From Leptospirales bacterium (GTDB taxonomy: Bacteria; Spirochaetota; Leptospiria; Leptospirales; Leptonemataceae): a DNA stretch of 64,000 nt. The stretch spans positions 1-64,000 of the forward strand of contig JAEUSB010000017.1 of assembly GCA_016788865.1 (NCBI GenBank), given 5' to 3'. The notes beneath the pieces are model-generated. The model was not told the origin of the DNA and searched no databases. It saw only the letters and a list, made by a program, of their open reading frames with translations. The position numbers were made by a program, and so were the translations under genes. Positions 1 through 64,000 of the stretch are shown here, in pieces. The number at the start of each line of letters is the position of its first letter. Position 1 is the stretch's first letter.

Positions 1-873
1 CATGGGATACACGGGAGGGGATCGCTTAATTCCCTCACGACCACTTCCATTTCGAAGCAACTTCAAACCGCCCCGGGCACCGAGTTCCCATTCGAACTCC
101 GTAGGCAACCGCTTTCCAGTCCATCTCGCGTATTGCTGTGCGTCTTCAAAGGAAGCCAGGACAAACGGATGGTCTGCCGTTCCTTCAGGATACTGACCCG
201 TTAGCCGCCATTCTTCGGGCAATGCGTGGCCGGCTCGTTTGCAGAAGAACAGGTACTCACGATTGGTCACCTCATATTGATCCATATAGAAGGTTTCAAT
301 TCGCGGTGTAACCTGAGGTGAACGATCAAAGAAATGCAGATTGTAGTTGTCGGCGGCAGGATCTTCGCCCTGGCCGTAGACTAGAAAGTCCCATTCAACC
401 CGGAGCATTATCTTTTTGTCGACTTCATTGCGTACGCGAGCCGGCGGGAGCACCGGTGCCGGTCCCGTCGTACTTTGTGGCTTGTAAACTGTGGGAGAGA
501 GTTCCACACCTACCCGGTCGCCAGGGCTAACTATATGTGGTTCGCTTAGTTCAAATGATCCACACAGGGTTGTCATTCCATTGACGGCGACTCTATCGAT
601 CTTGAAGGTTCCGACTTCTTCGCCGTCCGGGGACATGAGGATCATATCATTTTCTTTCTCAAAAAAGAAGGCTCGAACTTGGGCTTCATCAGCCCTCCGT
701 AGCGAAGGAACCTCGCTGGCCTGGGCGCAAAGGGCCTGCTTCTCAGGCTGGACTGATTCCACGACGCCCCGCTGGACGAACTTTCCCGGTCTGCGTTCAG
801 AACGATCGCGGCCTGAAACTCCGACCTGACTCAGGCAGAATACCAATAATAGAGGAAAGAGAATGCGTTTCAT
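1..873 (-). CDS. Formylglycine-generating-enzyme-like (SUMF1/FGE-sulfatase domain) exported protein, 3' end outside window
   Basis: The frame is open from ATG at 873 down to base 1 (291 codons, no stop), so the gene is cut by the window edge. Residues 1-20 look like a signal peptide (KR, then a hydrophobic run ending near VGVSG). Residues 21-185 are a region I do not recognise. From about residue 190 the FGE-sulfatase fold begins: FYMDQYEVTNREY at 196-208, then HPFVLASFEDAQQYARWTGK at 235-254 and RLPTEFEWELGARGG, the usual start of this family. Members either make formylglycine in sulfatases or, more often in bacteria, are non-heme-iron or structural relatives of unknown substrate. The catalytic C-terminal part lies outside, so true FGE activity cannot be judged. 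Transcribed divergently from the 72-aa gene at 1178. Confidence 0.85.
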   Translation of the reverse strand, partial: MKRILFPLLLVFCLSQVGVSGRDRSERRPGKFVQRGVVESVQPEKQALCAQASEVPSLRRADEAQVRAFFFEKENDMILMSPDGEEVGTFKIDRVAVNGMTTLCGSFELSEPHIVSPGDRVGVELSPTVYKPQSTTGPAPVLPPARVRNEVDKKIMLRVEWDFLVYGQGEDPAADNYNLHFFDRSPQVTPRIETFYMDQYEVTNREYLFFCKRAGHALPEEWRLTGQYPEGTADHPFVLASFEDAQQYARWTGKRLPTEFEWELGARGGLKLLRNGSGREGIKRSPPVYPM

Positions 874-1177
874 CGTGATTTCCTTTTAAAAATCGGTCAA
901 AAACCGGGCGTGTGGGGCCATCTTTTTGAATTTTCAGACATTTTCCACGAAATCGGGACCTTTTCTGTCACAGGGGGCTGGTATGCTGTCTCTTGTTGAA
1001 ACGATTCAGTTTTTTTTGCTAACGATCTAAAATATACTTGTCGTTTGTATAGGTATCAGTTGTTTAGTCGTATGCGAGAAAAATCTGTTGTTTTTTCACG
1101 CAAATCGAAGTATTTTTGAAATGAGACATAAACTTTGGCGGCGGAATGGTCGTCAGAGAGTATGTGAGGAGGCCAGC

Positions 1178-1396
1178 ATGATCGTCAAAAAACTCGAAAG
1201 TCCCCTCTATTACCGCCAGAAGCGGGAAGGCCTGCCAGGCCGTGGCTTTGAAGCCCCGGTTGCGGCTAACCGCAAGAGTTTCGATCAGTATCTGTTGGAG
1301 GCCTTTCAGGGTGAAGTAGTGCAAGAGGGAAAGAGATTTTCTTCTCGGGTTAGCCCCGTTCAGCGCGAAAACCTGATCAGGCTCGGGCAGATTTAG
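1178..1396 (+). CDS. Small basic protein of unknown function (72 aa)
   Basis: ATG at 1178 follows a GAGGAGG-type ribosome binding site at about 1165-1171, which decides this start over upstream in-frame codons. The 72-residue product is hydrophilic and basic, with no signal peptide or membrane segment (it starts MIVKKLESPLYYRQKREGLP). I do not recognise a family. Its last 20 bases overlap the 3' end of the convergent membrane-protein gene. The good ribosome site and amino-acid composition argue that it is real; the opposite-strand reading here lacks both. Confidence 0.55.
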   Translation: MIVKKLESPLYYRQKREGLPGRGFEAPVAANRKSFDQYLLEAFQGEVVQEGKRFSSRVSPVQRENLIRLGQI

Positions 1397-1994
1397 CACT
1401 GCGCTTCCTGGGGGAGGTTTCCTCCTCCGGGTGAAGCTCGGGCAGCAACCTTCCCTGGAACCGTTCAGGATGGATTGTTGTCTCAGAAAGCGCCTGACCA
1501 GCAAGGACAGCCAGACCGGCCAGTGTCAGCCCGTATAGATACGTCCAGAAACGCACGTGAAAGTCCCCGCTGTGCATGCTCGTATGAATCGGATTGGGCC
1601 AGATCAAACCAGCCACATAGATTAAGGCAGTCAGGACGAGGATGACGCGGTACACCGTTTGCCGGAAGGGAATGTTGAACGTTGCAAGCAATAGACCAAA
1701 AAGGGACGGAAGAAGAAAAACCAGCTTTGTCTTGGATCCAACATCGGCGTATTCTTCAGACGCAAACGTTATGCGATAGTCTATCCAGGGAAACATGGCT
1801 ATGAAGAAAGCCGCAACGCAAATCGCATAGAATCCAAGCTGCGTGAACTTCAGTTCACGGGCGATTGTAGCAAACTCAGCCGCCATGCCACGCGTCATCC
1901 GCTCAACTCCAATTCGAGTAACGCGTACAAACTCCAGTTCAAATTGCAAAACCGATTTGAAGATTTCCTTCAGCCGCTGACGATCAGGAAACAC
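1377..1994 (-). CDS. Membrane protein of unknown function
   Basis: A 205-residue product starting at GTG 1994. The preceding GAGGTGA sits about 6 bases upstream, inside the end of the RidA-like gene, so the two genes overlap by 11 bases and are probably translationally coupled. After a soluble N-terminal stretch of about 50 residues there are four hydrophobic segments (roughly 51-70, 88-106, 112-132, 145-168), followed by a charged basic tail ending KRSAKSARA. No family recognised. It is last in the run NlpC/P60 - RidA - membrane protein. Confidence 0.75.
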   Translation of the reverse strand: MFPDRQRLKEIFKSVLQFELEFVRVTRIGVERMTRGMAAEFATIARELKFTQLGFYAICVAAFFIAMFPWIDYRITFASEEYADVGSKTKLVFLLPSLFGLLLATFNIPFRQTVYRVILVLTALIYVAGLIWPNPIHTSMHSGDFHVRFWTYLYGLTLAGLAVLAGQALSETTIHPERFQGRLLPELHPEEETSPRKRSAKSARA

Positions 1995-2436
1995 TGAAAC
2001 TCACCTCTAATTCAACAGTTGCATTCAAGGGGAGGGAGCTTACGCCGACCGCCGCGCGTGCGTGAATGCCTGCGTCCCCAAAGACCTCGCGAGCCAGGTC
2101 AGACGCACCATTGGCAACCTTGTGCTGTTCGGTAAATTCGGCAGAGCTAGCAACGAAGGCGCCCAATCGCAGAACACGTTTCAGTTCGTTTTCATTGCAG
2201 ACCAGGAGAGCGGCCGCGACTGCGTTGAGAAAGCATTGTCGCATGGCGGCCTGCGCTTCTTCCACGGACCGTCCTGGAATCATCTGTCCGGTTAACAGGA
2301 GTTGGCCCTCTTTCAAAGGGAGTTGACCGCTGACATAAACGATGCCATTCTCCCGAACTGATGGCACGTAAGATGCAATGGGTGGATTCACCGCGGGCAG
2401 ACTGAGGCCCAATTCACTCAAGCGCTTCCGAATCAC
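1984..2436 (-). CDS. RidA-family (YjgF/YER057c/UK114) protein
   Basis: RidA-fold proteins hydrolyse reactive enamine/imine intermediates of amino-acid metabolism or have related roles. The 150-residue product from GTG 2436 begins VIRKRLSELGLSLPAV, the usual start of the longer RidA subfamily, and continues with VYVSGQLPL, a GR-x-VEEAQAAMRQC helix region and the closing NATVELEVSF strand. The frame extends 36 codons further upstream, but that would overlap the NlpC/P60 gene and adds non-homologous sequence, so the GTG is preferred. The canonical catalytic arginine near the end of RidA (around an I-E-x-E-A-x-A segment) is not obvious, which suggests a non-canonical subfamily. Confidence 0.8.
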   Translation of the reverse strand: MIRKRLSELGLSLPAVNPPIASYVPSVRENGIVYVSGQLPLKEGQLLLTGQMIPGRSVEEAQAAMRQCFLNAVAAALLVCNENELKRVLRLGAFVASSAEFTEQHKVANGASDLAREVFGDAGIHARAAVGVSSLPLNATVELEVSFSVS

Positions 2437-2476
2437 ACGGAATCTTTTTTTCAACCGCGTGGTACGGAAAGTGTTT

Positions 2477-2935
2477 TTATTGGCCGAAAACGGTCCTTGC
2501 GCCAGCATACCGCTGCTTCCAGTAGGAAATGCGCATGTCGGCAAAACTCACTTTCTTCCCCGTGGACGGAGCATGTATAAACGTGAGATTGCCCACGTAG
2601 ATACCCACATGGCTGACTTTCTGGTCATCAATCTTAAAGAAGACCAGATCGCCCACACGAGGAACCTTGATGGGTTTCATTTCGTTGTATTGCACACTGG
2701 CATCGCGGGCTAGTTTGTAACCGGCCTTTTTATAGACGTACCCTGTAAAGCCAGAGCAGTCAAATCCTTCGGGTGTCTGACCGCCAAACTTATAAGGGAC
2801 GCCCAGGTATTTCTTTGCAATCTCCACTATGCCCCCGCCGTCGTAAACGGTGGTGCGGCGATCGGCGATCTCTGTGGTCTCAGCCTGCAAGGCAACAGCC
2901 AGAAGCAGGATGGTGAGAACGGTGCAAAATCTCAT
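2477..2935 (-). CDS. NlpC/P60-family peptidoglycan hydrolase
   Basis: Probable secreted cell-wall endopeptidase cleaving within peptide stems. From ATG 2935 the product is 152 residues: signal peptide about 1-18 (CTVLTILLLAVALQA), short linker, then the NlpC/P60 domain. The catalytic dyad and third polar residue are visible: Cys60 in FDCSGF, His109 in SHVGIYVG and His121 in FIHAP. The upstream extension of the frame to 3148 lacks a signal peptide and runs into the divergent operon's leader, so the short start is chosen. First gene of a minus-strand run with RidA and a membrane protein; transcribed away from the ABC importer genes, with 163 bp between the two starts. Confidence 0.9.
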   Translation of the reverse strand: MRFCTVLTILLLAVALQAETTEIADRRTTVYDGGGIVEIAKKYLGVPYKFGGQTPEGFDCSGFTGYVYKKAGYKLARDASVQYNEMKPIKVPRVGDLVFFKIDDQKVSHVGIYVGNLTFIHAPSTGKKVSFADMRISYWKQRYAGARTVFGQ

Positions 2936-3098
2936 ATTCTCAGTATCGGCTAAAAAGGATATAGAATAACCTCCTCCGGAGTCGCAAACCGGTCTTTGTC
3001 CACCTCCATGGAAGCCGACCTGCGCAGCAGACAAGACGTTGGACCTTTCCGAGCGCGATTCAGTTGCCAAAAAAAGCACGCTGTTGAAAGTCGAGCCC

Positions 3099-5039
3099 AT
3101 GCATTTTCGCTGGCTCGCGCTGCTACTCCTTGCTGCAGCCTGCAGCAATAATCCTTACGGCGAGTTCCCCAGGGGAAAAGTACTCATGACGGCATTGTCG
3201 GATGACATTCGCACGCTTGATCCGGCGCGCGTGGGGGACACAACGTCCAACAGCGTGGCGTCAAACATTCACGACACACCGTACGAATACCATTATCTCA
3301 AACGTCCTTTGGAAATCAAAACATCCATGGCAACTGCATTGCCCAGAACAGGGAGCGCCGTTCACAATGGTCGCACCTATGAAACGTTTGAATTCTCAAT
3401 TCGCAAGGGCCTGCGTTATGCAGACGACGCCTGCTTTGCGGGTGGGCTAGGACGAGAAATCAAAATCGACGACATCATCTTTGGAATCAAACGCTCGGCC
3501 GACAATGCCATTGATCCTTACGGCTTTGGAATCTTGCAGGGTCATATCGTGGGTTACGACGACTACTCAAAGCAACTCGAACTGGCGCATAAGGCAGACG
3601 ACGGCAAACAAGATACGAACATCCAGCGCGCCTACGAAGAATCAATTCCAGGTGTGCGAAAGTTGGACGACTACACTCTACAAGTTCTTTTGACCGATTC
3701 GTTTCCTCAGATAGTCTATTTCTTTACGATGGTGTCCGGCAGCCCGCAACCGCGCGAATGTGTGGAGTACTACAATGGGCAAAACGGGAGACCACCGTAC
3801 GATCGCAAAGTGGCTGCCTCAGGGCCCTTCATCATTAAGGAATGGCATAGCAACTACAAAATAGTCCTGGCAAGAAATCCAAATTATAGGAAGGACGATT
3901 TCTACCCTTCAGAAGGCCAGCCTGGTGACAGAGCAGAAGGTTTGCTGGATCGGGCGGGGAAGCCATTGCCCCTGCTTGATGAAGTCAACATGCAGATCAT
4001 TAAAACGGTGCCGCCGCTATGGACGTTATTCGATCAGGGGTATCTTGACCGGGCAGGGATTCCAAAAGAAGTTTACAATCAGGTCGTAGCAAATCAAGAT
4101 CTGACCCCTGATTACCGTGCGCGCGGTGTGCGACTTGATATTGAAGTTGATGTCGCGTCCTATTACTGGGTTTTCAATTTTGCTGATCCGGTTCTAAAAA
4201 ACAAGAAACTGAGACAAGCGCTGAGTCTGGTCCTCGATCGAAACGAAATGCTGGGCAGATTCTTGAATGGCCGCGGCGTAATCGCGCACTCGATCATACC
4301 GCCCGGAATTGAAGGTTACTCCGAGACATACAGGAATCCATACTCGGTTGTCGATTTAAATCGTGCGAAACAACTATTGGCCGAGGCGGGTTACCCGGGT
4401 GGAATCGATCCTGCTACAAAAAAGCCACTCAAGTTACTATTTACCACTGTTGCCTCTCCAGGATCTACAAGTACGTACAAATTCTACGCCGATAGCTTCG
4501 CGCAGGTAAACGTGGAGCTCAAGGTAGAGCAACTCGATTGGCCGACGGTGATTCAGAAAAAGAACAAAAAGGACTTTCAGATCATCGCAGGTGGATGGCA
4601 CGCTGACTATCCGGATCCCCAGAATTTTCTGCAGTTACTTTATGGACCCAATAGCAACAACTCCTTCAACGAGGGCAATTATCAGAATCCAGCTTACGAT
4701 GCGCTTTATGTTCAAATGAAGAACATGCGCCCGGGCCCTGAGCGCCAACGTTTGATTCGGTCCATGCTGGACATCCTTTCCGAGGATGCTCCAATCATTA
4801 CCCAGTTCTTCCCCATTACGTACGGGCTTTCGCACAAGTGGTTTGCTCCGTTTCGCCCGCATCCAACCAATCTAAATCAGCTCAAGTTTCGCGATCTGGA
4901 TCCATCCGAGCGTCAAGAACTTGTGCAGAAATGGAATCGAACACCGTGGGCCGGATACGTTCTGCTCATTGCAGTAATCCTGGCGATATTGATTCCTGGT
5001 TTCCTTGCATACAAGAGTTATAGCAAGAGGTTAAGTTGA
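3099..5039 (+). CDS. Oligopeptide-type ABC transporter substrate-binding lipoprotein (SBP_bac_5) with C-terminal membrane anchor
   Basis: Binds peptides or similar solutes for the permeases encoded directly downstream. From ATG 3099 the product has 646 residues. A lipoprotein signal is clear (WLALLLLAAAC, lipid Cys15). The body has the SBP_bac_5 layout: LDPARVGDTTSN near the N-terminus, ASGPFIIKEW mid-protein, and a late segment RPHPTNLNQL. Unusually, residues about 619-640 form a strong hydrophobic helix (YVLLIAVILAILIPGFLAY) followed by a basic tail, so the protein may be anchored at both ends. The TGA overlaps the next start (TGATG), indicating coupling to the permease gene. Confidence 0.9.
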   Translation: MHFRWLALLLLAAACSNNPYGEFPRGKVLMTALSDDIRTLDPARVGDTTSNSVASNIHDTPYEYHYLKRPLEIKTSMATALPRTGSAVHNGRTYETFEFSIRKGLRYADDACFAGGLGREIKIDDIIFGIKRSADNAIDPYGFGILQGHIVGYDDYSKQLELAHKADDGKQDTNIQRAYEESIPGVRKLDDYTLQVLLTDSFPQIVYFFTMVSGSPQPRECVEYYNGQNGRPPYDRKVAASGPFIIKEWHSNYKIVLARNPNYRKDDFYPSEGQPGDRAEGLLDRAGKPLPLLDEVNMQIIKTVPPLWTLFDQGYLDRAGIPKEVYNQVVANQDLTPDYRARGVRLDIEVDVASYYWVFNFADPVLKNKKLRQALSLVLDRNEMLGRFLNGRGVIAHSIIPPGIEGYSETYRNPYSVVDLNRAKQLLAEAGYPGGIDPATKKPLKLLFTTVASPGSTSTYKFYADSFAQVNVELKVEQLDWPTVIQKKNKKDFQIIAGGWHADYPDPQNFLQLLYGPNSNNSFNEGNYQNPAYDALYVQMKNMRPGPERQRLIRSMLDILSEDAPIITQFFPITYGLSHKWFAPFRPHPTNLNQLKFRDLDPSERQELVQKWNRTPWAGYVLLIAVILAILIPGFLAYKSYSKRLS

Positions 5040-6022
5040 TGGGCCTGTACGTCGTTCGCAGAATTCTCTACACTATTCCGGTCTTTCTCGGAGTGTATGC
5101 CATCACGTTCGCGCTTTTTCATATGCGCGATCCTATTGCGATTGCGAAGGTCCATAAACCTCAGGCCAGCATCAAAGTGCTTCAGGCCTGGGTGCGAAAC
5201 AACAATCTGCATCTACCACGATTCCTGAACCTTCCGTCTGACGCCGAGGTGGAGCTAGCGGATGGAGAGAAGCATCCTGAACTCAAAACCAAAAGCGTCT
5301 TCTATTCGCAGTTTTTCCTGGGGCTAAGCGACCTGATTCGCCTTGACCTGGGTGTGGACAAGAGCAAGGAGCCAATAGGCGCGGCCATCCGGCAGCGGGC
5401 GCCGTACTCATTCGCAGTTGCTGCGCCAACCTTCCTGTTATCACTCATATTTTCTGTTTCTATGGCATTATTCATTGCTTACTTTCGCGAATCCGCGCTC
5501 GATATTTCCACTTTGTTCGTAACTGTTGCGATGATGAGCATTCCGATTCCCGTGTATTTGTTGGGGTGCAATCTGCTATTTGGAAAGGTGTTGAAGTTCG
5601 TCCCGGTGTACAATCATGCGCTGCTGCCGATTCTTGTTGCGTTTCTAGCCGGTCTCGGCGGCCACATTAGATTCTACCGAACTGTTTTCCTGGAACAAAT
5701 GGAACAGGACTACATCCGAACAGCCCGGGCCAAGGGCGTAAGCGAAGCGGGTGTCCTCTTCAAGCACGTCCTTCCCAACTCTTTAATACCAATCTTAACG
5801 TCTGTCGTAATGTCATTGCCGTTTCTCATCACCGGCTCCTTAATCCTCGAAAACTTTTTTGGAATTCCCGGAATGGGCGACATGATGTATTCTGCCATTC
5901 TGGCGCAGGATTTCCAGGTAATTAAAGTGATCGTGTACCTGGGATCAATTCTCTATATGCTGGGCAGCTTGCTGACTGACATATCTTACATACTGGCAGA
6001 TCCTCGCGTGGTGCTCGAATGA
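5039..6022 (+). CDS. Peptide-type ABC transporter permease (OppB/DppB class)
   Basis: Inner-membrane half of the importer channel. 327 residues starting at ATG 5039, which shares its A with the upstream TGA. The N-terminus (LYVVRRILYTIPVFLGVY) is typical of OppB/DppB. A long extracytoplasmic loop of about 90 residues follows the first helix, then five helices. The cytoplasmic EAA loop that contacts the ATPase is readable near residues 221-245 (RTARAKGVSEAGVLFKH, then LPNSLIPI). It overlaps the next permease gene by four bases (ATGA). Confidence 0.92.
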   Translation: MGLYVVRRILYTIPVFLGVYAITFALFHMRDPIAIAKVHKPQASIKVLQAWVRNNNLHLPRFLNLPSDAEVELADGEKHPELKTKSVFYSQFFLGLSDLIRLDLGVDKSKEPIGAAIRQRAPYSFAVAAPTFLLSLIFSVSMALFIAYFRESALDISTLFVTVAMMSIPIPVYLLGCNLLFGKVLKFVPVYNHALLPILVAFLAGLGGHIRFYRTVFLEQMEQDYIRTARAKGVSEAGVLFKHVLPNSLIPILTSVVMSLPFLITGSLILENFFGIPGMGDMMYSAILAQDFQVIKVIVYLGSILYMLGSLLTDISYILADPRVVLE

Positions 6023-7050
6023 TCGTCATCCTTTTCGATCTGTTCTGGATTTGCGTTGCTGTTGCAATTGCGCTGGGACTGCGCACCTTCCTGAAGACGG
6101 AAACGCTCAAGGATGCAAGACGGGAGCTCTGGGGCAAGCGACGCGTGCGTGTCGCTTTCTTCGCGATTTCCGTCTACGTGGTGGTTGGCCTGTTAAGCCA
6201 GATCAAGATTCCGGGAACGGGAAAGATTGCTGATCCAAGCTTGCTCGATCTTGCATTTTCGAGCATGCCCAGGGAGCGGACCTATAGTGCACCCTTTGCC
6301 GCCGAAGTTACGGGCATCAAGCTGCGAAAAGAGGAATACCAGCAGAATCAGGTAAAGGGAATTCATTTGCTTGGGACAGATATAAACGGCGGCGACATCC
6401 TCTATTCAGTCATGCAGGGAGCGGGAACGGCATTGATCCTCTCCTTCGGAACTGCTGCTGTTGCTTTTCCGATTGGAATTGCATTTGGAATTATTTCGGG
6501 TTGGTTTGGGGGTAAGTTGGACGACTTAATTCAGTGGGTAATGGCAACCATTGCCAGCATTCCCTGGCTTCTGTTTGTCATTGCGTTCCTTATGGTTTTT
6601 GGTCGCGGGATCTTCTGGATCTGTCTCGCAATTGGTCTGACATCATGGGTGGGTACAGCCAGGTTGATACGTGGCGAGACCATGAAGCAAAAGAACCTGG
6701 ATTACATTACTGCCGCGCGTGCAACGGGTATTTCTATCTTCAGGATTCTCACAAAGCATTTGTTGCCCAACGTCCGATACCTCATCATCATAGACTTCAC
6801 GTTGTTTTGTTCCTCTGTAATACTTGCGGAAAGTATACTTACTTTCATCGGGATTGGTGTGGAGCAAGGGACGGCATCCTGGGGAGCCATGCTTGTTGAG
6901 GCTGAAAAAGAGCTTATGCGTTCACCTTCTATCTGGTGGGTGTTTGTTGGCAGCGCCTTTGTTGGCATTTTTCCCCTTGTGCTTTCGCTCAACATTGTTG
7001 GAGACGCGCTGCGCGACGCGCTCGATCCCAGGACAAGCAGTTCCAGGTAG
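6019..7050 (+). CDS. Peptide-type ABC transporter permease (OppC/DppC class)
   Basis: Second channel subunit, 343 residues, start ATG 6019 overlapping the preceding stop. An N-terminal helix and a soluble segment are followed by the five-helix BPD_transp_1 domain. HLLGTDINGGDILYSVMQG (around 115-133) is the usual OppC entry motif, and the EAA loop reads ITAARATGISIFRIL then KHLLPN. It ends the three-gene plus-strand block and is 19 bp from the convergent chemoreceptor gene. The ATPase gene is not directly downstream but beyond that receptor gene. Confidence 0.92.
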   Translation: MIVILFDLFWICVAVAIALGLRTFLKTETLKDARRELWGKRRVRVAFFAISVYVVVGLLSQIKIPGTGKIADPSLLDLAFSSMPRERTYSAPFAAEVTGIKLRKEEYQQNQVKGIHLLGTDINGGDILYSVMQGAGTALILSFGTAAVAFPIGIAFGIISGWFGGKLDDLIQWVMATIASIPWLLFVIAFLMVFGRGIFWICLAIGLTSWVGTARLIRGETMKQKNLDYITAARATGISIFRILTKHLLPNVRYLIIIDFTLFCSSVILAESILTFIGIGVEQGTASWGAMLVEAEKELMRSPSIWWVFVGSAFVGIFPLVLSLNIVGDALRDALDPRTSSSR

Positions 7051-7069
7051 ACTGTAGTGTTTTAAGGGA

Positions 7070-8788
7070 CTAGATCTGAAAGCGGGCAACTGTCTTCAGT
7101 AGTTCCTCTGAGCTTTCGCGCAATGTTGCCGCGAGTCCCTGAAGTTCCTGTGTGCTCGAGCTTACGGACTGCGCTGTGCTCGATACATTGCCGATTGTTG
7201 TTTCAATTTCACGCGTGGCACGTTTTTGTTCTGCCAAACTTGTTATGATTTCTGATGAAGTTGAAACAAGCCCGCTCGCATTGTCTGAAATGTTCTGCGC
7301 GTCAATGGTTTGAAGGCTGATCTTCTCCATCACAGTTTCAGAGAAACGATCGATCTTCTTAACGTCCTGTACAATTCCACCGAGGTTGCTTGCAACCGAA
7401 TCTACCTGGACCGTTCCCTTCTTGATGGAGTCCAATGACGCATGAATGAGTGCCGTAACTTCTTTTGCACTTGCAAGCGTCCGATCTGCGAGTTTGGTAA
7501 TTTCTTGCGCCACAACGGCAAAGCCGCGTCCAGCATCACCGGCCCTTGCCGCTTCGATCGCCGCATTCAGTGAAAGCAAATTCGTGCGGTCGGAAATTTC
7601 AGTGATGATTCCAACGAATTCTGTAATTTTGCTCGCAGTGGATTGGATTCGCGCCATTGCTTCCGTTGCGGCCTTGATCTGTTCTTCTCCACCCTTGGCC
7701 TTTTCCGATGCCGAGCGCGACAACCCGGTCAGTTCTTGCATCGATCCTCTGACTTCCATGTTTGATTTGGATAACAGCATTAGACTTTGATTAATCGCTT
7801 CCATCGATTGGACGGATGTGCTCACACGATCGCTCACGCTTTCTGCGGATGCTGCCATCTCCTCCATCGCGGCCGATGCTTGCTCAGCCGCTGCGGCCTG
7901 ATCCTGCGCGCCTGCTGCAAATTGTCCTGAAAATGAAACCAGATTCTCTGCTGACTCCTGTGTCCGCACGCCGGTTTGTTTTATCAGTAGAATCATTTGT
8001 CGAATGTTGACGATCATCTCCTTCAGTGACGACGAGACCTCACCAACTTCACCGCGAATAACTGTTCCACCTTCAAAACGCGCGTTGAGTTCTCCACCGG
8101 AAATCTTGCGTGTCCAATCGATAAGTCGATGCAGCGGTGCCAGTGTATAACTCACCAGCAACCAGATGGCAGGAACAGTGAGTACGAGCAAGATACCGGC
8201 GAGAACAGAAATACGAAATCGGAGTTTGCTTAACTCGGCACCGTGCTCGGCCGGATCGCGGCCTACGTACAACATTCCGATTGTCTTGCCGTCGGCGCCC
8301 TTGATCGGCTCATAAACCGACTCAAGAATTTTACCGGCGACATCCGCCGCGCCCATGAACGACTCACCCTTTACCAGGGTAATGTCTTCAACCTTTTGTG
8401 AGACCTTTGTGCCAACGGCACGGGAACCGTCCGGGAGGCGAATGGTTGTCGCGACGCGAATGTTCTTTTTGAAAATCGTAACTTCTGAACCGGTAATTCG
8501 GCTGATCTTATCGACAAGGGCAAGATTCCCATCGATCAGCAATTGACCGCGATAGAGTTTTCCATTGTCCTCGTCGATTCTCCAGTCCCCATCGCCGCGT
8601 GCGTCAAGGTAGGCCGCCATGGCCATGACATTCGCCTGAAGCTCCTCGTGGATCATATGAACCATCAGGCGCTCGATAGAAATTGCAATGAAACCAACGA
8701 TAATTGAGGTACTGACGAGAAAAGCCGCCAGGAACAAGGCGATAAATCGGACTTTAAGACTGGAGAATCCGCTCGCTACATTGCTCAT
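7070..8788 (-). CDS. Methyl-accepting chemotaxis protein with single Cache sensor
   Basis: Chemoreceptor that couples an extracytoplasmic signal to CheA/CheW. 572 residues from ATG 8788 (longer in-frame starts would precede the first helix). TM1 about 13-35; periplasmic sensor 40-190 with features of the sCache_3 type (a YEPIKGADGKTIGMLYVG strand-turn near 159-176); TM2 about 192-216; HAMP about 217-268; signalling coiled coil about 280-560. The hairpin tip is well conserved (ISDRTNLLSLNAAIEAARAG at 398-417, then GRGFAVVAQEI). It lies between the permease and ATPase genes of a peptide importer on the opposite strand, so a link between peptide uptake and taxis is a fair guess but no more. Confidence 0.93.
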   Translation of the reverse strand: MSNVASGFSSLKVRFIALFLAAFLVSTSIIVGFIAISIERLMVHMIHEELQANVMAMAAYLDARGDGDWRIDEDNGKLYRGQLLIDGNLALVDKISRITGSEVTIFKKNIRVATTIRLPDGSRAVGTKVSQKVEDITLVKGESFMGAADVAGKILESVYEPIKGADGKTIGMLYVGRDPAEHGAELSKLRFRISVLAGILLVLTVPAIWLLVSYTLAPLHRLIDWTRKISGGELNARFEGGTVIRGEVGEVSSSLKEMIVNIRQMILLIKQTGVRTQESAENLVSFSGQFAAGAQDQAAAAEQASAAMEEMAASAESVSDRVSTSVQSMEAINQSLMLLSKSNMEVRGSMQELTGLSRSASEKAKGGEEQIKAATEAMARIQSTASKITEFVGIITEISDRTNLLSLNAAIEAARAGDAGRGFAVVAQEITKLADRTLASAKEVTALIHASLDSIKKGTVQVDSVASNLGGIVQDVKKIDRFSETVMEKISLQTIDAQNISDNASGLVSTSSEIITSLAEQKRATREIETTIGNVSSTAQSVSSSTQELQGLAATLRESSEELLKTVARFQI

Positions 8789-8867
8789 ACTAGATATAAC
8801 TTCGGAGTTGGCAGGCTGGCTCTTAATTTCAATTGCCAAAAGTCCGAAAACCCGGACCACTGGACGG

Positions 8868-9839
8868 GTGTCACTCGTCTCAGTTCGGGATCTTAAAGTT
8901 CGCTTTCATAGCCGGCATGGGCTAGCCCGGGCCGTCGACGGCGTCGGTTTCCAGATCAAAACGGGACAAACGCACGCCCTGGTCGGAGAATCAGGTTGTG
9001 GCAAATCGGTCACATCTCTTGCCCTTGCCGGGCTTCTGCCGCGCGTCGGGGTAGAAATGGAGGCTGCCGAACTTCGCTTTCGAGATACAAACCTTCTCGA
9101 GCTGAATCCATTCCAGTATCGCGAGATTCGGGGACGCCATATTGCCATGATATTCCAGGAGCCGATGACGGCACTGAATCCAGTTATGCGTGTGGGCAAT
9201 CAGATACTGGAGGCTATCTTACTGCATGAGTCACCGGACGGTCAGAATCTCAAGAAACGGGTCATTGACCTCATGGCGAATACGGGTTTAGCCGAGCCGG
9301 ATCTGGTTTTTGAAAAATATCCTCACCAGCTCTCCGGTGGTATGCGGCAGCGCATAATGATTGCGATGGCTCTCGCCCTCAAACCTGCGTTGCTCATAGC
9401 GGATGAACCAACGACTGCGCTCGACGTTACTGTCCAGGCACAAATTCTCTCTCTAATGAATCAGTTACAAACCGAACTCGGAACTGCGATTCTGCTGATC
9501 ACGCACGACCTTGGTGTCGTTGCAAGCACAGCGCATACAATGTCTGTTCTGTATGCTGGCCAGGTTGTGGAGGCCGGGCGGGTCCGGGATGTATTTGCCA
9601 ATCCAACGCATCCTTACACGGAGGCGCTGTTTGCGGCGTTGCCCGCACGTGCCAGAGAGGGGGAGCTGAAGCCAATCCCCGGATCCGTTCCCTCTGCCAC
9701 CGAATATTCCCGGCTTTCACCTTGCCGATTCTTCGAGCGCTGCCAGTATAAGAATGATACGTGCTTTCGCAAGCCACTTGCCAGCGGCCATACCTCATGG
9801 TGCGGGAGGCAGAGCGGAACCGGGGAATCTGCAGCGTGA
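8868..9839 (+). CDS. Peptide-type ABC transporter ATP-binding protein (OppD/DppD class)
   Basis: Energises the importer encoded by the genes at 3099-7050. 323 residues from GTG 8868; the open frame reaches back to 8688, but that part is antisense to the receptor gene and not homologous. Walker A GESGCGKS at 40-47, signature LSGGMRQR at 155-162, Walker [13 protein letters not shown] at 175-186, H-loop His at about 213. The C-terminal oligo_HPY extension carries Cys286, Cys292, Cys299 and Cys312, the spacing seen in Opp/Dpp ATPases that bind an iron-sulphur cluster. No OppF partner is present in the window, so this may be a homodimer or use a subunit encoded elsewhere. The TGA overlaps the next GTG start. 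Confidence 0.93.
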
Positions 9840-11335
9840 CATCTCGACGAATACTGGCGTCGGTAGCATTCGGCAGTGTGATCTTCGTTTTCTTCCTGAT
9901 CTTTCTCCAGGGTGACCGGACAACTCAGTTCGGCGACTTTGGAATTATGTATGTGCAGATGACAGATGTTATCAGCACGAAATATTCAACGTTTGAGTTT
10001 CAATATCGCGGCCGAGATATTGATCCAACCTTAGAGTTCGTTCCATTCCGAAAACCATTCCTTGGAATAGTCCGAGGATCGGCGTATATTGATTTCCCTC
10101 CATACTTTCCCGCCGTGGCGGCACCATTTTATCAAATCCTCGGTACGGGTGGAATGTACATTCCGGGATTCATTTCCGTTATCGGTGTGATCTTTTTATT
10201 GATTCGCATTGGGAGAGTTTGCGGCCTGAACAGCGGGGCAATTGCATTTGCAATTCCATTGTACCTGCTGGGAACGCGAGTGCTGCTTTACAACATTGTA
10301 TTTCACGAATATCCAATCGCTATCTTTCTCTCAACACTCTCGATCTATCTACTGTTGCGTTACGCTGATCGCGGCGCAGCAATCGATTTGATCCTGTTCG
10401 GCTTTGTGTCAGCGTTGGCGTTGTACTTCCGACTCGAAGTGATTTTCGTAACGATAGGATTCGCCCTGGCCGTTCTGTTTGCAGACCGTGCCTGGTTCAG
10501 GATTCCGGGCTTTTCTATTCTTGGATTCTTTTTGCCGTTTTGCATTCTGATGGGGCTGAATCAGTACATTCACGGGCACCCGCTTGGACTACGCTTCGCT
10601 CTGACGCTGGATGACAGTGCATCGCTGAGTCGTCTCTACATTATCCAGGAAACCCTTTTCTCGAAGCTCCGTGGCCTGGTTCCCCAGTCTCCTTTCTTGC
10701 TTCTGGCATTTGTGGTTGGACTGATTGAAAAGAAACGGACAATTCGGATCGCCTGGGTTGGACTGTGCGTTAGCGCGATTCTCATCTTACTGACCTCTCC
10801 CAACCATGGTGACCATATGGCACCACGTTATCTCTTTGGACTGTTCCCGCTGGCTGTAATCCTCAGCTTGAAATCAATCGATGGCTTTCGCAAGTTTGGT
10901 AACTGGCCGCAGCGAGTGGCACTGGTGATCTTGATACTCCTTTCGGGCTATTCGGTGAGGCAAACCTGGAGCGCTTTTGCGTTCTACGCGCAAGTAACTG
11001 AGGAAGTCCGCAGTTTGAATGCGTTCGCATCAAAGCATGCCGAGGATGTTCTGGTCTTGCGTGAATATGCGCTGGCGCTAAATCTCCAGAACAGTTTCGG
11101 GAGCCGGAAAGTATTCCTGGCGGATTCGGAGCATAGCATTTCGCGCTTGCAGAGGTTGTTGCGCGAGCGAGGCGTTTCCAGTTTTACCGTCGTTGGCAAG
11201 AACCCCGAGATGCCCGGTCAAGGCATGGAGCATTGTGGGGGCCAGCGAGTTGATTTTCAGCCCGACGGTTTTGTAGCGGCTCGCGTATGTACGGCTGGAA
11301 AAATTTATGTGGCTCAGATGACGCGACCTCAATAG
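9836..11335 (+). CDS. Multi-pass membrane protein, putative glycosyltransferase of the leptospiral LA_3751/LA_3752 type
   Basis: 499 residues from GTG 9836, which overlaps the ATPase stop (GTGA). About ten hydrophobic segments alternate with short loops. An N-terminal extracytoplasmic loop (GDFGIMYVQMTDVISTKYST, about residues 36-55) contains an acidic residue after TM1, as in GT-C glycosyltransferases. The pattern matches a leptospiral family annotated as putative glycosyltransferases, but I infer this from overall look rather than a catalytic motif. The C-terminal 100 residues form a soluble domain with a cysteine pair. Translational overlap with a peptide-importer ATPase gene is unexpected for a glycosyltransferase. 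Confidence 0.65.
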   Translation: MTSRRILASVAFGSVIFVFFLIFLQGDRTTQFGDFGIMYVQMTDVISTKYSTFEFQYRGRDIDPTLEFVPFRKPFLGIVRGSAYIDFPPYFPAVAAPFYQILGTGGMYIPGFISVIGVIFLLIRIGRVCGLNSGAIAFAIPLYLLGTRVLLYNIVFHEYPIAIFLSTLSIYLLLRYADRGAAIDLILFGFVSALALYFRLEVIFVTIGFALAVLFADRAWFRIPGFSILGFFLPFCILMGLNQYIHGHPLGLRFALTLDDSASLSRLYIIQETLFSKLRGLVPQSPFLLLAFVVGLIEKKRTIRIAWVGLCVSAILILLTSPNHGDHMAPRYLFGLFPLAVILSLKSIDGFRKFGNWPQRVALVILILLSGYSVRQTWSAFAFYAQVTEEVRSLNAFASKHAEDVLVLREYALALNLQNSFGSRKVFLADSEHSISRLQRLLRERGVSSFTVVGKNPEMPGQGMEHCGGQRVDFQPDGFVAARVCTAGKIYVAQMTRPQ

Positions 11336-11389
11336 GCCTCGGCATGTTTAATTCCTTGCCCGGTTTCTCCGGAAACGATGGAATGCCCT

Positions 11390-13123
11390 ATGATTCAAGG
11401 AAACTACTACACCGACAACGAAGACCTTCAAAACCATTTTAAGCATTTCATAGATTGGAAAGAAATCATCGACCTGTACGAAGACGGATTTCGAGACGCT
11501 CAAGAGTACAAGTCCACCGGCAATGAAAGGTTAGCTATGGCACCCTCTTCGCATGAAGAGGCGCTGACGTTTTACGAACAGATTCTGGACGCATATGGCG
11601 ATCTCTGTGGAAACGAAATGTCGCAGTTGGCAGCACCCATGGACCGCCAGGGGCTCAAGTTCGAGAACGGCAAAGTCACTCACCCGCCAGAAATCGAAAA
11701 ATTCTTTGAGAAGTTCAACGACGCAGGACTGCGCCCCCTCGCATTCCAGAAGCGCTACGGTGGCATTGGGGTGCCTAACGTGGTTAAAGCGTTGGGGCAT
11801 GAGATGAGTTACCGCGCGGATGGGGCGATTAGCATCTCTGTTGCGTCGGTCAATCTGGCCGCGATCCTGGAAGCGTATGCGGACAAGGAAATGCGTGATC
11901 ACTGGATTCCAAAGCTTATCAACGACCGTTATTCGGTAACTATGGGCTTGAGCGAAGCGGACTTTGGTTCCGACCTGCCTTCAATTAGAACACGTGCCGA
12001 GAAAATTGACGGCAAATGGCGTCTCACTGGTACCAAGCGGTTCCAGACAATGGCCTGTGGCCTAAACAAGTACCCGGCCGCGTTGCTCGCGCTGGCTCGT
12101 ACAGGCGGAGTCGACAGCGGAGCGCGCGGGTTGTCGTTCTTCCTGGTGGAAGGAAAGGACATAGAAGTTACCGGAATCGAAAAGAAACTTGGAATCAAAG
12201 CATCGCCCACATGTGAGGTGGCTTTTGAAAATGCTGAGGGTCATTTGATTGGAGAGGAAGGGCATGGGCTTTCGCGTTACGTGATAGGAATGTTGAACGG
12301 AGCAAGGCTGAGCGTTGCATCGCAAGGAACGGGACTTGCAACCGCAGCCTGGTTTGAAGCAAAGAAATACGCGCGCGAGCGGATTCAATTTGGAAAGCCA
12401 ATCGATCAAATTCCTGCTGTAGCAAAAATGCTGCGCCGCATGGAGCGCGAATCAAAGGCAATGCGCTGCTTGATGATTGAAGCTGCATCGGCTGTGGATC
12501 ACTATCATTGGCGTTCCCTTCGCGCAATCAACGCGAATGAAAAACAGCCAAAAGACGAATCCATGCGCAAGTGGGAGAAACTCGCAAGTACCATTACGCC
12601 AATGGCAAAATACTACATTTCGGAAATGTGCAATTCAATCGCCTATGATGCTATTCAGGTGTTTGGAGGAGCAGGTTTTATCGAAGAATACGATGTGGCT
12701 CGCCTTTACAGAGACGCCCGCATCACCAATATCTATGACGGCACCACTCAGATTCAGGTGAATGCAGCAATTGGAGGCGTTGTCAGTGGAATGGCGGAAA
12801 CCGGCGGGCTGCGTTCGCATCTCCAGGGAATGCTCGATCTGGTTGCCCGGGAGGCTGCTCCGGAATCAAAAATTCAGACGGAACTGTTCGCTGAGCTTGA
12901 GTCGCTCGTGACCATCTACAAAGGACTGGAAGGAGAGAAAAAAGATTTTTCTTCGTTCGAGGTAGTAGAAACGGCAACTCGCACGCTCAACTCCCTTGCT
13001 CTCGCCAAAACAAGCCTGAAGCTTTCAGGTGAGGCCAGGAAGGAGCGGTTTAAGCTTGCAGAAGAGTACGCAGTCGAAAGCCTCGGGACAGCCCTCTCTT
13101 CAAAGCTCAAAATGACGCGCTGA
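11390..13123 (+). CDS. Acyl-CoA dehydrogenase family protein (large, C-terminally extended)
   Basis: FAD-dependent alpha,beta-oxidation of an acyl-CoA thioester. 577 residues from ATG 11390; an ATG four codons earlier (11378) is equally possible. Readable landmarks: SEADFGSDL (about 182-190) and WRLTGTKRFQT in the middle beta domain, RIQFGKPIDQIPAVAKML in the C-terminal helical domain, and ARITNIYDGTTQIQ near 444-457. The length and a roughly 120-residue C-terminal extension place it with the AcdA/DmdC-like group. In most relatives the last motif is YEGT with a catalytic glutamate; here it is Asp450. Followed by a possible terminator hairpin (arms 13147-13151 and 13164-13168) and then the desaturase gene. 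Confidence 0.9.
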   Translation: MIQGNYYTDNEDLQNHFKHFIDWKEIIDLYEDGFRDAQEYKSTGNERLAMAPSSHEEALTFYEQILDAYGDLCGNEMSQLAAPMDRQGLKFENGKVTHPPEIEKFFEKFNDAGLRPLAFQKRYGGIGVPNVVKALGHEMSYRADGAISISVASVNLAAILEAYADKEMRDHWIPKLINDRYSVTMGLSEADFGSDLPSIRTRAEKIDGKWRLTGTKRFQTMACGLNKYPAALLALARTGGVDSGARGLSFFLVEGKDIEVTGIEKKLGIKASPTCEVAFENAEGHLIGEEGHGLSRYVIGMLNGARLSVASQGTGLATAAWFEAKKYARERIQFGKPIDQIPAVAKMLRRMERESKAMRCLMIEAASAVDHYHWRSLRAINANEKQPKDESMRKWEKLASTITPMAKYYISEMCNSIAYDAIQVFGGAGFIEEYDVARLYRDARITNIYDGTTQIQVNAAIGGVVSGMAETGGLRSHLQGMLDLVAREAAPESKIQTELFAELESLVTIYKGLEGEKKDFSSFEVVETATRTLNSLALAKTSLKLSGEARKERFKLAEEYAVESLGTALSSKLKMTR

Positions 13124-13180
13124 GCCCCCTCTGCTGATGTTTGAAAAACCCTTGCACGCCCGGGGGTTGTTTTAAACATG

Positions 13181-13207
13181 GCTATATCTAACAGAGTTAG
13201 ATATAGC
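13181..13207 (+). promoter_or_regulatory. Perfect 12-bp inverted repeat upstream of desaturase gene (probable operator)
   Basis: Arms GCTATATCTAAC and GTTAGATATAGC are exact reverse complements separated by AGA, ending 15 bases before the desaturase ATG and just before its GGAGG ribosome site. The symmetry and position fit binding by a dimeric repressor, for example of the TetR family, many of which control desaturase and other lipid genes. A leader-RNA hairpin that restricts ribosome access is the alternative. No regulator gene lies beside it. A TTGCAC at 13152-13157 could be a -35 box, but the -10 is unclear. Confidence 0.6.
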
Positions 13208-13222
13208 AAGGAGGCCTGTTCT

Positions 13223-14014
13223 ATGGAATACTACATACTCTGCGCGGTGATTTTTGCCGTCGCTTATGCGATCAACGCTACCTATATTTCAGTTTTTTAC
13301 CATCGCGGACTCACCCACGGAGCGGTTACCCTGCCGTCCCGCGTGCGGGATTTCGTTGTGGCCAGCGGGCCCTGGGTTATGGGCATCGATGCAAAGACCT
13401 GGTGCACCATGCATCGCCTTCATCATCGCCATTCTGACGATGAAAAGGATCCTCACAGCCCGCTGAATTCCAGCATCCCTCGGGTGATTGTGGAGCAGCT
13501 CCGTTCCTATGAGCGCATCATGCGCGGTCTCGCGGCTGGAAAGAAGCAGTACACTTCGGAAGTACCGGATCTGGATTTCCAGGTTCATTGGATATACAGA
13601 AAGAAGCTCTGGTGGGTGCCGTACGCGCTGCACCTGGCGATTTCAGTGGCGCTGTCGGTTGCTTTCGGTGGATGGTTAATCGGTTTTGCTTTCTATTCTG
13701 GCATGGTTACTCATCCAATCCAGGGTTGGATGGTGAACGCCTTTGGACATTCCATGGGCTACCAGACGTTTGATAACCAGGATAATTCAAGAAACAACAA
13801 CATTGTCTCCTGGCTGGTTATGGGTGAGGGCTATCAGAATAACCACCACAAGCACCCACGATCTCCAAAATTTTCTTATCGCTGGTTCGAAGTAGACTAT
13901 GGTTACACTGTTTGCCAGGTGTTGCAATTGCTGGGAGTCCTTAAAATAGAAAAGGAACACATTATCCACGTTGCGGAAAAACGCGAAGCAACGTTAGTCG
14001 AGAACGTAGCCTGA
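13223..14014 (+). CDS. Membrane fatty-acid (acyl-CoA/acyl-lipid) desaturase
   Basis: Di-iron membrane enzyme that introduces a cis double bond in acyl chains. 263 residues from ATG 13223, preceded by AAGGAGG with good spacing. The histidine clusters of the family are present: HRGLTH (27-32), HRLHH (64-68, within a longer HRLHHRHSDDEKDPH) and NNHHKH (206-211). Hydrophobic segments at about 4-24, 40-58, 131-150 and 152-170. The short length (about 260 rather than 300 or more) and first box spaced HxxxxH fit the Delta-9 type. A strong terminator follows at 14045. Confidence 0.92.
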   Translation: MEYYILCAVIFAVAYAINATYISVFYHRGLTHGAVTLPSRVRDFVVASGPWVMGIDAKTWCTMHRLHHRHSDDEKDPHSPLNSSIPRVIVEQLRSYERIMRGLAAGKKQYTSEVPDLDFQVHWIYRKKLWWVPYALHLAISVALSVAFGGWLIGFAFYSGMVTHPIQGWMVNAFGHSMGYQTFDNQDNSRNNNIVSWLVMGEGYQNNHHKHPRSPKFSYRWFEVDYGYTVCQVLQLLGVLKIEKEHIIHVAEKREATLVENVA

Positions 14015-14044
14015 GTTCATTGTAAACAGGTTCCCGATAGTGAT

Positions 14045-14078
14045 CAGTCCGGTGCAGGCGCATCGGACTGTTTTGTTT
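14045..14078 (+). terminator. Rho-independent terminator after desaturase gene
   Basis: CAGTCCG (14045-14051) pairs with CGGACTG (14064-14070); the inner bases GTGC and GCAT extend the stem (one G-T pair) around an AGGC tetraloop. TTTTGTTT follows directly. The 31-bp distance from the desaturase stop fits termination of that gene, probably before the convergent VOC gene. Confidence 0.85.
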
Positions 14079-14123
14079 ATAAGCTTCGCGTCCTCCAGAC
14101 AGTGGCAGGCGGCTTTTTGCGAA

Positions 14124-14495
14124 CTAGAATTGAGTCAAGGAAAGCAAGTTTCCGTCCGGGTCCTTGAACCATGCTATCAAGGAGCCGTCTGGTGTTTGCC
14201 AGATTCCATCGTTGTCCTGCTTCAGGAAATCATACACCTCGAAGCGGATTCCCAGGTTTTTCAGTTCCTTGATCCGATTTCTAATAACCCCAACCTTCCA
14301 ACCAAGTGATGTAAATGGGTGGGGAGAAAGTGATTCTACTTTTTGAATGCGGATCATCGTGGATTCATTCTCGAAAACCAGGGCGAACGGCTCATCCGCA
14401 ACGAACGTGAGTCCGATTATATCCCGATAAAAGATCAGCGCCCGAGAAGGATTGGTGGTCGCAAGGAATGCGATGAGGGCGCCAGTTTTAGTCAA
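14124..14495 (-). CDS. VOC (glyoxalase/bleomycin-resistance) family protein
   Basis: 123 residues, TTG start at 14495, 4 bases after the stop of the upstream 79-aa gene. The fold pattern is clear: RALIFYRDIIGLTFVADEPF in the first half and FKDPDGNLLSL at the end, as in small single-domain VOC proteins that dimerise to form a metal site. Substrate cannot be deduced; members include lyases, dioxygenases and antibiotic-binding proteins. Likely co-transcribed with the 79-aa gene. Confidence 0.85.
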   Translation of the reverse strand: MTKTGALIAFLATTNPSRALIFYRDIIGLTFVADEPFALVFENESTMIRIQKVESLSPHPFTSLGWKVGVIRNRIKELKNLGIRFEVYDFLKQDNDGIWQTPDGSLIAWFKDPDGNLLSLTQF

Positions 14496-14499
14496 TTGC

Positions 14500-14739
14500 T
14501 CAGCCTGCGGCCAGGATGAAATCCTTGAAGCCCTTTAAGAGTTCTTCGGAACCAGTGAAGAGCAATTCAACGTCATTGGTTTCAAGGTTCAGAATTACCG
14601 GAGTCCGTAGGCATCGTGAGAAATCGTCCGGAGTCAATTTGTCAGCTTGATCCTGTAAGAACTTATACCAGGTAGCCAGGATAACTTTAAGGTCTGTGAT
14701 CTCGCGAACGGGCATCGATATTACTTTTTCGTTAGTCAT
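14500..14739 (-). CDS. Small conserved-looking protein of unknown function (79 aa)
   Basis: ATG 14739 is preceded by AGGTGG at good spacing. The 79-residue product is soluble and acidic, with an evident hydrophobic heptad-like helix (VILATWYKFLQDQADKL) and a C-terminal FTGSEELLKGFKDFI. No motif recognised. Four bases separate it from the VOC gene downstream, so the two probably form a two-gene unit. Confidence 0.65.
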   Translation of the reverse strand: MTNEKVISMPVREITDLKVILATWYKFLQDQADKLTPDDFSRCLRTPVILNLETNDVELLFTGSEELLKGFKDFILAAG

Positions 14740-14809
14740 TTGTTTCCACCTGGAGTCCGAATCAGCTTATCCAGGCTCTACTGTTCGGCGGACAGGCAGT
14801 TATTGTAAA

Positions 14810-15694
14810 TCAAAATCTGAGTCCGACGCTGACGAAGATTTGTGTCACGCCCAGGGAAAGTTCGGTTTGCTTGCGAATGAGGGAAACCTGGGTGGGTCCC
14901 AGGATAGGATCCCGGTCAATTGCGAACGTTTGAAGGAACTGCGATGCGGAAAGCGGAAACAAGCCACCATTGCGCAAGTTAACCCAGTAGCCATCGCTGC
15001 CATTGACGTTGCCAGTAAATCGGCCCAAATACATGAAGGTGTGCGAAAGCCCACCGCGTAAGAAGACATAATCATTCAAACTCTTGAGTGCTGCGCCCTC
15101 TATGCGAAGGAGGCTACCGTACGCGGCGCGGTGGCTTGTGTGCTGTCGACTGAGCTGGAACTGACTTTGAAAGTAACCATCTGTTCTCCAGCGTGGTTCG
15201 GTCACGAAGCCGAGCGTTCCTCCAACTTCGTAGGACCATCGTCGTGATTCCAGGGGTCTAAAGCGATAATGATATGTCAGCCCGAAGTACGGGATGAGGA
15301 AATTCCATTTTGAAGTGAAATATACGCCATCCGTACGGAGTTGCCTCACGGAAATGTCAGGTGCATAGGTTCGGCCCACCATCAATCCGAAGAGACTCTG
15401 ATCCGAGATCACGTCGCCAATCCGGATCCAACCTTCCGCAGACGGCATGCTATTGAAATCCGAGTGCCTTGTTACGCTAAATACACTCGGACTCAGGCTT
15501 GTCCTGAAATTGTTGAGACCCGTGTCAAGAGTGCTGGCTGAACGGTAACCGACACTCCCGCTCATTCCTATTTCAAACGGAAATGCAGAAAGTGGATTAG
15601 AACTCCCGATCGTCGCCAGCACAAGCACGATCCGGCAAAATGCCTTGACCTGAGATGATCGAATATCAGACAAAGTGGAAGCCGAGCCAATCAT
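14810..15694 (-). CDS. Probable outer-membrane beta-barrel protein of unknown function
   Basis: 294 residues from ATG 15694; a TTG at 15673 is an alternative. A hydrophobic segment (FCRIVLVLATIGSS) ending SAFPF looks like a signal peptide. The mature part is rich in alternating polar/aromatic stretches such as FLIPYFGLTYHYRF and RRWSYEVGGTLGFV, and it ends with a terminal phenylalanine (FVSVGLRF), the usual outer-membrane assembly signal. Family not recognised. The proposed start overlaps, on the other strand, the start of the decarboxylase fusion gene at 15693. Confidence 0.65.
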   Translation of the reverse strand: MIGSASTLSDIRSSQVKAFCRIVLVLATIGSSNPLSAFPFEIGMSGSVGYRSASTLDTGLNNFRTSLSPSVFSVTRHSDFNSMPSAEGWIRIGDVISDQSLFGLMVGRTYAPDISVRQLRTDGVYFTSKWNFLIPYFGLTYHYRFRPLESRRWSYEVGGTLGFVTEPRWRTDGYFQSQFQLSRQHTSHRAAYGSLLRIEGAALKSLNDYVFLRGGLSHTFMYLGRFTGNVNGSDGYWVNLRNGGLFPLSASQFLQTFAIDRDPILGPTQVSLIRKQTELSLGVTQIFVSVGLRF

Positions 15695-17660
15695 GATTTC
15701 AGAGACATACCAGCAAATAGCAATCCCACTGGTTTCGTTCACAATTCTTGTGGGCGTTTTTCTGACCATTCGATTCCGCCTGGTTCAATTTCTAAAATTT
15801 CCCCTCGCGATTAAGGTCGCTTCAGGAATGCTGGACCAGCCTCCGGGCCCGCAAACGCTTACTCAGTTTCAAGCTCTTGCACTTTCACTCTCAGCAAGTG
15901 CCGCTGTTGGTGCCGTCATCTATATGAGCATGTTTGGTCGTGGTGTGCTCCTCTGGTTCTTTGCGTTTTCCTGGATTCTCGCCGCCATTCAGTACGGAGC
16001 AACCGTCTCTCTCCATGCGCGATCTCGCGCCAGTAAGCTCTCAAGATCGATAATCCTCCTGGCGGTCCTGGCCCTTTGTGTTCAGGGGTTTTCACAGGGA
16101 GTTTCTTTTGCTGGTATCCAGACCGGTCTGACTGGTGGTCGTATGCCCATCTGGGTGGTACTTGTCAGCGCACTCGCTGGCCTCATTGGCCTATCCGGCT
16201 TGCGAACTGCCGGTACACTGGCCTCGATCCTTGCCGGGTTCGCTGCTTTGCTTCTGCTTCTGGCTTGGTTCTGGCACGGAAGTGAAGAGGGGATCTTCTC
16301 CCGGATATGGACCGGGTTCACAAATCCTGGTGATCCGGCGGCAATTGCCGCAGGGCTCCTGTTTGCACTAACGTTAAGCGAAATAGCAAAGACTCCGTTC
16401 CTGTTCTCAGCAGTTCGAACCGAGCCCGCTAAAGCCGGACTTACAGCGTTGCTTTCGGCAATCCTGGCACCGATAGTTGCGTTTCTTAGCGCCGCCATAG
16501 CGCATCGAATTGGTGGTTCAACGGACACGGCAACAGATCTATACCGGACTGCGTTATTTTTTCTGACGGCACTCTGGGTACTTTCATGGGTTATCTCGCT
16601 TCAAATAGCATTGCCTGCTTCGGGAAGAATTGTTACTATCGTCTACGTACTTCTTTTGCCTGTTTCGATACTATTTCCTGCAACGCCGGCAATCCTAACG
16701 ATGGGTCTCTGGTCCGGCTTGCTACTGATTGTTCTTCTACCTGTTCTCGCGGTCACTGGTTCCGGGATAGCTGCGCGCGAACTCGATGATCTGTCTGTCT
16801 CGCACCAATGGGAGATAAGCAAGGATATATACCTCATATTTTTGACGATTCTACCGCAGAATCTTCTTTCGAGAATGTTTGGTTGGATCGCTTCCACACC
16901 CCTGCCGCGAGCAGTACGCGAGCCGGTGCTCATGGCGTACTCTCGAGCCTTTGGCGTGACTGTTGAGGAGGCAGCCAAAGAAATCAAAGAGTATGGCTCA
17001 CTGAATTTGTTCTTTATTCGCAATCTGAAGCCGGGAGCGCGGCCAATAGAGGGAAATGAAAAGACAATTGTTTCGCCAGTGGACGGAACCGTTCTGCGCT
17101 TTGGCGATATCACTGACGGGAAGCTGATTCAAGCAAAAGCAATTCACTATTCACTTGAGGATTTGCTCGATGCGCCGGAGTACCTGGAACGTTTCCAGGG
17201 CGGGCGTTTCCTGGTAATTTATCTTTCTCCTCGCGACTACCACCGCATACATTTTCCTGTAGCCGGTGAGGTGCCAGGATTTACGTATTTGCCGGGTGAT
17301 TTATTCACCGTGAATCCAATTGCTGTCAATCGGCTGCATGCGCTTTTTCCCAAAAACGAACGGTTGACGACTTATATTCACAACCCAAATGGTTGGTTGG
17401 CACTTATCAAAGTTGGCGCGACTAACGTCGGTAGAATCTACCTTGAGTACGATCGCTTTGTGACTAATCGCTGGATCAGAACGCGCAAAGATCAGAAGTA
17501 TGCCACACCACTTCAAGCTAAACGTGGTGATGAGCTTGGACGATTTGAAATGGGATCCACCGTGGTTCTCCTATTTGAGAAAGATACAATGAAATTCCTT
17601 CCGCTTGTGGCTGAAGAAAACAAAGTAAAATTTGGGCAGGCAATTGGTTTATGGAAATAG
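15693..17660 (+). CDS. Phosphatidylserine decarboxylase fused to an N-terminal AGCS-like (alanine/glycine:cation symporter) membrane domain
   Basis: 655 residues. Residues about 420-655 are a complete pyruvoyl-dependent phosphatidylserine decarboxylase, which makes phosphatidylethanolamine: SPVDGTV with Asp464, DYHRIHFP with His517/His520, and MGST, where cleavage before Ser622 would create a 34-residue alpha subunit. The spacing 464-520-622 is close to the E. coli Asp90-His147-Ser254 triad. Residues 1-390 hold ten or more membrane helices; TIRFRLVQFLKFPLAI, the following FQAL segment and GVLLWFF-x-FSW-x-LAA recall the AGCS symporter N-terminus, but the GxGN-type sodium/substrate motif is eroded (AAVGAVIYMSM). 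I infer a degenerate transporter used as anchor or for lipid handling. Overlaps the TerC-like gene by 10 bases. Confidence 0.85.
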   Translation: MISETYQQIAIPLVSFTILVGVFLTIRFRLVQFLKFPLAIKVASGMLDQPPGPQTLTQFQALALSLSASAAVGAVIYMSMFGRGVLLWFFAFSWILAAIQYGATVSLHARSRASKLSRSIILLAVLALCVQGFSQGVSFAGIQTGLTGGRMPIWVVLVSALAGLIGLSGLRTAGTLASILAGFAALLLLLAWFWHGSEEGIFSRIWTGFTNPGDPAAIAAGLLFALTLSEIAKTPFLFSAVRTEPAKAGLTALLSAILAPIVAFLSAAIAHRIGGSTDTATDLYRTALFFLTALWVLSWVISLQIALPASGRIVTIVYVLLLPVSILFPATPAILTMGLWSGLLLIVLLPVLAVTGSGIAARELDDLSVSHQWEISKDIYLIFLTILPQNLLSRMFGWIASTPLPRAVREPVLMAYSRAFGVTVEEAAKEIKEYGSLNLFFIRNLKPGARPIEGNEKTIVSPVDGTVLRFGDITDGKLIQAKAIHYSLEDLLDAPEYLERFQGGRFLVIYLSPRDYHRIHFPVAGEVPGFTYLPGDLFTVNPIAVNRLHALFPKNERLTTYIHNPNGWLALIKVGATNVGRIYLEYDRFVTNRWIRTRKDQKYATPLQAKRGDELGRFEMGSTVVLLFEKDTMKFLPLVAEENKVKFGQAIGLWK

Positions 17661-18583
17661 GTGCACTGATACTCACCGTAGCTGGACTTTGTCTCTTCGA
17701 GACAGTCTCGAGTATAGACAATGCGATCATTAATGCAGAAGTGCTCGGGACTATGCAGCCTAAGTACAGGCGATGGTTTCTGATCTATGGAATCATTCTC
17801 GCGGTCTTTGTGGTTCGCGGCGTACTTCCGTGGCTCATTGTCTGGGCGGTGAATCCATCGCTTGGGGCCTGGGGTGCCCTGACCGCCTCATTCTCAAATG
17901 ATCCGCGTGTGCACGAAGCAATTCAGGCGTCTGCACCTCTGCTTCTCGTGGGTGGTGGAACGTTCCTGGTCTTGCTTTTTCTCCACTGGCTGTTCATTGA
18001 ACCAAAGAACTACGGATTGTTTGGTGAGCCGTTTTTCGAAAAACATGGCGTCTGGTTCTATGCGTTTGCATCCATTGCCCTGCTGATCATCGTTTGGTTT
18101 TGCTTGAAGCGCGATCCTATGATGGCGCTCGGCGCGGTGATTGGCTCCACAGCCTTCTTCATAACCCACGGATTCAAGGAGAATGCCGAGGAAGCAGAGC
18201 GGGATTTGCTTACATCCAACAAATCCGATATTTCCAAGATTCTGTATCTCGAAGTTCTTGATGCAACATTCTCTATCGATGGAGTGCTTGGGGCGTTTGC
18301 GTTTACGCTCTCTGTGCCATTGATCTTGCTCGGAAACGGTCTGGGTGCCATTGTGGTTCGCCAATTAACTGTGGGCAATATTGATAGAATCAAAAAATAT
18401 AAGTATCTGAAAAACGGTGCGATGTATTCAATATTTGTCCTGGGAATGGTCATGGTGCTCGATTCATTCGATGTGCATATTCCACATTGGGTCTCGCCGG
18501 TGGTCACTTTCGTAATAGTAGGGTTCTTCTTCATCAAGTCGAGAATTGCAATCAGTCAAGAAGAGGCCGGAAGCGGCTCCTAG
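17651..18583 (+). CDS. TerC/DUF475-family integral membrane protein
   Basis: 310 residues starting at ATG 17651 inside the end of the decarboxylase gene (10-base overlap, so probably coupled). It has about eight helices and the two half-repeats typical of TerC-like proteins: LFETVSSIDNAIINAEVL (15-32) and LEVLDATFSIDGVLGAFAFT near 199-218, with conserved acidic residues inside membrane segments. The family has been linked to metal-ion efflux (manganese, tellurite resistance). Partnership with a PS decarboxylase is suggestive of a membrane-related job but is only context. Its stop overlaps the convergent methyltransferase stop by two bases. Confidence 0.85.
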   Translation: MEIGALILTVAGLCLFETVSSIDNAIINAEVLGTMQPKYRRWFLIYGIILAVFVVRGVLPWLIVWAVNPSLGAWGALTASFSNDPRVHEAIQASAPLLLVGGGTFLVLLFLHWLFIEPKNYGLFGEPFFEKHGVWFYAFASIALLIIVWFCLKRDPMMALGAVIGSTAFFITHGFKENAEEAERDLLTSNKSDISKILYLEVLDATFSIDGVLGAFAFTLSVPLILLGNGLGAIVVRQLTVGNIDRIKKYKYLKNGAMYSIFVLGMVMVLDSFDVHIPHWVSPVVTFVIVGFFFIKSRIAISQEEAGSGS

Positions 18584-19566
18584 ACTCGGTGCTTTTCGAG
18601 ACGCGCCCGATACACCTTCAGGTTTCTGAAGTCATTGTCAATGGTGCGGCGTGTGATGTCTTTGCACTCCGCGCCTACTATGGCGGTTGTTTCCATTTTG
18701 AATGTTCTGAGATTTGTTGAGAAGTAGATTACTCCGCCTGGTCTGGTAACTCGCAGAACTTTGCGCAGCAGCTCAACGTGGTCCCTTTGGACGTCAAAGG
18801 TCCCTTCCATTCGCTTGCTATTGGAAAAGCTCGGGGGGTCAACCACCGTCAGATCAAATATTCCGGCCGGCATATCATCAAGTAGATCAATCACGTCCCC
18901 CTGGACCACCTGGTGTCCCTTATCGTTCTTCCATTGTTGTGGTCGAGCTTCGCGTTCGGCCAACAGTTTGGATGGAAAACCATTCAACAACAGATTCTCA
19001 TGGCACCAGGCAGTGTAAGTCCTTGAAAGATCTACAGAAATGGTCGTGGCTCCTGCGGAGGCAGCATAGACAGAAAACGACCCCGTGTAAGAAAAAAGAT
19101 TCAGAAAGAATTTTCCCTCAGCCTCTTCCCTCACCATACGGCGTGTAATGCGATGATCCAGGAAGAGGCCCGTATCCAGGTAGCTTGACATATTCAGCTT
19201 GAACTTGAGACCATTTTCATTGGCTACTATTGTTCGATCAGATACGTCTTGCTTTGTATACTGGCTGCTACCTTTCTGTCTTTCTCGTTCACGCAAGAAG
19301 ATATTCTCATCTGATATCTCTGTGACTCGCGCCAGGATTTCCATGCAAGCCTCTAGCCAGACCTTTTGGTCCGCTCCCTCGAGGCTACGCGAGGTTTTGT
19401 ATTCGGAAACGCTGAGGCAATCTTCAAAGCGTTCAATCACAAATGGAAACTGTGGTATGTCTCGATCGTAAATCCGATAGCACGATATGCCTTGTCTGCG
19501 CGCCCATTTTGAAATGTGTCGGTTCATCTTGATGAGCCGATTCTCAAACATTTCGAAGGGAGCCAC
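18580..19566 (-). CDS. RlmK-like 23S rRNA methyltransferase (class I SAM-dependent)
   Basis: 328 residues from GTG 19566, chosen because AGGA lies 6 bases upstream; an ATG five codons later also fits family length. It corresponds to the C-terminal half of E. coli RlmL (the RlmK domain, m7G2069 of 23S rRNA) as a free-standing protein: FENRL...ISKWARRQG at the N-terminus, FLNLFSYTGSFSVYAASAG (SAM site) and VVDPPSFSNSKRMEGTFDVQ (catalytic-site motif). The N-terminal THUMP/RlmL half is absent, as in several bacteria with split enzymes. Starts 8 bases after the antiporter gene, so likely co-transcribed. Confidence 0.88.
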   Translation of the reverse strand: MAPFEMFENRLIKMNRHISKWARRQGISCYRIYDRDIPQFPFVIERFEDCLSVSEYKTSRSLEGADQKVWLEACMEILARVTEISDENIFLRERERQKGSSQYTKQDVSDRTIVANENGLKFKLNMSSYLDTGLFLDHRITRRMVREEAEGKFFLNLFSYTGSFSVYAASAGATTISVDLSRTYTAWCHENLLLNGFPSKLLAEREARPQQWKNDKGHQVVQGDVIDLLDDMPAGIFDLTVVDPPSFSNSKRMEGTFDVQRDHVELLRKVLRVTRPGGVIYFSTNLRTFKMETTAIVGAECKDITRRTIDNDFRNLKVYRARLEKHRV

Positions 19567-19574
19567 GATTTGTC

Positions 19575-20900
19575 CTAAAAAAATATGAAGACAACAAGGG
19601 CGTATAACGGGCCCAGAACAATGGCTCCGTACAGCATGTACGTGAAAAAGCCAGGCATTTTGACGCCGCGCTCTTCTGCGATTGCCCGCACCATGAAGTT
19701 TGGCCCGTTGCCAATGTAGGAATTGGCTCCCATAAAGACGGCGCCGCAAGATATGGCCGCAAGTAAGGCGGAGCTCACGTGTCCACCGTCGCGGAAGACG
19801 AAGCCAAGGTCATTGATTGGATTCAGGGCCTTGGCCAGTGACAGGGAGGTGAGGTATGTGGGGGCATTGTCAAGCACGGAGGAGAGAACTCCGGTTGCCA
19901 GGAAGAAATGCCAGGCCTCTCTGATGGCCAATCCGGACCCGCGAAGTTCCAGGACGTGTAACGCCGGAATCATGGTGCTGAAGATTGCCGCAAAAAGAAG
20001 GATTACTTCCACGATCGGTTTCCAGCTGAAGCCGTTCCGTAGCCTTATCGGGTGTTTTACCGGCATGAGAAGAAGAGAAATCCCGGTCAGGAGTAACATG
20101 GCCGCTTCCTGCGGGCCAAAGTGCGGCCAGCCCGGGACGCTTGTCAGAAAGTGTCCTTGAAAATAAATCGCCAGGACAATTCCAATTAGTAGCAGGATGT
20201 TAAATGTACCGCTGATTTGAAACGGCTCTGCTTCGTCGTGTTTGTGGAGAATTCCCTCTCCGTCCTTGCGGTAGATATACGAATCGACAAAATAGAAAAT
20301 CAAAATGGTGAGTCCGCTTACCAATAGCCAGTGTTTCCAGAGATTTTGCAGGGTCCAGAGGAACGGAACTCCTTGAAGATATCCAAGAAATAGTGGCGGG
20401 TCACCGAGCGGTGTTAAGAGGCCACCAATGTTGCTGACGATAAAAATGAAAAAGACGACCACGTGGGCGTTGCGTTTGCGACCGGCGTTTGCTCGGAGCA
20501 ATGGTCGAATCAGCAGCATGGACGCTCCCGTGGTTCCTATTAAGCTTGCGATTAAATTTCCAATGATCAAGATGCTGGTGTTAACGATGGGCTTACCCCG
20601 AAAATGCCCGTGGATGAAAATCCCTCCTGATATGACATAAAGAGAAGCGAGTAACGTTATGAAAGAAAGGTACTCAAGAACCTTCTCGACAGTTTTGTGA
20701 AATAAGGCTTCGCCGAGGAAGAATGTAAGAGCAACCAGCATGGGGGCGGTGAAAACGCCCAGCGCGATCCACCAGAGGTTTTTTTCCCAGAAATGTGGAC
20801 CAACCAGCGGTGCAATGGCTATGCAAAGGAGGAAGATTGCGAAGGGAAGTACCCATAATATGGAAATTCCCTCGCCGTTCATGAAAATAAGAGTTGTCAT
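19575..20900 (-). CDS. Sodium:proton antiporter of the ion-transporter superfamily (NhaD/ArsB-like)
   Basis: 441 residues, ATG 20900, about eleven helices. Two features fit NhaD/CitM-type carriers: NIGGLLTPLGDPPLFLGYLQ with its paired re-entrant glycine/proline loop, and the second-half mirror SSVLDNAPTYLTSL with an intramembrane Asp-Asn. Probable role is Na+/H+ exchange at the inner membrane. It is divergent from the membrane pyrophosphatase gene, which makes a proton (or sodium) gradient, so a shared physiological control is plausible. Confidence 0.87.
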   Translation of the reverse strand: MTTLIFMNGEGISILWVLPFAIFLLCIAIAPLVGPHFWEKNLWWIALGVFTAPMLVALTFFLGEALFHKTVEKVLEYLSFITLLASLYVISGGIFIHGHFRGKPIVNTSILIIGNLIASLIGTTGASMLLIRPLLRANAGRKRNAHVVVFFIFIVSNIGGLLTPLGDPPLFLGYLQGVPFLWTLQNLWKHWLLVSGLTILIFYFVDSYIYRKDGEGILHKHDEAEPFQISGTFNILLLIGIVLAIYFQGHFLTSVPGWPHFGPQEAAMLLLTGISLLLMPVKHPIRLRNGFSWKPIVEVILLFAAIFSTMIPALHVLELRGSGLAIREAWHFFLATGVLSSVLDNAPTYLTSLSLAKALNPINDLGFVFRDGGHVSSALLAAISCGAVFMGANSYIGNGPNFMVRAIAEERGVKMPGFFTYMLYGAIVLGPLYALVVFIFF

Positions 20901-20931
20901 TTTACAAGCATCGCTCAGTCAATCTTAAAAT
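20901..20931 (+). promoter_or_regulatory. Possible promoter for pyrophosphatase gene
   Basis: TTTACA (20901-20906) and TAAAAT (20926-20931) are each one base from the sigma-70 consensus but are 19 bases apart, which is long. Placement just downstream of the divergent antiporter start and upstream of the two leader inverted repeats fits a transcription start near 20938. Confidence 0.35.
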
Positions 20932-20965
20932 GCACTTAGTGCATCCGTGGGACCTTAATGGTCCC
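20930..20965 (+). promoter_or_regulatory. Two adjacent perfect inverted repeats in the pyrophosphatase leader
   Basis: First repeat: ATGCAC-TTA-GTGCAT at 20930-20944. Second: GGGACC-TTAAT-GGTCCC at 20949-20965. Both are exact and lie 4 bases apart, 24-60 bases before the chosen start. They could be operators in the shared promoter region or stacked leader hairpins. No T-run follows, so an ordinary terminator is unlikely. Confidence 0.5.
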
Positions 20966-20989
20966 GTTTAAACTTCAATGAGGTACCCA

Positions 20990-23452
20990 ATGAAGAAAGT
21001 CTCTGGCTCAAAAGGAGCAGGCTCTTCTTTCCACGAGTGGAAAGTCTCTTCCGCACTGCGGAAGTATATGCCCCTGATCCTTATCGTAGCGTTCTTTGCT
21101 CCCCTCTCCATTTTCGCAAGCGAGGCTGAGCTTAAAATCCCGGATCTCTCATCCGTAAACTTCGCAATCGGAAACGGTAGAACCCTGCTGTTTATCGGTA
21201 TGGGCGTTTGCGTATTGGGCATGCTGTTCGGGTTGGTTCAATTTACTCAGATTAAGAATCTTCCAGTTCACATCGCAATGCGCGAGATATCAGAACTGAT
21301 CTATGAAACTTGTAAGACATACCTGTTCCAGCAAGGTAAACTCCTTCTGGTCCTGGAATTGTTCATCGGTATCATCATGGTCATTTACTTTGGTGTGCTG
21401 CAGCATTATCCGGCCAGTACAGTTGCAATCATTCTGATCTGCAGCTTGATCGGTATTGCCGGTTCCTATGGCGTAGCCTGGTTTGGAATTCGCATTAACA
21501 CGTTTGCAAACTCTCGCACAGCGTTTGCTGCTCTGCGTGGAAAGCCATTTCCAAACTACCAGATTCCTCTGAAAGCAGGGATGAGCATTGGTCTCCTCCT
21601 CATTTCAATCGAACTCTTCCTGATGCTCGCAATCCTCTTGTTCGTTCCTTCTGAATTCGCGGGAGCTTGCTTCATTGGTTTTGCAATCGGTGAATCACTC
21701 GGTGCATCTGCACTGCGTATCGCCGGTGGTATCTTTACCAAGATTGCTGATATTGGATCCGACCTCATGAAGATCGTGTTCAAGATCAAAGAAGATGACG
21801 CTAGAAACCCTGGGGTAATCGCGGATTGCACCGGTGACAACGCTGGTGACTCGGTTGGTCCAACCGCTGACGGCTTTGAAACATATGGTGTAACGGGTGT
21901 TGCACTTATCTCTTTCATCCTGCTGGCTGTTAAAGAGCCTTCAATTCAAGTAGCTCTTCTTGTTTGGATTTTCGTAATGCGCATTGTTATGATTCTCGCA
22001 AGTTCTGGTTCTTACGGAATCAACGCGATCATCTCAAATGCTCTCTACTCCAAGAAAGACTCAATGAATTATGAGCATCCGCTGACCGTTCTGGTATGGC
22101 TGACATCTTTTGTTTCTGTAATCTTGACTTATGTTGTTTCATATGTCTTGATTCCAAATCTTGGCGGCGATTCATCGCTCTGGTGGAAACTTTCAACGAT
22201 CATTACCTGCGGAACTCTTGCAGGGGCCATCATTCCTGAGCTCGTAAAAGTATTCACTTCTACCGAATCCGGGCATGTGCGCGAAGTTGTATCTGCTTCA
22301 AAAGAAGGTGGAGCATCGCTGAACATTCTCTCCGGTCTGACTGCTGGTAACTTCAGCGCATACTGGATGGGCCTGACAATCGCGGCCCTCATGGCTGCCG
22401 CTTACGGAATCGCATCACTTGGACTGGCTGAACCACTTGGAATGCTTGCTCCAACTGTATTCGCATTCGGTCTGGTCGCGTTTGGATTCCTTGGAATGGG
22501 TCCGGTTACGATTGCTGTGGATTCATATGGTCCGGTAACGGACAACGCGCAGTCTGTATTTGAACTTTCATTGATCGAAACCCGCAAGGGCGCGCGCGAA
22601 GAAATCAAGAAAGACTTTGGATTCGATCCTCATTTTATCAAAGGGAAGGAATTCCTGGAACAAAATGATGGTGCAGGAAACACATTCAAAGCTACTGCAA
22701 AGCCAGTTCTGATTGGAACTGCTGTTGTGGGCGCAACTACAATGATTTTCTCAATCATCGTGATTCTGACTCACGGTCTGACTGTTAATCTTGAAAAACT
22801 CTCCCTCCTCCACGCTCCATTCCTCCTTGGTTTGATTGCTGGTGGTGCTGTGATTTACTGGTTCTCTGGTGCTTCAACGCAAGCAGTAACAACCGGTGCA
22901 TATCGCGCTGTGGAGTTCATCAAGAAGAACATCAAACTCGAGGGTGTTGAAAAAGCATCAGTTGAAGATTCAAAGAAAGTTGTAGAGATCTGTACAATCT
23001 ACGCTCAGAAAGGTATGTTCAATATCTTCCTGGTTGTCTTCTTCAGCACGCTTGCTTTCGCATTCATCGAAGAGTATTTCTTTATTGGATATCTGATTTC
23101 CATTGCAGTGTTTGGTCTGTATCAGGCAATCTTCATGGCTAACGCCGGTGGAGCCTGGGACAATGCCAAGAAGCTCGTTGAAACAGAACTGAAAGCCAAA
23201 GGAACTCCGCTTCACGATGCATCCGTAGTTGGGGACACAGTTGGTGACCCGTTCAAGGATACTTCTTCAGTTGCAATGAACCCGATCATTAAGTTCACCA
23301 CCCTGTTTGGTCTTCTGGCGGTGGAACTTGCAATTGAGATTCCAGCCGCAATGTCTAACGTTCGTCTGGGCCTCGCATGCGTGTTCTTCCTGATCTCAAC
23401 TGTATTCGTGTGGAGATCCTTCTACGCGATGCGAATCAAGGTCGAAGAGTAA
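20990..23452 (+). CDS. hppA: Membrane-bound proton-translocating pyrophosphatase, divergent subtype
   Basis: Couples PPi hydrolysis to ion pumping. 820 residues from ATG 20990, preferred over ATG 20978 because GAGGT lies 6 bases upstream. About 16 helices. The active-site blocks are present but altered: DIGSDLM, EDDARNPGVIADCTGDNAGD and GDSVGPTADGFETYGVTG, against the usual DVGADLVGKVE and GDNVGDxAGMxADxFE; the segment holding the usual GKVE lysine is one residue shorter. The C-terminal block is orthodox (NAGGAWDNAKK, GDTVGDPFKD). Lys567 in GNTFKA sits where potassium-independent enzymes have Lys and potassium-dependent ones Ala. It may belong to the divergent mPPase clade described from Chlorobium and others. 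Terminator at 23562. Confidence 0.93.
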   Translation: MKKVSGSKGAGSSFHEWKVSSALRKYMPLILIVAFFAPLSIFASEAELKIPDLSSVNFAIGNGRTLLFIGMGVCVLGMLFGLVQFTQIKNLPVHIAMREISELIYETCKTYLFQQGKLLLVLELFIGIIMVIYFGVLQHYPASTVAIILICSLIGIAGSYGVAWFGIRINTFANSRTAFAALRGKPFPNYQIPLKAGMSIGLLLISIELFLMLAILLFVPSEFAGACFIGFAIGESLGASALRIAGGIFTKIADIGSDLMKIVFKIKEDDARNPGVIADCTGDNAGDSVGPTADGFETYGVTGVALISFILLAVKEPSIQVALLVWIFVMRIVMILASSGSYGINAIISNALYSKKDSMNYEHPLTVLVWLTSFVSVILTYVVSYVLIPNLGGDSSLWWKLSTIITCGTLAGAIIPELVKVFTSTESGHVREVVSASKEGGASLNILSGLTAGNFSAYWMGLTIAALMAAAYGIASLGLAEPLGMLAPTVFAFGLVAFGFLGMGPVTIAVDSYGPVTDNAQSVFELSLIETRKGAREEIKKDFGFDPHFIKGKEFLEQNDGAGNTFKATAKPVLIGTAVVGATTMIFSIIVILTHGLTVNLEKLSLLHAPFLLGLIAGGAVIYWFSGASTQAVTTGAYRAVEFIKKNIKLEGVEKASVEDSKKVVEICTIYAQKGMFNIFLVVFFSTLAFAFIEEYFFIGYLISIAVFGLYQAIFMANAGGAWDNAKKLVETELKAKGTPLHDASVVGDTVGDPFKDTSSVAMNPIIKFTTLFGLLAVELAIEIPAAMSNVRLGLACVFFLISTVFVWRSFYAMRIKVEE

Positions 23453-23480
23453 GGAGCTGAGGCATCACTCCGCCGGGCAA

Positions 23481-23498
23481 GGGTCCTTCCATGGACCC
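23481..23498 (+). other. Stem-loop downstream of pyrophosphatase gene
   Basis: GGGTCC-TTCCAT-GGACCC, a perfect 6-bp stem, flanked by CCGGG and CCCGG that could extend it with bulges. It lies between the stop codon and the real terminator and may protect the 3' end of the transcript. Confidence 0.4.
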
Positions 23499-23561
23499 GG
23501 CACCCGGACACTGCCCTCCTGGCAGCTCGGCGTGAGGCCTCCGGTCCCGATTAGAAACGAA

Positions 23562-23590
23562 AGGCATCCTTCGGGGTGCCTTTTTTTTTT
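23562..23590 (+). terminator. Rho-independent terminator after pyrophosphatase gene
   Basis: AGGCATCC-TTCG-GGGTGCCT stem-loop (8 bp, one G-T pair, UUCG-type tetraloop) followed by a ten-base T-run. Textbook structure, 110 bp after the stop. Confidence 0.95.
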
Positions 23591-23844
23591 GACCGCCCAA
23601 AGCGATCAAACGGACGGCCGGATTTCGGAATGGTCGCAGGGCGCGGTTTCCAAATGCTGGATTGTTGCCACTTTAGCTAATTTGGACTGGTTTTAGGCCC
23701 ATTAACCCGATACCAGGCCCTGGAAGGCCTGTGCGACGACGGATTTTGAAGAAAAACTAGAAAAACTAGAAAAAATTACAAAAAAAGCTCTCTAGAGACA
23801 AAAGACTACTGGACCAAACAGTGTTCGCTGGCCATAGCGGATAC
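23591..23844. other. Intergenic stretch before DUF1554 gene
   Basis: Contains no credible coding frame. Near 23750-23790 there is an A-rich run with a repeated GAAAAACTA unit. No convincing promoter hexamers were found, though TTGGAC at about 23683 is a weak candidate. Together with the terminator region before it, the gene-free gap is about 390 bp. Confidence 0.4.
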
Positions 23845-24774
23845 GTGAAACTACTAGTAGTGTTTTGCATTGTCTTTTATATGGCGTGTACTCCGCCCCC
23901 TTCTCCGGGGACGGAACAGCTGGGCACGGACGGTATGGTCATACTCCTGACCTCCCTTCAGCGCACTACCGCAGCCCCCTCGGGCCTCTCCTACTCGGGT
24001 GGGCCCTTTTCCTTCACTCAGAACGTGGCCATCATAAGTCAAACCCCCATGTTCTCGGGTACAATTACCTCCTGTACATCTAGCCCTGCATTGCCCTCCG
24101 GTCTTAGCCTTTCGTCCTCGACCTGCGCCCTTAGCGGTACGCCTACCGGGTTACAGGGTGCAACCATGTATGCCATTACTGCAATGAACGAGCTTGGTAG
24201 TGCAACTGCCACGATCACTATCAGCGTAGTGGTGTCTGGTCATAAGATTTACGTCCCCTCGGGTCCGGCCTGGCCCCACAATGCCAACCTCGGTGGACCA
24301 ACCGGGGCAGATGCTCTCTGTAATAATTCTGCTCAGTCGACCAACAAGCCCAGTGGAACGTACAAAGCCATGGTTGTCGATTCCTCCACGCGAAGACCCT
24401 GTGCGACACCGACAGATCCAAATTGCAGCGGGGGTATGGATCCGTCATGGATCATGCAGCCGAGTACTACTTACTATCGGGCTGACGGAACGACCGTCGT
24501 TTTCACCACGAACGCAAATGGCATAGTTGTGTTTGGTACCATCACCCAGATTACAACTTCGAGCTTTGGGGTCTGGACGGGACTCAATGCGGATTGGACA
24601 AATCACGGCAACGATTGTAGTGCGTGGACTTCCAGTTCGGGCGGAGCTCCGGGTCCTTCAACGCGCGGGAAGCAGGGCCAGAGCGATCAGACGAACGGCA
24701 GTACCCTCGCTGTGGCCCCTGCGGCCGGACAAAACTGCGCAACCACTGGTTACGTTTATTGCGTTGAGCAGTGA
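23845..24774 (+). CDS. DUF1554 lipoprotein with putative Ig (He_PIG) domain
   Basis: 309 residues from GTG 23845 (GTG 23821 is the alternative and would add eight residues before the lysine). Lipoprotein signal KLLVVFCIVFYMAC with a loose lipobox of the spirochaete kind. Residues about 45-130 form one He_PIG-like Ig repeat (YSGGPFSFTQN, ALPSGLSLSSSTCALSGTPT). Residues about 135-309 form the DUF1554 domain (IYVPSGPAWPHNANLGGPTG, GADALCNNSAQSTNKPSGTY, and paired cysteines to the closing YVYCVEQ), related to C-type-lectin-like folds. This domain is common in leptospiral surface lipoproteins and nearly absent elsewhere. Serine/threonine-rich composition and relaxed codon use differ from neighbours. 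Confidence 0.85.
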   Translation: MKLLVVFCIVFYMACTPPPSPGTEQLGTDGMVILLTSLQRTTAAPSGLSYSGGPFSFTQNVAIISQTPMFSGTITSCTSSPALPSGLSLSSSTCALSGTPTGLQGATMYAITAMNELGSATATITISVVVSGHKIYVPSGPAWPHNANLGGPTGADALCNNSAQSTNKPSGTYKAMVVDSSTRRPCATPTDPNCSGGMDPSWIMQPSTTYYRADGTTVVFTTNANGIVVFGTITQITTSSFGVWTGLNADWTNHGNDCSAWTSSSGGAPGPSTRGKQGQSDQTNGSTLAVAPAAGQNCATTGYVYCVEQ

Positions 24775-24784
24775 GTGATTGAAG

Positions 24785-25330
24785 TCACGAGAATAGTTTG
24801 CGAATCTTTTGATTCAGAAACCAGCCATGTTGCTCTAGATGCCAGGTGGCGTACTCCAGCACCGTTCGTAGCGTCTGCTCGCCGCGTTCCGGATGCTGGC
24901 CTGTGCGCGCAAACGCAGAATCGGGAAGCGTCTTTAGCCAGGACGCGGTCCATTTGCGTGTAGCCTGAAGAGTCTCGAGAAACTCACGAACCGGAAAGCT
25001 CCGGCGATTTCCGGCATTCCCGTACAAACCTGCTTCAATGAACGCATTCTCATCCCAGACTGCAAACAATGGCCTTTCCTCTGCCACAATTCTGCGCATC
25101 CTGTGCACAAAGGCCAGCTCCGCGTCTGCCAGATGCCCCACCAAGACCCTGCAGGGCCATTCTCCGACTCCATCCCCCGTTGTGAACGCCTGGTCCAGCT
25201 GAGGATCACCAAGGGTCCAGATCCGCTGGTCCAGATTCTCCAGTCCATTTGAGAAGCGCTGCACCAGGTCCGCTATGCCAATTGGTTTCAGTTCTGTTAT
25301 GTCTGGTTTCCGGGTTAACAAAGCCCTCAC
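24785..25330 (-). CDS. DinB-family protein
   Basis: 181 residues from GTG 25330. A four-helix-bundle DinB_2 pattern with candidate metal-binding histidines in VGHLADAELAF and YATWHLEQHGWFL. The family includes thiol-transfer enzymes and many of unknown role, often with small thiols as cofactors. Convergent with the DUF1554 gene (10-bp gap), divergent from the CBS gene. Confidence 0.8.
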   Translation of the reverse strand: MRALLTRKPDITELKPIGIADLVQRFSNGLENLDQRIWTLGDPQLDQAFTTGDGVGEWPCRVLVGHLADAELAFVHRMRRIVAEERPLFAVWDENAFIEAGLYGNAGNRRSFPVREFLETLQATRKWTASWLKTLPDSAFARTGQHPERGEQTLRTVLEYATWHLEQHGWFLNQKIRKLFS

Positions 25331-25413
25331 AGATTTGTTTCCCGCAGGGGTTCGTCAAGCCTTCATGGCAAACGTCGCTTGACAGAACAGGGTGGGAACC
25401 TCAGTATCAGGGA

Positions 25414-25920
25414 ATGAATGCAAGCGAATTTGAAGATTCTTTTGAAGATGAAAAGATTATCCGCGGGGAGATTCTTTCTATGTCGCTTGGTAGGCTCCCG
25501 CAACGTCCGGTGGTTGCGTTGCCAACAACAGCTTCGATTGCCGAGGTGATCGCTTCAATGAATGAAAAGCGTGTGGGTGCGGCAGTTATTACGCATAACG
25601 GCAAGTTGGTCGGTATTTTTACAGAGCGCGACGTCCTGACCCGAGTGGTTGGCAAGTCCATCGATATCAAGTCCGTTTCCGTAGAAACGGTCATGACACG
25701 CAATCCGGATACTCTCTCTCCCGATGCCGGCGTGGCCTACGCTCTCCGCAAAATGAGCGAAGAGGGTTATCGACACATTCCAATGGTCGACGCACAGGGA
25801 GTGCCAGCCGGGATTATTGCCGTCCGGGATATAGTCCGGTGGTTGGTAGACCTATTTCCGGATGCAATGAACCTTCCGCCAAACCCATCGCTTGAATCAC
25901 GATCGGTTGACGGCGGCTGA
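25414..25920 (+). CDS. CBS-domain pair protein
   Basis: 168 residues from ATG 25414; the open frame upstream is antisense to the DinB gene. An N-terminal 30-residue acidic segment is followed by two CBS motifs: VVALPTTASIAEVIASMNEK...VGIFTERDVLTRVV and VMTRNPDTLSPDAGVAYALR...GIIAVRDIVRWLV. Such pairs bind adenosyl nucleotides and regulate partners; here no other domain is attached, so the partner is unknown. Confidence 0.88.
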   Translation: MNASEFEDSFEDEKIIRGEILSMSLGRLPQRPVVALPTTASIAEVIASMNEKRVGAAVITHNGKLVGIFTERDVLTRVVGKSIDIKSVSVETVMTRNPDTLSPDAGVAYALRKMSEEGYRHIPMVDAQGVPAGIIAVRDIVRWLVDLFPDAMNLPPNPSLESRSVDGG

Positions 25921-25991
25921 AATCATTTCAATTTCCCGTTCCCCGACCAATTACCGCATGACGGCGATAAAGCCTGTGCGGCATTTGTCGA

Positions 25992-27290
25992 ATGCCAAGG
26001 ATCTGCATCATTGGCGCGGGTCCATCGGGACTTGCGGCAGCCAAGAATGTCATAACATCAGGTTTGGCGGAGAGTCTTGTAATATTCGAGAAGAGCGGTG
26101 AGGTAGGCGGCAATTGGGTTTATCGCGAGAAGCCGGGCCATTCCAGTGTTTACGAAACCACACATATAATCAGCTCAAAGACTCTCTCTGCGTACGAGGA
26201 CTTTCCTTTTCCCGCTGGTTTTCCTGACTATCCTTCGCACAGACAGTTGAGGGAGTACTTTGAAAGTTATGCTGTCAACTTTGACATTCCGTCTCGCATC
26301 CGGTTTCACACCGAGGTAACGCATGCAGAGTTAGATCACACCGGAGTCTGGAAGATAACCTCTCGGGGGCCGCGCGGCAAGAGGGTCGAGTACTTTGACT
26401 ATCTGATGGTGGCCAATGGACATCACTGGGATCCGGCTCCTCCAAAATACGAGGGATCATTCACGGGAAAATTTATTCATTCGCACGATTACAAACGATC
26501 CGAACCGTTTCGCGGTAAGCGCGTACTCATAGTTGGTGGCGGGAATTCCGCGGCTGACATTGCAATGGAATGTGCGCGTGTCGCCGACCGAACGACGATC
26601 TCGATGCGTCGAGGACACTGGTTCCTTCCAAAATTCATGTTTGGCACTCCGGTAGATGTGCTGTATCACCGTAGTCTCTGGATGCCGCGCCCCATTCGTC
26701 AGTGGATATTGCGCCTAACGGTATTGCTCTGGCAAGGTAGCAACCGCAAATACGGCATGGCCAATCCTGACTATGGAGTCCTGGAAGGGCATCCAACCGT
26801 CAATTCTGAACTTTTCTACGCTATCCGCCACGGTCAGATTGCAACGAAGCCGGGCGTTTCAAGGCTCGATGGTAGGACCGTCTACTTTACCGACGGCAGT
26901 TCTGAAACATTCGACGTCATTATCGCCGCAACGGGATATCATATCTCATTTCCGTTCTTTGACAAGAGCTTCATTGACTTCAAAGGCAGGACGGAAATCC
27001 CACTGTGGCGTAAAATGTTTCATGGTGAGATCCACAATCTCTATTTCATTGGATTGTTCCAACCACTGGGTTGTATATGGCCTCTGGCCGACTTCCAGGC
27101 GAAGCTGGCATGTCTTGAAATTGAGGGACGCTACACAAGACCCGCAGACATTGCAGTAAGGATTGAACAGGAAATGAGAAAACCCCATTTCCGCTTCCTG
27201 AAGACACCCCGACATTCCACTGAAGTAGACTATCCAGCGTTTCGCAAGGAGCTCAGGAAGGAGATTCGCAAGGCCGCTCGCATACAATAG
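25992..27290 (+). CDS. Flavin-containing monooxygenase-like oxidoreductase
   Basis: 432 residues, ATG 25992. FAD site GAGPSGL at 8-14, the FMO fingerprint FTGKFIHSHDY (F157, G159, H163, Y167), NADPH site GGGNSA at 182-187, and ATGY near 314. Class B flavoprotein monooxygenases of this form oxygenate soft nucleophiles (N, S) or act on ketones; the substrate is not evident. There is no N-terminal signal, so it is cytoplasmic. Starts 71 bp after the CBS gene. Confidence 0.88.
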   Translation: MPRICIIGAGPSGLAAAKNVITSGLAESLVIFEKSGEVGGNWVYREKPGHSSVYETTHIISSKTLSAYEDFPFPAGFPDYPSHRQLREYFESYAVNFDIPSRIRFHTEVTHAELDHTGVWKITSRGPRGKRVEYFDYLMVANGHHWDPAPPKYEGSFTGKFIHSHDYKRSEPFRGKRVLIVGGGNSAADIAMECARVADRTTISMRRGHWFLPKFMFGTPVDVLYHRSLWMPRPIRQWILRLTVLLWQGSNRKYGMANPDYGVLEGHPTVNSELFYAIRHGQIATKPGVSRLDGRTVYFTDGSSETFDVIIAATGYHISFPFFDKSFIDFKGRTEIPLWRKMFHGEIHNLYFIGLFQPLGCIWPLADFQAKLACLEIEGRYTRPADIAVRIEQEMRKPHFRFLKTPRHSTEVDYPAFRKELRKEIRKAARIQ

Positions 27291-27389
27291 CTATCCTTGA
27301 AAGCACATGGGAGAGCGGGAACAAAAGGTTTCACGCCGTCGATCTTCAAAAAGACTATGCAATACTAGAATATCTTCGATTTCTAAACC

Positions 27390-28325
27390 ATGACTCGCTC
27401 AAGGAAAGCCATCATTGTCATAGTAGCGATCCTTTCAGTCTTATGGATTGGAAAGATTGCCCTTTTCGATAGATCGCCCGTACCAGAAAAATCTGACTTC
27501 ACACTTAATCTAAAAACAATTCGCGCTCTGGCTCGTGAATCAAAAGGATCTCTCCCTGAGAGTCTTCACGCGCTTGTAGTCGGGGAAGGGGCTTTCCCTG
27601 CATCCGCCGTTATCGCGGGCGAAGGCCTGACCAGAAAGGTGCCATTGGTGTTCGCATCGTTCCAGGTTGTGTATCCAGAAAAAAAGACGGTCATCATCGA
27701 TACCGCTTTTTCACAGAAAGCCCACAAAGACATGGCCAGTGATGCTCCATACTATGTGGAACGCTTTGATGCAATGCAGGAAGCCATGCTGAAAGCATCG
27801 CAGATTCTGTTGACCCATGAACACCCTGATCATATTGGTGGAATTGCAATATCGCCTAACGTGGAAAGGCTCAAAGAGAAACTTCTTCTCACGGCGGAGC
27901 AGGTTAACGATCCGTATCGCGATGTGACAACGTTCACCCCGGAGGCTTTGAAAGTGATTAAGTCACTCAAGCCATTGGAGTTTGATCTTTATTTCTCTCC
28001 GTCCCCGGGCATTGTCTTAATTAAAACGCCCAGCCATAGTCCGGGCACACAGTTCATCTACATTGCTCTCAACAACGGAAATGAGTACCTGCTCGTCGGA
28101 GACATTGTTTGGAGCATGGAAAACATTAGAAAGCTCAAGGGCAAGGCGGCGCTATTGAATCTGTTGTTTCTGCAAGAAAACAGGGCTCTTGTGGCCTCAC
28201 AAATTCGAATGCTTTACAACCTGATGAATGATCCTGCGAACAAGATTCAGATTGTACCAGCCCACGACGCAGACAGGTTCAAGGAGCTTTTTGCCAGCAA
28301 GGCTATGATAGAAGGATTCTTGTAG
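27390..28325 (+). CDS. Membrane-anchored metallo-beta-lactamase-fold hydrolase
   Basis: 311 residues. An N-terminal helix (residues 8-26) anchors or exports the protein. Metal ligands are readable: THEHPDH (His143, His145, Asp147, His148), His216 in SHSPG, Asp238 in VGD and a late PAHD. The MBL fold covers hydrolases of lactones, thioesters, phosphodiesters and others; the extracytoplasmic location is the only specific clue. Its stop overlaps the GTG of the next gene by one base. Confidence 0.87.
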   Translation: MTRSRKAIIVIVAILSVLWIGKIALFDRSPVPEKSDFTLNLKTIRALARESKGSLPESLHALVVGEGAFPASAVIAGEGLTRKVPLVFASFQVVYPEKKTVIIDTAFSQKAHKDMASDAPYYVERFDAMQEAMLKASQILLTHEHPDHIGGIAISPNVERLKEKLLLTAEQVNDPYRDVTTFTPEALKVIKSLKPLEFDLYFSPSPGIVLIKTPSHSPGTQFIYIALNNGNEYLLVGDIVWSMENIRKLKGKAALLNLLFLQENRALVASQIRMLYNLMNDPANKIQIVPAHDADRFKELFASKAMIEGFL

Positions 28326-28873
28326 TGCGCTATTTGTTATTACTGTGCCTGCTCATGGCCAGCTGTGCGGGTGCAAATTACCTGGACTATGATCCCTCTA
28401 TGAAGGACAAGACCCTTCCAGAAATCATCAACGATTTCAGGGTTTCGCGCGGCCTGAAACCCATCCCTGTCTCAAAATCATTAACACTCGTGGCGTTGAC
28501 GCATGTTCAGGATATGCAAATCTACGCCAACAGCCGGGAAAGCAAATGCAATCTGCACAGCTGGTCGCGTAACGGACGATGGACTCCTTGTTGCTACACC
28601 GATGATCAAAAAGAAGCAAAATGCATGTGGAACAAACCCCGAGAACTTTCGAACTACAAAGGGAACGGGTACGAGATCGCCGCGGCCGCATTCGATTCTG
28701 AGAAACGCAAGGCCATGACTCCATGGTTGGCCGTGGATCGCTGGGCCAGAAGTCCAGGACACCGCGCTGTTATGCTAAACGAAGGGCCCTGGGCCGGGAT
28801 GGAATGGCGCTCGATAGGTGGAACACTGTCTGACAACTATGCTTCTGCATGGTTCGGCGCGGAGCCCGAATGA
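28325..28873 (+). CDS. CAP/SCP-domain-like lipoprotein
   Basis: 182 residues, GTG 28325 overlapping the TAG of the hydrolase gene. Lipobox LLMASC. The body has the CAP (PR-1/SCP) layout: LPEIINDFRVSRGLKPIPVS, then LVALTHVQDM with the first histidine, NLHSWSR, GYEIAA and RWARSPGHRAVML with the second histidine. Four cysteines lie between residues 75 and 102. Coupled translation with the hydrolase suggests joint export and possibly joint function. Confidence 0.8.
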   Translation: MRYLLLLCLLMASCAGANYLDYDPSMKDKTLPEIINDFRVSRGLKPIPVSKSLTLVALTHVQDMQIYANSRESKCNLHSWSRNGRWTPCCYTDDQKEAKCMWNKPRELSNYKGNGYEIAAAAFDSEKRKAMTPWLAVDRWARSPGHRAVMLNEGPWAGMEWRSIGGTLSDNYASAWFGAEPE

Positions 28874-28920
28874 GTGGCTGAAGGTTCGAGACCTGCACGC
28901 CAACTCATAGAAGTCGGCGC

Positions 28921-31233
28921 TTAACCCCGGTTTTTGGTCTCAAGTGGATCACTTTCGCGATAGATGCGAATAAAGTTCTGATCGATATCTGTCAGCCGTT
29001 CCGTTCCGCAAAGATTCATGGTGCGAGCCAGCTCATCGCGCATCCTGGAATAGAGGAACTTTACGGCCGCCAGGTCACCGCCCACAGCGGCAATGGCCAG
29101 AGGACGGCCCACAAGGACCCCGTTTGCGCCCAGTGCAAGCATCTTGAATACATCCTGGCCCGTCCGGATGCCCCCATCCACCAGCACAGGAATTCTGCCT
29201 GCAACCACTGAGACAATTTCTGGAAGTACGCGCGCGGTGCCTGGCATATCGTCCAGCACACGTCCTCCATGGTTGCTCACCACCAGTGCTGAAACGCCTG
29301 CTCGAATTGCCTCTTCGGCATCCTCTGGTGACATGATTCCTTTCAGGATAAAAGGCAAATTCACCGAATCGCGGAGCATACGCAGCGCTTCAAAGTTTCT
29401 CGCCGTGCTGCCAAGCCGCTTGAGTTCCATTGTTCGAAATGAAATTGCATCGATGTCCATTCCAATGGCTGTCAATCCAAGCTCTTCTGCTACGCGGAAT
29501 CTTTCGAGGAGTGCTGCCTCGTCTGAGCGTGGCTTGCAGATTGCAATACCCACGCCATCCGCTTCGGCCAACGCTTTGAAAATGGTCTTATAACGATCAG
29601 GTGTGGCTCCATCGCCTACCCAGGCAATGCTTCCTGCTTCGCGGCTTGAATGAACTAGAATGCGGGCCAGGTCGTACTCGCCAATCGCGTTACGCATGTT
29701 AGTTGCCGTTCCTGTCATGGGCGCTGCCATGATCGGTGTTTCAAACTTACGACCCAGAAATTCCAGTGTTGTGTCCGGCTGCACGTTTGTGCGGATGTAA
29801 CGCGGAATAATTCTGATCTCCGCAAGGGCCGCAGCGTTGTCCTTGAAAGTATTCATACTTCCCAGGCCGCCCATTCCCGGGACTCCGCTGGCGCAATGCC
29901 CGGCGCAGCTCTTGCAAACCCAGCAAACCTGATCCCCGAAACGTTCGCGTGCCTTATCTTCCACGGATTTCCAATCCACGCTGAAAGTATCATCTACTGA
30001 TATCTGAACGCGCTTCAAGCATTCCTGTGCCGCTGCTTCAGCTTCTTCAAGAGTCGGGGCGCATGCTATGATGTGCCCGATCTTGTCAAGATTGCTTGTC
30101 GCTTCGACAACTACATCTCCTGGCTTGCGCGTAAATACTATGTGCTCGATCTTTGGAACCTGGTTCATCTCAGCAACTCCGTTGAGTTCCAGGATTTTTC
30201 CAGGTCTGGAAAGAATTCCACGTTCAATAGCCACAAAATTCTTGGTCTCTTCCAAAGAAGAAGGTTCGTCGCCCAGTGCAATCTGAACCGCAGCTTTATG
30301 TAAGTTTACGCCACTGTGCAAAGGATAAGTGTGCGAGGACATGTAACCACCGGACAGTCGGGCAGCGATTTCTCCAACCTTAATGGAATAGTTGTCGTAT
30401 GGCGCCGCATGACGGGGGTTCTTCTGACCCGGTGGCAATTTTGCGAGTTTGATATCGCCTTTCCCGGCGCCAGTATGAATGCCGAGAGCCCGCATCCCGG
30501 CTTTCATAACGTCCGCCGCCTCTTCAATCACTGATGCGGGCAGAGACGATGGCATGTTGTGTCCAAGCTCGACGAAGTAGGGTTCGCGAGCGATGATGCG
30601 ATCTGCGATTCCAGTCATTCGGATCTGACCATTCCAGGCCAGCGCATCAATCGACAATTCTGGTCCTTCCATATATTCTTCAAGGATCATTTCGCCCGTG
30701 GGACTGTGCTTCTTTGCGTGCTTGAAAGCAGCATAAATTTCTTCGCGGGCTGAAATCTTAATAACGCCGCGAGCACCCATGTTATCAGCCGGCTTTAGAA
30801 CCAGCGGGAATGTCATTTCATCCATAGCTTCGCGGGCTTCTTTGATGGACCAAACGGATCGGAAATCTGGAATTGGAACGCCATGCTGGCGAAGTCGCTT
30901 TCGCATTAGGACTTTGTTTGAAGCGGCCTCGGAGTCCGCATAACGGATACCGGGAAGATCCAGGGATCCTGCTATGGCTGCGACGGCCCTGCTGGCGTCC
31001 GTTCCTGCCGTTACTACTCCGTGGATTTGCATTGTCTCGCGGAGGCGTCGTGCTTCGCGTACGCACCCATCGATGTCGCGCGTACTCATAATGACTGGCA
31101 TATGGGCTGCTTTCATACCCGGGGCATCAGCGGTCATATCAAACACAATGGTGAAGAGGCCCATGGCTTTTGCCGTGTCGATCAGGGGCATTTGCAGCGT
31201 ACCGCCGCCAATAATAATGAGATTTCTAGCCAT
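28921..31233 (-). CDS. Fusion of ATP-grasp ligase-like domain and FMN-dependent alpha-hydroxy-acid oxidoreductase with Cys4 linker
   Basis: 770 residues, ATG 31233 with GGAGGAG just upstream. Residues 1-350: pre-ATP-grasp (IIIGGGTLQMPLIDTAK) and ATP-grasp domains, with VLKPAD (Lys147), EEYMEGPELSIDAL (185-198), Asp260 in GDIKL and Glu288 in GEIAARLSGG as candidate nucleotide/metal ligands. Residues 350-425: a further domain resembling the ATP-grasp C-terminal lobe. Cys437, 440, 443 and 447 form a CxxCxxCxxxC cluster followed by GVPGMGG, as in clostridial alpha-hydroxy-acid-oxidising proteins. Residues about 475-760: FMN barrel with SNHGGRVLDD (His655 catalytic, Arg658) and VLVDGGIRTG. Both halves look intact. 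Substrate unknown; the fusion suggests activation of an acid coupled to its oxidation, or channelling. Confidence 0.88.
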   Translation of the reverse strand: MARNLIIIGGGTLQMPLIDTAKAMGLFTIVFDMTADAPGMKAAHMPVIMSTRDIDGCVREARRLRETMQIHGVVTAGTDASRAVAAIAGSLDLPGIRYADSEAASNKVLMRKRLRQHGVPIPDFRSVWSIKEAREAMDEMTFPLVLKPADNMGARGVIKISAREEIYAAFKHAKKHSPTGEMILEEYMEGPELSIDALAWNGQIRMTGIADRIIAREPYFVELGHNMPSSLPASVIEEAADVMKAGMRALGIHTGAGKGDIKLAKLPPGQKNPRHAAPYDNYSIKVGEIAARLSGGYMSSHTYPLHSGVNLHKAAVQIALGDEPSSLEETKNFVAIERGILSRPGKILELNGVAEMNQVPKIEHIVFTRKPGDVVVEATSNLDKIGHIIACAPTLEEAEAAAQECLKRVQISVDDTFSVDWKSVEDKARERFGDQVCWVCKSCAGHCASGVPGMGGLGSMNTFKDNAAALAEIRIIPRYIRTNVQPDTTLEFLGRKFETPIMAAPMTGTATNMRNAIGEYDLARILVHSSREAGSIAWVGDGATPDRYKTIFKALAEADGVGIAICKPRSDEAALLERFRVAEELGLTAIGMDIDAISFRTMELKRLGSTARNFEALRMLRDSVNLPFILKGIMSPEDAEEAIRAGVSALVVSNHGGRVLDDMPGTARVLPEIVSVVAGRIPVLVDGGIRTGQDVFKMLALGANGVLVGRPLAIAAVGGDLAAVKFLYSRMRDELARTMNLCGTERLTDIDQNFIRIYRESDPLETKNRG

Positions 31234-31349
31234 GACTCCTCCGTAGTTTCAAGGTCGGCAAAATGGAAAAATAGCTAAGGATATTTGTCGATTGAGACGA
31301 CCGGTCGGCAGCGAGGTTGACAGGGTCCTGTGGGGGGATTTGATCCGGT

Positions 31350-32684
31350 ATGAGCGGGCGAAGTAGGTCGACACTGTTTCGCGTTCTAACGAATCCAGCT
31401 TCCCTTGCTTACTTTCGTGGTCTGGGCATCAACGCTGGCACTATTTTGCTGATCGCCTTGTTCGATCCGGTTTATGGCACTCGCGTGCAACTTGTCCCTT
31501 TTGCCGCCTTTGTTCTATATTATTCCGGTACCGGGCTCTACCTGTCGTACCGCCTGGTTCGCGGCAAACACACGCTGGAATCGTGGTTTGATTTGGCCCT
31601 GATCGTAAGCCTGCCAGTTGCCGTTTACTACGGCTATTTATCAATCGAGCTACCACCCTATGCTGTCGTATTCTGGATATGGGGAACCACCGTTGGCATG
31701 CCGGGGTTCGGCTTTATTCGTCGGCGGTTCTGGTTGATCTGGATGCTGGTCTTATTTGGCTCGAGCTCTCCTGGTTTCTTCCTGGGCACCCTTGAGCCCA
31801 GAAACGCCCTCTGGATGGTGTGGATGCTGATCCTGACCTACTACATGACGGAAACGTCGAATCATCTGAAGAAGAATCGCCGCAATCTGTCACAAAACCT
31901 GGCACAGACTAAGAAGAATCGGCGCGACCTGGACCAGGCACATCGGAAGCTCCGCGCCGCCTCGGATCGGTTTACCGACGAGCTGAAAATTGCTGGAAAA
32001 ATGCAGCAACAGCTCCTGCCGCCCCTGATTGGTGTCCATTCGAGACTGGAGTTTGTGGGACGTTATCTGGCAATGGAAAATGTGGGAGGTGATTTCTACG
32101 ACGTTATCAAGATCGAAGGAGGCGTTGCTGTCCTAATCGCTGACGTAACAGGCCACGGGGTTGCTGCATCACTGATTACCACAATGACCAAGGCCGCGTT
32201 TCACAATCACAAACTCAAAAGAAGTGCCGCAGCAATTCTCAAGGGAATGAACACAGACCTGTGCCAGTACCTCGGCGGGGGGCAGCACTTTGTGAGCGCG
32301 GCCTGCGCAATCTTTGAACCTGATTTGAACCGAATGCATTTTGCGAATGCCGGCCATCCACCCCCCATACGCATCAGACAATCAAACCTCAATTACCTGG
32401 GAGATGAGAGCCTGATACTGGGAGTTGACGTGGGACAATCCTGGAGCGATCATGTATTGGATATGGTGAAAGGGGACCGCTTTCTTTTTTACACTGATGG
32501 TGTGACCGAAACCAGATCGGATGATTTTCAGATGTATGAGGACCGCTTTAAGGAGCAGTGTCTTGCCCTTCGTGCAAATCATCCGGAACAGTTTGTCGAT
32601 GCGTTACTTCGCGACTTGACATTGTTTCGAGGGAGCGGTCCACAAACGGACGATATCGCACTTTTGTGTCTGGATGTAGTCTAG
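31350..32684 (+). CDS. SpoIIE-type PP2C serine phosphatase with membrane sensor
   Basis: 444 residues, ATG 31350. The N-terminal 180 residues contain about six hydrophobic helices, then a coiled coil (residues about 170-215, NHLKKNRRNLSQNLAQTKKN) leads into the SpoIIE/RsbU phosphatase domain: AGKMQQQLLPP, ENVGGDFYDVI with the metal Asp, LIADVTGHGVAASL, FANAGHPPP, GDRFLFYTDGVTE and TDDIALLCL. Such enzymes dephosphorylate anti-sigma-factor antagonists in partner switching. No STAS or RsbW gene adjoins it. The sirtuin gene begins 8 bases downstream. Confidence 0.92.
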   Translation: MSGRSRSTLFRVLTNPASLAYFRGLGINAGTILLIALFDPVYGTRVQLVPFAAFVLYYSGTGLYLSYRLVRGKHTLESWFDLALIVSLPVAVYYGYLSIELPPYAVVFWIWGTTVGMPGFGFIRRRFWLIWMLVLFGSSSPGFFLGTLEPRNALWMVWMLILTYYMTETSNHLKKNRRNLSQNLAQTKKNRRDLDQAHRKLRAASDRFTDELKIAGKMQQQLLPPLIGVHSRLEFVGRYLAMENVGGDFYDVIKIEGGVAVLIADVTGHGVAASLITTMTKAAFHNHKLKRSAAAILKGMNTDLCQYLGGGQHFVSAACAIFEPDLNRMHFANAGHPPPIRIRQSNLNYLGDESLILGVDVGQSWSDHVLDMVKGDRFLFYTDGVTETRSDDFQMYEDRFKEQCLALRANHPEQFVDALLRDLTLFRGSGPQTDDIALLCLDVV

Positions 32685-32692
32685 GTGAAAGC

Positions 32693-33427
32693 GTGACAGA
32701 ACCCGGCTTAGAGAACCTCGAAATTGCGCGTGGCCAGATTCGTAAGGCCCGGCGCCTGGCAGTAATCACGGGGGCTGGTGTTTCCGCAGAAAGTGGAATT
32801 CCTACGTTCCGGGGCAGCGGCGGTCTCTGGCGGAACTTTCGGGCGGAGGATCTTGCAACACCGTCGGCGTTCCAACGTGATCCAAAGCTGGTCTGGGAGT
32901 GGTACGATTGGCGTCGTGGGATTTGCAAGGCAGCAGAACCCAATCCGGGTCATTTAAGCATCGCTAAATTAGAAAGTCTTCTACCAGAGTTCCTGCTGAT
33001 CACGCAGAACGTTGATGGGCTCCACAATCGGTCCGGGAGTCGTAACATTGCCGAGATTCATGGCAACATATGGCGCGCCCGGTGCACGTTATGCGGCAAT
33101 CAATTCGACTTACTCGAGACACCGCTTTCCCGGATTCCACCGCGTTGTAATTGTGGAGGGCTTGCGCGGCCCCACATCGTTTGGTTTGGGGAAACCTATG
33201 ACGAAGAATTGTTGGAGGACGTACTGGATTTTCTCAGTGCGGCGGACACTCTCCTGGTCGTAGGAACGTCGGGCATGGTGCCAATGCCCGTCTACCTGAC
33301 GCGACATGCTATGTCGCATGGGGCATTTGCAATCGATGTGAATCCCGAGGACTCCGAGCTGACCCATGTTGTGAATATTTCACTTCGAGGCAAGGCCGGG
33401 GAGGTCCTGCCACAGATCGTCCCTTAG
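32693..33427 (+). CDS. cobB: Sirtuin (NAD-dependent protein deacylase), class III
   Basis: Removes acyl groups from protein lysines using NAD. 244 residues from GTG 32693 with AGGTGA upstream; the frame continues upstream inside the phosphatase gene but is not homologous. GAGVSAESGIPTFRG (27-41), TQNVDGLH (104-111), catalytic His123 in EIHGN, and zinc cysteines 131, 134, 152 and 154. Tyr71 and Arg74 in WYDWRR form the YxxR pair that in class III sirtuins recognises succinyl/malonyl lysine. Expected to be a desuccinylase more than a deacetylase. Confidence 0.93.
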   Translation: MTEPGLENLEIARGQIRKARRLAVITGAGVSAESGIPTFRGSGGLWRNFRAEDLATPSAFQRDPKLVWEWYDWRRGICKAAEPNPGHLSIAKLESLLPEFLLITQNVDGLHNRSGSRNIAEIHGNIWRARCTLCGNQFDLLETPLSRIPPRCNCGGLARPHIVWFGETYDEELLEDVLDFLSAADTLLVVGTSGMVPMPVYLTRHAMSHGAFAIDVNPEDSELTHVVNISLRGKAGEVLPQIVP

Positions 33428-33432
33428 CCGTT

Positions 33433-33460
33433 CGGGAAATTGCTCCCGTTCGATTTTTTT
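33433..33460 (+). terminator. Weak candidate terminator after sirtuin gene
   Basis: CGGGA-AATTGC-TCCCG (5-bp stem) starts 6 bases after the stop; five bases later a run of seven T follows. The short stem and gap make it doubtful, but it separates two independent-looking genes. Confidence 0.4.
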
Positions 33461-33526
33461 GAGCAGCCGGAGGAGGGTTTTACCCCTTCTTTCTATTGAC
33501 CTCCGGGCCCCAAGGATTTCATTCAC

Positions 33527-34936
33527 ATGGCATTTCTACAAATGGAAGCCACAAACGCAGCGCACAGTTTCCCAACGTCTCGCACCAGGCTTTTTGCCCT
33601 GCTTGTGTCGGAGTACGGGAGGATTCTCCGTCGTGAACTGTCAAAGACACCTGAGACCCTTGCCCGAGCTATGCGGGAAGGTTTTTCCTATGAATCATTC
33701 TTACGCGACCAGATGGACTTTGTCCAGGCGACCGTTGGTGAATTCGATGACGGGCCTTCCATTCTGGAAAAGATCTATATCAGGTTCGTAGACGCAAAGG
33801 TACTGGATCATCAGGATTTCGACCATATCACGGCAAAAAATTACCTGCTTTCCCTGCGGGCCCGTATTGAAGCCATCCTGGCCACAGAAACAGCGGAGGA
33901 GGAAGCGCTCAGACGTTCTGTGAATATCCTAATGAAAGTGGTTAACGCTCAGAACTCAACCTTTACGGAGTTCAATCTACGCGAAAACGCAATTCGCATT
34001 GAGCTCTTGCTAGCGCTGAAGCGGGATCTTGGCGGAGAGAATGAATTGTATAAGGAGGCACGGAACATTCTCGATCGGCATTCGCTGATTCTGATAAACT
34101 ACATGCATGAAATCTTCCTTGAACGTTTGAACGCATCACTTCAAGAAGAAAAGCGTCTTCGTGAAGAATTGGAAAAGAAGCGCCAACAAACCGAACAAGA
34201 ACTACGCATGGCTCAGAAGATTCAGGAGAGCCTGTTACCCACTTCCTTTCCGGAACACGTGGGTCTGAGGTTCTCTGCACGTTATCTGCCAATGTCCAGT
34301 GTTGGAGGTGACTTCTATGACGTGGCATCCGTTTCTCTCAAGGATGGGAGTCGGGCCGTCGGTGTAATTATCGCTGATGCTTCCGGTCATGGTGTTCCAG
34401 CAGCCTTTATTGCTGCAATGACAAAGATGGTCTGGCAAAGTAGCCTCGATGCTTGCATTGACCCTGCTGACGCACTGGGTAGAATCAACAGACAGCTCCT
34501 GGAAAGGATTTCTGGAAACTTCATTACTGTGGGTCTTGGCGTCTTTCAACAGACCTCGGAGAATCCGCGGAAGGGACTCTTTCATTTTGCCAACGGTGGG
34601 CATCCGCCGTGTATCCTGTTGCGCCACGGTGAACCACCTAGGATGCTTGAGGCTCGAGGTCGAATTATTGGGATTTTTCCTGATGTACAGGTGGAGAAAA
34701 AGGCCGTCGAATACAGGTCGGGTGATCGCTTTGTGTTTTACACGGATGGGCTAATAGAGGCGCGCATGGAAGACGGGGAGATTATTGGCGAAGAGCGATT
34801 TTTAGCTCATATCCAATCGGTTCAGCGGTTGTCTGGCGAAGCCTTTTGCGATCAGGTGATATCCTTTGTCAAGGAAAGTGCCATTGACTGTTCGCAGGAC
34901 GACGACCTGACGCTCTTCGTTGTTGACGTTCCCTGA
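33527..34936 (+). CDS. SpoIIE-type PP2C serine phosphatase, cytoplasmic
   Basis: 469 residues, ATG 33527 (a second ATG five codons on is possible). No membrane segment. Residues 1-200 are helical and unrecognised (RLFALLVSEYGRILRREL), followed by a strongly charged coiled coil about 205-230 (EEKRLREELEKKRQQTEQEL). The phosphatase domain then reads AQKIQESLLPT, SSVGGDFYDV, VIIADASGHGVPAAF, FANGGHPPC, GDRFVFYTDGLIEA and QDDDLTLFVVDV. The N-terminal half probably senses a soluble signal or docks a partner. It is the second such enzyme within 2 kb, with the sirtuin between them. Confidence 0.92.
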   Translation: MAFLQMEATNAAHSFPTSRTRLFALLVSEYGRILRRELSKTPETLARAMREGFSYESFLRDQMDFVQATVGEFDDGPSILEKIYIRFVDAKVLDHQDFDHITAKNYLLSLRARIEAILATETAEEEALRRSVNILMKVVNAQNSTFTEFNLRENAIRIELLLALKRDLGGENELYKEARNILDRHSLILINYMHEIFLERLNASLQEEKRLREELEKKRQQTEQELRMAQKIQESLLPTSFPEHVGLRFSARYLPMSSVGGDFYDVASVSLKDGSRAVGVIIADASGHGVPAAFIAAMTKMVWQSSLDACIDPADALGRINRQLLERISGNFITVGLGVFQQTSENPRKGLFHFANGGHPPCILLRHGEPPRMLEARGRIIGIFPDVQVEKKAVEYRSGDRFVFYTDGLIEARMEDGEIIGEERFLAHIQSVQRLSGEAFCDQVISFVKESAIDCSQDDDLTLFVVDVP

Positions 34937-34949
34937 CGGGCAAGTCCTT

Positions 34950-36665
34950 CTATTTCTTAGGTTTCTTTTCCGCGTACGGGAGCGGGACTACATATTGCGT
35001 ATAACGTTCCCGATCCTGTCCTTGCAACTCCAGGTTCCTCATTAACATGGAAGGTGCAACGGTGGACACGGGCACAACGCCGGATTCTGCACCGCAATAA
35101 CTGTTGTCCAGCGCCGGATCATCTCCCATACAGACCACGGCGTCGAGGGAAGAAAGGGGAGTTCCCACAAAATCTACTCCGCGGATTGGTTCTTCTTTGC
35201 CGTCAGGATATACTCGACTGGCATCGAGTATTTCGCCCTTGAAAGCCTGAAAATCATAGCTGTTAGTCCCGGTTTCTCCACCCAGGGTATCTTTTACATA
35301 AATGCCGTACGGTTTCTTCTGGCGCTTAATTTCTTCTATAAATCGCTCCCGCATTTCATCAGAATCGACTGGTTTGCGGTTCACTACAAGCAGGTTGCCC
35401 ATCCGCGAAATGGGACGTTCATGTTTCTGACTGCGTGCATGTCCGTTGGTCTCTCTTTGTCCCGGGATTGGCGTTGCGGTTGTCAGGAACTGTTTCAGAA
35501 CCCCTTTCTCAACCAGCACGGCCTTTTGTGCCGGTGTGCCTTCGTCATCGTAGAGGAAATGACCAATCATATGACGATCACCATAATGTGTAAGAGTGGG
35601 ATCATCAATGATGTCGATATAGTCCGGTGCAATTTTCTTTCCACGGAGGCTGCGGAAGGTTCCACCCTCGTCAGGCGAAAGCAGTCTGGAACCCTCCAGA
35701 CGATGGCCGACCACTTCATGAAAGAAGAGACCAGATGCACCACCTGAAAGCAAAACGGGTCCGGAAAAGGAGTCCAGGCGGGGAGCCTTTTCCAGAGCAA
35801 GGAGCGAATCGATCTTTTGCTGAATGACAGCCATGAACTCTTTTTCACCTGGCAAATCATCCAGTGCGCCTTCTGTGAAGTGAATCTCCTGGACAATGCC
35901 TTCGCCTTTCTTGTTCAAAAGCCAGAGGGATCCGCGCAATTCAAAAATGGATTGTTGTTGGAGGATCTCGCTCCCTTCAGAATTCACAAGAACGCTCTGG
36001 CGGTGATGGCAGCTGAATTCAAATCGCGAGTTTTTGATGTTTGTGTATTTCTTTAGTAGCTGGCCGGCGCGGCGAATTCTATACATCCAGAATTCGCGAT
36101 CTACTTCTGGAAGCTTGGTGTACTTCCACGACTTGACAGCATTCCTTTTGTGTCGAGAAGGCAGCCCCCGGTTTGGATCCACATAGTGAAGTTCTTTGGA
36201 CTTGCGCTCGTAGTATTGCTCCGCGGCTTCGCGGAACTTTGCGTCGGTAAGTTTCCAGAGGCTGAAGCGAAAGGGATCCCGCTCGATTTCTGCGGGCATG
36301 TTGATATATTCAATCGATTCATCGCGATCAGAATTGTCTTCCAGGCCACCATTGATCAAATTGTCAAACCGAGGTGAGCCAACTCGCACATCGCAATAGA
36401 CGGTGTTCTGCGAGCCGATGGTGTGATCCGTGATTCCGCCAAGGCGTCCGGAGATTTTTTCTGTTCTATAATTTCGAAACAGGTATGAGGCGTAATGCGG
36501 CCTTGGGCTTGTCTTTTTTCTGAAATGCTGAAACGAGCGAGTCAACTCCTCGCGCATGTAATCCTTTACTTTTTCAAGCTCAACCTTTGTGTAGAGGCCG
36601 CGGTAGGGATCGTAGAGCGATGGTTCATGGGCCAGAATCCTTTTTTGTCTCGTTCTTGTTGGCAT
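34950..36665 (-). CDS. TldD-like metalloprotease of the TldD/PmbA family
   Basis: 571 residues, ATG 36665, preceded by GAGGA; the start lies 41 bases inside the upstream TPR gene. The metal-binding motif is FHEVVGHRLEG (HExxxH), as in TldD. Further family signatures are GGETGTNSYDFQAFKGEI and the C-terminal CGAESGVVPVSTVAPSML. In E. coli TldD pairs with PmbA (TldE) to degrade peptides; no TldE is nearby. At 571 residues it is about 90 longer than E. coli TldD, the excess being a basic N-terminal region (about residues 1-110) of unknown role. Confidence 0.87.
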   Translation of the reverse strand: MPTRTRQKRILAHEPSLYDPYRGLYTKVELEKVKDYMREELTRSFQHFRKKTSPRPHYASYLFRNYRTEKISGRLGGITDHTIGSQNTVYCDVRVGSPRFDNLINGGLEDNSDRDESIEYINMPAEIERDPFRFSLWKLTDAKFREAAEQYYERKSKELHYVDPNRGLPSRHKRNAVKSWKYTKLPEVDREFWMYRIRRAGQLLKKYTNIKNSRFEFSCHHRQSVLVNSEGSEILQQQSIFELRGSLWLLNKKGEGIVQEIHFTEGALDDLPGEKEFMAVIQQKIDSLLALEKAPRLDSFSGPVLLSGGASGLFFHEVVGHRLEGSRLLSPDEGGTFRSLRGKKIAPDYIDIIDDPTLTHYGDRHMIGHFLYDDEGTPAQKAVLVEKGVLKQFLTTATPIPGQRETNGHARSQKHERPISRMGNLLVVNRKPVDSDEMRERFIEEIKRQKKPYGIYVKDTLGGETGTNSYDFQAFKGEILDASRVYPDGKEEPIRGVDFVGTPLSSLDAVVCMGDDPALDNSYCGAESGVVPVSTVAPSMLMRNLELQGQDRERYTQYVVPLPYAEKKPKK

Positions 36666-38262
36666 CTACATTTCCTCGAACCGGATCGGGTCCGGATTGA
36701 CGGACCTTACCGTTGTTCTGGATGAAATACGCAAAGTCAGCACTGCTCCGGGCCAGGGCCTGGAAGTCAGCGTTCTTCTTAGCATAGTCCCAGTACTCAG
36801 GATTTTTTTCCACTGCGCGCTGTAAATAATCCATTGCATTTTTTTCATCAGCTTTTCTGGCAAAGGCCGCGGCCATATAATAGCGGGCAATAGGCAGATC
36901 CTGAACCCTTCTGAGGCGGTTCAGGGCTGCATCCGTTCTATTACGGTCCAGAAGGGCCTTTCCGTAATAAAAATCAAATTCACGGTAAATATCCCCTGCA
37001 TTTCTTTTTTCCATGGGAAAAGAGATTCTGACATGATCTCCGATTTTTTGCTGGTCGGACTCCGGAATTCTCTCAAGGGCATTCAGGCCAAGTTCCGGGT
37101 CGCTCAGGATACAGGCCTGCTTGCCCAGCAAGAAGAGACTGGCCGAATAGGAAGGTTGGAAGGTCTCATCAGACTTGATGGATGCCATCCACTTTACAAA
37201 AGCTTCGCGCCCCGCTTTGCGGTCTTCCGCTTTCTGATCGGAATTGAAATAGAGCAGAGCTTGCAATAGATCTCGCTCGCGATCTCCGGTCTCTAGCTTA
37301 GCGGCATAACCTTCTGCAAGTTTACGATTTCCAGTCGCCAATTCGATCCGTGCAAGCCCTGCCAGTGCGACTGGTGACTTTCTTAACTTGGAGGCCTCTA
37401 TCAGTTTCGCGCGAGATTCGTTCTGCTTTCCGCTTTCAAGTAGCGAAAGACCTTCTCCGATTGATAAGTAGTACCTAAAGCCTGCATCGGGCTTCTTGTT
37501 CAGGCTTCTTGCCCGACTAAAATCAGCGAGCGACTCTTCATAGTTCCTGAGGCTGTAATGCGCCACGCCGCGTTTGTAATGGTATTCCCAGCTCGGTTTT
37601 TGTTCAATGAGTCTGTCATAATAACCTAAGGCCTCGCTGTAGTTCTTGAGTTGCATCTCAAGCGCCGCAAGATTCCAGGCTGTATGTTCATCCCATTTGT
37701 TCGCAAGAATCGATTTGTAATCTGCCTCCGCGCCCTTCAGGTCTCCCGCTTCTTTCTTCTTCTCCGCACTGGCGGTGAGTTCGCGGGTTCTTGCAAGCGC
37801 CGGATCACGTTTCTCTTTTGCTTCTTCCAGGAAATCCTTTACCTGCTGAATGTCGCGGTAGCGAAGGAACTTCTCCGAATAGATGGCGAGGTTATCCCAG
37901 TCCTGGACGTATTTATAGTAGAGCACAATCTTCCAGAAGGCTTTATCGCGGAGGTCTGCGTCCATGTTTGAATCAACACCGCGCCTGTACTGGTTAACCG
38001 CCAGATCGCGTCGATTTGCATTGTCGAGCATGTATCCGAGATAGAAGCATGGATTTCCGTTGGAAGGGTTTGTTTCAAGGGAACGCTCGAAGAGTTGACG
38101 GGCTTTCTCGTAGTTGCGCTGTCCATATGCAACTTTCCCCTGATGATAGTAATCCTGTGCCGCAAGCGGTAGAACCGTGATCGCAAAAAAGGCAATCAGG
38201 CAAAGCTTGAAGGAGACTGAGGCCGGCAAAAGTACCGACAATCGAGACGACTGCGAGACCAT
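36625..38262 (-). CDS. Exported TPR-repeat protein
   Basis: 545 residues from ATG 38262, with AGAGGTG upstream. Signal peptide about 18-37 (LCLIAFFAITVLPLAAQ), then tetratricopeptide repeats: YYHQGKVAYGQRNYEKARQL, YKSILANKWDEHTAWNLAAL and YHYKRGVAHYSLRNYEESLA among at least eight units. It ends in a charged tail (DANKNETKKD). TPR scaffolds mediate protein assembly in the periplasm or at the outer membrane; the partner is unknown. It overlaps the protease gene by 41 bases, so the two are co-transcribed. Confidence 0.85.
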   Translation of the reverse strand: MVSQSSRLSVLLPASVSFKLCLIAFFAITVLPLAAQDYYHQGKVAYGQRNYEKARQLFERSLETNPSNGNPCFYLGYMLDNANRRDLAVNQYRRGVDSNMDADLRDKAFWKIVLYYKYVQDWDNLAIYSEKFLRYRDIQQVKDFLEEAKEKRDPALARTRELTASAEKKKEAGDLKGAEADYKSILANKWDEHTAWNLAALEMQLKNYSEALGYYDRLIEQKPSWEYHYKRGVAHYSLRNYEESLADFSRARSLNKKPDAGFRYYLSIGEGLSLLESGKQNESRAKLIEASKLRKSPVALAGLARIELATGNRKLAEGYAAKLETGDRERDLLQALLYFNSDQKAEDRKAGREAFVKWMASIKSDETFQPSYSASLFLLGKQACILSDPELGLNALERIPESDQQKIGDHVRISFPMEKRNAGDIYREFDFYYGKALLDRNRTDAALNRLRRVQDLPIARYYMAAAFARKADEKNAMDYLQRAVEKNPEYWDYAKKNADFQALARSSADFAYFIQNNGKVRQSGPDPVRGNVDANKNETKKDSGP

Positions 38263-38406
38263 ACTGTTGGACACCTCTGTTGGACGTGCGTACCAGTGCA
38301 AATGATTTGTTATACATGAAGAAAGTGACCATGTTTTGTCACGGAAACGCATTTCTGCGCCAAAAATGATTGCCTCCTTTTCAGGCAAGCGGCAGAGTCT
38401 GCAATA

Positions 38407-40536
38407 GTGAAGGCTGGCCAATGCTTGCGGCTTCTTGTAAAGCCCGCGTTTTATTTTCTCTCCTGCCTCCTCATCTGCGGTGGATTCAGCTCAGTGGTAG
38501 CGGAGCCATTGCGGCTCCTCGATGAAGCCAGAATTGCTCCGGGTCTGTATCTAAGTGAACTCAGAAACGCCACTACGTTTGAAGAGGCATTCAAATCTGA
38601 AGACTGGCTGCCGGTGAGGAACCAGTCACCCAACTATGGTTTCGCGGATCGGAAAGTCTGGCTCCGGCTGGAAGTTGAATCCCAATCCGTCAGCGATCGT
38701 CTAATCCATGTGGATGCGACTAACACAAATCTGCTGGTCTACGTTGTTCAGTCCGGTCGCACCCAGATCATTGATCAAACTCTGGCGGCCAGAGACAAAG
38801 AAACCCACAACCGCTATCGAGCCATACTGTTTCCGGTGCGCTTTGAACCCGGATTGACTACAATCTATTTCCAGTGCACAAGTGAGGACACACTCTACTT
38901 CCCGTTGCAGATCTGGAAACCGGATGCGTTTCAGCAGCATCGCGATATTTCAACCGCTATCTACTTCGCGTACTTCGGTGCGATGCTCGTCATGGCCGCA
39001 TTCAACCTACTGGTGTTCCTTTCCACTCGGGAGCGGTCATACGTTCCGTATGTGCTCTACACGATTTCCGCGCTCGCATATTTCTCAAGTCAGGCCGGAT
39101 TCCTGATGCAATTCATTCCGGAGCTAACTCCCTACTGGATTGTCAAGATCAACGCCGTCATTGCTGGTTTCTATATCGCTGCGGCAGTGGCTTTCACCAG
39201 GAGCTTCTTGCGAACCATTCGTTTTCCGCGCCTTGACAAATTTTTGCTGGCTTTGCTTTTCCTGGGGGTACTGTGCGGAATAGCTGCGATGCTTCCTTTT
39301 GTGAAGTTTTCGTACGTCGCGATCTCAGAGATCGTTCTCGGGCAAACGGTCGTCGTTACCATGCTGGTGGCCGGCGTCCATGCCTGGCGGACTGGCTACA
39401 GGCCTGCTCGAAATTTTGTCTTTGCGTTTGCATTCTTTGCTGCTGGCTGCAGCGTCTACTTGTTGCGACTGATTGGAATATTGCCGTATAACGTCTTTTC
39501 GGCCTATGGAATCCAGATGGGGAATATTGCGGAGATGTTGCTCCTGTCTCTGGCCTTGTCCGACCGCATTAACTTTTTGCGCAGGGCCCTGGAGCGAAAC
39601 ATTCGGCAGCTTGAGACGGCGCACGAAAAGCTGACCCTCTCAGAAGGAAAGTATCGCACTATTGTTGAAGACACACGTGATTTTATTTTTACCCTCGATT
39701 TGAATCAAAAGGTTGTCACGGCGAACCATGCTGCTCTGCGTCTGCTTGGGTCGCATCCGGACGCGCTGGTAGGAAAGTATTTCCCGGATTTGTTGTACCA
39801 GGGCCCTGGATCGTCCATGCCGTTTGAAACCGTTCTGCTCAGCAATGCAATCGATAATCTGAGTGAAACCCCTGCGCAATTTCGGGCCCACTTTCTGGCC
39901 AGGCATGGCGAGCCGCTGGAGCTCGCCCTTAGATTGGAGAAGATTGGAACGGGTTCTGATGCGTTGATCCTGGGTAAGGCGGCAATGACCACCGAAGACT
40001 CACTGCTGAGGTTCCTCGAAACCGACCGCGGCAGCTACAACATAGATAACTATCTTACAACCTCAGAGTTGATCAATCAGCGCATAACGCGAAATCTTCC
40101 GCGATACTTTTCCGCTGAAGCCGTGGAAGAGATGCAACTCTGTCTCCGCGAAATGATCGTAAATGCGATTGAGCATGGAAATCTTGAAATTTCGTACGAA
40201 GAGAAGACACGTGCCCAGGCTCAAGGGGACTATCTCGAGTACCTACTGGACCGACAAAAAGTCCCCCGGTATCAGAATCGCCGCGTTAAGATTGAATATT
40301 CGCTCCGCGCAGACCGAGCCTGGTTCAGGATCACGGATGAGGGCTCTGGATTTGATCATCGCGGGTTTTCGGCTACGGAGCGCGCGCGTTTGCTGGACCC
40401 CCGGAGTAGCCATGGACGCGGTGTTGCAATTGCCCGTCGATTTTTCGACGTATTGCGCTTCAATGAAGTGGGCAACCAGGTCGTGCTTGTGCGCTTTGTC
40501 AATCCGGTCGAAAGCGCGAGCGCGAATTCCATTTGA
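38407..40536 (+). CDS. 7TMR-DISM sensor with PAS and RsbW-like kinase (HATPase) domain
   Basis: 709 residues, GTG 38407. Signal peptide 10-31; extracellular 7TMR-DISMED2 domain about 33-180; seven helices about 185-385; short coiled coil; PAS-like domain about 415-530; then an anti-sigma-type HATPase with N box REMIVNAIEHGN, G1 DEGSGFD and G2 HGRGVAIARRFF. A phospho-accepting HisKA domain is absent, so this is more likely a serine kinase/anti-sigma-like switch than a two-component kinase. Together with the SpoIIE phosphatases at 31350 and 33527 it could form a partner-switching circuit, though the STAS antagonist is missing from the window. Confidence 0.88.
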   Translation: MKAGQCLRLLVKPAFYFLSCLLICGGFSSVVAEPLRLLDEARIAPGLYLSELRNATTFEEAFKSEDWLPVRNQSPNYGFADRKVWLRLEVESQSVSDRLIHVDATNTNLLVYVVQSGRTQIIDQTLAARDKETHNRYRAILFPVRFEPGLTTIYFQCTSEDTLYFPLQIWKPDAFQQHRDISTAIYFAYFGAMLVMAAFNLLVFLSTRERSYVPYVLYTISALAYFSSQAGFLMQFIPELTPYWIVKINAVIAGFYIAAAVAFTRSFLRTIRFPRLDKFLLALLFLGVLCGIAAMLPFVKFSYVAISEIVLGQTVVVTMLVAGVHAWRTGYRPARNFVFAFAFFAAGCSVYLLRLIGILPYNVFSAYGIQMGNIAEMLLLSLALSDRINFLRRALERNIRQLETAHEKLTLSEGKYRTIVEDTRDFIFTLDLNQKVVTANHAALRLLGSHPDALVGKYFPDLLYQGPGSSMPFETVLLSNAIDNLSETPAQFRAHFLARHGEPLELALRLEKIGTGSDALILGKAAMTTEDSLLRFLETDRGSYNIDNYLTTSELINQRITRNLPRYFSAEAVEEMQLCLREMIVNAIEHGNLEISYEEKTRAQAQGDYLEYLLDRQKVPRYQNRRVKIEYSLRADRAWFRITDEGSGFDHRGFSATERARLLDPRSSHGRGVAIARRFFDVLRFNEVGNQVVLVRFVNPVESASANSI

Positions 40537-40569
40537 CGCCTGGGCACCCTGTAACGCACCCTTGCTCCA

Positions 40570-41268
40570 ATGATTGAGGTAAAGAATCTCAGCCGATATT
40601 ACGGCGATTTTCTCGCGTTGGATCAGGTTAGTTTCACTATTCCATCCGGTGAAGTGGCGGGCTTGCTCGGACTGAACGGTGCTGGCAAAACTACCTGCTT
40701 GCGCATTCTAACGGGCTTTCTCTTCCCCAGCACGGGTGAAGTTCTTCTCGATGGCACGGACGTATTTGCAAATCCCATGGAGAGCAAGCGCAAGATCGGC
40801 TATCTTCCAGAGCATCCGCCTCTCTACCCGGAGCTGCTGGTTTATGACTACCTTGAGTTTGTGGGCAGGCTTCGGGGCGTGGATGAGGCCGGACTCCGCC
40901 AGGAAATAGAGAGAGTGGCCGGGCTAACGGAGGTCAGCGAGTATCTGTATGCCCCTATTCGGACCCTGTCGCTTGGATATCGTAAGCGCGTTGGAATTGC
41001 TCAGGCTCTCATGGGGTCACCTCAGTTTCTGATTTTTGATGAGCCGATTTCCGGACTGGATCCGCGGCAAATTGTCGAGATGCGTGAACTACTCAGAAAA
41101 TTGGCCAGGAGTCATACTGTTCTGGTTTCAAGCCACATTCTCACTGAAGTTCGTCATACATGTGATCGCGTCTTCATCTTGCATCACGGGAAACTTGTGC
41201 GCGAAGCCCTTGGGCCAGATCTCGAAAACATCGAAGACATTTTCTTAAAGTATACAGCGGGAAAATAA
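40570..41268 (+). CDS. ABC transporter ATP-binding protein (GldA-like)
   Basis: 232 residues, ATG 40570. Walker A GLNGAGKT at 34-41, a signature-like RTLSLGYRKRVGIAQAL (the usual LSGG is SLGY), Walker B FLIFDEPISGLD and H-loop SSHIL. It belongs to the short export-type ATPases related to GldA/NatA/CcmA. The stop is directly followed by the permease ATG, and the six genes to 45848 have spacings from -4 to +8 bases, forming one operon. Confidence 0.9.
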   Translation: MIEVKNLSRYYGDFLALDQVSFTIPSGEVAGLLGLNGAGKTTCLRILTGFLFPSTGEVLLDGTDVFANPMESKRKIGYLPEHPPLYPELLVYDYLEFVGRLRGVDEAGLRQEIERVAGLTEVSEYLYAPIRTLSLGYRKRVGIAQALMGSPQFLIFDEPISGLDPRQIVEMRELLRKLARSHTVLVSSHILTEVRHTCDRVFILHHGKLVREALGPDLENIEDIFLKYTAGK

Positions 41269-42024
41269 ATGGAAAATCGCATAACGTCTGGACTTACCAG
41301 AATTCGCTGGATTTTTATCAAGGAGCTAAAATCGTTTTTTGGCTCCAACTTTCCTCCCATTTCGCTCGGGATCCTGGCGTTGCTCTGCGGAATGGTGAGC
41401 GTGCTGCTGCCTACATCGCCGGGAACAACGTATGAAGACGTGAGTCGAGCGTTGTTCTACCTCTATTACGTCTTTACTTTGATAGCTGGCATTCTGATTT
41501 CAATTGGAGCATTTGTCCAGGAGCGTCGCCAGGGTACGCTTGAGCTTTTGTATACTCTTCCAGTGACAGACCTCGAACTTGTGCTGGGAAAATTTCTTCC
41601 CGGTGCAATGATCATGACGTTGCTCTCAATTCTCATCACGCTGGTGTATGTTCTTGGAATCGCAGAAGCTCCGTACTACATAGTGCTTTCGGGGATGCTC
41701 GGCCTGATCCTCACGGGTCTTTACGTAACGAGTGTTGCAGTGTTTGCGTCTGCTCTGACCGGAAGTTATCTGGTGTCATTGCTGGTGTCCCTGGCATTCG
41801 TGATCGTGGTGGATGTGGGAGGCTATTTTGGCGGAATACTTCCCTCGCCAGCCAAAGAGATTGTAACCTTTTTGCACGGATTGAATCAGTTCGCGCCTTT
41901 TGCAAAGGGCGTAATCTCCTTAAAAGCATGCGTATTCTTTCTCAGTCTGACAGCGCTATTCTTATTCCTAACGGTGAAAGTTCTTGAGTCGCGCAGATGG
42001 AGACTCCAGGCAGGAGCAAACTGA
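41269..42024 (+). CDS. ABC-2-type permease (GldF-like)
   Basis: 251 residues starting immediately after the ATPase stop. Six hydrophobic segments; the amphipathic N-terminus (WIFIKELKSFFGSNFPP) and FVQERRQGTLELLYTLPVTD, with its conserved ER-x-GTLELL, define the ABC-2/GldF family. It forms the membrane channel for the GldA-like ATPase. TGA overlaps the next ATG (TGATG). Confidence 0.9.
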   Translation: MENRITSGLTRIRWIFIKELKSFFGSNFPPISLGILALLCGMVSVLLPTSPGTTYEDVSRALFYLYYVFTLIAGILISIGAFVQERRQGTLELLYTLPVTDLELVLGKFLPGAMIMTLLSILITLVYVLGIAEAPYYIVLSGMLGLILTGLYVTSVAVFASALTGSYLVSLLVSLAFVIVVDVGGYFGGILPSPAKEIVTFLHGLNQFAPFAKGVISLKACVFFLSLTALFLFLTVKVLESRRWRLQAGAN

Positions 42025-43949
42025 TGGTTTCAAGACTTTTGCCCATCGTTTCAGATGTATATGCAAAGGCCGGGGTCTGGATTCAGACCGCCGCAAGTCT
42101 CACGCTATTCGTTTCCAGCTCGTTTCTCGATGGAGTAACTGGCTGGATCTTCTTTGTATTGTCCATCCTCGTTTTAATTTCCGATCCACTGGTTATTGTC
42201 TCTGAGTCGCGCCGGAGGAACATTCCGGTGCAATCCGGCTATGTTTGGTCCGTTGGTCTGCTGGTCCTTGCAATCGTTGTCTATTTTGTTCGCACGAAGA
42301 TGAACCTGACATTGGATACTATTGGAGATGCGGACGACTCATGGCTTACCCGCCTGCGCCGCTTGATGCTCGCCGTTTTTTTCCTGGCATATGTGGGCTT
42401 CTTCGTGTATCGTCTGTTCATCTGCCTGGGCGAAGGAGTGGCTCGTGCTCCTGGAGCTGCTGACGTTAAGCGCCGAGCAGTTCTGCAGAAGTCGCTCATT
42501 TCAATCTTTGCTGCGCTGCCGATGTTTGTTCTTGCAAACTATTTGCCTCAACTTAGAAATCCATCCGTCGATCTGACTCCGGGGTTCTATTCGTTTGGTG
42601 AAGCCTCGCGCACAATTTTGAAAAGCATTCCAGCTGACGTGCAAGTGACTGTGTTTTTGCCAGATCAGCAAGCCATGAAGGACGCCTCTGCTTCCAAGAC
42701 GCAGCCCGAACTATTTCGCATATCGGAAGACATCCGGGTGATGGCGGAACAACTGCCTGTAATCAACTCAAAACTCAAACTCACATTTAAGAATGCGGAT
42801 CTGGATCTGGCTGCGGCCCAGGATTTTGGATCAGTAAACAATGGTACATTTGTATTTCGAGTTCTAAAAACCGGCGTGGTGACGGGTACGGATAAGCCAT
42901 ACATTGAGAGACGCGTCTATGTTTTCAATGAATCGGACATGGAGCGCCTGGAGCGCGAGGTTGTGCGCGCGGCCATTCAGGTCTCTACGCCGGAACGCAG
43001 TGTCTACTTTACGGCTTCCAATGGCGAGCGCTGGGAAATGGGCGGGCGCGGTCGTTCTCCCGGAGCAATTGAGAGTCTGAAAGATGCACTGCGATTCATG
43101 AACTATCAGCTGAAGCCGCTCGATACACAGAACAAATGGCCCGGCCCCATTCCGGACGATGCGGCAGTCGTAATTATCGCAGGCCCGCAGGTTCCACTCG
43201 CGCCGGAAGCCAGAACGGCAATTGCGGATTATATGCGCAAAGGTGGCAAGGTCCTGGCTGCAATCGATCCGGCGGGAACAGAAGACCTTACCTGGCTTCT
43301 GGAGCTAGCCGATTCTCGTTTTCGCCTGAAGCGCGCGACCCTTACCAGTGAGCCGATGTGGCCCGGTGTTCCCGTCACGGATTCGCTTGAGAGTCATCGC
43401 ATTACTGAGAACCTGACGTTAGCCGGCAGAGCCTTTATTGTTTTTCCAGAAAGCGGGTATTTTGCTGAATCGCTGCAACCCACTCTGCCCGGAACCGTCA
43501 TTCTACAACAGGGTGATCAAAAACTGAAGCAGTCTGTTTTCCTTTACACCAAATTCAATACCATTCTCGATACTAACCGGAACGGAAAGAAAGATGTAAC
43601 CGAGGAACAGGGACGATATCCGCTCGGGCTGGCATTTGAGTACCCAGACCACACGGGAGCTCGCCTTGTGATATTCTCTGGCATTGGCTGGATGACTGAG
43701 CTGGGACTCAGATTTCCAATTGATCAGAGAAACATCATCATGGCGCAGGACAGTATTTCCTTTCTGCTAGAAAGCCCGCTTGCGGCCGGCCTGATTCCCG
43801 AGCAACGCAAGAGCAGAAGCATTCCCGTCACGGATAGTTTGAAGTTCAAAAATATCCTGCTCGGCATGATACTCTTTCCTCTGGCAACGGGTGCATTAAC
43901 TGGTTTCGGCGTCTGGTTCTACCGTAAGCGTCGTGCAGCAAGACAATGA
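42024..43949 (+). CDS. GldG-family ABC transporter auxiliary membrane protein
   Basis: 641 residues from ATG 42024, with AGGAG 7 bases upstream, preferred over an ATG nine codons earlier. N-terminal helices (five or so to residue about 180), a large extracytoplasmic domain of the GldG type (ILKSIPADVQVTVFLPDQQA, IQVSTPERSVYFTASNGE, AVVIIAGPQVPLAPEA, MRKGGKVLAAIDP), and a C-terminal helix with basic tail. The IFT52/GldG fold resembles a glutamine-amidotransferase-like domain and is thought to be structural. The organism is not a glider, so a role in envelope biogenesis is more likely. Confidence 0.88.
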   Translation: MVSRLLPIVSDVYAKAGVWIQTAASLTLFVSSSFLDGVTGWIFFVLSILVLISDPLVIVSESRRRNIPVQSGYVWSVGLLVLAIVVYFVRTKMNLTLDTIGDADDSWLTRLRRLMLAVFFLAYVGFFVYRLFICLGEGVARAPGAADVKRRAVLQKSLISIFAALPMFVLANYLPQLRNPSVDLTPGFYSFGEASRTILKSIPADVQVTVFLPDQQAMKDASASKTQPELFRISEDIRVMAEQLPVINSKLKLTFKNADLDLAAAQDFGSVNNGTFVFRVLKTGVVTGTDKPYIERRVYVFNESDMERLEREVVRAAIQVSTPERSVYFTASNGERWEMGGRGRSPGAIESLKDALRFMNYQLKPLDTQNKWPGPIPDDAAVVIIAGPQVPLAPEARTAIADYMRKGGKVLAAIDPAGTEDLTWLLELADSRFRLKRATLTSEPMWPGVPVTDSLESHRITENLTLAGRAFIVFPESGYFAESLQPTLPGTVILQQGDQKLKQSVFLYTKFNTILDTNRNGKKDVTEEQGRYPLGLAFEYPDHTGARLVIFSGIGWMTELGLRFPIDQRNIIMAQDSISFLLESPLAAGLIPEQRKSRSIPVTDSLKFKNILLGMILFPLATGALTGFGVWFYRKRRAARQ

Positions 43950-45025
43950 ATCGGCGAATCGGACTCATCCTTGGAGGAACGGCCATAGTCGTTTTCCTGG
44001 CGCTTTTGCTGATTGGTCCTGGAACTGAGAAGCAACAACCGGATCAGATTATTTGGAAGAAAGAATTTGAAAAGATAGAGTACATTCCTGCCGGCGCGAA
44101 CAGAAAAGTAACGCTGAGCATGGTGCGCCATGGAAGTCTCACTCGCGACGACTTTACTGTCGAAGCGCCAGGGCAGTACCAGTCGAGGCGCGGTGGCTTT
44201 AACGTTAAGAACACTTTCTCTGACTTTGCAAAACCCAGAAACATGGGACAGTATAAAATCAAACCAGAGCAAGAAACCGAGTTGGGACTTTCACCTGAGT
44301 GTGCTGAAGTCCTTTTGTATCCGACACTGAACTCGGAACCCATCCGCCTGCAAATCGGGAAGAAGAACTCGGCCGGGAATTCGTTTGTTCGCATTGATCC
44401 TGAATCAAAGAAAGACGAGGTCGTTCTAATTCCTGCCTACCTGTTCGATCGCTTTACCAGGCCAATCAAGGAATTTCGCGAGCAGCGGCTACTCGTCTAT
44501 CCAACGGATACTTACACACAAGAACTGAGCGTGAAGGTGAAGACTCCTGCCGGAGAGAAATCGTATTCCATGCGGCAGGTACGTGAGAAGAACAAAGAGG
44601 GCGTTGAGATGCCACGCTGGCTGGACTCCAGTGGGCAGGAGATTCCGGTCAATCAAGCGAATGGTCTTGAAAACGTGGTACGCGAAGTTCAAATCCTGGA
44701 ATACAGAGACACAATCGGCGTGGGCAACGCAGACGAGTTATGGAATCGCGCGGGCGAAGACACTACTGTCATTAAAGCAAAGATTAAGGGCCAGGATGAG
44801 ACAATCATTCGATTGAGATCACGTTATGCGGTGCAAGCTGGAACCGATAGCGCAATCCCAGTTCAATCTTCAATCGAACCTGGAACTGATTTTGTTCGTG
44901 CAACAATTGAGAAAGATATTCTGGATAGAATGGAAACAATATTCGAAGCTCTGGAAAGAAAGAAGGCGGAAGCAAATAAGCCCAAGCCCGTACAGCCTGA
45001 GATTCGGGAAATAGCTCCAAAATGA
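43946..45025 (+). CDS. DUF4340-family membrane-anchored protein
   Basis: 359 residues, ATG 43946 overlapping the previous TGA. One N-terminal helix (IGLILGGTAIVVFLALLLIG), then an extracytoplasmic domain with the two beta-rich repeats of DUF4340 (ELGLSPECAEVLLY, FDRFTRPIKEFREQRLL). The family commonly follows GldG genes. The C-terminus is basic and lysine/proline rich. Function unknown; likely an accessory of the transporter. Confidence 0.82.
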   Translation: MNRRIGLILGGTAIVVFLALLLIGPGTEKQQPDQIIWKKEFEKIEYIPAGANRKVTLSMVRHGSLTRDDFTVEAPGQYQSRRGGFNVKNTFSDFAKPRNMGQYKIKPEQETELGLSPECAEVLLYPTLNSEPIRLQIGKKNSAGNSFVRIDPESKKDEVVLIPAYLFDRFTRPIKEFREQRLLVYPTDTYTQELSVKVKTPAGEKSYSMRQVREKNKEGVEMPRWLDSSGQEIPVNQANGLENVVREVQILEYRDTIGVGNADELWNRAGEDTTVIKAKIKGQDETIIRLRSRYAVQAGTDSAIPVQSSIEPGTDFVRATIEKDILDRMETIFEALERKKAEANKPKPVQPEIREIAPK

Positions 45026-45546
45026 AACTTCTGGTTGGAATCTGTTTGATCCTTATCGGATCCTGCAGGCTCTTTCAAGTCACTGACTTGTCCGGACGCG
45101 ATCCTGCAACCCGGACAATCTTCGTTCACAATTTCACGAATCAAACATTTGAACCTGATGTCAATGCAGAGCTTACGGAATGGCTGAAGCGCGAGATCGG
45201 CCGCCGGGATAATTTCAAACTGGCAAAGACTCGTGAGGAGGCCCGGCTCTGGCTTTACGGGGACATTGTCGTCTTCTCGAAAGAGGGCCGCATGTACGAC
45301 AACTTTCGTAACCCTGTGCGCTATGAAGTTGTGTCAACCGTTCGGGTAAAATTCCGGGAGAATCCGGCCAAAGCTCCACCGGATCACCTCATGGACAAAG
45401 CCGGAGAAGTCTCGGGCAGCATCCAGTATTCAGAGAAGGAAGGCTATACGGAGCCCGAGTTCCAGGCCCGGCAACGCCTGGGTAGAATTCTTGCTTCCAG
45501 GATTTCCGATGCCCTTGAATCTGAGTACCTTGCCTGGAATCCCTGA
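45022..45546 (+). CDS. LptE-like lipoprotein
   Basis: 174 residues, ATG 45022 overlapping the DUF4340 stop. Lipobox LILIGSC (Cys15). The body follows the LptE pattern of the DUF799/LptE fold: TIFVHNFTNQTFEPDVNAEL, a charged helix, then LWLYGDIVVFSKEGRMYDN and VVSTVRVKFRE. LptE plugs the LptD barrel that inserts LPS in the outer membrane. Leptospiraceae make LPS, so a real LptE role is possible, but such small lipoproteins are easily confused. Its place in a Gld-type ABC operon is notable. Confidence 0.7.
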   Translation: MKLLVGICLILIGSCRLFQVTDLSGRDPATRTIFVHNFTNQTFEPDVNAELTEWLKREIGRRDNFKLAKTREEARLWLYGDIVVFSKEGRMYDNFRNPVRYEVVSTVRVKFRENPAKAPPDHLMDKAGEVSGSIQYSEKEGYTEPEFQARQRLGRILASRISDALESEYLAWNP

Positions 45547-45554
45547 GGTGTGCT

Positions 45555-45848
45555 ATGGACGTAGTTCAAATTGAAAAAGATCTGGAAGATTTGATTCCGG
45601 GTTACATTGCCAACCTGAAGACCTACGTGAAAGATATGACTGCCCAGCTCAGCGCCGCTCAGTTTGAGCCAATTGCCCGCACCGCACACAATATCAAGGG
45701 ATCCGGTGGCGGTTACGGATTCATGAAGATTACGGAAATTGGTGCGCAGCTGGAAGCGGCAGCAAAAGCGAATAACGTGGATCAGGCCAAGGTTCTGCTG
45801 GGCCAACTGGATTCCTATATTAACAATGTGAAGATTGAGTACGTTTAG
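45555..45848 (+). CDS. Hpt (histidine phosphotransfer) domain protein
   Basis: 97 residues, ATG 45555 with GAGGTG upstream. A single Hpt four-helix domain: TAHNIKGSGGGYGF contains the phospho-acceptor His45 and the glycine pattern that follows it. Such proteins relay phosphate between a hybrid kinase and a response regulator; neither is encoded nearby. Its spacing of 8 bases from the LptE-like gene suggests co-expression with the transporter. Confidence 0.88.
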   Translation: MDVVQIEKDLEDLIPGYIANLKTYVKDMTAQLSAAQFEPIARTAHNIKGSGGGYGFMKITEIGAQLEAAAKANNVDQAKVLLGQLDSYINNVKIEYV

Positions 45849-45875
45849 TCATTGAACTGCCGATCGTTAGTAATC

Positions 45876-46802
45876 CTAGCGCAAAGTCCCCAGGAACTCA
45901 GACACCTGCTTTTCAAACGTAGCAGCATCCGCGTTCCAGAGTGAAGCATGCTCGCCTTGCTCTGTGATCCATACACGTTTGGGTCCGGCGTACAGGGCGG
46001 AGAGCTCCTCCGTATGCTGGTACGGAATGAGCTTATCACCCTTGCTGTGCAGGAAGAAAATCGGTGGCCCTTTGACGATTCGGACAGAAGTCTCTGCATT
46101 GGCTGTTGCGTCGAATCGGCCACGCCGCATTGCCAATCGAATCACGAGACCCTTAAACCATTGCGGGACGATTGTCGGAGATGCGGGCGTTTCTAATACG
46201 AAACGCCTGAAGCTAAACATTGGATTCTCTGCGATGATGCCTGCTGCGTCACGCAATGCTGGCAATGCAATCAAGATCGATGTTGCGCCGACTGACGTTC
46301 CCATTGCGACTACTGTCTTGTATTTCTGCGTGAGATACAAATAGGCAGACGTAACATCACGCGACTCACGATGGCCAAAAGTCATCCCGGGAACGGGACA
46401 GGGAGTCTCGACGCTGCAGCCCATATCAAATAGTAGAACATCGAAATGATTATTCAGTAGGAGCTTGATATAGCGAGCCCCTTCGCGCCTGTCAGAGCCG
46501 CCGCCATGAGCGAAAAGTACCGCACCGCGGGCCGGGCCCATACCGTTTTCCGTGGTAGTCACGAGCCATCCCGCCATATCATACCCGTTGATTGACGGAA
46601 TCTGAACTTCCTGGAACTTATAGGCCTGGCTCATCCGGAGATTGCCGCAGGCCGGGCCCCAGTAGTTCAGGGTTCGCTCATCGCAAACACTCAAATCTTT
46701 GGCGCGCCAGGCCGGGAAGAGCAATTGGCCGGAATAATACCACAGGCCACCGCCCAGGGCTGCGCCAAGAATCACTAAAGTCCACTTCAGTTTGCGTTTC
46801 AT
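45876..46802 (-). CDS. Membrane-anchored alpha/beta hydrolase
   Basis: 308 residues, ATG 46802. N-terminal helix (WTLVILGAALGGGLWYYSG). The hydrolase core has GAVLFAHGGGSDRREGARY (oxyanion loop), the nucleophile Ser in MGTSVGATS, and a late LHSKGDKLIPYQH and GEHASLWN carrying the acid and His. This is the layout of the BD-FAE/YqiA-like serine hydrolases. Substrate unknown. Convergent with the Gld operon and divergent from nuoD. Confidence 0.85.
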   Translation of the reverse strand: MKRKLKWTLVILGAALGGGLWYYSGQLLFPAWRAKDLSVCDERTLNYWGPACGNLRMSQAYKFQEVQIPSINGYDMAGWLVTTTENGMGPARGAVLFAHGGGSDRREGARYIKLLLNNHFDVLLFDMGCSVETPCPVPGMTFGHRESRDVTSAYLYLTQKYKTVVAMGTSVGATSILIALPALRDAAGIIAENPMFSFRRFVLETPASPTIVPQWFKGLVIRLAMRRGRFDATANAETSVRIVKGPPIFFLHSKGDKLIPYQHTEELSALYAGPKRVWITEQGEHASLWNADAATFEKQVSEFLGTLR

Positions 46803-46907
46803 AGGTATGCCAGGGCTTTACTAACCTGCATTCCGGGGTCAATGGAAAATTGGAACCACCCGGCGATTCTGGTTGCCGCCCCCAAACCACTCGCCCAAAT
46901 GCATTGT

Positions 46908-48119
46908 ATGTACTCGTATGATACGGAAATCATCGAAAAAGAGGCCAGCTCGATTGTAATGAACGTGGGCCCTTCGCATCCGGCCACGCATGGAACACTA
47001 CGCCTGAAAATGCATGTGCAGGGGGAACGCGTCGTCCAGTGCGAACAGGAAATTGGTTATTTGCATACAGGCTTTGAGAAGCTGGGTGAGTACAGATCAT
47101 ATAATCAGTTCGTTACCATCACGGATCGAATGAACTATATTTCCCCGTTGAATAACAACATTGGCTACGCACTTGCGGCAGAAGAACTACTTGGCATTGA
47201 AGTGCCGGAGCGCTGCCAGCTCATTCGAGTGATCCTGGCTGAGATGTCGCGCGTCGCTGATCATATATTCGCTCTTGGAGCTATGACCATGGATCTTGGA
47301 GCGTTCAGCTCCATCCTCTGGTCTTTTGTTGAGCGGGAAAAGCTATATGATGTATTTGAGTCTGTGACCGGAACTCGCCTAACAACCAGTTATACGCGCG
47401 TCGGGGGTCTGGCCTTTGATATTCCGGCGGGATTCGAAGCGCGCAGTCTCAAGATTCTTGACGAAACGGAAGAAACAATTAAGAAAATGCGCGATAGTTT
47501 TCTGGAGAATCCAATTTTCATTGAGCGGACCCGCGGCGTTGGAGTTATCACGGAGCAAGACGTTTATGATTTTGGCATTACCGGGCCTATTGCCAGGGCA
47601 AGTGGTGTTGCTTATGATGTCAGAAAGTTCAAGCCTTACCTTGGCTATGAAAAGTACGATTTCAAAATCCCAGTATTCACGGAAGGTGATAGCTACGCAC
47701 GTTATGCGATCAGACTGGACGAAATGTTGGAAAGCTGCAAGATTGTTCGCCAGGCAATTGCCCAATTGAAACCAGGCCCAATCAACTACGAAGATCAAAA
47801 GCATGTCCTTCCGGACAAAGGCAGCGTCTATCATGATATGGAATCTTTGATCCATCACTTCAAAGTGATTATGCCAGGCGGAAAGCATGGAATCCAGCCG
47901 CCCAAAAAGACAATTTACTCAGCAACGGAGGCGCCAAACGGCGAGCTTGGATTCTATTTGATTTCCGATGGAGGGGCCAGTCCTTATAAAGTGCGTGTGC
48001 GGCCACCCTCGCTTTTCAACTATCAGATCTACAGCAAGCTCATGACCGGTGCTAACTTGTCGGATCTGGTTACGATTCTGGCTTCGTTTAACGTAATTGC
48101 AGGTGAGCTGGATCGATAA
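46908..48119 (+). CDS. nuoD: NADH-quinone oxidoreductase subunit D
   Basis: 49-kDa-type peripheral subunit of respiratory complex I, forming the quinone site. 403 residues from ATG 46908; the frame is open 22 codons further upstream, without homology. VMNVGPSHPATHGTLRLKM, EIGYLHTGFEKLGE, DRMNYISPLNNNIGYA, VGGLAFDIPAGF and the terminal GELDR are all standard. No nuoA-C or nuoF-N genes occur in the window except the adjacent nuoE, so complex I genes are split in this genome. Confidence 0.95.
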   Translation: MYSYDTEIIEKEASSIVMNVGPSHPATHGTLRLKMHVQGERVVQCEQEIGYLHTGFEKLGEYRSYNQFVTITDRMNYISPLNNNIGYALAAEELLGIEVPERCQLIRVILAEMSRVADHIFALGAMTMDLGAFSSILWSFVEREKLYDVFESVTGTRLTTSYTRVGGLAFDIPAGFEARSLKILDETEETIKKMRDSFLENPIFIERTRGVGVITEQDVYDFGITGPIARASGVAYDVRKFKPYLGYEKYDFKIPVFTEGDSYARYAIRLDEMLESCKIVRQAIAQLKPGPINYEDQKHVLPDKGSVYHDMESLIHHFKVIMPGGKHGIQPPKKTIYSATEAPNGELGFYLISDGGASPYKVRVRPPSLFNYQIYSKLMTGANLSDLVTILASFNVIAGELDR

Positions 48120-48186
48120 TGAATTTGACAAATCAGCCTGCAGCCGCTCCCATAAATTCAAATCACTTACATGCTAAAGGCGCATC

Positions 48187-48786
48187 ATGACTCGTAAATT
48201 TTCTGCCGCAGCAGAGACTGAACTCAAAGACATTCTCGATGATTTCCCCAATAAGAAGTCTGCGTTGCTCATGGTTCTACGTCTGGTGGAGCGTGAGTTC
48301 GGGATGATAGACGATGGTGGAATGGAGCTGGCGGCCGCAACATGTGAAGTGAGTGTTGCGCACGTACTGGGCATGGTCAGCTTCTATACACACTTTAAGC
48401 GGCCATTCCACGGCAAACATCGGTTTATGGTCTGTGCTACTTTGATGTGTTCCATTGGCGGACCAAGCGGAAAGTGTGATCAGTCGCTTGCCGTGATTCA
48501 CCGCAGGCTGGGAATTGCCCCCGGCGAATGCACTGAAGATGGGTTGTTTTCCGTGGAGAAGGTGGAATGCCTTGCGGACTGCAATCGTCCACCGGTGATT
48601 CAAAAAGACAATGATCATCATGTTAACATTACCGATGCGCTCCTTGAAGAGTTAATAGATTCCCTGCTCACCCGCGAGGGAAGATCAAAGGAGCATTACG
48701 CAGGTCAAAAAGGAATCGCAATGAATGCGAGGATTCCCAGTATTTCGGTAAAGCAGACTGTCCCCGGCCCGCAGGGAATTCGGTAG
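48187..48786 (+). CDS. nuoE: NADH-quinone oxidoreductase subunit E (24-kDa type)
   Basis: 199 residues, ATG 48187. Carries the [2Fe-2S] cluster N1a; ligands are Cys83, Cys88 (VCATLMC), Cys128 and Cys132 (VECLADC), with the usual helical N-terminal domain (VLGMVSFYTHF). The C-terminus runs about 30 residues past the usual end (RSKEHYAGQKGIAMNARI onwards) with no recognised motif. Normally followed by nuoF; here a chemoreceptor follows instead. Confidence 0.93.
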   Translation: MTRKFSAAAETELKDILDDFPNKKSALLMVLRLVEREFGMIDDGGMELAAATCEVSVAHVLGMVSFYTHFKRPFHGKHRFMVCATLMCSIGGPSGKCDQSLAVIHRRLGIAPGECTEDGLFSVEKVECLADCNRPPVIQKDNDHHVNITDALLEELIDSLLTREGRSKEHYAGQKGIAMNARIPSISVKQTVPGPQGIR

Positions 48787-48901
48787 CTCATCCATCCACT
48801 GCTTTGAATTTTAGATTCACCGCAAACGGGCATTTTAGAGTTCCTCAATCCAGGCCAATTCTTCTTGCAACGAATGTTGCGCTCCAGGGATCCTTCAGTT
48901 C

Positions 48902-51121
48902 ATGCGGAATTCCTCTGGCTTGAGTGACCGTGCAGGGAAGCTCAAACACTCGATCTGTCTAATTGCAAAGCTGGTTATGCTGGCCAGTCTTCCGGCGTTT
49001 CCCGGCAGCGTTATTGCTGTCGAACCGGTCAGCCTGCAAGCGATTGTTAAGCGCAGCAGCATTGGGAGGCAGATTGAATTTCTAGAGGACAGGACAACTG
49101 CCCTCACAATCGACCAGGTCAGGAAGGAGGCTGGTTGGAAGCAGTCTGCGGCAATCTCTCTGAATTCAGGATTCACAAAGTCGGCCTACTGGTATCGCTT
49201 TGCAGTTCGCAACGACAGCAAATCTGCCTCGCCGCTGCTGTTTGAGATTTCTTACCCTTTGCTCAACCATATAGACTTCTATTCGCCAGCGGAAGAGGGT
49301 TACACGGTTGTGAAAACCGGAAATCGATATCCGTTCAAACAACGCGACGTGGTGGACAAGAACTTTCTTTTCAAGCTGAATCCCGATCCGGGAGTAACAA
49401 CTTATTACTTTAGAATTGAGACAAACGGTTCGCTGAACTTCACGCCCTCACTTCTAACTCCGGATGGCCTACTCGAACAGATTGAGACCAGGCTACCGAT
49501 TGTCTGGATTCATTATGGTCTTATGATCATGATGATTGTTTACAACCTTTTCATCTTCTTTGCAATCCGGGATCGCAGCTATCTTTACCTGGTTCTGTTT
49601 ATTTCCTCGTACGTGCTCTTTCAAATGACCCTGGATGGATATTCCTTTCAATATCTGTGGCCCAATTCCGTTACCTGGGGCAGTATCTCGCTTCCATTGT
49701 TCATCTGCACCTCTCAGTTATCTGTAGCCATCTTTATTGCATCTATCATTGAAATGTCGCAGAAGTTTCGATTCTTAAACGGACTTTTAATGTATGTGAT
49801 TGTTCCTGTCACTCTGGTGGGTGCGGTGCTCACGCTTTTCGTTCCTTACTCGCTGGCTATTCGCGGGGCGGTAGTTCATACGAGTGTTGTTTCATTGCTT
49901 GTCTTCATGACTTCGATCTACGCAGCTCTGCGCGGATCAAGACCGGCGCGCTTTATCGTGGGCGGGTTTCTTGGCCTGGTTGCAGGCATTGCTGCTTACA
50001 TTCTGAAGACCGTAGGCATCCTTCCGCCGGTTTTCCTGACTGAATGGGGCGTACAAATTGGATCCTCTCTGGTGGTACTTGCTTTGTCGCTGGCGCTGGC
50101 AGACAAGATTAACGTTATGCGCGTTGATCTGACTGCGCTACTCCGCAAACAGACTGACAATGAGAAGGTGGCAAGCGAAAGGGCGCGGTACCTGGAAGGA
50201 ATTGTGCGTACCGCCACCGTCATTTCTGAAGAATTCCTGAAAGTAGGAGGGCAGTTGCAGGAAATTGCAAATCGATTTGCGAGTTTGTCCATGGACCAGG
50301 CGGCCCAGAGTGAAGAAATGTCTTCCACCTTTGAGCAGATTTCGGCGGCGGTTGAAACCATCCACGAATCGACGACCACTCAGAGTCTAGAAGGCGAAAA
50401 AGCCAGGCGACTCGTTGATACGCTCAACACAATGCAGAAGGGGTTACTGGAAGAAAGCCAGAGAGTAGAAACTACAATAAAATCGATTCTGGATTCTGCA
50501 TCAGAAACAGGAAGCAATTTGGAGAGGATGACGGATACGATTGCGCTAATTGGCAGAGGCGGTCAGGCAATCAACAAGTTCAGCGGTCTCATCGACAGCA
50601 TTTCCGGACGCATCAACCTCCTTTCCCTGAACGCTGCAATTGAAGCGGCGCGGGCCGGGGAATACGGACGCGGATTCGCCGTTGTTGCCGATGAAATTGG
50701 AAAACTGGCAGACGGTACGGCAGAAAACTCACGCCAGATTGGTAAGCAAATGTCAGAGATTATTTCTGATATTGAAACGGGAACAGCGATTGTGTCCGGA
50801 AGCAAAGAATCAACAGACGTGATTTTCCAGATGGTAAGCCAGATTGGCGTCGGAATGGTTTCAGTGCGAGACATGATGGTAAAGCAGAATAATGCACTGC
50901 AAATGGTAATTCGTGAAAGTGAACTCATAGAGAATCTCTCAAAGGAGATTGCGGGCTCCACGAACGAACAAAGACTTTCCATTGCAGAAACACAGAAAAC
51001 AATCGATCGGCTTTCCGAAATGGCTATGGAAATCTCTGAAGCGAACAACCTGATCATGGATTTTGCCAGATTGATCCGAGACAAGGCCGGCGAACTGAAT
51101 CGCGTAATTCAATCTGTTTAA
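48902..51121 (+). CDS. Chemoreceptor with 7TMR-DISM sensor module and MCP signalling domain
   Basis: 739 residues, ATG 48902. Signal peptide about 16-39; 7TMR-DISMED2 extracellular domain about 41-205 (SAYWYRFAVRND, FEISYPLLNHIDFY); seven helices about 205-405; then an MCP signalling coiled coil with the tip SGRINLLSLNAAIEAARAGE and GRGFAVVADEIGKLAD. A HAMP domain is lacking; a coiled coil (LRKQTDNEKVASERARYLE) joins directly. 7TMR-DISM modules usually feed kinases or cyclases; fusion with an MCP tip is much rarer. Expected to control the chemotaxis kinase in response to a sugar or other ligand. Confidence 0.9.
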   Translation: MRNSSGLSDRAGKLKHSICLIAKLVMLASLPAFPGSVIAVEPVSLQAIVKRSSIGRQIEFLEDRTTALTIDQVRKEAGWKQSAAISLNSGFTKSAYWYRFAVRNDSKSASPLLFEISYPLLNHIDFYSPAEEGYTVVKTGNRYPFKQRDVVDKNFLFKLNPDPGVTTYYFRIETNGSLNFTPSLLTPDGLLEQIETRLPIVWIHYGLMIMMIVYNLFIFFAIRDRSYLYLVLFISSYVLFQMTLDGYSFQYLWPNSVTWGSISLPLFICTSQLSVAIFIASIIEMSQKFRFLNGLLMYVIVPVTLVGAVLTLFVPYSLAIRGAVVHTSVVSLLVFMTSIYAALRGSRPARFIVGGFLGLVAGIAAYILKTVGILPPVFLTEWGVQIGSSLVVLALSLALADKINVMRVDLTALLRKQTDNEKVASERARYLEGIVRTATVISEEFLKVGGQLQEIANRFASLSMDQAAQSEEMSSTFEQISAAVETIHESTTTQSLEGEKARRLVDTLNTMQKGLLEESQRVETTIKSILDSASETGSNLERMTDTIALIGRGGQAINKFSGLIDSISGRINLLSLNAAIEAARAGEYGRGFAVVADEIGKLADGTAENSRQIGKQMSEIISDIETGTAIVSGSKESTDVIFQMVSQIGVGMVSVRDMMVKQNNALQMVIRESELIENLSKEIAGSTNEQRLSIAETQKTIDRLSEMAMEISEANNLIMDFARLIRDKAGELNRVIQSV

Positions 51122-51133
51122 GGGGAGTTCACC

Positions 51134-52144
51134 TTGCGAATCACAATCAGCCTGTTCCTTCTGTTCATTTCGGTAGGTCTTCTCGCGGAAGAATCGGACT
51201 CGGGCAAACACCCTGAGACCCCGCGATCACGCGAAGCAGAAGACTACAAAGATATTCCTGACGCCGAATTGCGAACCAGGATAGATCACCTCCAGGGTGT
51301 TTTCGATGAAACGTCTGCTCATTCCCGCATTTGGTACCACGGCTGGATCGGAGTCTATGGAATCTCCGCCCTGGCCAGCGCTGCCCAGGCTGGAACTACG
51401 GAAATGCCCGCGTCGCGCAGGAAGGAAATACTGACTGCCTATATGGTCGGGGTAGATCCCAGGTTTGTTGCCTTCATCGCCGCATCTGCTGCAAACACTC
51501 AGCGAATCTCGGATTCAGCACAGGTTGCATCGTACGCAATGGGTGGACGTGACGGAATAATACTCACTTCAACAATGCGAGAGTCTTTTTCGCGTGCAGA
51601 GAAGATTCGTCATGCCAAACAAAGCGCAATCGTTAATGCGTGGACCTCCGCCCTCGCGTTTGGCGCCACACTTGCGACCCCCTATCCTGCTGCGTACGCA
51701 TCACGCGACTTTCGCGAAATGGCTGGTTCCAGTTCCATGGATCTCAGAATGAAGATTGCTCGGGGCGAATCATGGTTAGAGCAAAGTGCCGAGAGTGAAG
51801 CGTTTGGTCGATCAGCACTGTCGCACTTTTTGAACTTTGCAGTAGCCGCTGCTTCCGGGCTCGCGCTGACTTCTGGCTATGGGAGGTCATCGCACGACGG
51901 ATGGGCTATGTTTGGCTCCAATCTTCTCGTTGGTGAGATCGCAATTTTTACCCAACCCACACACTCGACTAGCTCCTGGAAGACTTATCGCGCAAAATTT
52001 TTCCCCGGTGACCAGGCTGCCCTTGCGGCCGACGTCAATGAGCCGTTGCAAATCCGGGGGTGGTCCTCACACCTCGCGGATTCGCAATTTCACTGGCATT
52101 TTGATGTCAGGGAACAAATACCGGGTTTTGTTCGTCTAAAATGA
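51134..52144 (+). CDS. Exported protein of unknown function
   Basis: 336 residues with TTG start at 51134, preceded by AGGGGAG at ideal spacing, 12 bases after the chemoreceptor stop. Signal peptide ITISLFLLFISVGLLAEE. Mature protein is alanine/serine rich with several moderately hydrophobic segments (GWIGVYGISALASAAQAG, FVAFIAASAAN, LNFAVAAASGLALTSG), as in multi-helix periplasmic or membrane-associated proteins. No family recognised. Coupled position suggests an operon with the receptor gene. Confidence 0.7.
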   Translation: MRITISLFLLFISVGLLAEESDSGKHPETPRSREAEDYKDIPDAELRTRIDHLQGVFDETSAHSRIWYHGWIGVYGISALASAAQAGTTEMPASRRKEILTAYMVGVDPRFVAFIAASAANTQRISDSAQVASYAMGGRDGIILTSTMRESFSRAEKIRHAKQSAIVNAWTSALAFGATLATPYPAAYASRDFREMAGSSSMDLRMKIARGESWLEQSAESEAFGRSALSHFLNFAVAAASGLALTSGYGRSSHDGWAMFGSNLLVGEIAIFTQPTHSTSSWKTYRAKFFPGDQAALAADVNEPLQIRGWSSHLADSQFHWHFDVREQIPGFVRLK

Positions 52145-52145
52145 A

Positions 52146-52928
52146 ATGACAAAAGGGAGAATCCTGAAACTTATTCCTATGGCTTCAATTTCCATTCGCA
52201 AATTCATCTTCTTATCTATGCTGGTACTGAGCGCGGGGCCAGCTTTCGCATTTGGGACGTACTCGGAAGGTCAAACAGTCATGACCATAAAACGTTTCGA
52301 AAGCAGCGGAGTAATCATCGAATCCTGGGAAGGATCGGCGGAAATAGTAACATTTAGCAAAGACGAAAAGTGTGCGGAAACAGAGAATCAATGCTATACA
52401 CCCGTGCGTACGCTCATTCTCTTCAGCGTGCGCCCGGAAGCGGATGGGGGAAAACTGGCCGCGGAACTGCAGAAGAACATCAACAAAGAGATTCTCGTTT
52501 CCTACACAATACATCGCATCGAGTCTCTGGCATTGAGCACAGATTTTGAAGTGACCGGAATCATTGAGGTTCAGGACAGACTGGGCCCGGATCTACCGGC
52601 CAAGAAAGTGACTCGAAAGACCGGAGGAAAAAGAAATTTCTCGGTTCTTGGAAAAATCCTGAGACTGGAATATGCGGGAACCATAGTCGGAACGTATGAA
52701 GGCCTCTATCTGGATACACAGAGTGGAAAGGTGCATCCGTTCTCCATTACTGCTCAAGATATGGCGGCACATGCAATGAAGGTAATGTCGCTCCGCCGCG
52801 AATACAACATCGGTGTAAGCCAGGCATATGCAACGGGATTTCGAAAATCAGATTGTGATATATTTGAGATCAACATGAACGAACCTGCCGGCACCCTTGA
52901 TTCTGCCAAAGAAAGCGAATCGAAGTAG
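52146..52928 (+). CDS. Exported protein of unknown function with three cysteines
   Basis: 260 residues from ATG 52146, 1 base after the previous stop; an internal ATG at 52179 would give a cleaner signal peptide (FIFLSMLVLSAGPAFAFG). The mature part is beta-rich with Cys residues near 75, 82 and 238, an EGQTVMTIKRF start and a helical tail. No family recognised. Probably the last gene of the receptor - unknown - unknown unit; a hairpin follows at 52951. Confidence 0.7.
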   Translation: MTKGRILKLIPMASISIRKFIFLSMLVLSAGPAFAFGTYSEGQTVMTIKRFESSGVIIESWEGSAEIVTFSKDEKCAETENQCYTPVRTLILFSVRPEADGGKLAAELQKNINKEILVSYTIHRIESLALSTDFEVTGIIEVQDRLGPDLPAKKVTRKTGGKRNFSVLGKILRLEYAGTIVGTYEGLYLDTQSGKVHPFSITAQDMAAHAMKVMSLRREYNIGVSQAYATGFRKSDCDIFEINMNEPAGTLDSAKESESK

Positions 52929-52950
52929 TTGATTGATGCTGAGTTCTGGA

Positions 52951-52974
52951 AAGGCCCGATTACTCGGGCTTCTT
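52951..52974. terminator. Bidirectional hairpin shared by convergent genes
   Basis: GCCCGA-TTAC-TCGGGC with flanking A/T pairs; TTCTTC follows on the plus strand and CTTTCC on the minus. The minus-strand stop codon of the thioesterase gene lies in the loop (TAA across 52960-52962), so the stem is made by its last codons. A plausible shared terminator, somewhat weak because the T-runs are interrupted. Confidence 0.55.
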
Positions 52975-53415
52975 CAGAATGAGCATGTTCGTTGTAGCCG
53001 TCGCAATAACCTTGCCCGCCTTGTTTACAGCCTCGGCGGTCATGTAGATAATCGAAAAACCGCGGAGCATTACTTTTGCTGTTACCGTTAAGCGGTCACC
53101 CGGTTGAATTGGCCGAATATACTGTGTGTCAAGATCGATCGTCGTCGTTGGATTTCTTGCGGCAACGAAACTGAGCGGGCCGAATGTATTGTCGAATGCA
53201 GCGGTGATAAAACCACCTTGCATGTTGCCAAGTGGATTGCAGTATCTTGGAAGAACAGGAAAAGAAACTGTGATTTCCTTTCGGGTTACGTAAGCCTCGA
53301 ACTTTCCCTCCATATCAATGAAGGAAGGCGGTGGCAGATTGCTGGCCACCTCAGCTGGAACTTTTAGGGCACGAAGTTCCTGATCAAAAAGACTGATGCC
53401 ATTGTCGTTGCTCAT
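52960..53415 (-). CDS. Hotdog-fold thioesterase (PaaI-like)
   Basis: 151 residues, ATG 53415. Motif YCNPLGNMQGGFITAAFDNTFG (the PaaI/YbgC-like HGG region, here MQGG rather than HGG) and DLDTQYIRPIQPGD, RLTVTAKV and YMTAEAVNKAGKVIATATTN follow in the standard order. Hydrolyses an acyl-CoA or acyl thioester. The usual catalytic Asp may be at N75-D76. Probably monocistronic. Confidence 0.87.
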   Translation of the reverse strand: MSNDNGISLFDQELRALKVPAEVASNLPPPSFIDMEGKFEAYVTRKEITVSFPVLPRYCNPLGNMQGGFITAAFDNTFGPLSFVAARNPTTTIDLDTQYIRPIQPGDRLTVTAKVMLRGFSIIYMTAEAVNKAGKVIATATTNMLILKKPE

Positions 53416-53459
53416 TGACCAATGAAACGCCTACGTACATTCAGCGCTTGCATTTTTTC

Positions 53460-54182
53460 TCAGGGCAATGTCTTAACCACACGTATGAGATCTTCTGAAC
53501 TTTCGCGTGGCGTGTGGAATCGATTCAGTTGGCTATCAGGTTTTGGAAAACCCAGACTGATTCCGCAGGCGACCCTGTGTTCTGGAGAAAGCTTCAACGC
53601 GTCTCTGACCACATCCGGGAATGCAGACAGCGCAGCCTGTGGACAAGATCCCAGACCATTCTCCCGCGCAAGCAGCATCACCGTGTTTAGATAGCATCCT
53701 ATATCAAGGCCAACATAGAAATTCAAATCGAATCGAGTTGTGATGAACGCTGCCACGGGCGCGTCAAAGAAAGAGAAATTGCGAAGCATAAAAGAATCGC
53801 GCGCTTCTTTATCCTTACGATCAATTCCTGCGACTCCGTAAATCTTCATCCCAAGGTCAAACATGCGACGTTTTGCATCTGCCGGGCCGGCAGCGGGCCA
53901 GGCTGTGTCTGGCTTTGGCTCGCCGGACTGTGCTGCCTCTACTAGCCGCTTCGAGATTTCATTTCGAGCCGCGCCAGTTACAACGTGAACTTCCCATGGT
54001 TGACTGTTCTTCCAGCTCGCAGCCCGAAGCGCATCCCCGAAGACCTTGTGAATGACTGCTTCAGGAACTTCCCTGGCCTCAAATTCCCGAATGCTGTGCC
54101 GTGTGTGGATTGCTTCGCTAACCGTTGAGGCCTGGCCATCGACCGCAATGAAGTCCGATGCCGTGGTTTCGAATGTATTCAT
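53460..54182 (-). CDS. Nitroreductase-family FMN oxidoreductase
   Basis: 240 residues, ATG 54182 with GGAGGGACC directly upstream. FMN-binding HTRHSIREFEAREVP and NSQPWEVHVVTG near the N-terminus, IGCYLNTVMLLARENGLGSC and a late GISLGFPKPD. Reduces nitro compounds, quinones or other electrophiles with NAD(P)H. Divergent from a TetR-family gene with a perfect operator-like palindrome between them, which suggests induction by an electrophile or drug. Confidence 0.92.
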   Translation of the reverse strand: MNTFETTASDFIAVDGQASTVSEAIHTRHSIREFEAREVPEAVIHKVFGDALRAASWKNSQPWEVHVVTGAARNEISKRLVEAAQSGEPKPDTAWPAAGPADAKRRMFDLGMKIYGVAGIDRKDKEARDSFMLRNFSFFDAPVAAFITTRFDLNFYVGLDIGCYLNTVMLLARENGLGSCPQAALSAFPDVVRDALKLSPEHRVACGISLGFPKPDSQLNRFHTPRESSEDLIRVVKTLP

Positions 54183-54246
54183 GGTCCCTCCAAAAAATCG
54201 CTTGCAAGGCCATCTGGAAGAACGAACCTGATTTTCAGATCCAGAT

Positions 54247-54268
54247 GCAGACAGAACGATCTGTCTGC
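54247..54268. promoter_or_regulatory. TetR-type operator palindrome
   Basis: GCAGACAGA-ACGA-TCTGTCTGC: perfect 9-bp arms around a 4-base centre, 23 bases before the TetR ATG and about 65 before the nitroreductase ATG. Length and symmetry match operators of TetR/AcrR dimers, and the position allows repression of both divergent genes. Confidence 0.7.
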
Positions 54269-54290
54269 CAGGAGAAACGCGAGGTATAAA

Positions 54291-54872
54291 ATGTCAAGCG
54301 AAGGAGCAAATCCCAGGGACCGAATTCTTGCAACGGCAGCTAGATTGTTCAATACGCATGGCTACCCGAACACGGGCGTGAATCTAATCGTTGCGGAGGC
54401 TTCAGCCGCTCGAGCCAGCTTCTATGACTATTTTCCCTCAAAGGAAGCGCTGGGCGTGGCATACCTCAGGTCCTATGGTGAAGAGAATCTGACTCTCTTG
54501 AAGACACTCATGCAGCGCCATCCAGAACCCCAGGAATTCCTTCGGGCCTGGACCATGATTCTGAAACGGCAGGCAAGGCAGGGGATGACGGGTTGCCCAA
54601 TGGCGAACCTTGTAGCGCAGGTAGGAGACACAGCGCCGACACTGACTTCTGATGCTCAGAGCATGGCCACGCGGACCATTGTCACGTTGACGGAATACCT
54701 GGACCGTGCCCAGGAAAACGGGCAGTGGAAGACAAAGAGACCTACTTCATCCATAGCCAGACAATTGTTTGCAGCCTATGAGGGTGTGATGCAATTGTGG
54801 CGACTGACAGGGAAGGCCGCTGCTCTTGATGATTTACTGGAAATGGGCACTTCTATTTTGGATCGGAATTAA
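54291..54872 (+). CDS. TetR/AcrR-family transcriptional repressor
   Basis: 193 residues, ATG 54291 with GAGG upstream. N-terminal helix-turn-helix (ILATAARLFNTHGYPNTGV, AEASAARASFYDYFPSKEAL). The ligand domain contains MTGCPMANLVAQVGD, the pattern of the YxaF/LmrA-like branch. Probably represses its own gene and the divergent nitroreductase through the palindrome at 54247, and is released by an aromatic or electrophilic ligand. Confidence 0.93.
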   Translation: MSSEGANPRDRILATAARLFNTHGYPNTGVNLIVAEASAARASFYDYFPSKEALGVAYLRSYGEENLTLLKTLMQRHPEPQEFLRAWTMILKRQARQGMTGCPMANLVAQVGDTAPTLTSDAQSMATRTIVTLTEYLDRAQENGQWKTKRPTSSIARQLFAAYEGVMQLWRLTGKAAALDDLLEMGTSILDRN

Positions 54873-54926
54873 AGAACGCCTCGCCTCGGAGGCGATACAC
54901 CACTAATGGGGCCGAGTAAAAACTAA

Positions 54927-56573
54927 ATGCATAGCCTGATATTCGACATTGGCCTATCTGTGATCGTCGCAACGGTCATTGGCGTGATTACACATCGGCT
55001 CAAGCAGCCAAGTATCCTGGGATATCTGGTGGCTGGAGTGATTGTTGGCCCGCAGATAGGTCCACAACTGGTTCACGATCCAGCAAACATCGAAACCATT
55101 TCAGAGATTGGATTGGTTTTGCTTTTGTTTATCATTGGTCTGGAAATAAACCCTCAGCATTTGATTTCAGGGGGAAGAGCAATCCTGTTCGGCGGGCTGG
55201 GGCAGTTTCCACTCTCTGTTGCATTGGGCCTTGGCATCTTTGTTGCCATGGGCTTCTCTCAAAAGTCGAGCCTTGGACCTTTGTATCTGGCAATTGCATG
55301 TGGGCTCTCCAGTACGGCCATCGTGGTCAAAGCCCTCTCTGATAATTTTTCAATCGATTCAATTCAAGGTCGCTTAACGGTGGGGATTCTGATTTTCCAG
55401 GATTTGTGGGCCATCCTGGTTCTGGCATTGCAACCGGGGTTTGAGAATCCGGAAATCCTGCCCGTGTTTTGGGCGGTATTCAAGAGTGTCGCCTTGCTCG
55501 CCTTTGGTTATTTCTTTAGCAAATATATACTGAAACGTGTTTTCAGATGGTTGACACGAGCTCCTGAAATGGTCGTGGCTGTGTCAATCGGCTGGTGTGC
55601 GCTCGTCGCGGGGCTGGCGCACAAGATTGGTTTATCATTTGAGATGGGTGCGCTGGTTGCAGGTGTCTCGCTGTCTTCCTTCCCATATAGCGAGCATGTT
55701 ACAGAGAAAGTACTACCGCTCCGCGATTTCTTTTTGACTCTATTTTTCATTTCGCTCGGCATGAAGATTCCATTCCCTGACGCCGCGCTCCTGTTGCCGG
55801 TGCTGGCGATTGTAGGATTCGTCCTGGTGTCTCGCTTTCTGGTAATCTTTCCGTTGCTCCGGCTTGGCGGATCTGCCAAGCGTTCTGCATTCCTCAGCTC
55901 GCTCAATCTTGCACAGATCAGTGAATTCTCACTTGTGATAGTGTCCCTTGGGGTCTCGCGCGGTCACATAGGTGGTGACATTCTCGCCGTCGTTCTTTAC
56001 GCCCTGGCCATCACTTCAATTGGTTCGTCCTATCTGTTGAAGTACAACACCGATATTTATCGTTTCGCGTATGAAAAGGCGGGCAAGTTTCTCCGCCTGC
56101 ATGAATCCGTGCCAGCAGAAGAGAAGGGCCATCGAGCGGAAATTATTGTTCTGGGATTTCACCGGGGCGCACGGGCGTTTGTTGATCATTTGCACTCCCT
56201 GAACCCTGACCTGATGCAGAAGGTTTTGATCGTGGACTATAGCGCAGAAGTCCTTCAATCAATCAAAGCAACTATGCCAGTTCATATTCTCTTTGGGGAT
56301 ATTTCCTCGGCTGACACGCTCGAGCGGGCGCATGCGCGAGAAGCGCGATTCATTGTATCAACCATTCCAGATATGCTCCTGCGAGGAACGACCAACCTGA
56401 AGATAGTCAAGACGATTCGGAGTCTCTCGCCAGACGGGACGATCATTGCCACAGCTGAATCTAAGTCACATGTTGATGCGTTGAAGGCGGCAGGCGCCAA
56501 CCAGGTTCTCTTGCCGTACGGCCTGGCCGGTGAGACCCTGGCCGAAATCGTTGCCGGTTCCCCATGGAATTGA
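54927..56573 (+). CDS. KefB/RosB-like cation:proton antiporter with TrkA-N domain
   Basis: 548 residues, ATG 54927. Twelve or so helices of the CPA2 type with LKQPSILGYLVAGVIVGP at the start, LLFIIGLEINPQ and SSTAIVVKALSD (the intramembrane ion-site segment), then a cytoplasmic RCK/TrkA-N domain (about 405-520; IIVLGFHRGARAFV instead of the usual GxGxxG, so nucleotide binding may be weakened). Exports K+ or Na+ in exchange for protons, possibly under glutathione/electrophile control, which would fit the nearby nitroreductase. Confidence 0.9.
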   Translation: MHSLIFDIGLSVIVATVIGVITHRLKQPSILGYLVAGVIVGPQIGPQLVHDPANIETISEIGLVLLLFIIGLEINPQHLISGGRAILFGGLGQFPLSVALGLGIFVAMGFSQKSSLGPLYLAIACGLSSTAIVVKALSDNFSIDSIQGRLTVGILIFQDLWAILVLALQPGFENPEILPVFWAVFKSVALLAFGYFFSKYILKRVFRWLTRAPEMVVAVSIGWCALVAGLAHKIGLSFEMGALVAGVSLSSFPYSEHVTEKVLPLRDFFLTLFFISLGMKIPFPDAALLLPVLAIVGFVLVSRFLVIFPLLRLGGSAKRSAFLSSLNLAQISEFSLVIVSLGVSRGHIGGDILAVVLYALAITSIGSSYLLKYNTDIYRFAYEKAGKFLRLHESVPAEEKGHRAEIIVLGFHRGARAFVDHLHSLNPDLMQKVLIVDYSAEVLQSIKATMPVHILFGDISSADTLERAHAREARFIVSTIPDMLLRGTTNLKIVKTIRSLSPDGTIIATAESKSHVDALKAAGANQVLLPYGLAGETLAEIVAGSPWN

Positions 56574-56607
56574 CCGCAGTGGCCAACATTCCAAATATGG
56601 CTTCAGT

Positions 56608-57780
56608 ATGAAAATCCTTCTGCGTACTCTGTTTCTTCCAATGTTACTGGTTGTGGCCTGTTCGGACAAACCTTCTGCAGAACCCAAGCCCAGCGTACTG
56701 ACTGAGCGCCCACAGGAAGGCCTTCCTGAATTAACTCTCTTCCTGGCCGGAAAACATCCAGTTGACGAGTCTCGTTACGGGAAACTGGCAAAGACTCCAG
56801 GCTACGCGCAATACAAGAAACAAATCGAGGGGATCTGGAGTACGTACTCTAAAGATTTTACCGCTCCGCTGACGGATTGGCGCAATCAGAACGTTCGCGA
56901 AGTGAATTGGGATGTGGTCTTTTATCCTTTTGCCGGCCCTGATTTCCCAAACGCCAACACGATCTATCCAAGAGGCAAGACATATATCATGGTGGGCCTT
57001 GAACCGGCCGGCACCATCCCCGATTTTGAGAAGATGTCGGACAAGAAAGTCATGGCAGAGCTCAATCGTATGCTGGCCAGCGTTGACTACGTTTCCAGAC
57101 GCACTTACTTCATCACAAGCTTCATGAACCAGGGTTACATCATCACAGAAGGTGTCGCACCCGTTCTACTCATGTATCTTGGGATGCTTGATTACATTCC
57201 ATATTCCGTGAAATCAATTGATCTGAACGAAAAGGGAGAGATCAAGTATCTAACCCCGGAAGATCTCAAACAATACAAAGCTGCCAAGAAATGGCCAAGC
57301 GTTGAAGTTAAATACCAGGCGGCGGTCGGGGAGCCGTTGAAGACAATCTATTACTTCAAACAGGACGTCGGGGATGAGGCGCTCGAGAAGGACCCACGAC
57401 TTCTTACCTACCTGAACTCGTTGCCTGATTATGCTTCCGTCTTCAAAGCTGCTTCCTATTTGATTCACTACGAGACTTTCAGCAAGATTGCCGGCCTTGT
57501 TCTCAACAAATCCCAGATCATTGTAATGGACGATACCGGACCCCGAGTCAAGACGCTTGCGCCGCGCTTTGACCTGCAAGTGTTTGGCCGCTACGGGCGC
57601 CCCATTTATCCGTTCCAGAGCCAGTACCAGAACGATCTCGTAAAACTATACAAAGAGCAGAAACCGGAGCCAATCAAGTTCAGATATGGCTACGGAGGCG
57701 CTGACGGCAGTCGCGGGATCATACTGGCCACGCGAAAATCCGCGCCTGCCAATCTGAAACCGGAAGCGAAAGCAGAGTAA
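56608..57780 (+). CDS. Lipoprotein of unknown function
   Basis: 390 residues from ATG 56608. Lipobox MLLVVAC (Cys18). The mature protein is acidic/basic mixed with a helix-rich central part; FYPFAGPDFPNANTIYPRG, MVGLEPAGTIPDF and ITSFMNQGYIITEGVAPVLLMYLG are distinct segments. Likely exported and anchored to a membrane. No family recognised by me. Monocistronic, with 34 bp to the antiporter gene and 58 bp to the cyclase gene. Confidence 0.75.
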   Translation: MKILLRTLFLPMLLVVACSDKPSAEPKPSVLTERPQEGLPELTLFLAGKHPVDESRYGKLAKTPGYAQYKKQIEGIWSTYSKDFTAPLTDWRNQNVREVNWDVVFYPFAGPDFPNANTIYPRGKTYIMVGLEPAGTIPDFEKMSDKKVMAELNRMLASVDYVSRRTYFITSFMNQGYIITEGVAPVLLMYLGMLDYIPYSVKSIDLNEKGEIKYLTPEDLKQYKAAKKWPSVEVKYQAAVGEPLKTIYYFKQDVGDEALEKDPRLLTYLNSLPDYASVFKAASYLIHYETFSKIAGLVLNKSQIIVMDDTGPRVKTLAPRFDLQVFGRYGRPIYPFQSQYQNDLVKLYKEQKPEPIKFRYGYGGADGSRGIILATRKSAPANLKPEAKAE

Positions 57781-57838
57781 TTCGCCCATTCGTCGTTTTT
57801 AGTTGTCATGAATTCGGGCCAGGAAATCAATTCGATTG

Positions 57839-60097
57839 ATGCTTGGCCAGGTAAACTTTCGCAACGCACATAGCCTGCATCATGGTGTCCTGCCGGACTT
57901 CCCGCCAGAAGAAATCGCAACCTTTCTGGCAAAGGCCGGCGTAAAGGATGCCTACGTAGCCGCCCCCTCGAATAGCCCGGAATCTAACAAGGCTCTCAAG
58001 GAGGCTCTGCAACGGCGCTTCATCAAACTGCGGGTCTTTGACGTCAACAAGGCCGTTAGCAGTCATCGCCAGCACCTCAAAGCAATCAATACCATTCATG
58101 CAAGTTTACGCAGCTACGAAACCGCGGTGCTCTATCACCCGGGCCTGCGCGAAGATCTTCAATTCTTTCTTTCAACGCTATTGCTGAATCCCGAAGACAC
58201 CAGGATTACAGCGGCGCATGCTGTACAGATCATTTGTGGTCACGACTATTCGCTCCACGTTCTCAAACGAACAGACGCATTCGCATCAAGCATTAGACGT
58301 CCCGAGGTGCCCGCGACGGGCCAGGAAGGGGCTCCTGGTTTGCGGACTACCATTTCGCACGTTAAGCCCACATTTACTATTCGCACCAAGCTATTTCTAC
58401 TTACCGGTGCCGTAATCATATCCTCGCTCACTGCAATTACATTGCTCGCAACGTATTTCTTCAAGAAGACAACCGAGACAATGATCCAGGAATACAACTT
58501 GAGTCTGGCACGATTAATTGGAATCAAAGTTGAATCGGATCTGAAGAACATGGTTTACCGCGCTGATGCTTTTGCTGCGGATGGATTCAAGGACTCGACT
58601 GGCTTTTTCGAGGCAAATCATGGAATCGTTTTTGTTCGAACCCGGACCAGCGCCCGCCCAGAAGCCGTAAATGCCGAATTTCTGGCAGACCACAAAACCA
58701 ATCCAGAAGAATTGAGCACCGATGTCGAAGTGAGTTCTGGTCGTGTGCACATTCAGAAAGGTCAGGCCGGAAACGTACCGCTCCTGCTGGTTGCGTTTGA
58801 ATCCGCTCGCACCCCAGGAAAATCGCTAATCCTGGGAGTCCATTCCAGTGAATTGCTCGAAGCATTTCGAACCACACGACAGACCAATCTATTCCAGCTC
58901 TTTTTGCTCGATGACCAGGGGAACTTTCTACTGTCAACGGGTGAACCGCCTGGCAAGCAGGGGCGCGATCTACCGATTGTGAAGCAGATGCTTGAAAGCG
59001 TGATAGATAACGGATCACAGCGATTTGCTTTTCAAGGGACAGAATACCTGGGTGCATTCCAGAGTCTGAAGTATGCAGGGCTAGGCATTGTTTCAACGGT
59101 TGAATCGGATCGTGTTTTTGAAGCTGTATATAAGATTCAGAGTCAGAACATAAAGATCACGCTGATTATCCTTTGCCTTGCGTTTCTCGGCGTATTCTAT
59201 TTCGCGCGCGGGCTGACTGTGCCCATTGTGCGCCTTGTGGCTGCAATGCGCAAAGTTGAGCGAGGTGATTATCGTACTAACATTCGGCCGGCCAGCAGCG
59301 ATGAGGTCGGCATTCTCACATCATCTTTTCTTTCGATGTCACGTGGCCTGGAAGAACGCGAGAAGATCAAGGAAGCATTCGGAAAGTTCGTCCACGAAGA
59401 AGTTGCTGAGATTGCGCTCCGCGGCGAGATAAAACTGGGAGGAGAAACAAGAAAGGTCGCGATTTTATTCTCTGATTTGCGTAACTTTACCGGAATCTCG
59501 GAAAACCTGCCACCCGAACGGGTCGTGGAACTGATGAATCACTATTTTTCAGAAATGGTAGAATGTGTTTATCATGCGCATGGCGTTGTAGATAAATTCA
59601 TTGGCGACGCAATCATGGCCCATTGGGGTGCCTTCAGACAGAGCGCGAATGACACCATGAGTGCCATTGATGCGGCTTTGATGATGCGTGAGCGGTTACT
59701 CAAACTCAACGCAGACTTGAGCGAACACGGTTACTCGGCCCTGCGATTCGGTGTTGGGATTAATTCGGGTGAGGTGATCGCCGGGCAGATTGGTTCGAGG
59801 AAGCGCCTTGAGTACACCGTGATTGGCGATGCAGTCAATCTGGCGTCGCGAATTGAATACCTGAACAAAGGATTTGGGACGGACATTCTGATTTCAGAGG
59901 CCGCCATGCAAGAAGCAGGGGCCCCCTTCAGGCTGGTGAAGATGCCAGCCACTCAAATTCGCGGAAAAGCAGAACCACAGATTGTGTACGCGGTTCTCGG
60001 TCGCCTGGACGATTCGGTTGCACCAAAGACTCTGGATGAATTGAGAACACTTGTGGGAATTCCAAAGCCGTCTTCTGATCCGGTGGATGATGCTTAA
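57839..60097 (+). CDS. Class III adenylyl cyclase with cytoplasmic N-terminal domain of unknown function
   Basis: Makes cAMP from ATP. 752 residues from ATG 57839. Residues 1-165: soluble unknown domain; 184-208 TM1; 209-435 extracytoplasmic Cache-like sensor; 438-460 TM2; HAMP about 460-510; cyclase about 535-715. Metal ligands Asp546 (FSDLRNF) and Asp590 (VDKFIGDAIMA); purine-selecting Lys586 and Asp664; transition-state Asn667 and Arg671 (VNLASR). A typical cyclase of this layout begins directly with TM1, so the extra N-terminal domain stands out. It overlaps the FecR gene by 8 bases. Confidence 0.9.
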   Translation: MLGQVNFRNAHSLHHGVLPDFPPEEIATFLAKAGVKDAYVAAPSNSPESNKALKEALQRRFIKLRVFDVNKAVSSHRQHLKAINTIHASLRSYETAVLYHPGLREDLQFFLSTLLLNPEDTRITAAHAVQIICGHDYSLHVLKRTDAFASSIRRPEVPATGQEGAPGLRTTISHVKPTFTIRTKLFLLTGAVIISSLTAITLLATYFFKKTTETMIQEYNLSLARLIGIKVESDLKNMVYRADAFAADGFKDSTGFFEANHGIVFVRTRTSARPEAVNAEFLADHKTNPEELSTDVEVSSGRVHIQKGQAGNVPLLLVAFESARTPGKSLILGVHSSELLEAFRTTRQTNLFQLFLLDDQGNFLLSTGEPPGKQGRDLPIVKQMLESVIDNGSQRFAFQGTEYLGAFQSLKYAGLGIVSTVESDRVFEAVYKIQSQNIKITLIILCLAFLGVFYFARGLTVPIVRLVAAMRKVERGDYRTNIRPASSDEVGILTSSFLSMSRGLEEREKIKEAFGKFVHEEVAEIALRGEIKLGGETRKVAILFSDLRNFTGISENLPPERVVELMNHYFSEMVECVYHAHGVVDKFIGDAIMAHWGAFRQSANDTMSAIDAALMMRERLLKLNADLSEHGYSALRFGVGINSGEVIAGQIGSRKRLEYTVIGDAVNLASRIEYLNKGFGTDILISEAAMQEAGAPFRLVKMPATQIRGKAEPQIVYAVLGRLDDSVAPKTLDELRTLVGIPKPSSDPVDDA

Positions 60098-61610
60098 GAT
60101 CAAGTTGAATGAACTGCTGATTCCTGGCATTTGCGGGCTAATCGCAGTCCTGATCTCCGTTTCCTTATATGCGGACTTGACGGGGCGCAGCGGGTCAAGC
60201 ACGGAAGAGGCCGTCGGGTTCATAACCTATCGTTATCGAGTGGCCCAACGGCGCTACGCTTCTCGTGTCATCTGGGAAGACGTGGAGCAAAAGGACCGGG
60301 TATTCAATCAGGATTCGATTCGCACTGATGACCGTTCCGAGGCAATCATAACGTTAAGCGACGGTGCAAAGATTGAAATGGACCCTCAGAGCATGATTGT
60401 TCTCATTGTCCGGGACAAAGAAACAATTATTGAAACCAGGCAGGGTTCGGTACTGGTACGTGATGCCGCGGGCGTACAATTGAAAGCGGACATTGACGGC
60501 AAAACTACCACGGTTCGCCCGGAGGGCGACGTGCGATTTACATTGCATGGGTCGTTCGTCGAGGTCCAGGGCTCAGCCATTAGAGCGGACGGCAGTCGGA
60601 TCAAAGGAACTACGCAGATTCGCGATGCGAAGGCATCAGAGATTCAGAATCCATTTCGCATGGACTCACCGGGAGATAACTTTCGCGTTTTTGTTACAGA
60701 TTCAGCTGAGATTTCCTTTTCGTGGGAAGGGCCACCCGGCCAACACACGCTGGAAATATCGAATGATCGCAACGGCCAGGACGTAATCAGGACGGAGAAG
60801 ACGCGTGGGAACACAAGCGTCAAGTTGCCGGAAGGCATCTACTACTGGCGCCTGAAGGCAAACGATCAGACCAGCCCGGTTCACAAATTTCGAATCATCA
60901 AAAAGATCGGTATCGAAACGATCACGCCAGCTCCCGGTTCACTCATCAGGCTAAGCGACGCGGCGCCGTACGTGCCCCTGAGGTGGACTGACAGCAGGCT
61001 GGCCGTACGGTACAGAGTACGCGTCAGTCATAAGGCTGACTTGAGCGAGCCGCTGATTGAAAAGGATTTGCTTCGGACGGGGTTCAGTGCGCCGCTGGGA
61101 GCCGGGAAGTATTACTGGAAGGTGGAAGCCGTCGGGGCGCTGACCGGCTCGAACACAGAGACGGCGCTTCAGGATTTCACTGTGGAAGACACGCGAAATT
61201 CGCGGGTCGAAGAGAAGGCAGCAGCCGATGATTCTCAGAAAGACAAGGCAGCTGCCAATGCCAACCAGGATGAAAAACCCACCATAGTTCCGCCTGCTCT
61301 ACTCTTTCCGGCAAACGGTCAGCAACTCGACATGGCCCTGCTCGACGCAATTCCGTTTCAGTGGCGGCCTGTTCCCGATGCGGAACGATACACAATCGTG
61401 TTATACAACGGTACAGCCGGTCGAACCGAAGTCTTTAGAACGGAAACAACTCAACCCGGTTTTGCGCTGCGCGATTTGTCGGTCCTGGACACGGGGACGT
61501 TCTATTGGGAAGTTGAAGCAAGAGGCAAGGGCCTGTCTGCAAAATCCCAGGGGGTATTCACAATCGTCCTGTCTGCTCAACCGGACAAACCGACACTGCG
61601 ACCGCAATAA
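60090..61610 (+). CDS. FecR-domain membrane-anchored protein with fibronectin-like repeats
   Basis: 506 residues from ATG 60090 (60087 possible). Signal anchor 8-27. Residues about 45-190 are a FecR/PF04773 domain (VEQKDRVFNQDSIRTDDRS, SEAIITLSDGAKIEMDPQSM, ETRQGSVLVRD). The rest has three fibronectin-III-like repeats; each closes with an xYYW or FYWE signature (GIYYWRLKAN, AGKYYWKVEA, TGTFYWEVEA). The overlap with the cyclase gene makes coupled function likely, such as a cell-surface sensor for the cyclase. Confidence 0.87.
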   Translation: MLKIKLNELLIPGICGLIAVLISVSLYADLTGRSGSSTEEAVGFITYRYRVAQRRYASRVIWEDVEQKDRVFNQDSIRTDDRSEAIITLSDGAKIEMDPQSMIVLIVRDKETIIETRQGSVLVRDAAGVQLKADIDGKTTTVRPEGDVRFTLHGSFVEVQGSAIRADGSRIKGTTQIRDAKASEIQNPFRMDSPGDNFRVFVTDSAEISFSWEGPPGQHTLEISNDRNGQDVIRTEKTRGNTSVKLPEGIYYWRLKANDQTSPVHKFRIIKKIGIETITPAPGSLIRLSDAAPYVPLRWTDSRLAVRYRVRVSHKADLSEPLIEKDLLRTGFSAPLGAGKYYWKVEAVGALTGSNTETALQDFTVEDTRNSRVEEKAAADDSQKDKAAANANQDEKPTIVPPALLFPANGQQLDMALLDAIPFQWRPVPDAERYTIVLYNGTAGRTEVFRTETTQPGFALRDLSVLDTGTFYWEVEARGKGLSAKSQGVFTIVLSAQPDKPTLRPQ

Positions 61611-61668
61611 ACAGGGTCAAATTTCCACAGCGCCTTGACGCGGCCAGAGGCTCATTCAATGTATCCGA

Positions 61669-61866
61669 ATGGCAATCGAAACTCTGGTTCAATCCTTTAT
61701 TCTGGTCCTGGCGCTCTGGTCTGACAAAGGTGTCGCACTTCAGACAATAACGTATTACAAAGACGAGCAGTCTTGCCTTGATGAAGCAGCAAAACTCGAA
61801 AAGACATACAGCACTCGCGGTCTGAAAGCGCAGGCGTCCTGTGTACCTTCGCATGAAGGGATCTAG
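61669..61866 (+). CDS. Small exported-looking protein of unknown function (65 aa)
   Basis: 65 residues from ATG 61669. Hydrophobic N-terminus (LVQSFILVLALWS), two cysteines (Cys35 in EQSCLDEA, Cys58 in QASCVPS) spaced for a disulphide. Resembles other small two-cysteine proteins of the FxxxxxC...C type. No ribosome site is seen, so the start is uncertain. It stands 58 bp after the FecR gene. Confidence 0.5.
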   Translation: MAIETLVQSFILVLALWSDKGVALQTITYYKDEQSCLDEAAKLEKTYSTRGLKAQASCVPSHEGI

Positions 61867-62372
61867 ACGCAGCGGGCATTGATCCTGGAGCCCCGGTGAG
61901 TTCAGGAAAAAACTGAGTTGTCTCTGAAGTCCCCCCGGCAAGGGATCAAGCGGGGGGAGCAGTCCCCTGGAAGTTTATTCAAGAGCAACTAACGTCAAGT
62001 ATCTCAGGTAAAGCCCTCCAGCCCGCGCGGGCCTCCATGCCCTCCGCGGCACCTGTGCATCCTTGCACAATGAGCGCGGTCCGCGCGTATTCACCAGTCA
62101 AGCCGAGGGAGAAGCCGCGCGTCTGGGTTCCGTGAAAGCGCGATTCCGGTCCGACATGTGGAGCTGGATGCGCAGCGTCCGAGGCTCGGAACACCGTGCC
62201 GAGGATCGGGCCGGAGCGCGGTTTCGCGGATCGGTAACTCGCGCGGATGCCTCCCGAGGCGCCAGGAATTCCTATCTGAATACTTCTATGTCTGAATTTT
62301 TTCAGATATTTGTAATGCCGAATAACGGAGGTGTGTCTTGGCTGTAGGTAAGCACTCAAGGAGGTGGGATTT
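61867..62372. other. GC-rich gene-free stretch with hairpins, possible structured RNA
   Basis: About 500 bp without a convincing gene; open frames on both strands have unusual composition and no ribosome site. Hairpins include TCCCCCCG/CGGGGGGA (61930-61937 and 61951-61958), GTGCA-TCCT-TGCAC (62055-62068), GCGC-GGTCC-GCGC (62074-62086), GCCT-CCCG-AGGC (62249-62260) and TCTGAA-TTTT-TTCAGA (62291-62306). It is richer in G+C than its flanks. I did not recognise tmRNA, RNase P, SRP or 6S RNA in it. Confidence 0.45.
61930..61958 (+). other. Strong GC stem-loop after the 65-aa gene
   Basis: TCCCCCCG and CGGGGGGA pair perfectly (8 bp) around a 13-base loop. No T-run follows. May stabilise or end the upstream transcript, or open a structured element in the following 400 bp. 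Confidence 0.45.
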
Positions 62373-62657
62373 ATGACTGAGATAACTGTCTTTGCTCTGG
62401 CCCTACTGGCAGTGCCTGTATTTGCTCGCTTTGCAAAGGTGTCAAGTCCTGTTGTTCACATCTATCACTTGATAGGTTTGAGCGGCATGTTCATGCTGCT
62501 GGGCGAGGCCACGAGAATAACAGCCGGGAAGATCGGATTGGTAGCTGCCATGCTGCCCGCGATTGATGTAGTAACGGCAATCCTAGCGTTCGCACTGATA
62601 TTGTGCTCGACGCTGTGGGTTTCTTTCTATTACATTCGGCACCTGAAAGAGGTCTAG
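62373..62657 (+). CDS. Small three-helix membrane protein of unknown function
   Basis: 94 residues from ATG 62373, with AGGAGGTG 9 bases upstream, the best ribosome site in this part. Three hydrophobic helices (about 2-18, 28-45, 53-80); ends YYIRHLKEV. No family recognised. A strong terminator follows at 62675. Confidence 0.72.
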
Positions 62658-62674
62658 AACCCCTCAAAGACCGC

Positions 62675-62701
62675 GGCGGGGAGTCGGTTCCCCGCCTTTT
62701 T
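62675..62701 (+). terminator. Rho-independent terminator between two small membrane-protein genes
   Basis: GGCGGGGA-GTCGGT-TCCCCGCC, a perfect 8-bp GC-rich stem followed by TTTTT. Because the next gene starts 16 bases later, read-through or an internal promoter would be needed for its expression; the terminator may work as a partial attenuator. Confidence 0.85.
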
Positions 62702-62716
62702 CTTATGGAGGTTAAC

Positions 62717-63175
62717 ATGGATTATCTGATACCTGCCGTTGCTGGACTCGTTGCGACCATCTTTATGAGCGCATTCATGAGCGGTGTGACACGCTTTCGC
62801 CTGGCAAACGCTGATATGATTCACGCAATAGGAAGTCTCTTCACCAAAGAGAAGGCGAACGCGACTGTGCCAGGATTGCTAGTTCATCTCTTCTCCGGAA
62901 TGGGTTTCGCGTACCTGTATGCCGCAGCCATTAGCATTTTTCCAATCTCCTTACTGGCGTCGTTGTGCGTTGGAGCGATGATGGGAGGCTTTCATGGGAT
63001 TGCGGTTGCCTTTGTCCTTGTTGCGCTTGTGGCAGAGAATCATCCGCTCCAGGAGTTTCGGGATGCGGGAGGTCAGGTGTCCGTATCGCATTTCCTGGGT
63101 CACGTAATCTATGGCGCAATCCTCGGTTCAGTCATTGGATTTACGGGATTCGATTTGCTAGCTCGCCTGCGTTAG
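62717..63175 (+). CDS. Membrane protein of unknown function
   Basis: 152 residues from ATG 62717, with GGAGGT 5 bases upstream, which fixes this start over one four codons earlier. Four hydrophobic helices (about 3-24, 54-73, 78-104, 126-145) and a motif HFLGHVIYGAILG near the end. Glycine and alanine rich. No family recognised, though the GFHGIAVAFVLVALVAENHP segment is distinctive. Confidence 0.75.
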   Translation: MDYLIPAVAGLVATIFMSAFMSGVTRFRLANADMIHAIGSLFTKEKANATVPGLLVHLFSGMGFAYLYAAAISIFPISLLASLCVGAMMGGFHGIAVAFVLVALVAENHPLQEFRDAGGQVSVSHFLGHVIYGAILGSVIGFTGFDLLARLR

Positions 63176-63191
63176 GCGATTTTTGACTCAG

Positions 63192-63219
63192 TCTAGACCG
63201 GCTGCAACGTCGGTCTAGA
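63192..63219. other. Perfect 9-bp inverted repeat after the membrane protein gene
   Basis: TCTAGACCG and CGGTCTAGA flank a 10-base loop, starting 16 bases past the stop codon and about 95 bases before the next ATG. It has no T-run, so it could be a processing site or an operator for the downstream gene. Confidence 0.45.
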
Positions 63220-63314
63220 TACAAGTGAGTAACTCTCCCAACCATTTCTAACAAAACTCTTTGCCGCGAAACAAATTGTGTTTCACCGGAATCGGGTACG
63301 TTTAAGTTGGATTC

Positions 63315-64000
63315 ATGAAGCGATTCGTTTGCGCCTTCACGCTTTCGCTCCTGTTGCCAATGGGAGCGTTTGAGTTAACCGCACAGACAACGCCAATGCG
63401 CCTGGCCTGGGACACGGTGACGGAGGCGCGGGGTTATGTCGTGCAGGTGCGAAGCAAAGCCGATGCCTCAAAACTTCAAGAATTCAAAGTTACCGAAAAC
63501 AAACTCGAAACGCCCCTGCCCGCGGGGCTATACGACGTTCGCGTGGCCGCCCTTAATAAGTTTGGGAAGCCTGCGGCTTTTACGGAATGGATTCCAGTGA
63601 AATTGGAGGTGAAGAGTGCTGCTCCAGTCAACCTGAGTCGCAAAGAACAACCAAAACCGGAAAGCAAGCCAGAGCCTGCTAGGCAGGAGCCAGCCCGAAT
63701 GGAAACAGGCAAGCTGCCGCTCTGGAATGCATTTGTGCCGGGAATGATACGCATTCGCCGGGGCAATTATGCGATTGGCGGTGCCTATATCGCGGGCCTT
63801 GCCGGGATCGGCTATCTGTTCTATACTCAGAAAGTTGCCGGTGATCGGATTGCGGAGGCACCGCTCAATGATCCGATCTTGCTCGCTCCCGTAATTCTTA
63901 CCACCCAGCCACTGTCAGGGTATTTATTGATCAATCAACGCGACTCGCAGAAGGCAGTTCATGCCAGGCATCAGAACAATCAGAAGGGACTGGCAGGCCT
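63315..64000 (+). CDS. Exported fibronectin-III-like protein, 3' end outside window
   Basis: The frame is open from ATG 63315 to the window edge (228 full codons, no stop). Signal peptide FVCAFTLSLLLPMGAFELTA; a fibronectin-III-like domain about 25-95 (MRLAWDTVTEARGYVVQVR, ETPLPAGLYDVRVAALNKFG); a Pro/Glu/Lys-rich linker about 107-135 (KEQPKPESKPEPARQEPA); then a segment with two likely helices (NAFVPGMIRIRRGNYAIGGAY, LAGIGYLFYTQ) about 139-175. The linker and helix layout suggest an envelope-spanning or membrane-associated protein. Rest of the gene is not seen. Confidence 0.75.
   Translation, partial: MKRFVCAFTLSLLLPMGAFELTAQTTPMRLAWDTVTEARGYVVQVRSKADASKLQEFKVTENKLETPLPAGLYDVRVAALNKFGKPAAFTEWIPVKLEVKSAAPVNLSRKEQPKPESKPEPARQEPARMETGKLPLWNAFVPGMIRIRRGNYAIGGAYIAGLAGIGYLFYTQKVAGDRIAEAPLNDPILLAPVILTTQPLSGYLLINQRDSQKAVHARHQNNQKGLAG

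Follow-up and report, generated by a model that had tools for sequence, protein, structure and literature searches.

The window, a 64,000-nucleotide stretch of Leptospirales DNA, carries a gene for a 770-residue protein in which an ATP-grasp ligase is fused to an FMN-type oxidoreductase, and this fusion probably works as an enzyme in a pathway, shared across the spirochaetes, by which a nonulosonic-acid-type sugar on periplasmic flagellins is made or tailored. That the fusion itself belongs to such a pathway appears rather likely, because its ATP-grasp orthologue keeps operon company with sugar and flagellar genes and because its distribution is shared with flagellin, NeuB and spiro-SPASM. The gene and its parts are:

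28921..31233, minus strand: fusion gene encoding 770 aa, with ATP-grasp ligase, then Cys4 linker, then FMN alpha-hydroxy-acid-dehydrogenase-type barrel (sequence, Pfam, structure search)
29995..31233, minus strand: L-amino-acid-ligase-type ATP-grasp half, residues 1-413 (Pfam, Foldseek, residue alignment)
30466-30813, minus strand: ATP-grasp_4 domain (Pfam)
29995-30210, minus strand: LAL_C2 domain (Pfam)
29869..29925, minus strand: Cys4-GVPGMGG linker (C437, C440, C443, C447 ... G455), predicted as a probable Fe-S or metal site (sequence motif)
28966..29868, minus strand: FMN_dh barrel, residues 456-756 (Pfam, fold match, residues)
29260-29277, minus strand: SNHGGR catalytic segment, residues 653-658 (sequence)
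31236..31242, minus strand: ribosome-binding site GGAGGAG (sequence)

The reading frame is uninterrupted from ATG to stop, and the GGAGGAG ends 2 bases 5´ of the ATG. A convergent CAP-domain gene on one side and a divergent SpoIIE phosphatase gene on the other make the fusion gene monocistronic, in agreement with the initial annotation, which had the gene standing alone with its own ribosome site. Beyond it, at 31350-34936 of the window, a Sir2 gene lies between two SpoIIE-type phosphatase genes, with the Sir2 frame overlapping the first of these. Pfam searches with the window protein matched ATP-grasp_4 (residues 141-256, E 5e-13), LAL_C2 (residues 342-413, E 4e-19) and FMN_dh (residues 609-756, E 4e-66, 223.9 bits against a cut-off of 24.9); PF02222 scored 26.8 bits, marginally below its cut-off of 27. 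The AlphaFold model has a mean pLDDT of 90.4 and is low solely at residues 448-453 and at the C-terminus. The domains and key residues thus found bear out the earlier impression of two enzyme domains whose active sites look intact, as far as can be predicted from sequence.

The ATP-grasp half is of the L-amino-acid-ligase type, as judged from its fold and its matching nucleotide and Mg residues, and amide ligation is its predicted reaction. The whole half superposes on the L-amino-acid ligase BL00235 (PDB 3vot) with a TMt of 0.88 and also matches the ATP-grasp protein 4dim (E 4e-33; both Foldseek). Like L-amino-acid ligases, it has a LAL_C2 domain and conserved E288 and R292, which align with the corresponding ligase residues. 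However, identity to 3vot and 4dim is only ~20%, the half is fused to a flavoenzyme, and the genomic context of the fusion is one of sugar and flagellar genes rather than dipeptide synthesis. The FMN half shares the barrel of the alpha-hydroxy-acid oxidases of PF01070 (glycolate, 4-hydroxymandelate and lactate oxidase; TMt 0.76-0.84), and the catalytic residues D595, K631, H655 and R658 are all present in the window protein. It differs from these oxidases in that the Cys4 element replaces their N-terminal part, in that the region of the glycolate-oxidase active-site tyrosines, which were not found in the window protein, aligns with K567-P-R569 (by sequence alignment only), and in that some lineages have Arg or Lys in place of the catalytic His. 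These domain types support, as predicted chemistry, the earlier proposal of a carboxylic or hydroxy acid as the centre of both a ligation and an oxidation. Mycofactocin biosynthesis was rejected as a role, as the score for the pre-mycofactocin synthase MftD was 122.5 bits against the TIGR03966 equivalog cut-off of 470.85.

The Cys motif of the window protein reads C437-x2-C440-x2-C443-x3-C447, the last gap being x4 in most relatives. The Cys4-GVPGMGG element had been likened to that of stand-alone clostridial proteins, and indeed the Cys4 element and SNHGGR were found in 69/69 of the clostridial stand-alone 'alpha-hydroxy-acid oxidizing proteins' checked. Unlike the fusion, these have no ATP-grasp partner and form a separate clade, and the clostridial loci examined showed neither conserved neighbours nor an ATP-grasp gene.

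Over 81 fused loci, conservation was scored residue by residue. In the ATP-grasp half, K107, K147, E185, E192, D260, E288 and R292 were invariant (81/81), as was K631 of the FMN half, and the four linker Cys and R658 were each found in 80/81. The catalytic H655 was present at 73 loci, replaced by Arg or Lys at seven and lost at one, in Brachyspira. Neither half therefore lacks catalytic residues throughout: the FMN half is degenerate in Brachyspira only, and its His is substituted in just a few other lineages. Given that the ATP-grasp residues are invariant, that the FMN His varies and that some families have the ATP-grasp part only, the ligase half is the core of the fusion and the FMN half its variable part. 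The Brachyspira fusion (L044:7101-9251) has neither the Cys4 nor SNHGGR; a separate FMN protein in Brachyspira (L047:7998-9038) groups with the clostridial ones and was probably acquired by horizontal transfer.

The fusion is not an oddity of one genome but an old, spirochaete-wide enzyme. It was found in most of the 61 genomes searched, and its recurrence at full length and 35-94% identity in most relatives searched upholds the single unbroken protein first read from the window and argues against an artefact. The fusion or its ATP-grasp half was detected in 228 of 297 genomes at a strict threshold, and in one more (G188) at a looser one, such that nearly every flagellated Spirochaetota lineage has one or the other; the Borrelia-like genomes have neither, and the FMN half is absent from several of the ATP-grasp families. 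As family names we use the inferred labels Borrelia-like (f34), Treponema (f22) and Sphaerochaeta-like (f45). In a tree of FMN domains, the fused halves fall into a single group (support 84/64) whose branching follows the families, with the Treponema-type and clostridial stand-alone proteins outside, which fits a single old fusion event in Spirochaetota, as predicted from a tree of moderate support.

The company of the gene in relatives points to sugar metabolism. At seven loci from several Treponema-type families, an ATP-grasp orthologue, ~40% identical to the corresponding half of the fusion over its whole length, lies in one operon with genes for a spiro-SPASM radical SAM protein (TIGR04321), a 317-aa protein, a CTP_transf_3 protein (SpsF), a PseG-like protein with a methyltransferase, an amidase, a GerMN-like protein and FlaA, with the flagellar sheath gene flaA at the end. 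Four loci (L213, L214, L215 and L226) have the same operon minus the ATP-grasp gene, the fusion being located elsewhere in these lineages. In G049 only 3 bases separate the methyltransferase gene from the fusion, which comes directly after it on the same strand, and in G056 it lies ~2.5 kb from the PseG-methyltransferase gene with all genes between on one strand. Within the window no linkage of the fusion gene to a sugar or flagellar operon was seen, and in most fused genomes the gene likewise stands alone, unlinked to glycan genes, with LipB/LplA, MnmG, MnmA or MnmE as recurrent neighbours. The window's own genome has NeuB, CMP-transferase and PseG-like genes as well as flagellins: spiro-SPASM, SpsF and PseG-like genes form one operon on contig C6 (the PseG-like assignment is by operon position and a GxGH motif, with no Pfam match) and the methyltransferase gene is on C17.

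Distribution points the same way. In a flagellin search covering 297 genomes, the ATP-grasp gene was found in 0/28 genomes without flagellin and in 229/234 flagellin-positive genomes outside family f34. A looser ATP-grasp search of 20 flagellin-less genomes gave one weak match only (G199, E 1e-13), which we read as a different ATP-grasp protein. Spiro-SPASM was absent from 20/20 flagellin-less genomes and from all Borrelia-like genomes tested, and NeuB was present in 44/44 flagellated non-Borrelia, 0/5 Borrelia-like and 2/16 flagellin-less genomes. Within family f41, a flagellated genome has ATP-grasp, spiro-SPASM and NeuB, and four flagellin-less ones have none of the three. The 1.1-Mb Treponema-like genome G090 retains ATP-grasp, NeuB, spiro-SPASM and SpsF-PseG-methyltransferase. 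The Fisher values for this co-distribution are very small, but the genomes are related, and the independent events come down to about two flagellar losses and the loss of the ATP-grasp gene in Borrelia-like genomes, which kept their flagella. Together, the gene company in other spirochaetes and the loss in flagella-less ones suggest a role in building an unusual acidic sugar of the internal flagella.

An enzyme of nonulosonic-acid metabolism could also serve LPS or other surface molecules, with flagellin not the main target. Nonulosonic-acid genes serve many surface glycans, NeuB persists in two flagellin-less genomes, and Leptospira has di-N-acetylated nonulosonic acids and molecules modified with such sugars (PMC3438082). 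We nevertheless consider this alternative improbable, as ATP-grasp and spiro-SPASM disappear along with flagellin, flaA closes the operon and so small a genome as G090 retains the set. On the reading of the initial annotation, the protein would be a self-contained system that converts a free carboxylic or hydroxy acid in two steps, and the two catalytic domains in one chain and the monocistronic gene speak for this. This part did not hold up well and now seems unlikely: in relatives the ATP-grasp half shares a multi-gene operon with flaA and with sugar genes of the nonulosonic-acid type, the fusion adjoins the methyltransferase gene of that operon in one lineage, and its distribution goes with that of spiro-SPASM, NeuB and flagellin.

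The recurrent neighbours raise two further alternatives. LipB/LplA-type genes adjoin the fusion, in varied orientations, in f3, f4 and one genus of f1 (L036:6794-7984, L034, L042, L043, L060, L038-L040, L059 and L013), as would be expected of a role in lipoate or glycine-cleavage metabolism. This adjacency is missing from other families, however, the SpsF/PseG/FlaA operon would be left unexplained, and we know of no place in lipoylation for an L-amino-acid-ligase plus hydroxy-acid-oxidase fold, so that such a role is very unlikely. Least probable by our estimate is modification of tRNA wobble uridine 34 with MnmA, MnmE and MnmG, with glyoxylate release from cmnm5U as the supposed task of the FMN half; the fusion has a different Mnm gene beside it in each of three lineages (MnmG in f1, L008-L013; MnmA in f2, L014-L023; MnmE in f9, L032, L169 and L171), but MnmG beside RsmG is a common chromosomal neighbourhood, Pfam and structure searches found no RNA-binding domain in the window protein, and the Borrelia-like and flagellin-less genomes, which presumably carry mnm genes, do not have the fusion. 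For a flagellin sugar pathway, the points against are the unlinked position in the window and in most fused genomes, the roughly two independent losses behind the co-loss with flagella, the retention of flagella in Borrelia-like genomes that lost the gene, the absent or altered FMN half of some lineages, and these LipB/LplA and Mnm neighbours.

If the fusion does act on a flagellin sugar, the ATP-grasp half would activate a carboxylate as acyl phosphate and join the acyl group to an amino group of a nucleotide- or CMP-sugar, giving an amide, in parallel with L-amino-acid ligases acting on amino acids. The FMN half might then take two electrons next to a carboxylate, so that a hydroxy group becomes a keto group or an amino group an imine, with the electrons passing through the Cys4 site, and spiro-SPASM and the methyltransferase could change the sugar further. 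Taken by itself, this order of ligase and FMN chemistry is a tentative guess from fold. The FMN step would be optional or replaced in some lineages. The FMN half may also have a wider role, since it is absent or His-altered in some lineages and since its clostridial relatives are found in gut bacteria, Faecalibacterium and other Clostridia, that we take to be non-motile.

Flavin-oxidised, amide-linked acyl chemistry is, to our knowledge, without precedent in any bacterial flagellin glycan. Spirochaete flagellins do carry glycans: T. denticola flagellins bear a 450.2 Da glycan and need these sugars for filament assembly (PMC9481697). A glycan is also found on Leptospira FlaB1, with a probable role in sheath binding (PMC13144727). 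ATP-grasp_4 proteins have been linked to flagellin modification elsewhere, SfmE being required for normal modification in Shewanella (PMC3765264) and another lying within a C. difficile flagellin cluster (PMC5207246). As here, the Shewanella sfmABCDE set combines a NeuB-type synthase, a methyltransferase and an ATP-grasp_4 protein; unlike in the spirochaete set, to which we liken it by description, neither an FMN domain nor a radical-SAM protein is described for it.

We found no literature on a hydroxy-acid-oxidase/ATP-grasp fusion, no paper naming spiro-SPASM (TIGR04321) and no published account of the enzymes making spirochaete flagellin sugars. It is possible, though doubtful, that an undescribed common spirochaete pathway of NeuB, SpsF, PseG-like protein, spiro-SPASM, methyltransferase and fusion yields a flagellin sugar whose acyl group is amide-linked and flavin-oxidised. 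The genes would form a phylum-wide candidate set for the flagellin sugar that includes a ligase-flavoenzyme fusion and is retained even in the 1.1-Mb genome, and the candidate pathway becomes testable in L. biflexa. For the uncharacterised spiro-SPASM radical-SAM family, which shares both operon and distribution with the ATP-grasp orthologue but is a different enzyme, this would offer a first functional context.

Finally, the Treponema-type stand-alone FMN gene was considered as a fission product of the fusion and rejected, as it has its own fully supported clade in the FMN tree. Its neighbours are variable, and it is close to the operon in G090 only, so that we give this proximity no weight; one stretch there (L207:3736-10722) holds genes for spiro-SPASM, for a protein of 368 aa and for a SpsF-PseG-methyltransferase fusion of 862 aa, together with the stand-alone Cys4-FMN gene. 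In the Treponema-type genome G175, the stand-alone FMN gene (L243:1178-2079) is split by a stop and a frame change, indicating a pseudogene or an assembly error.
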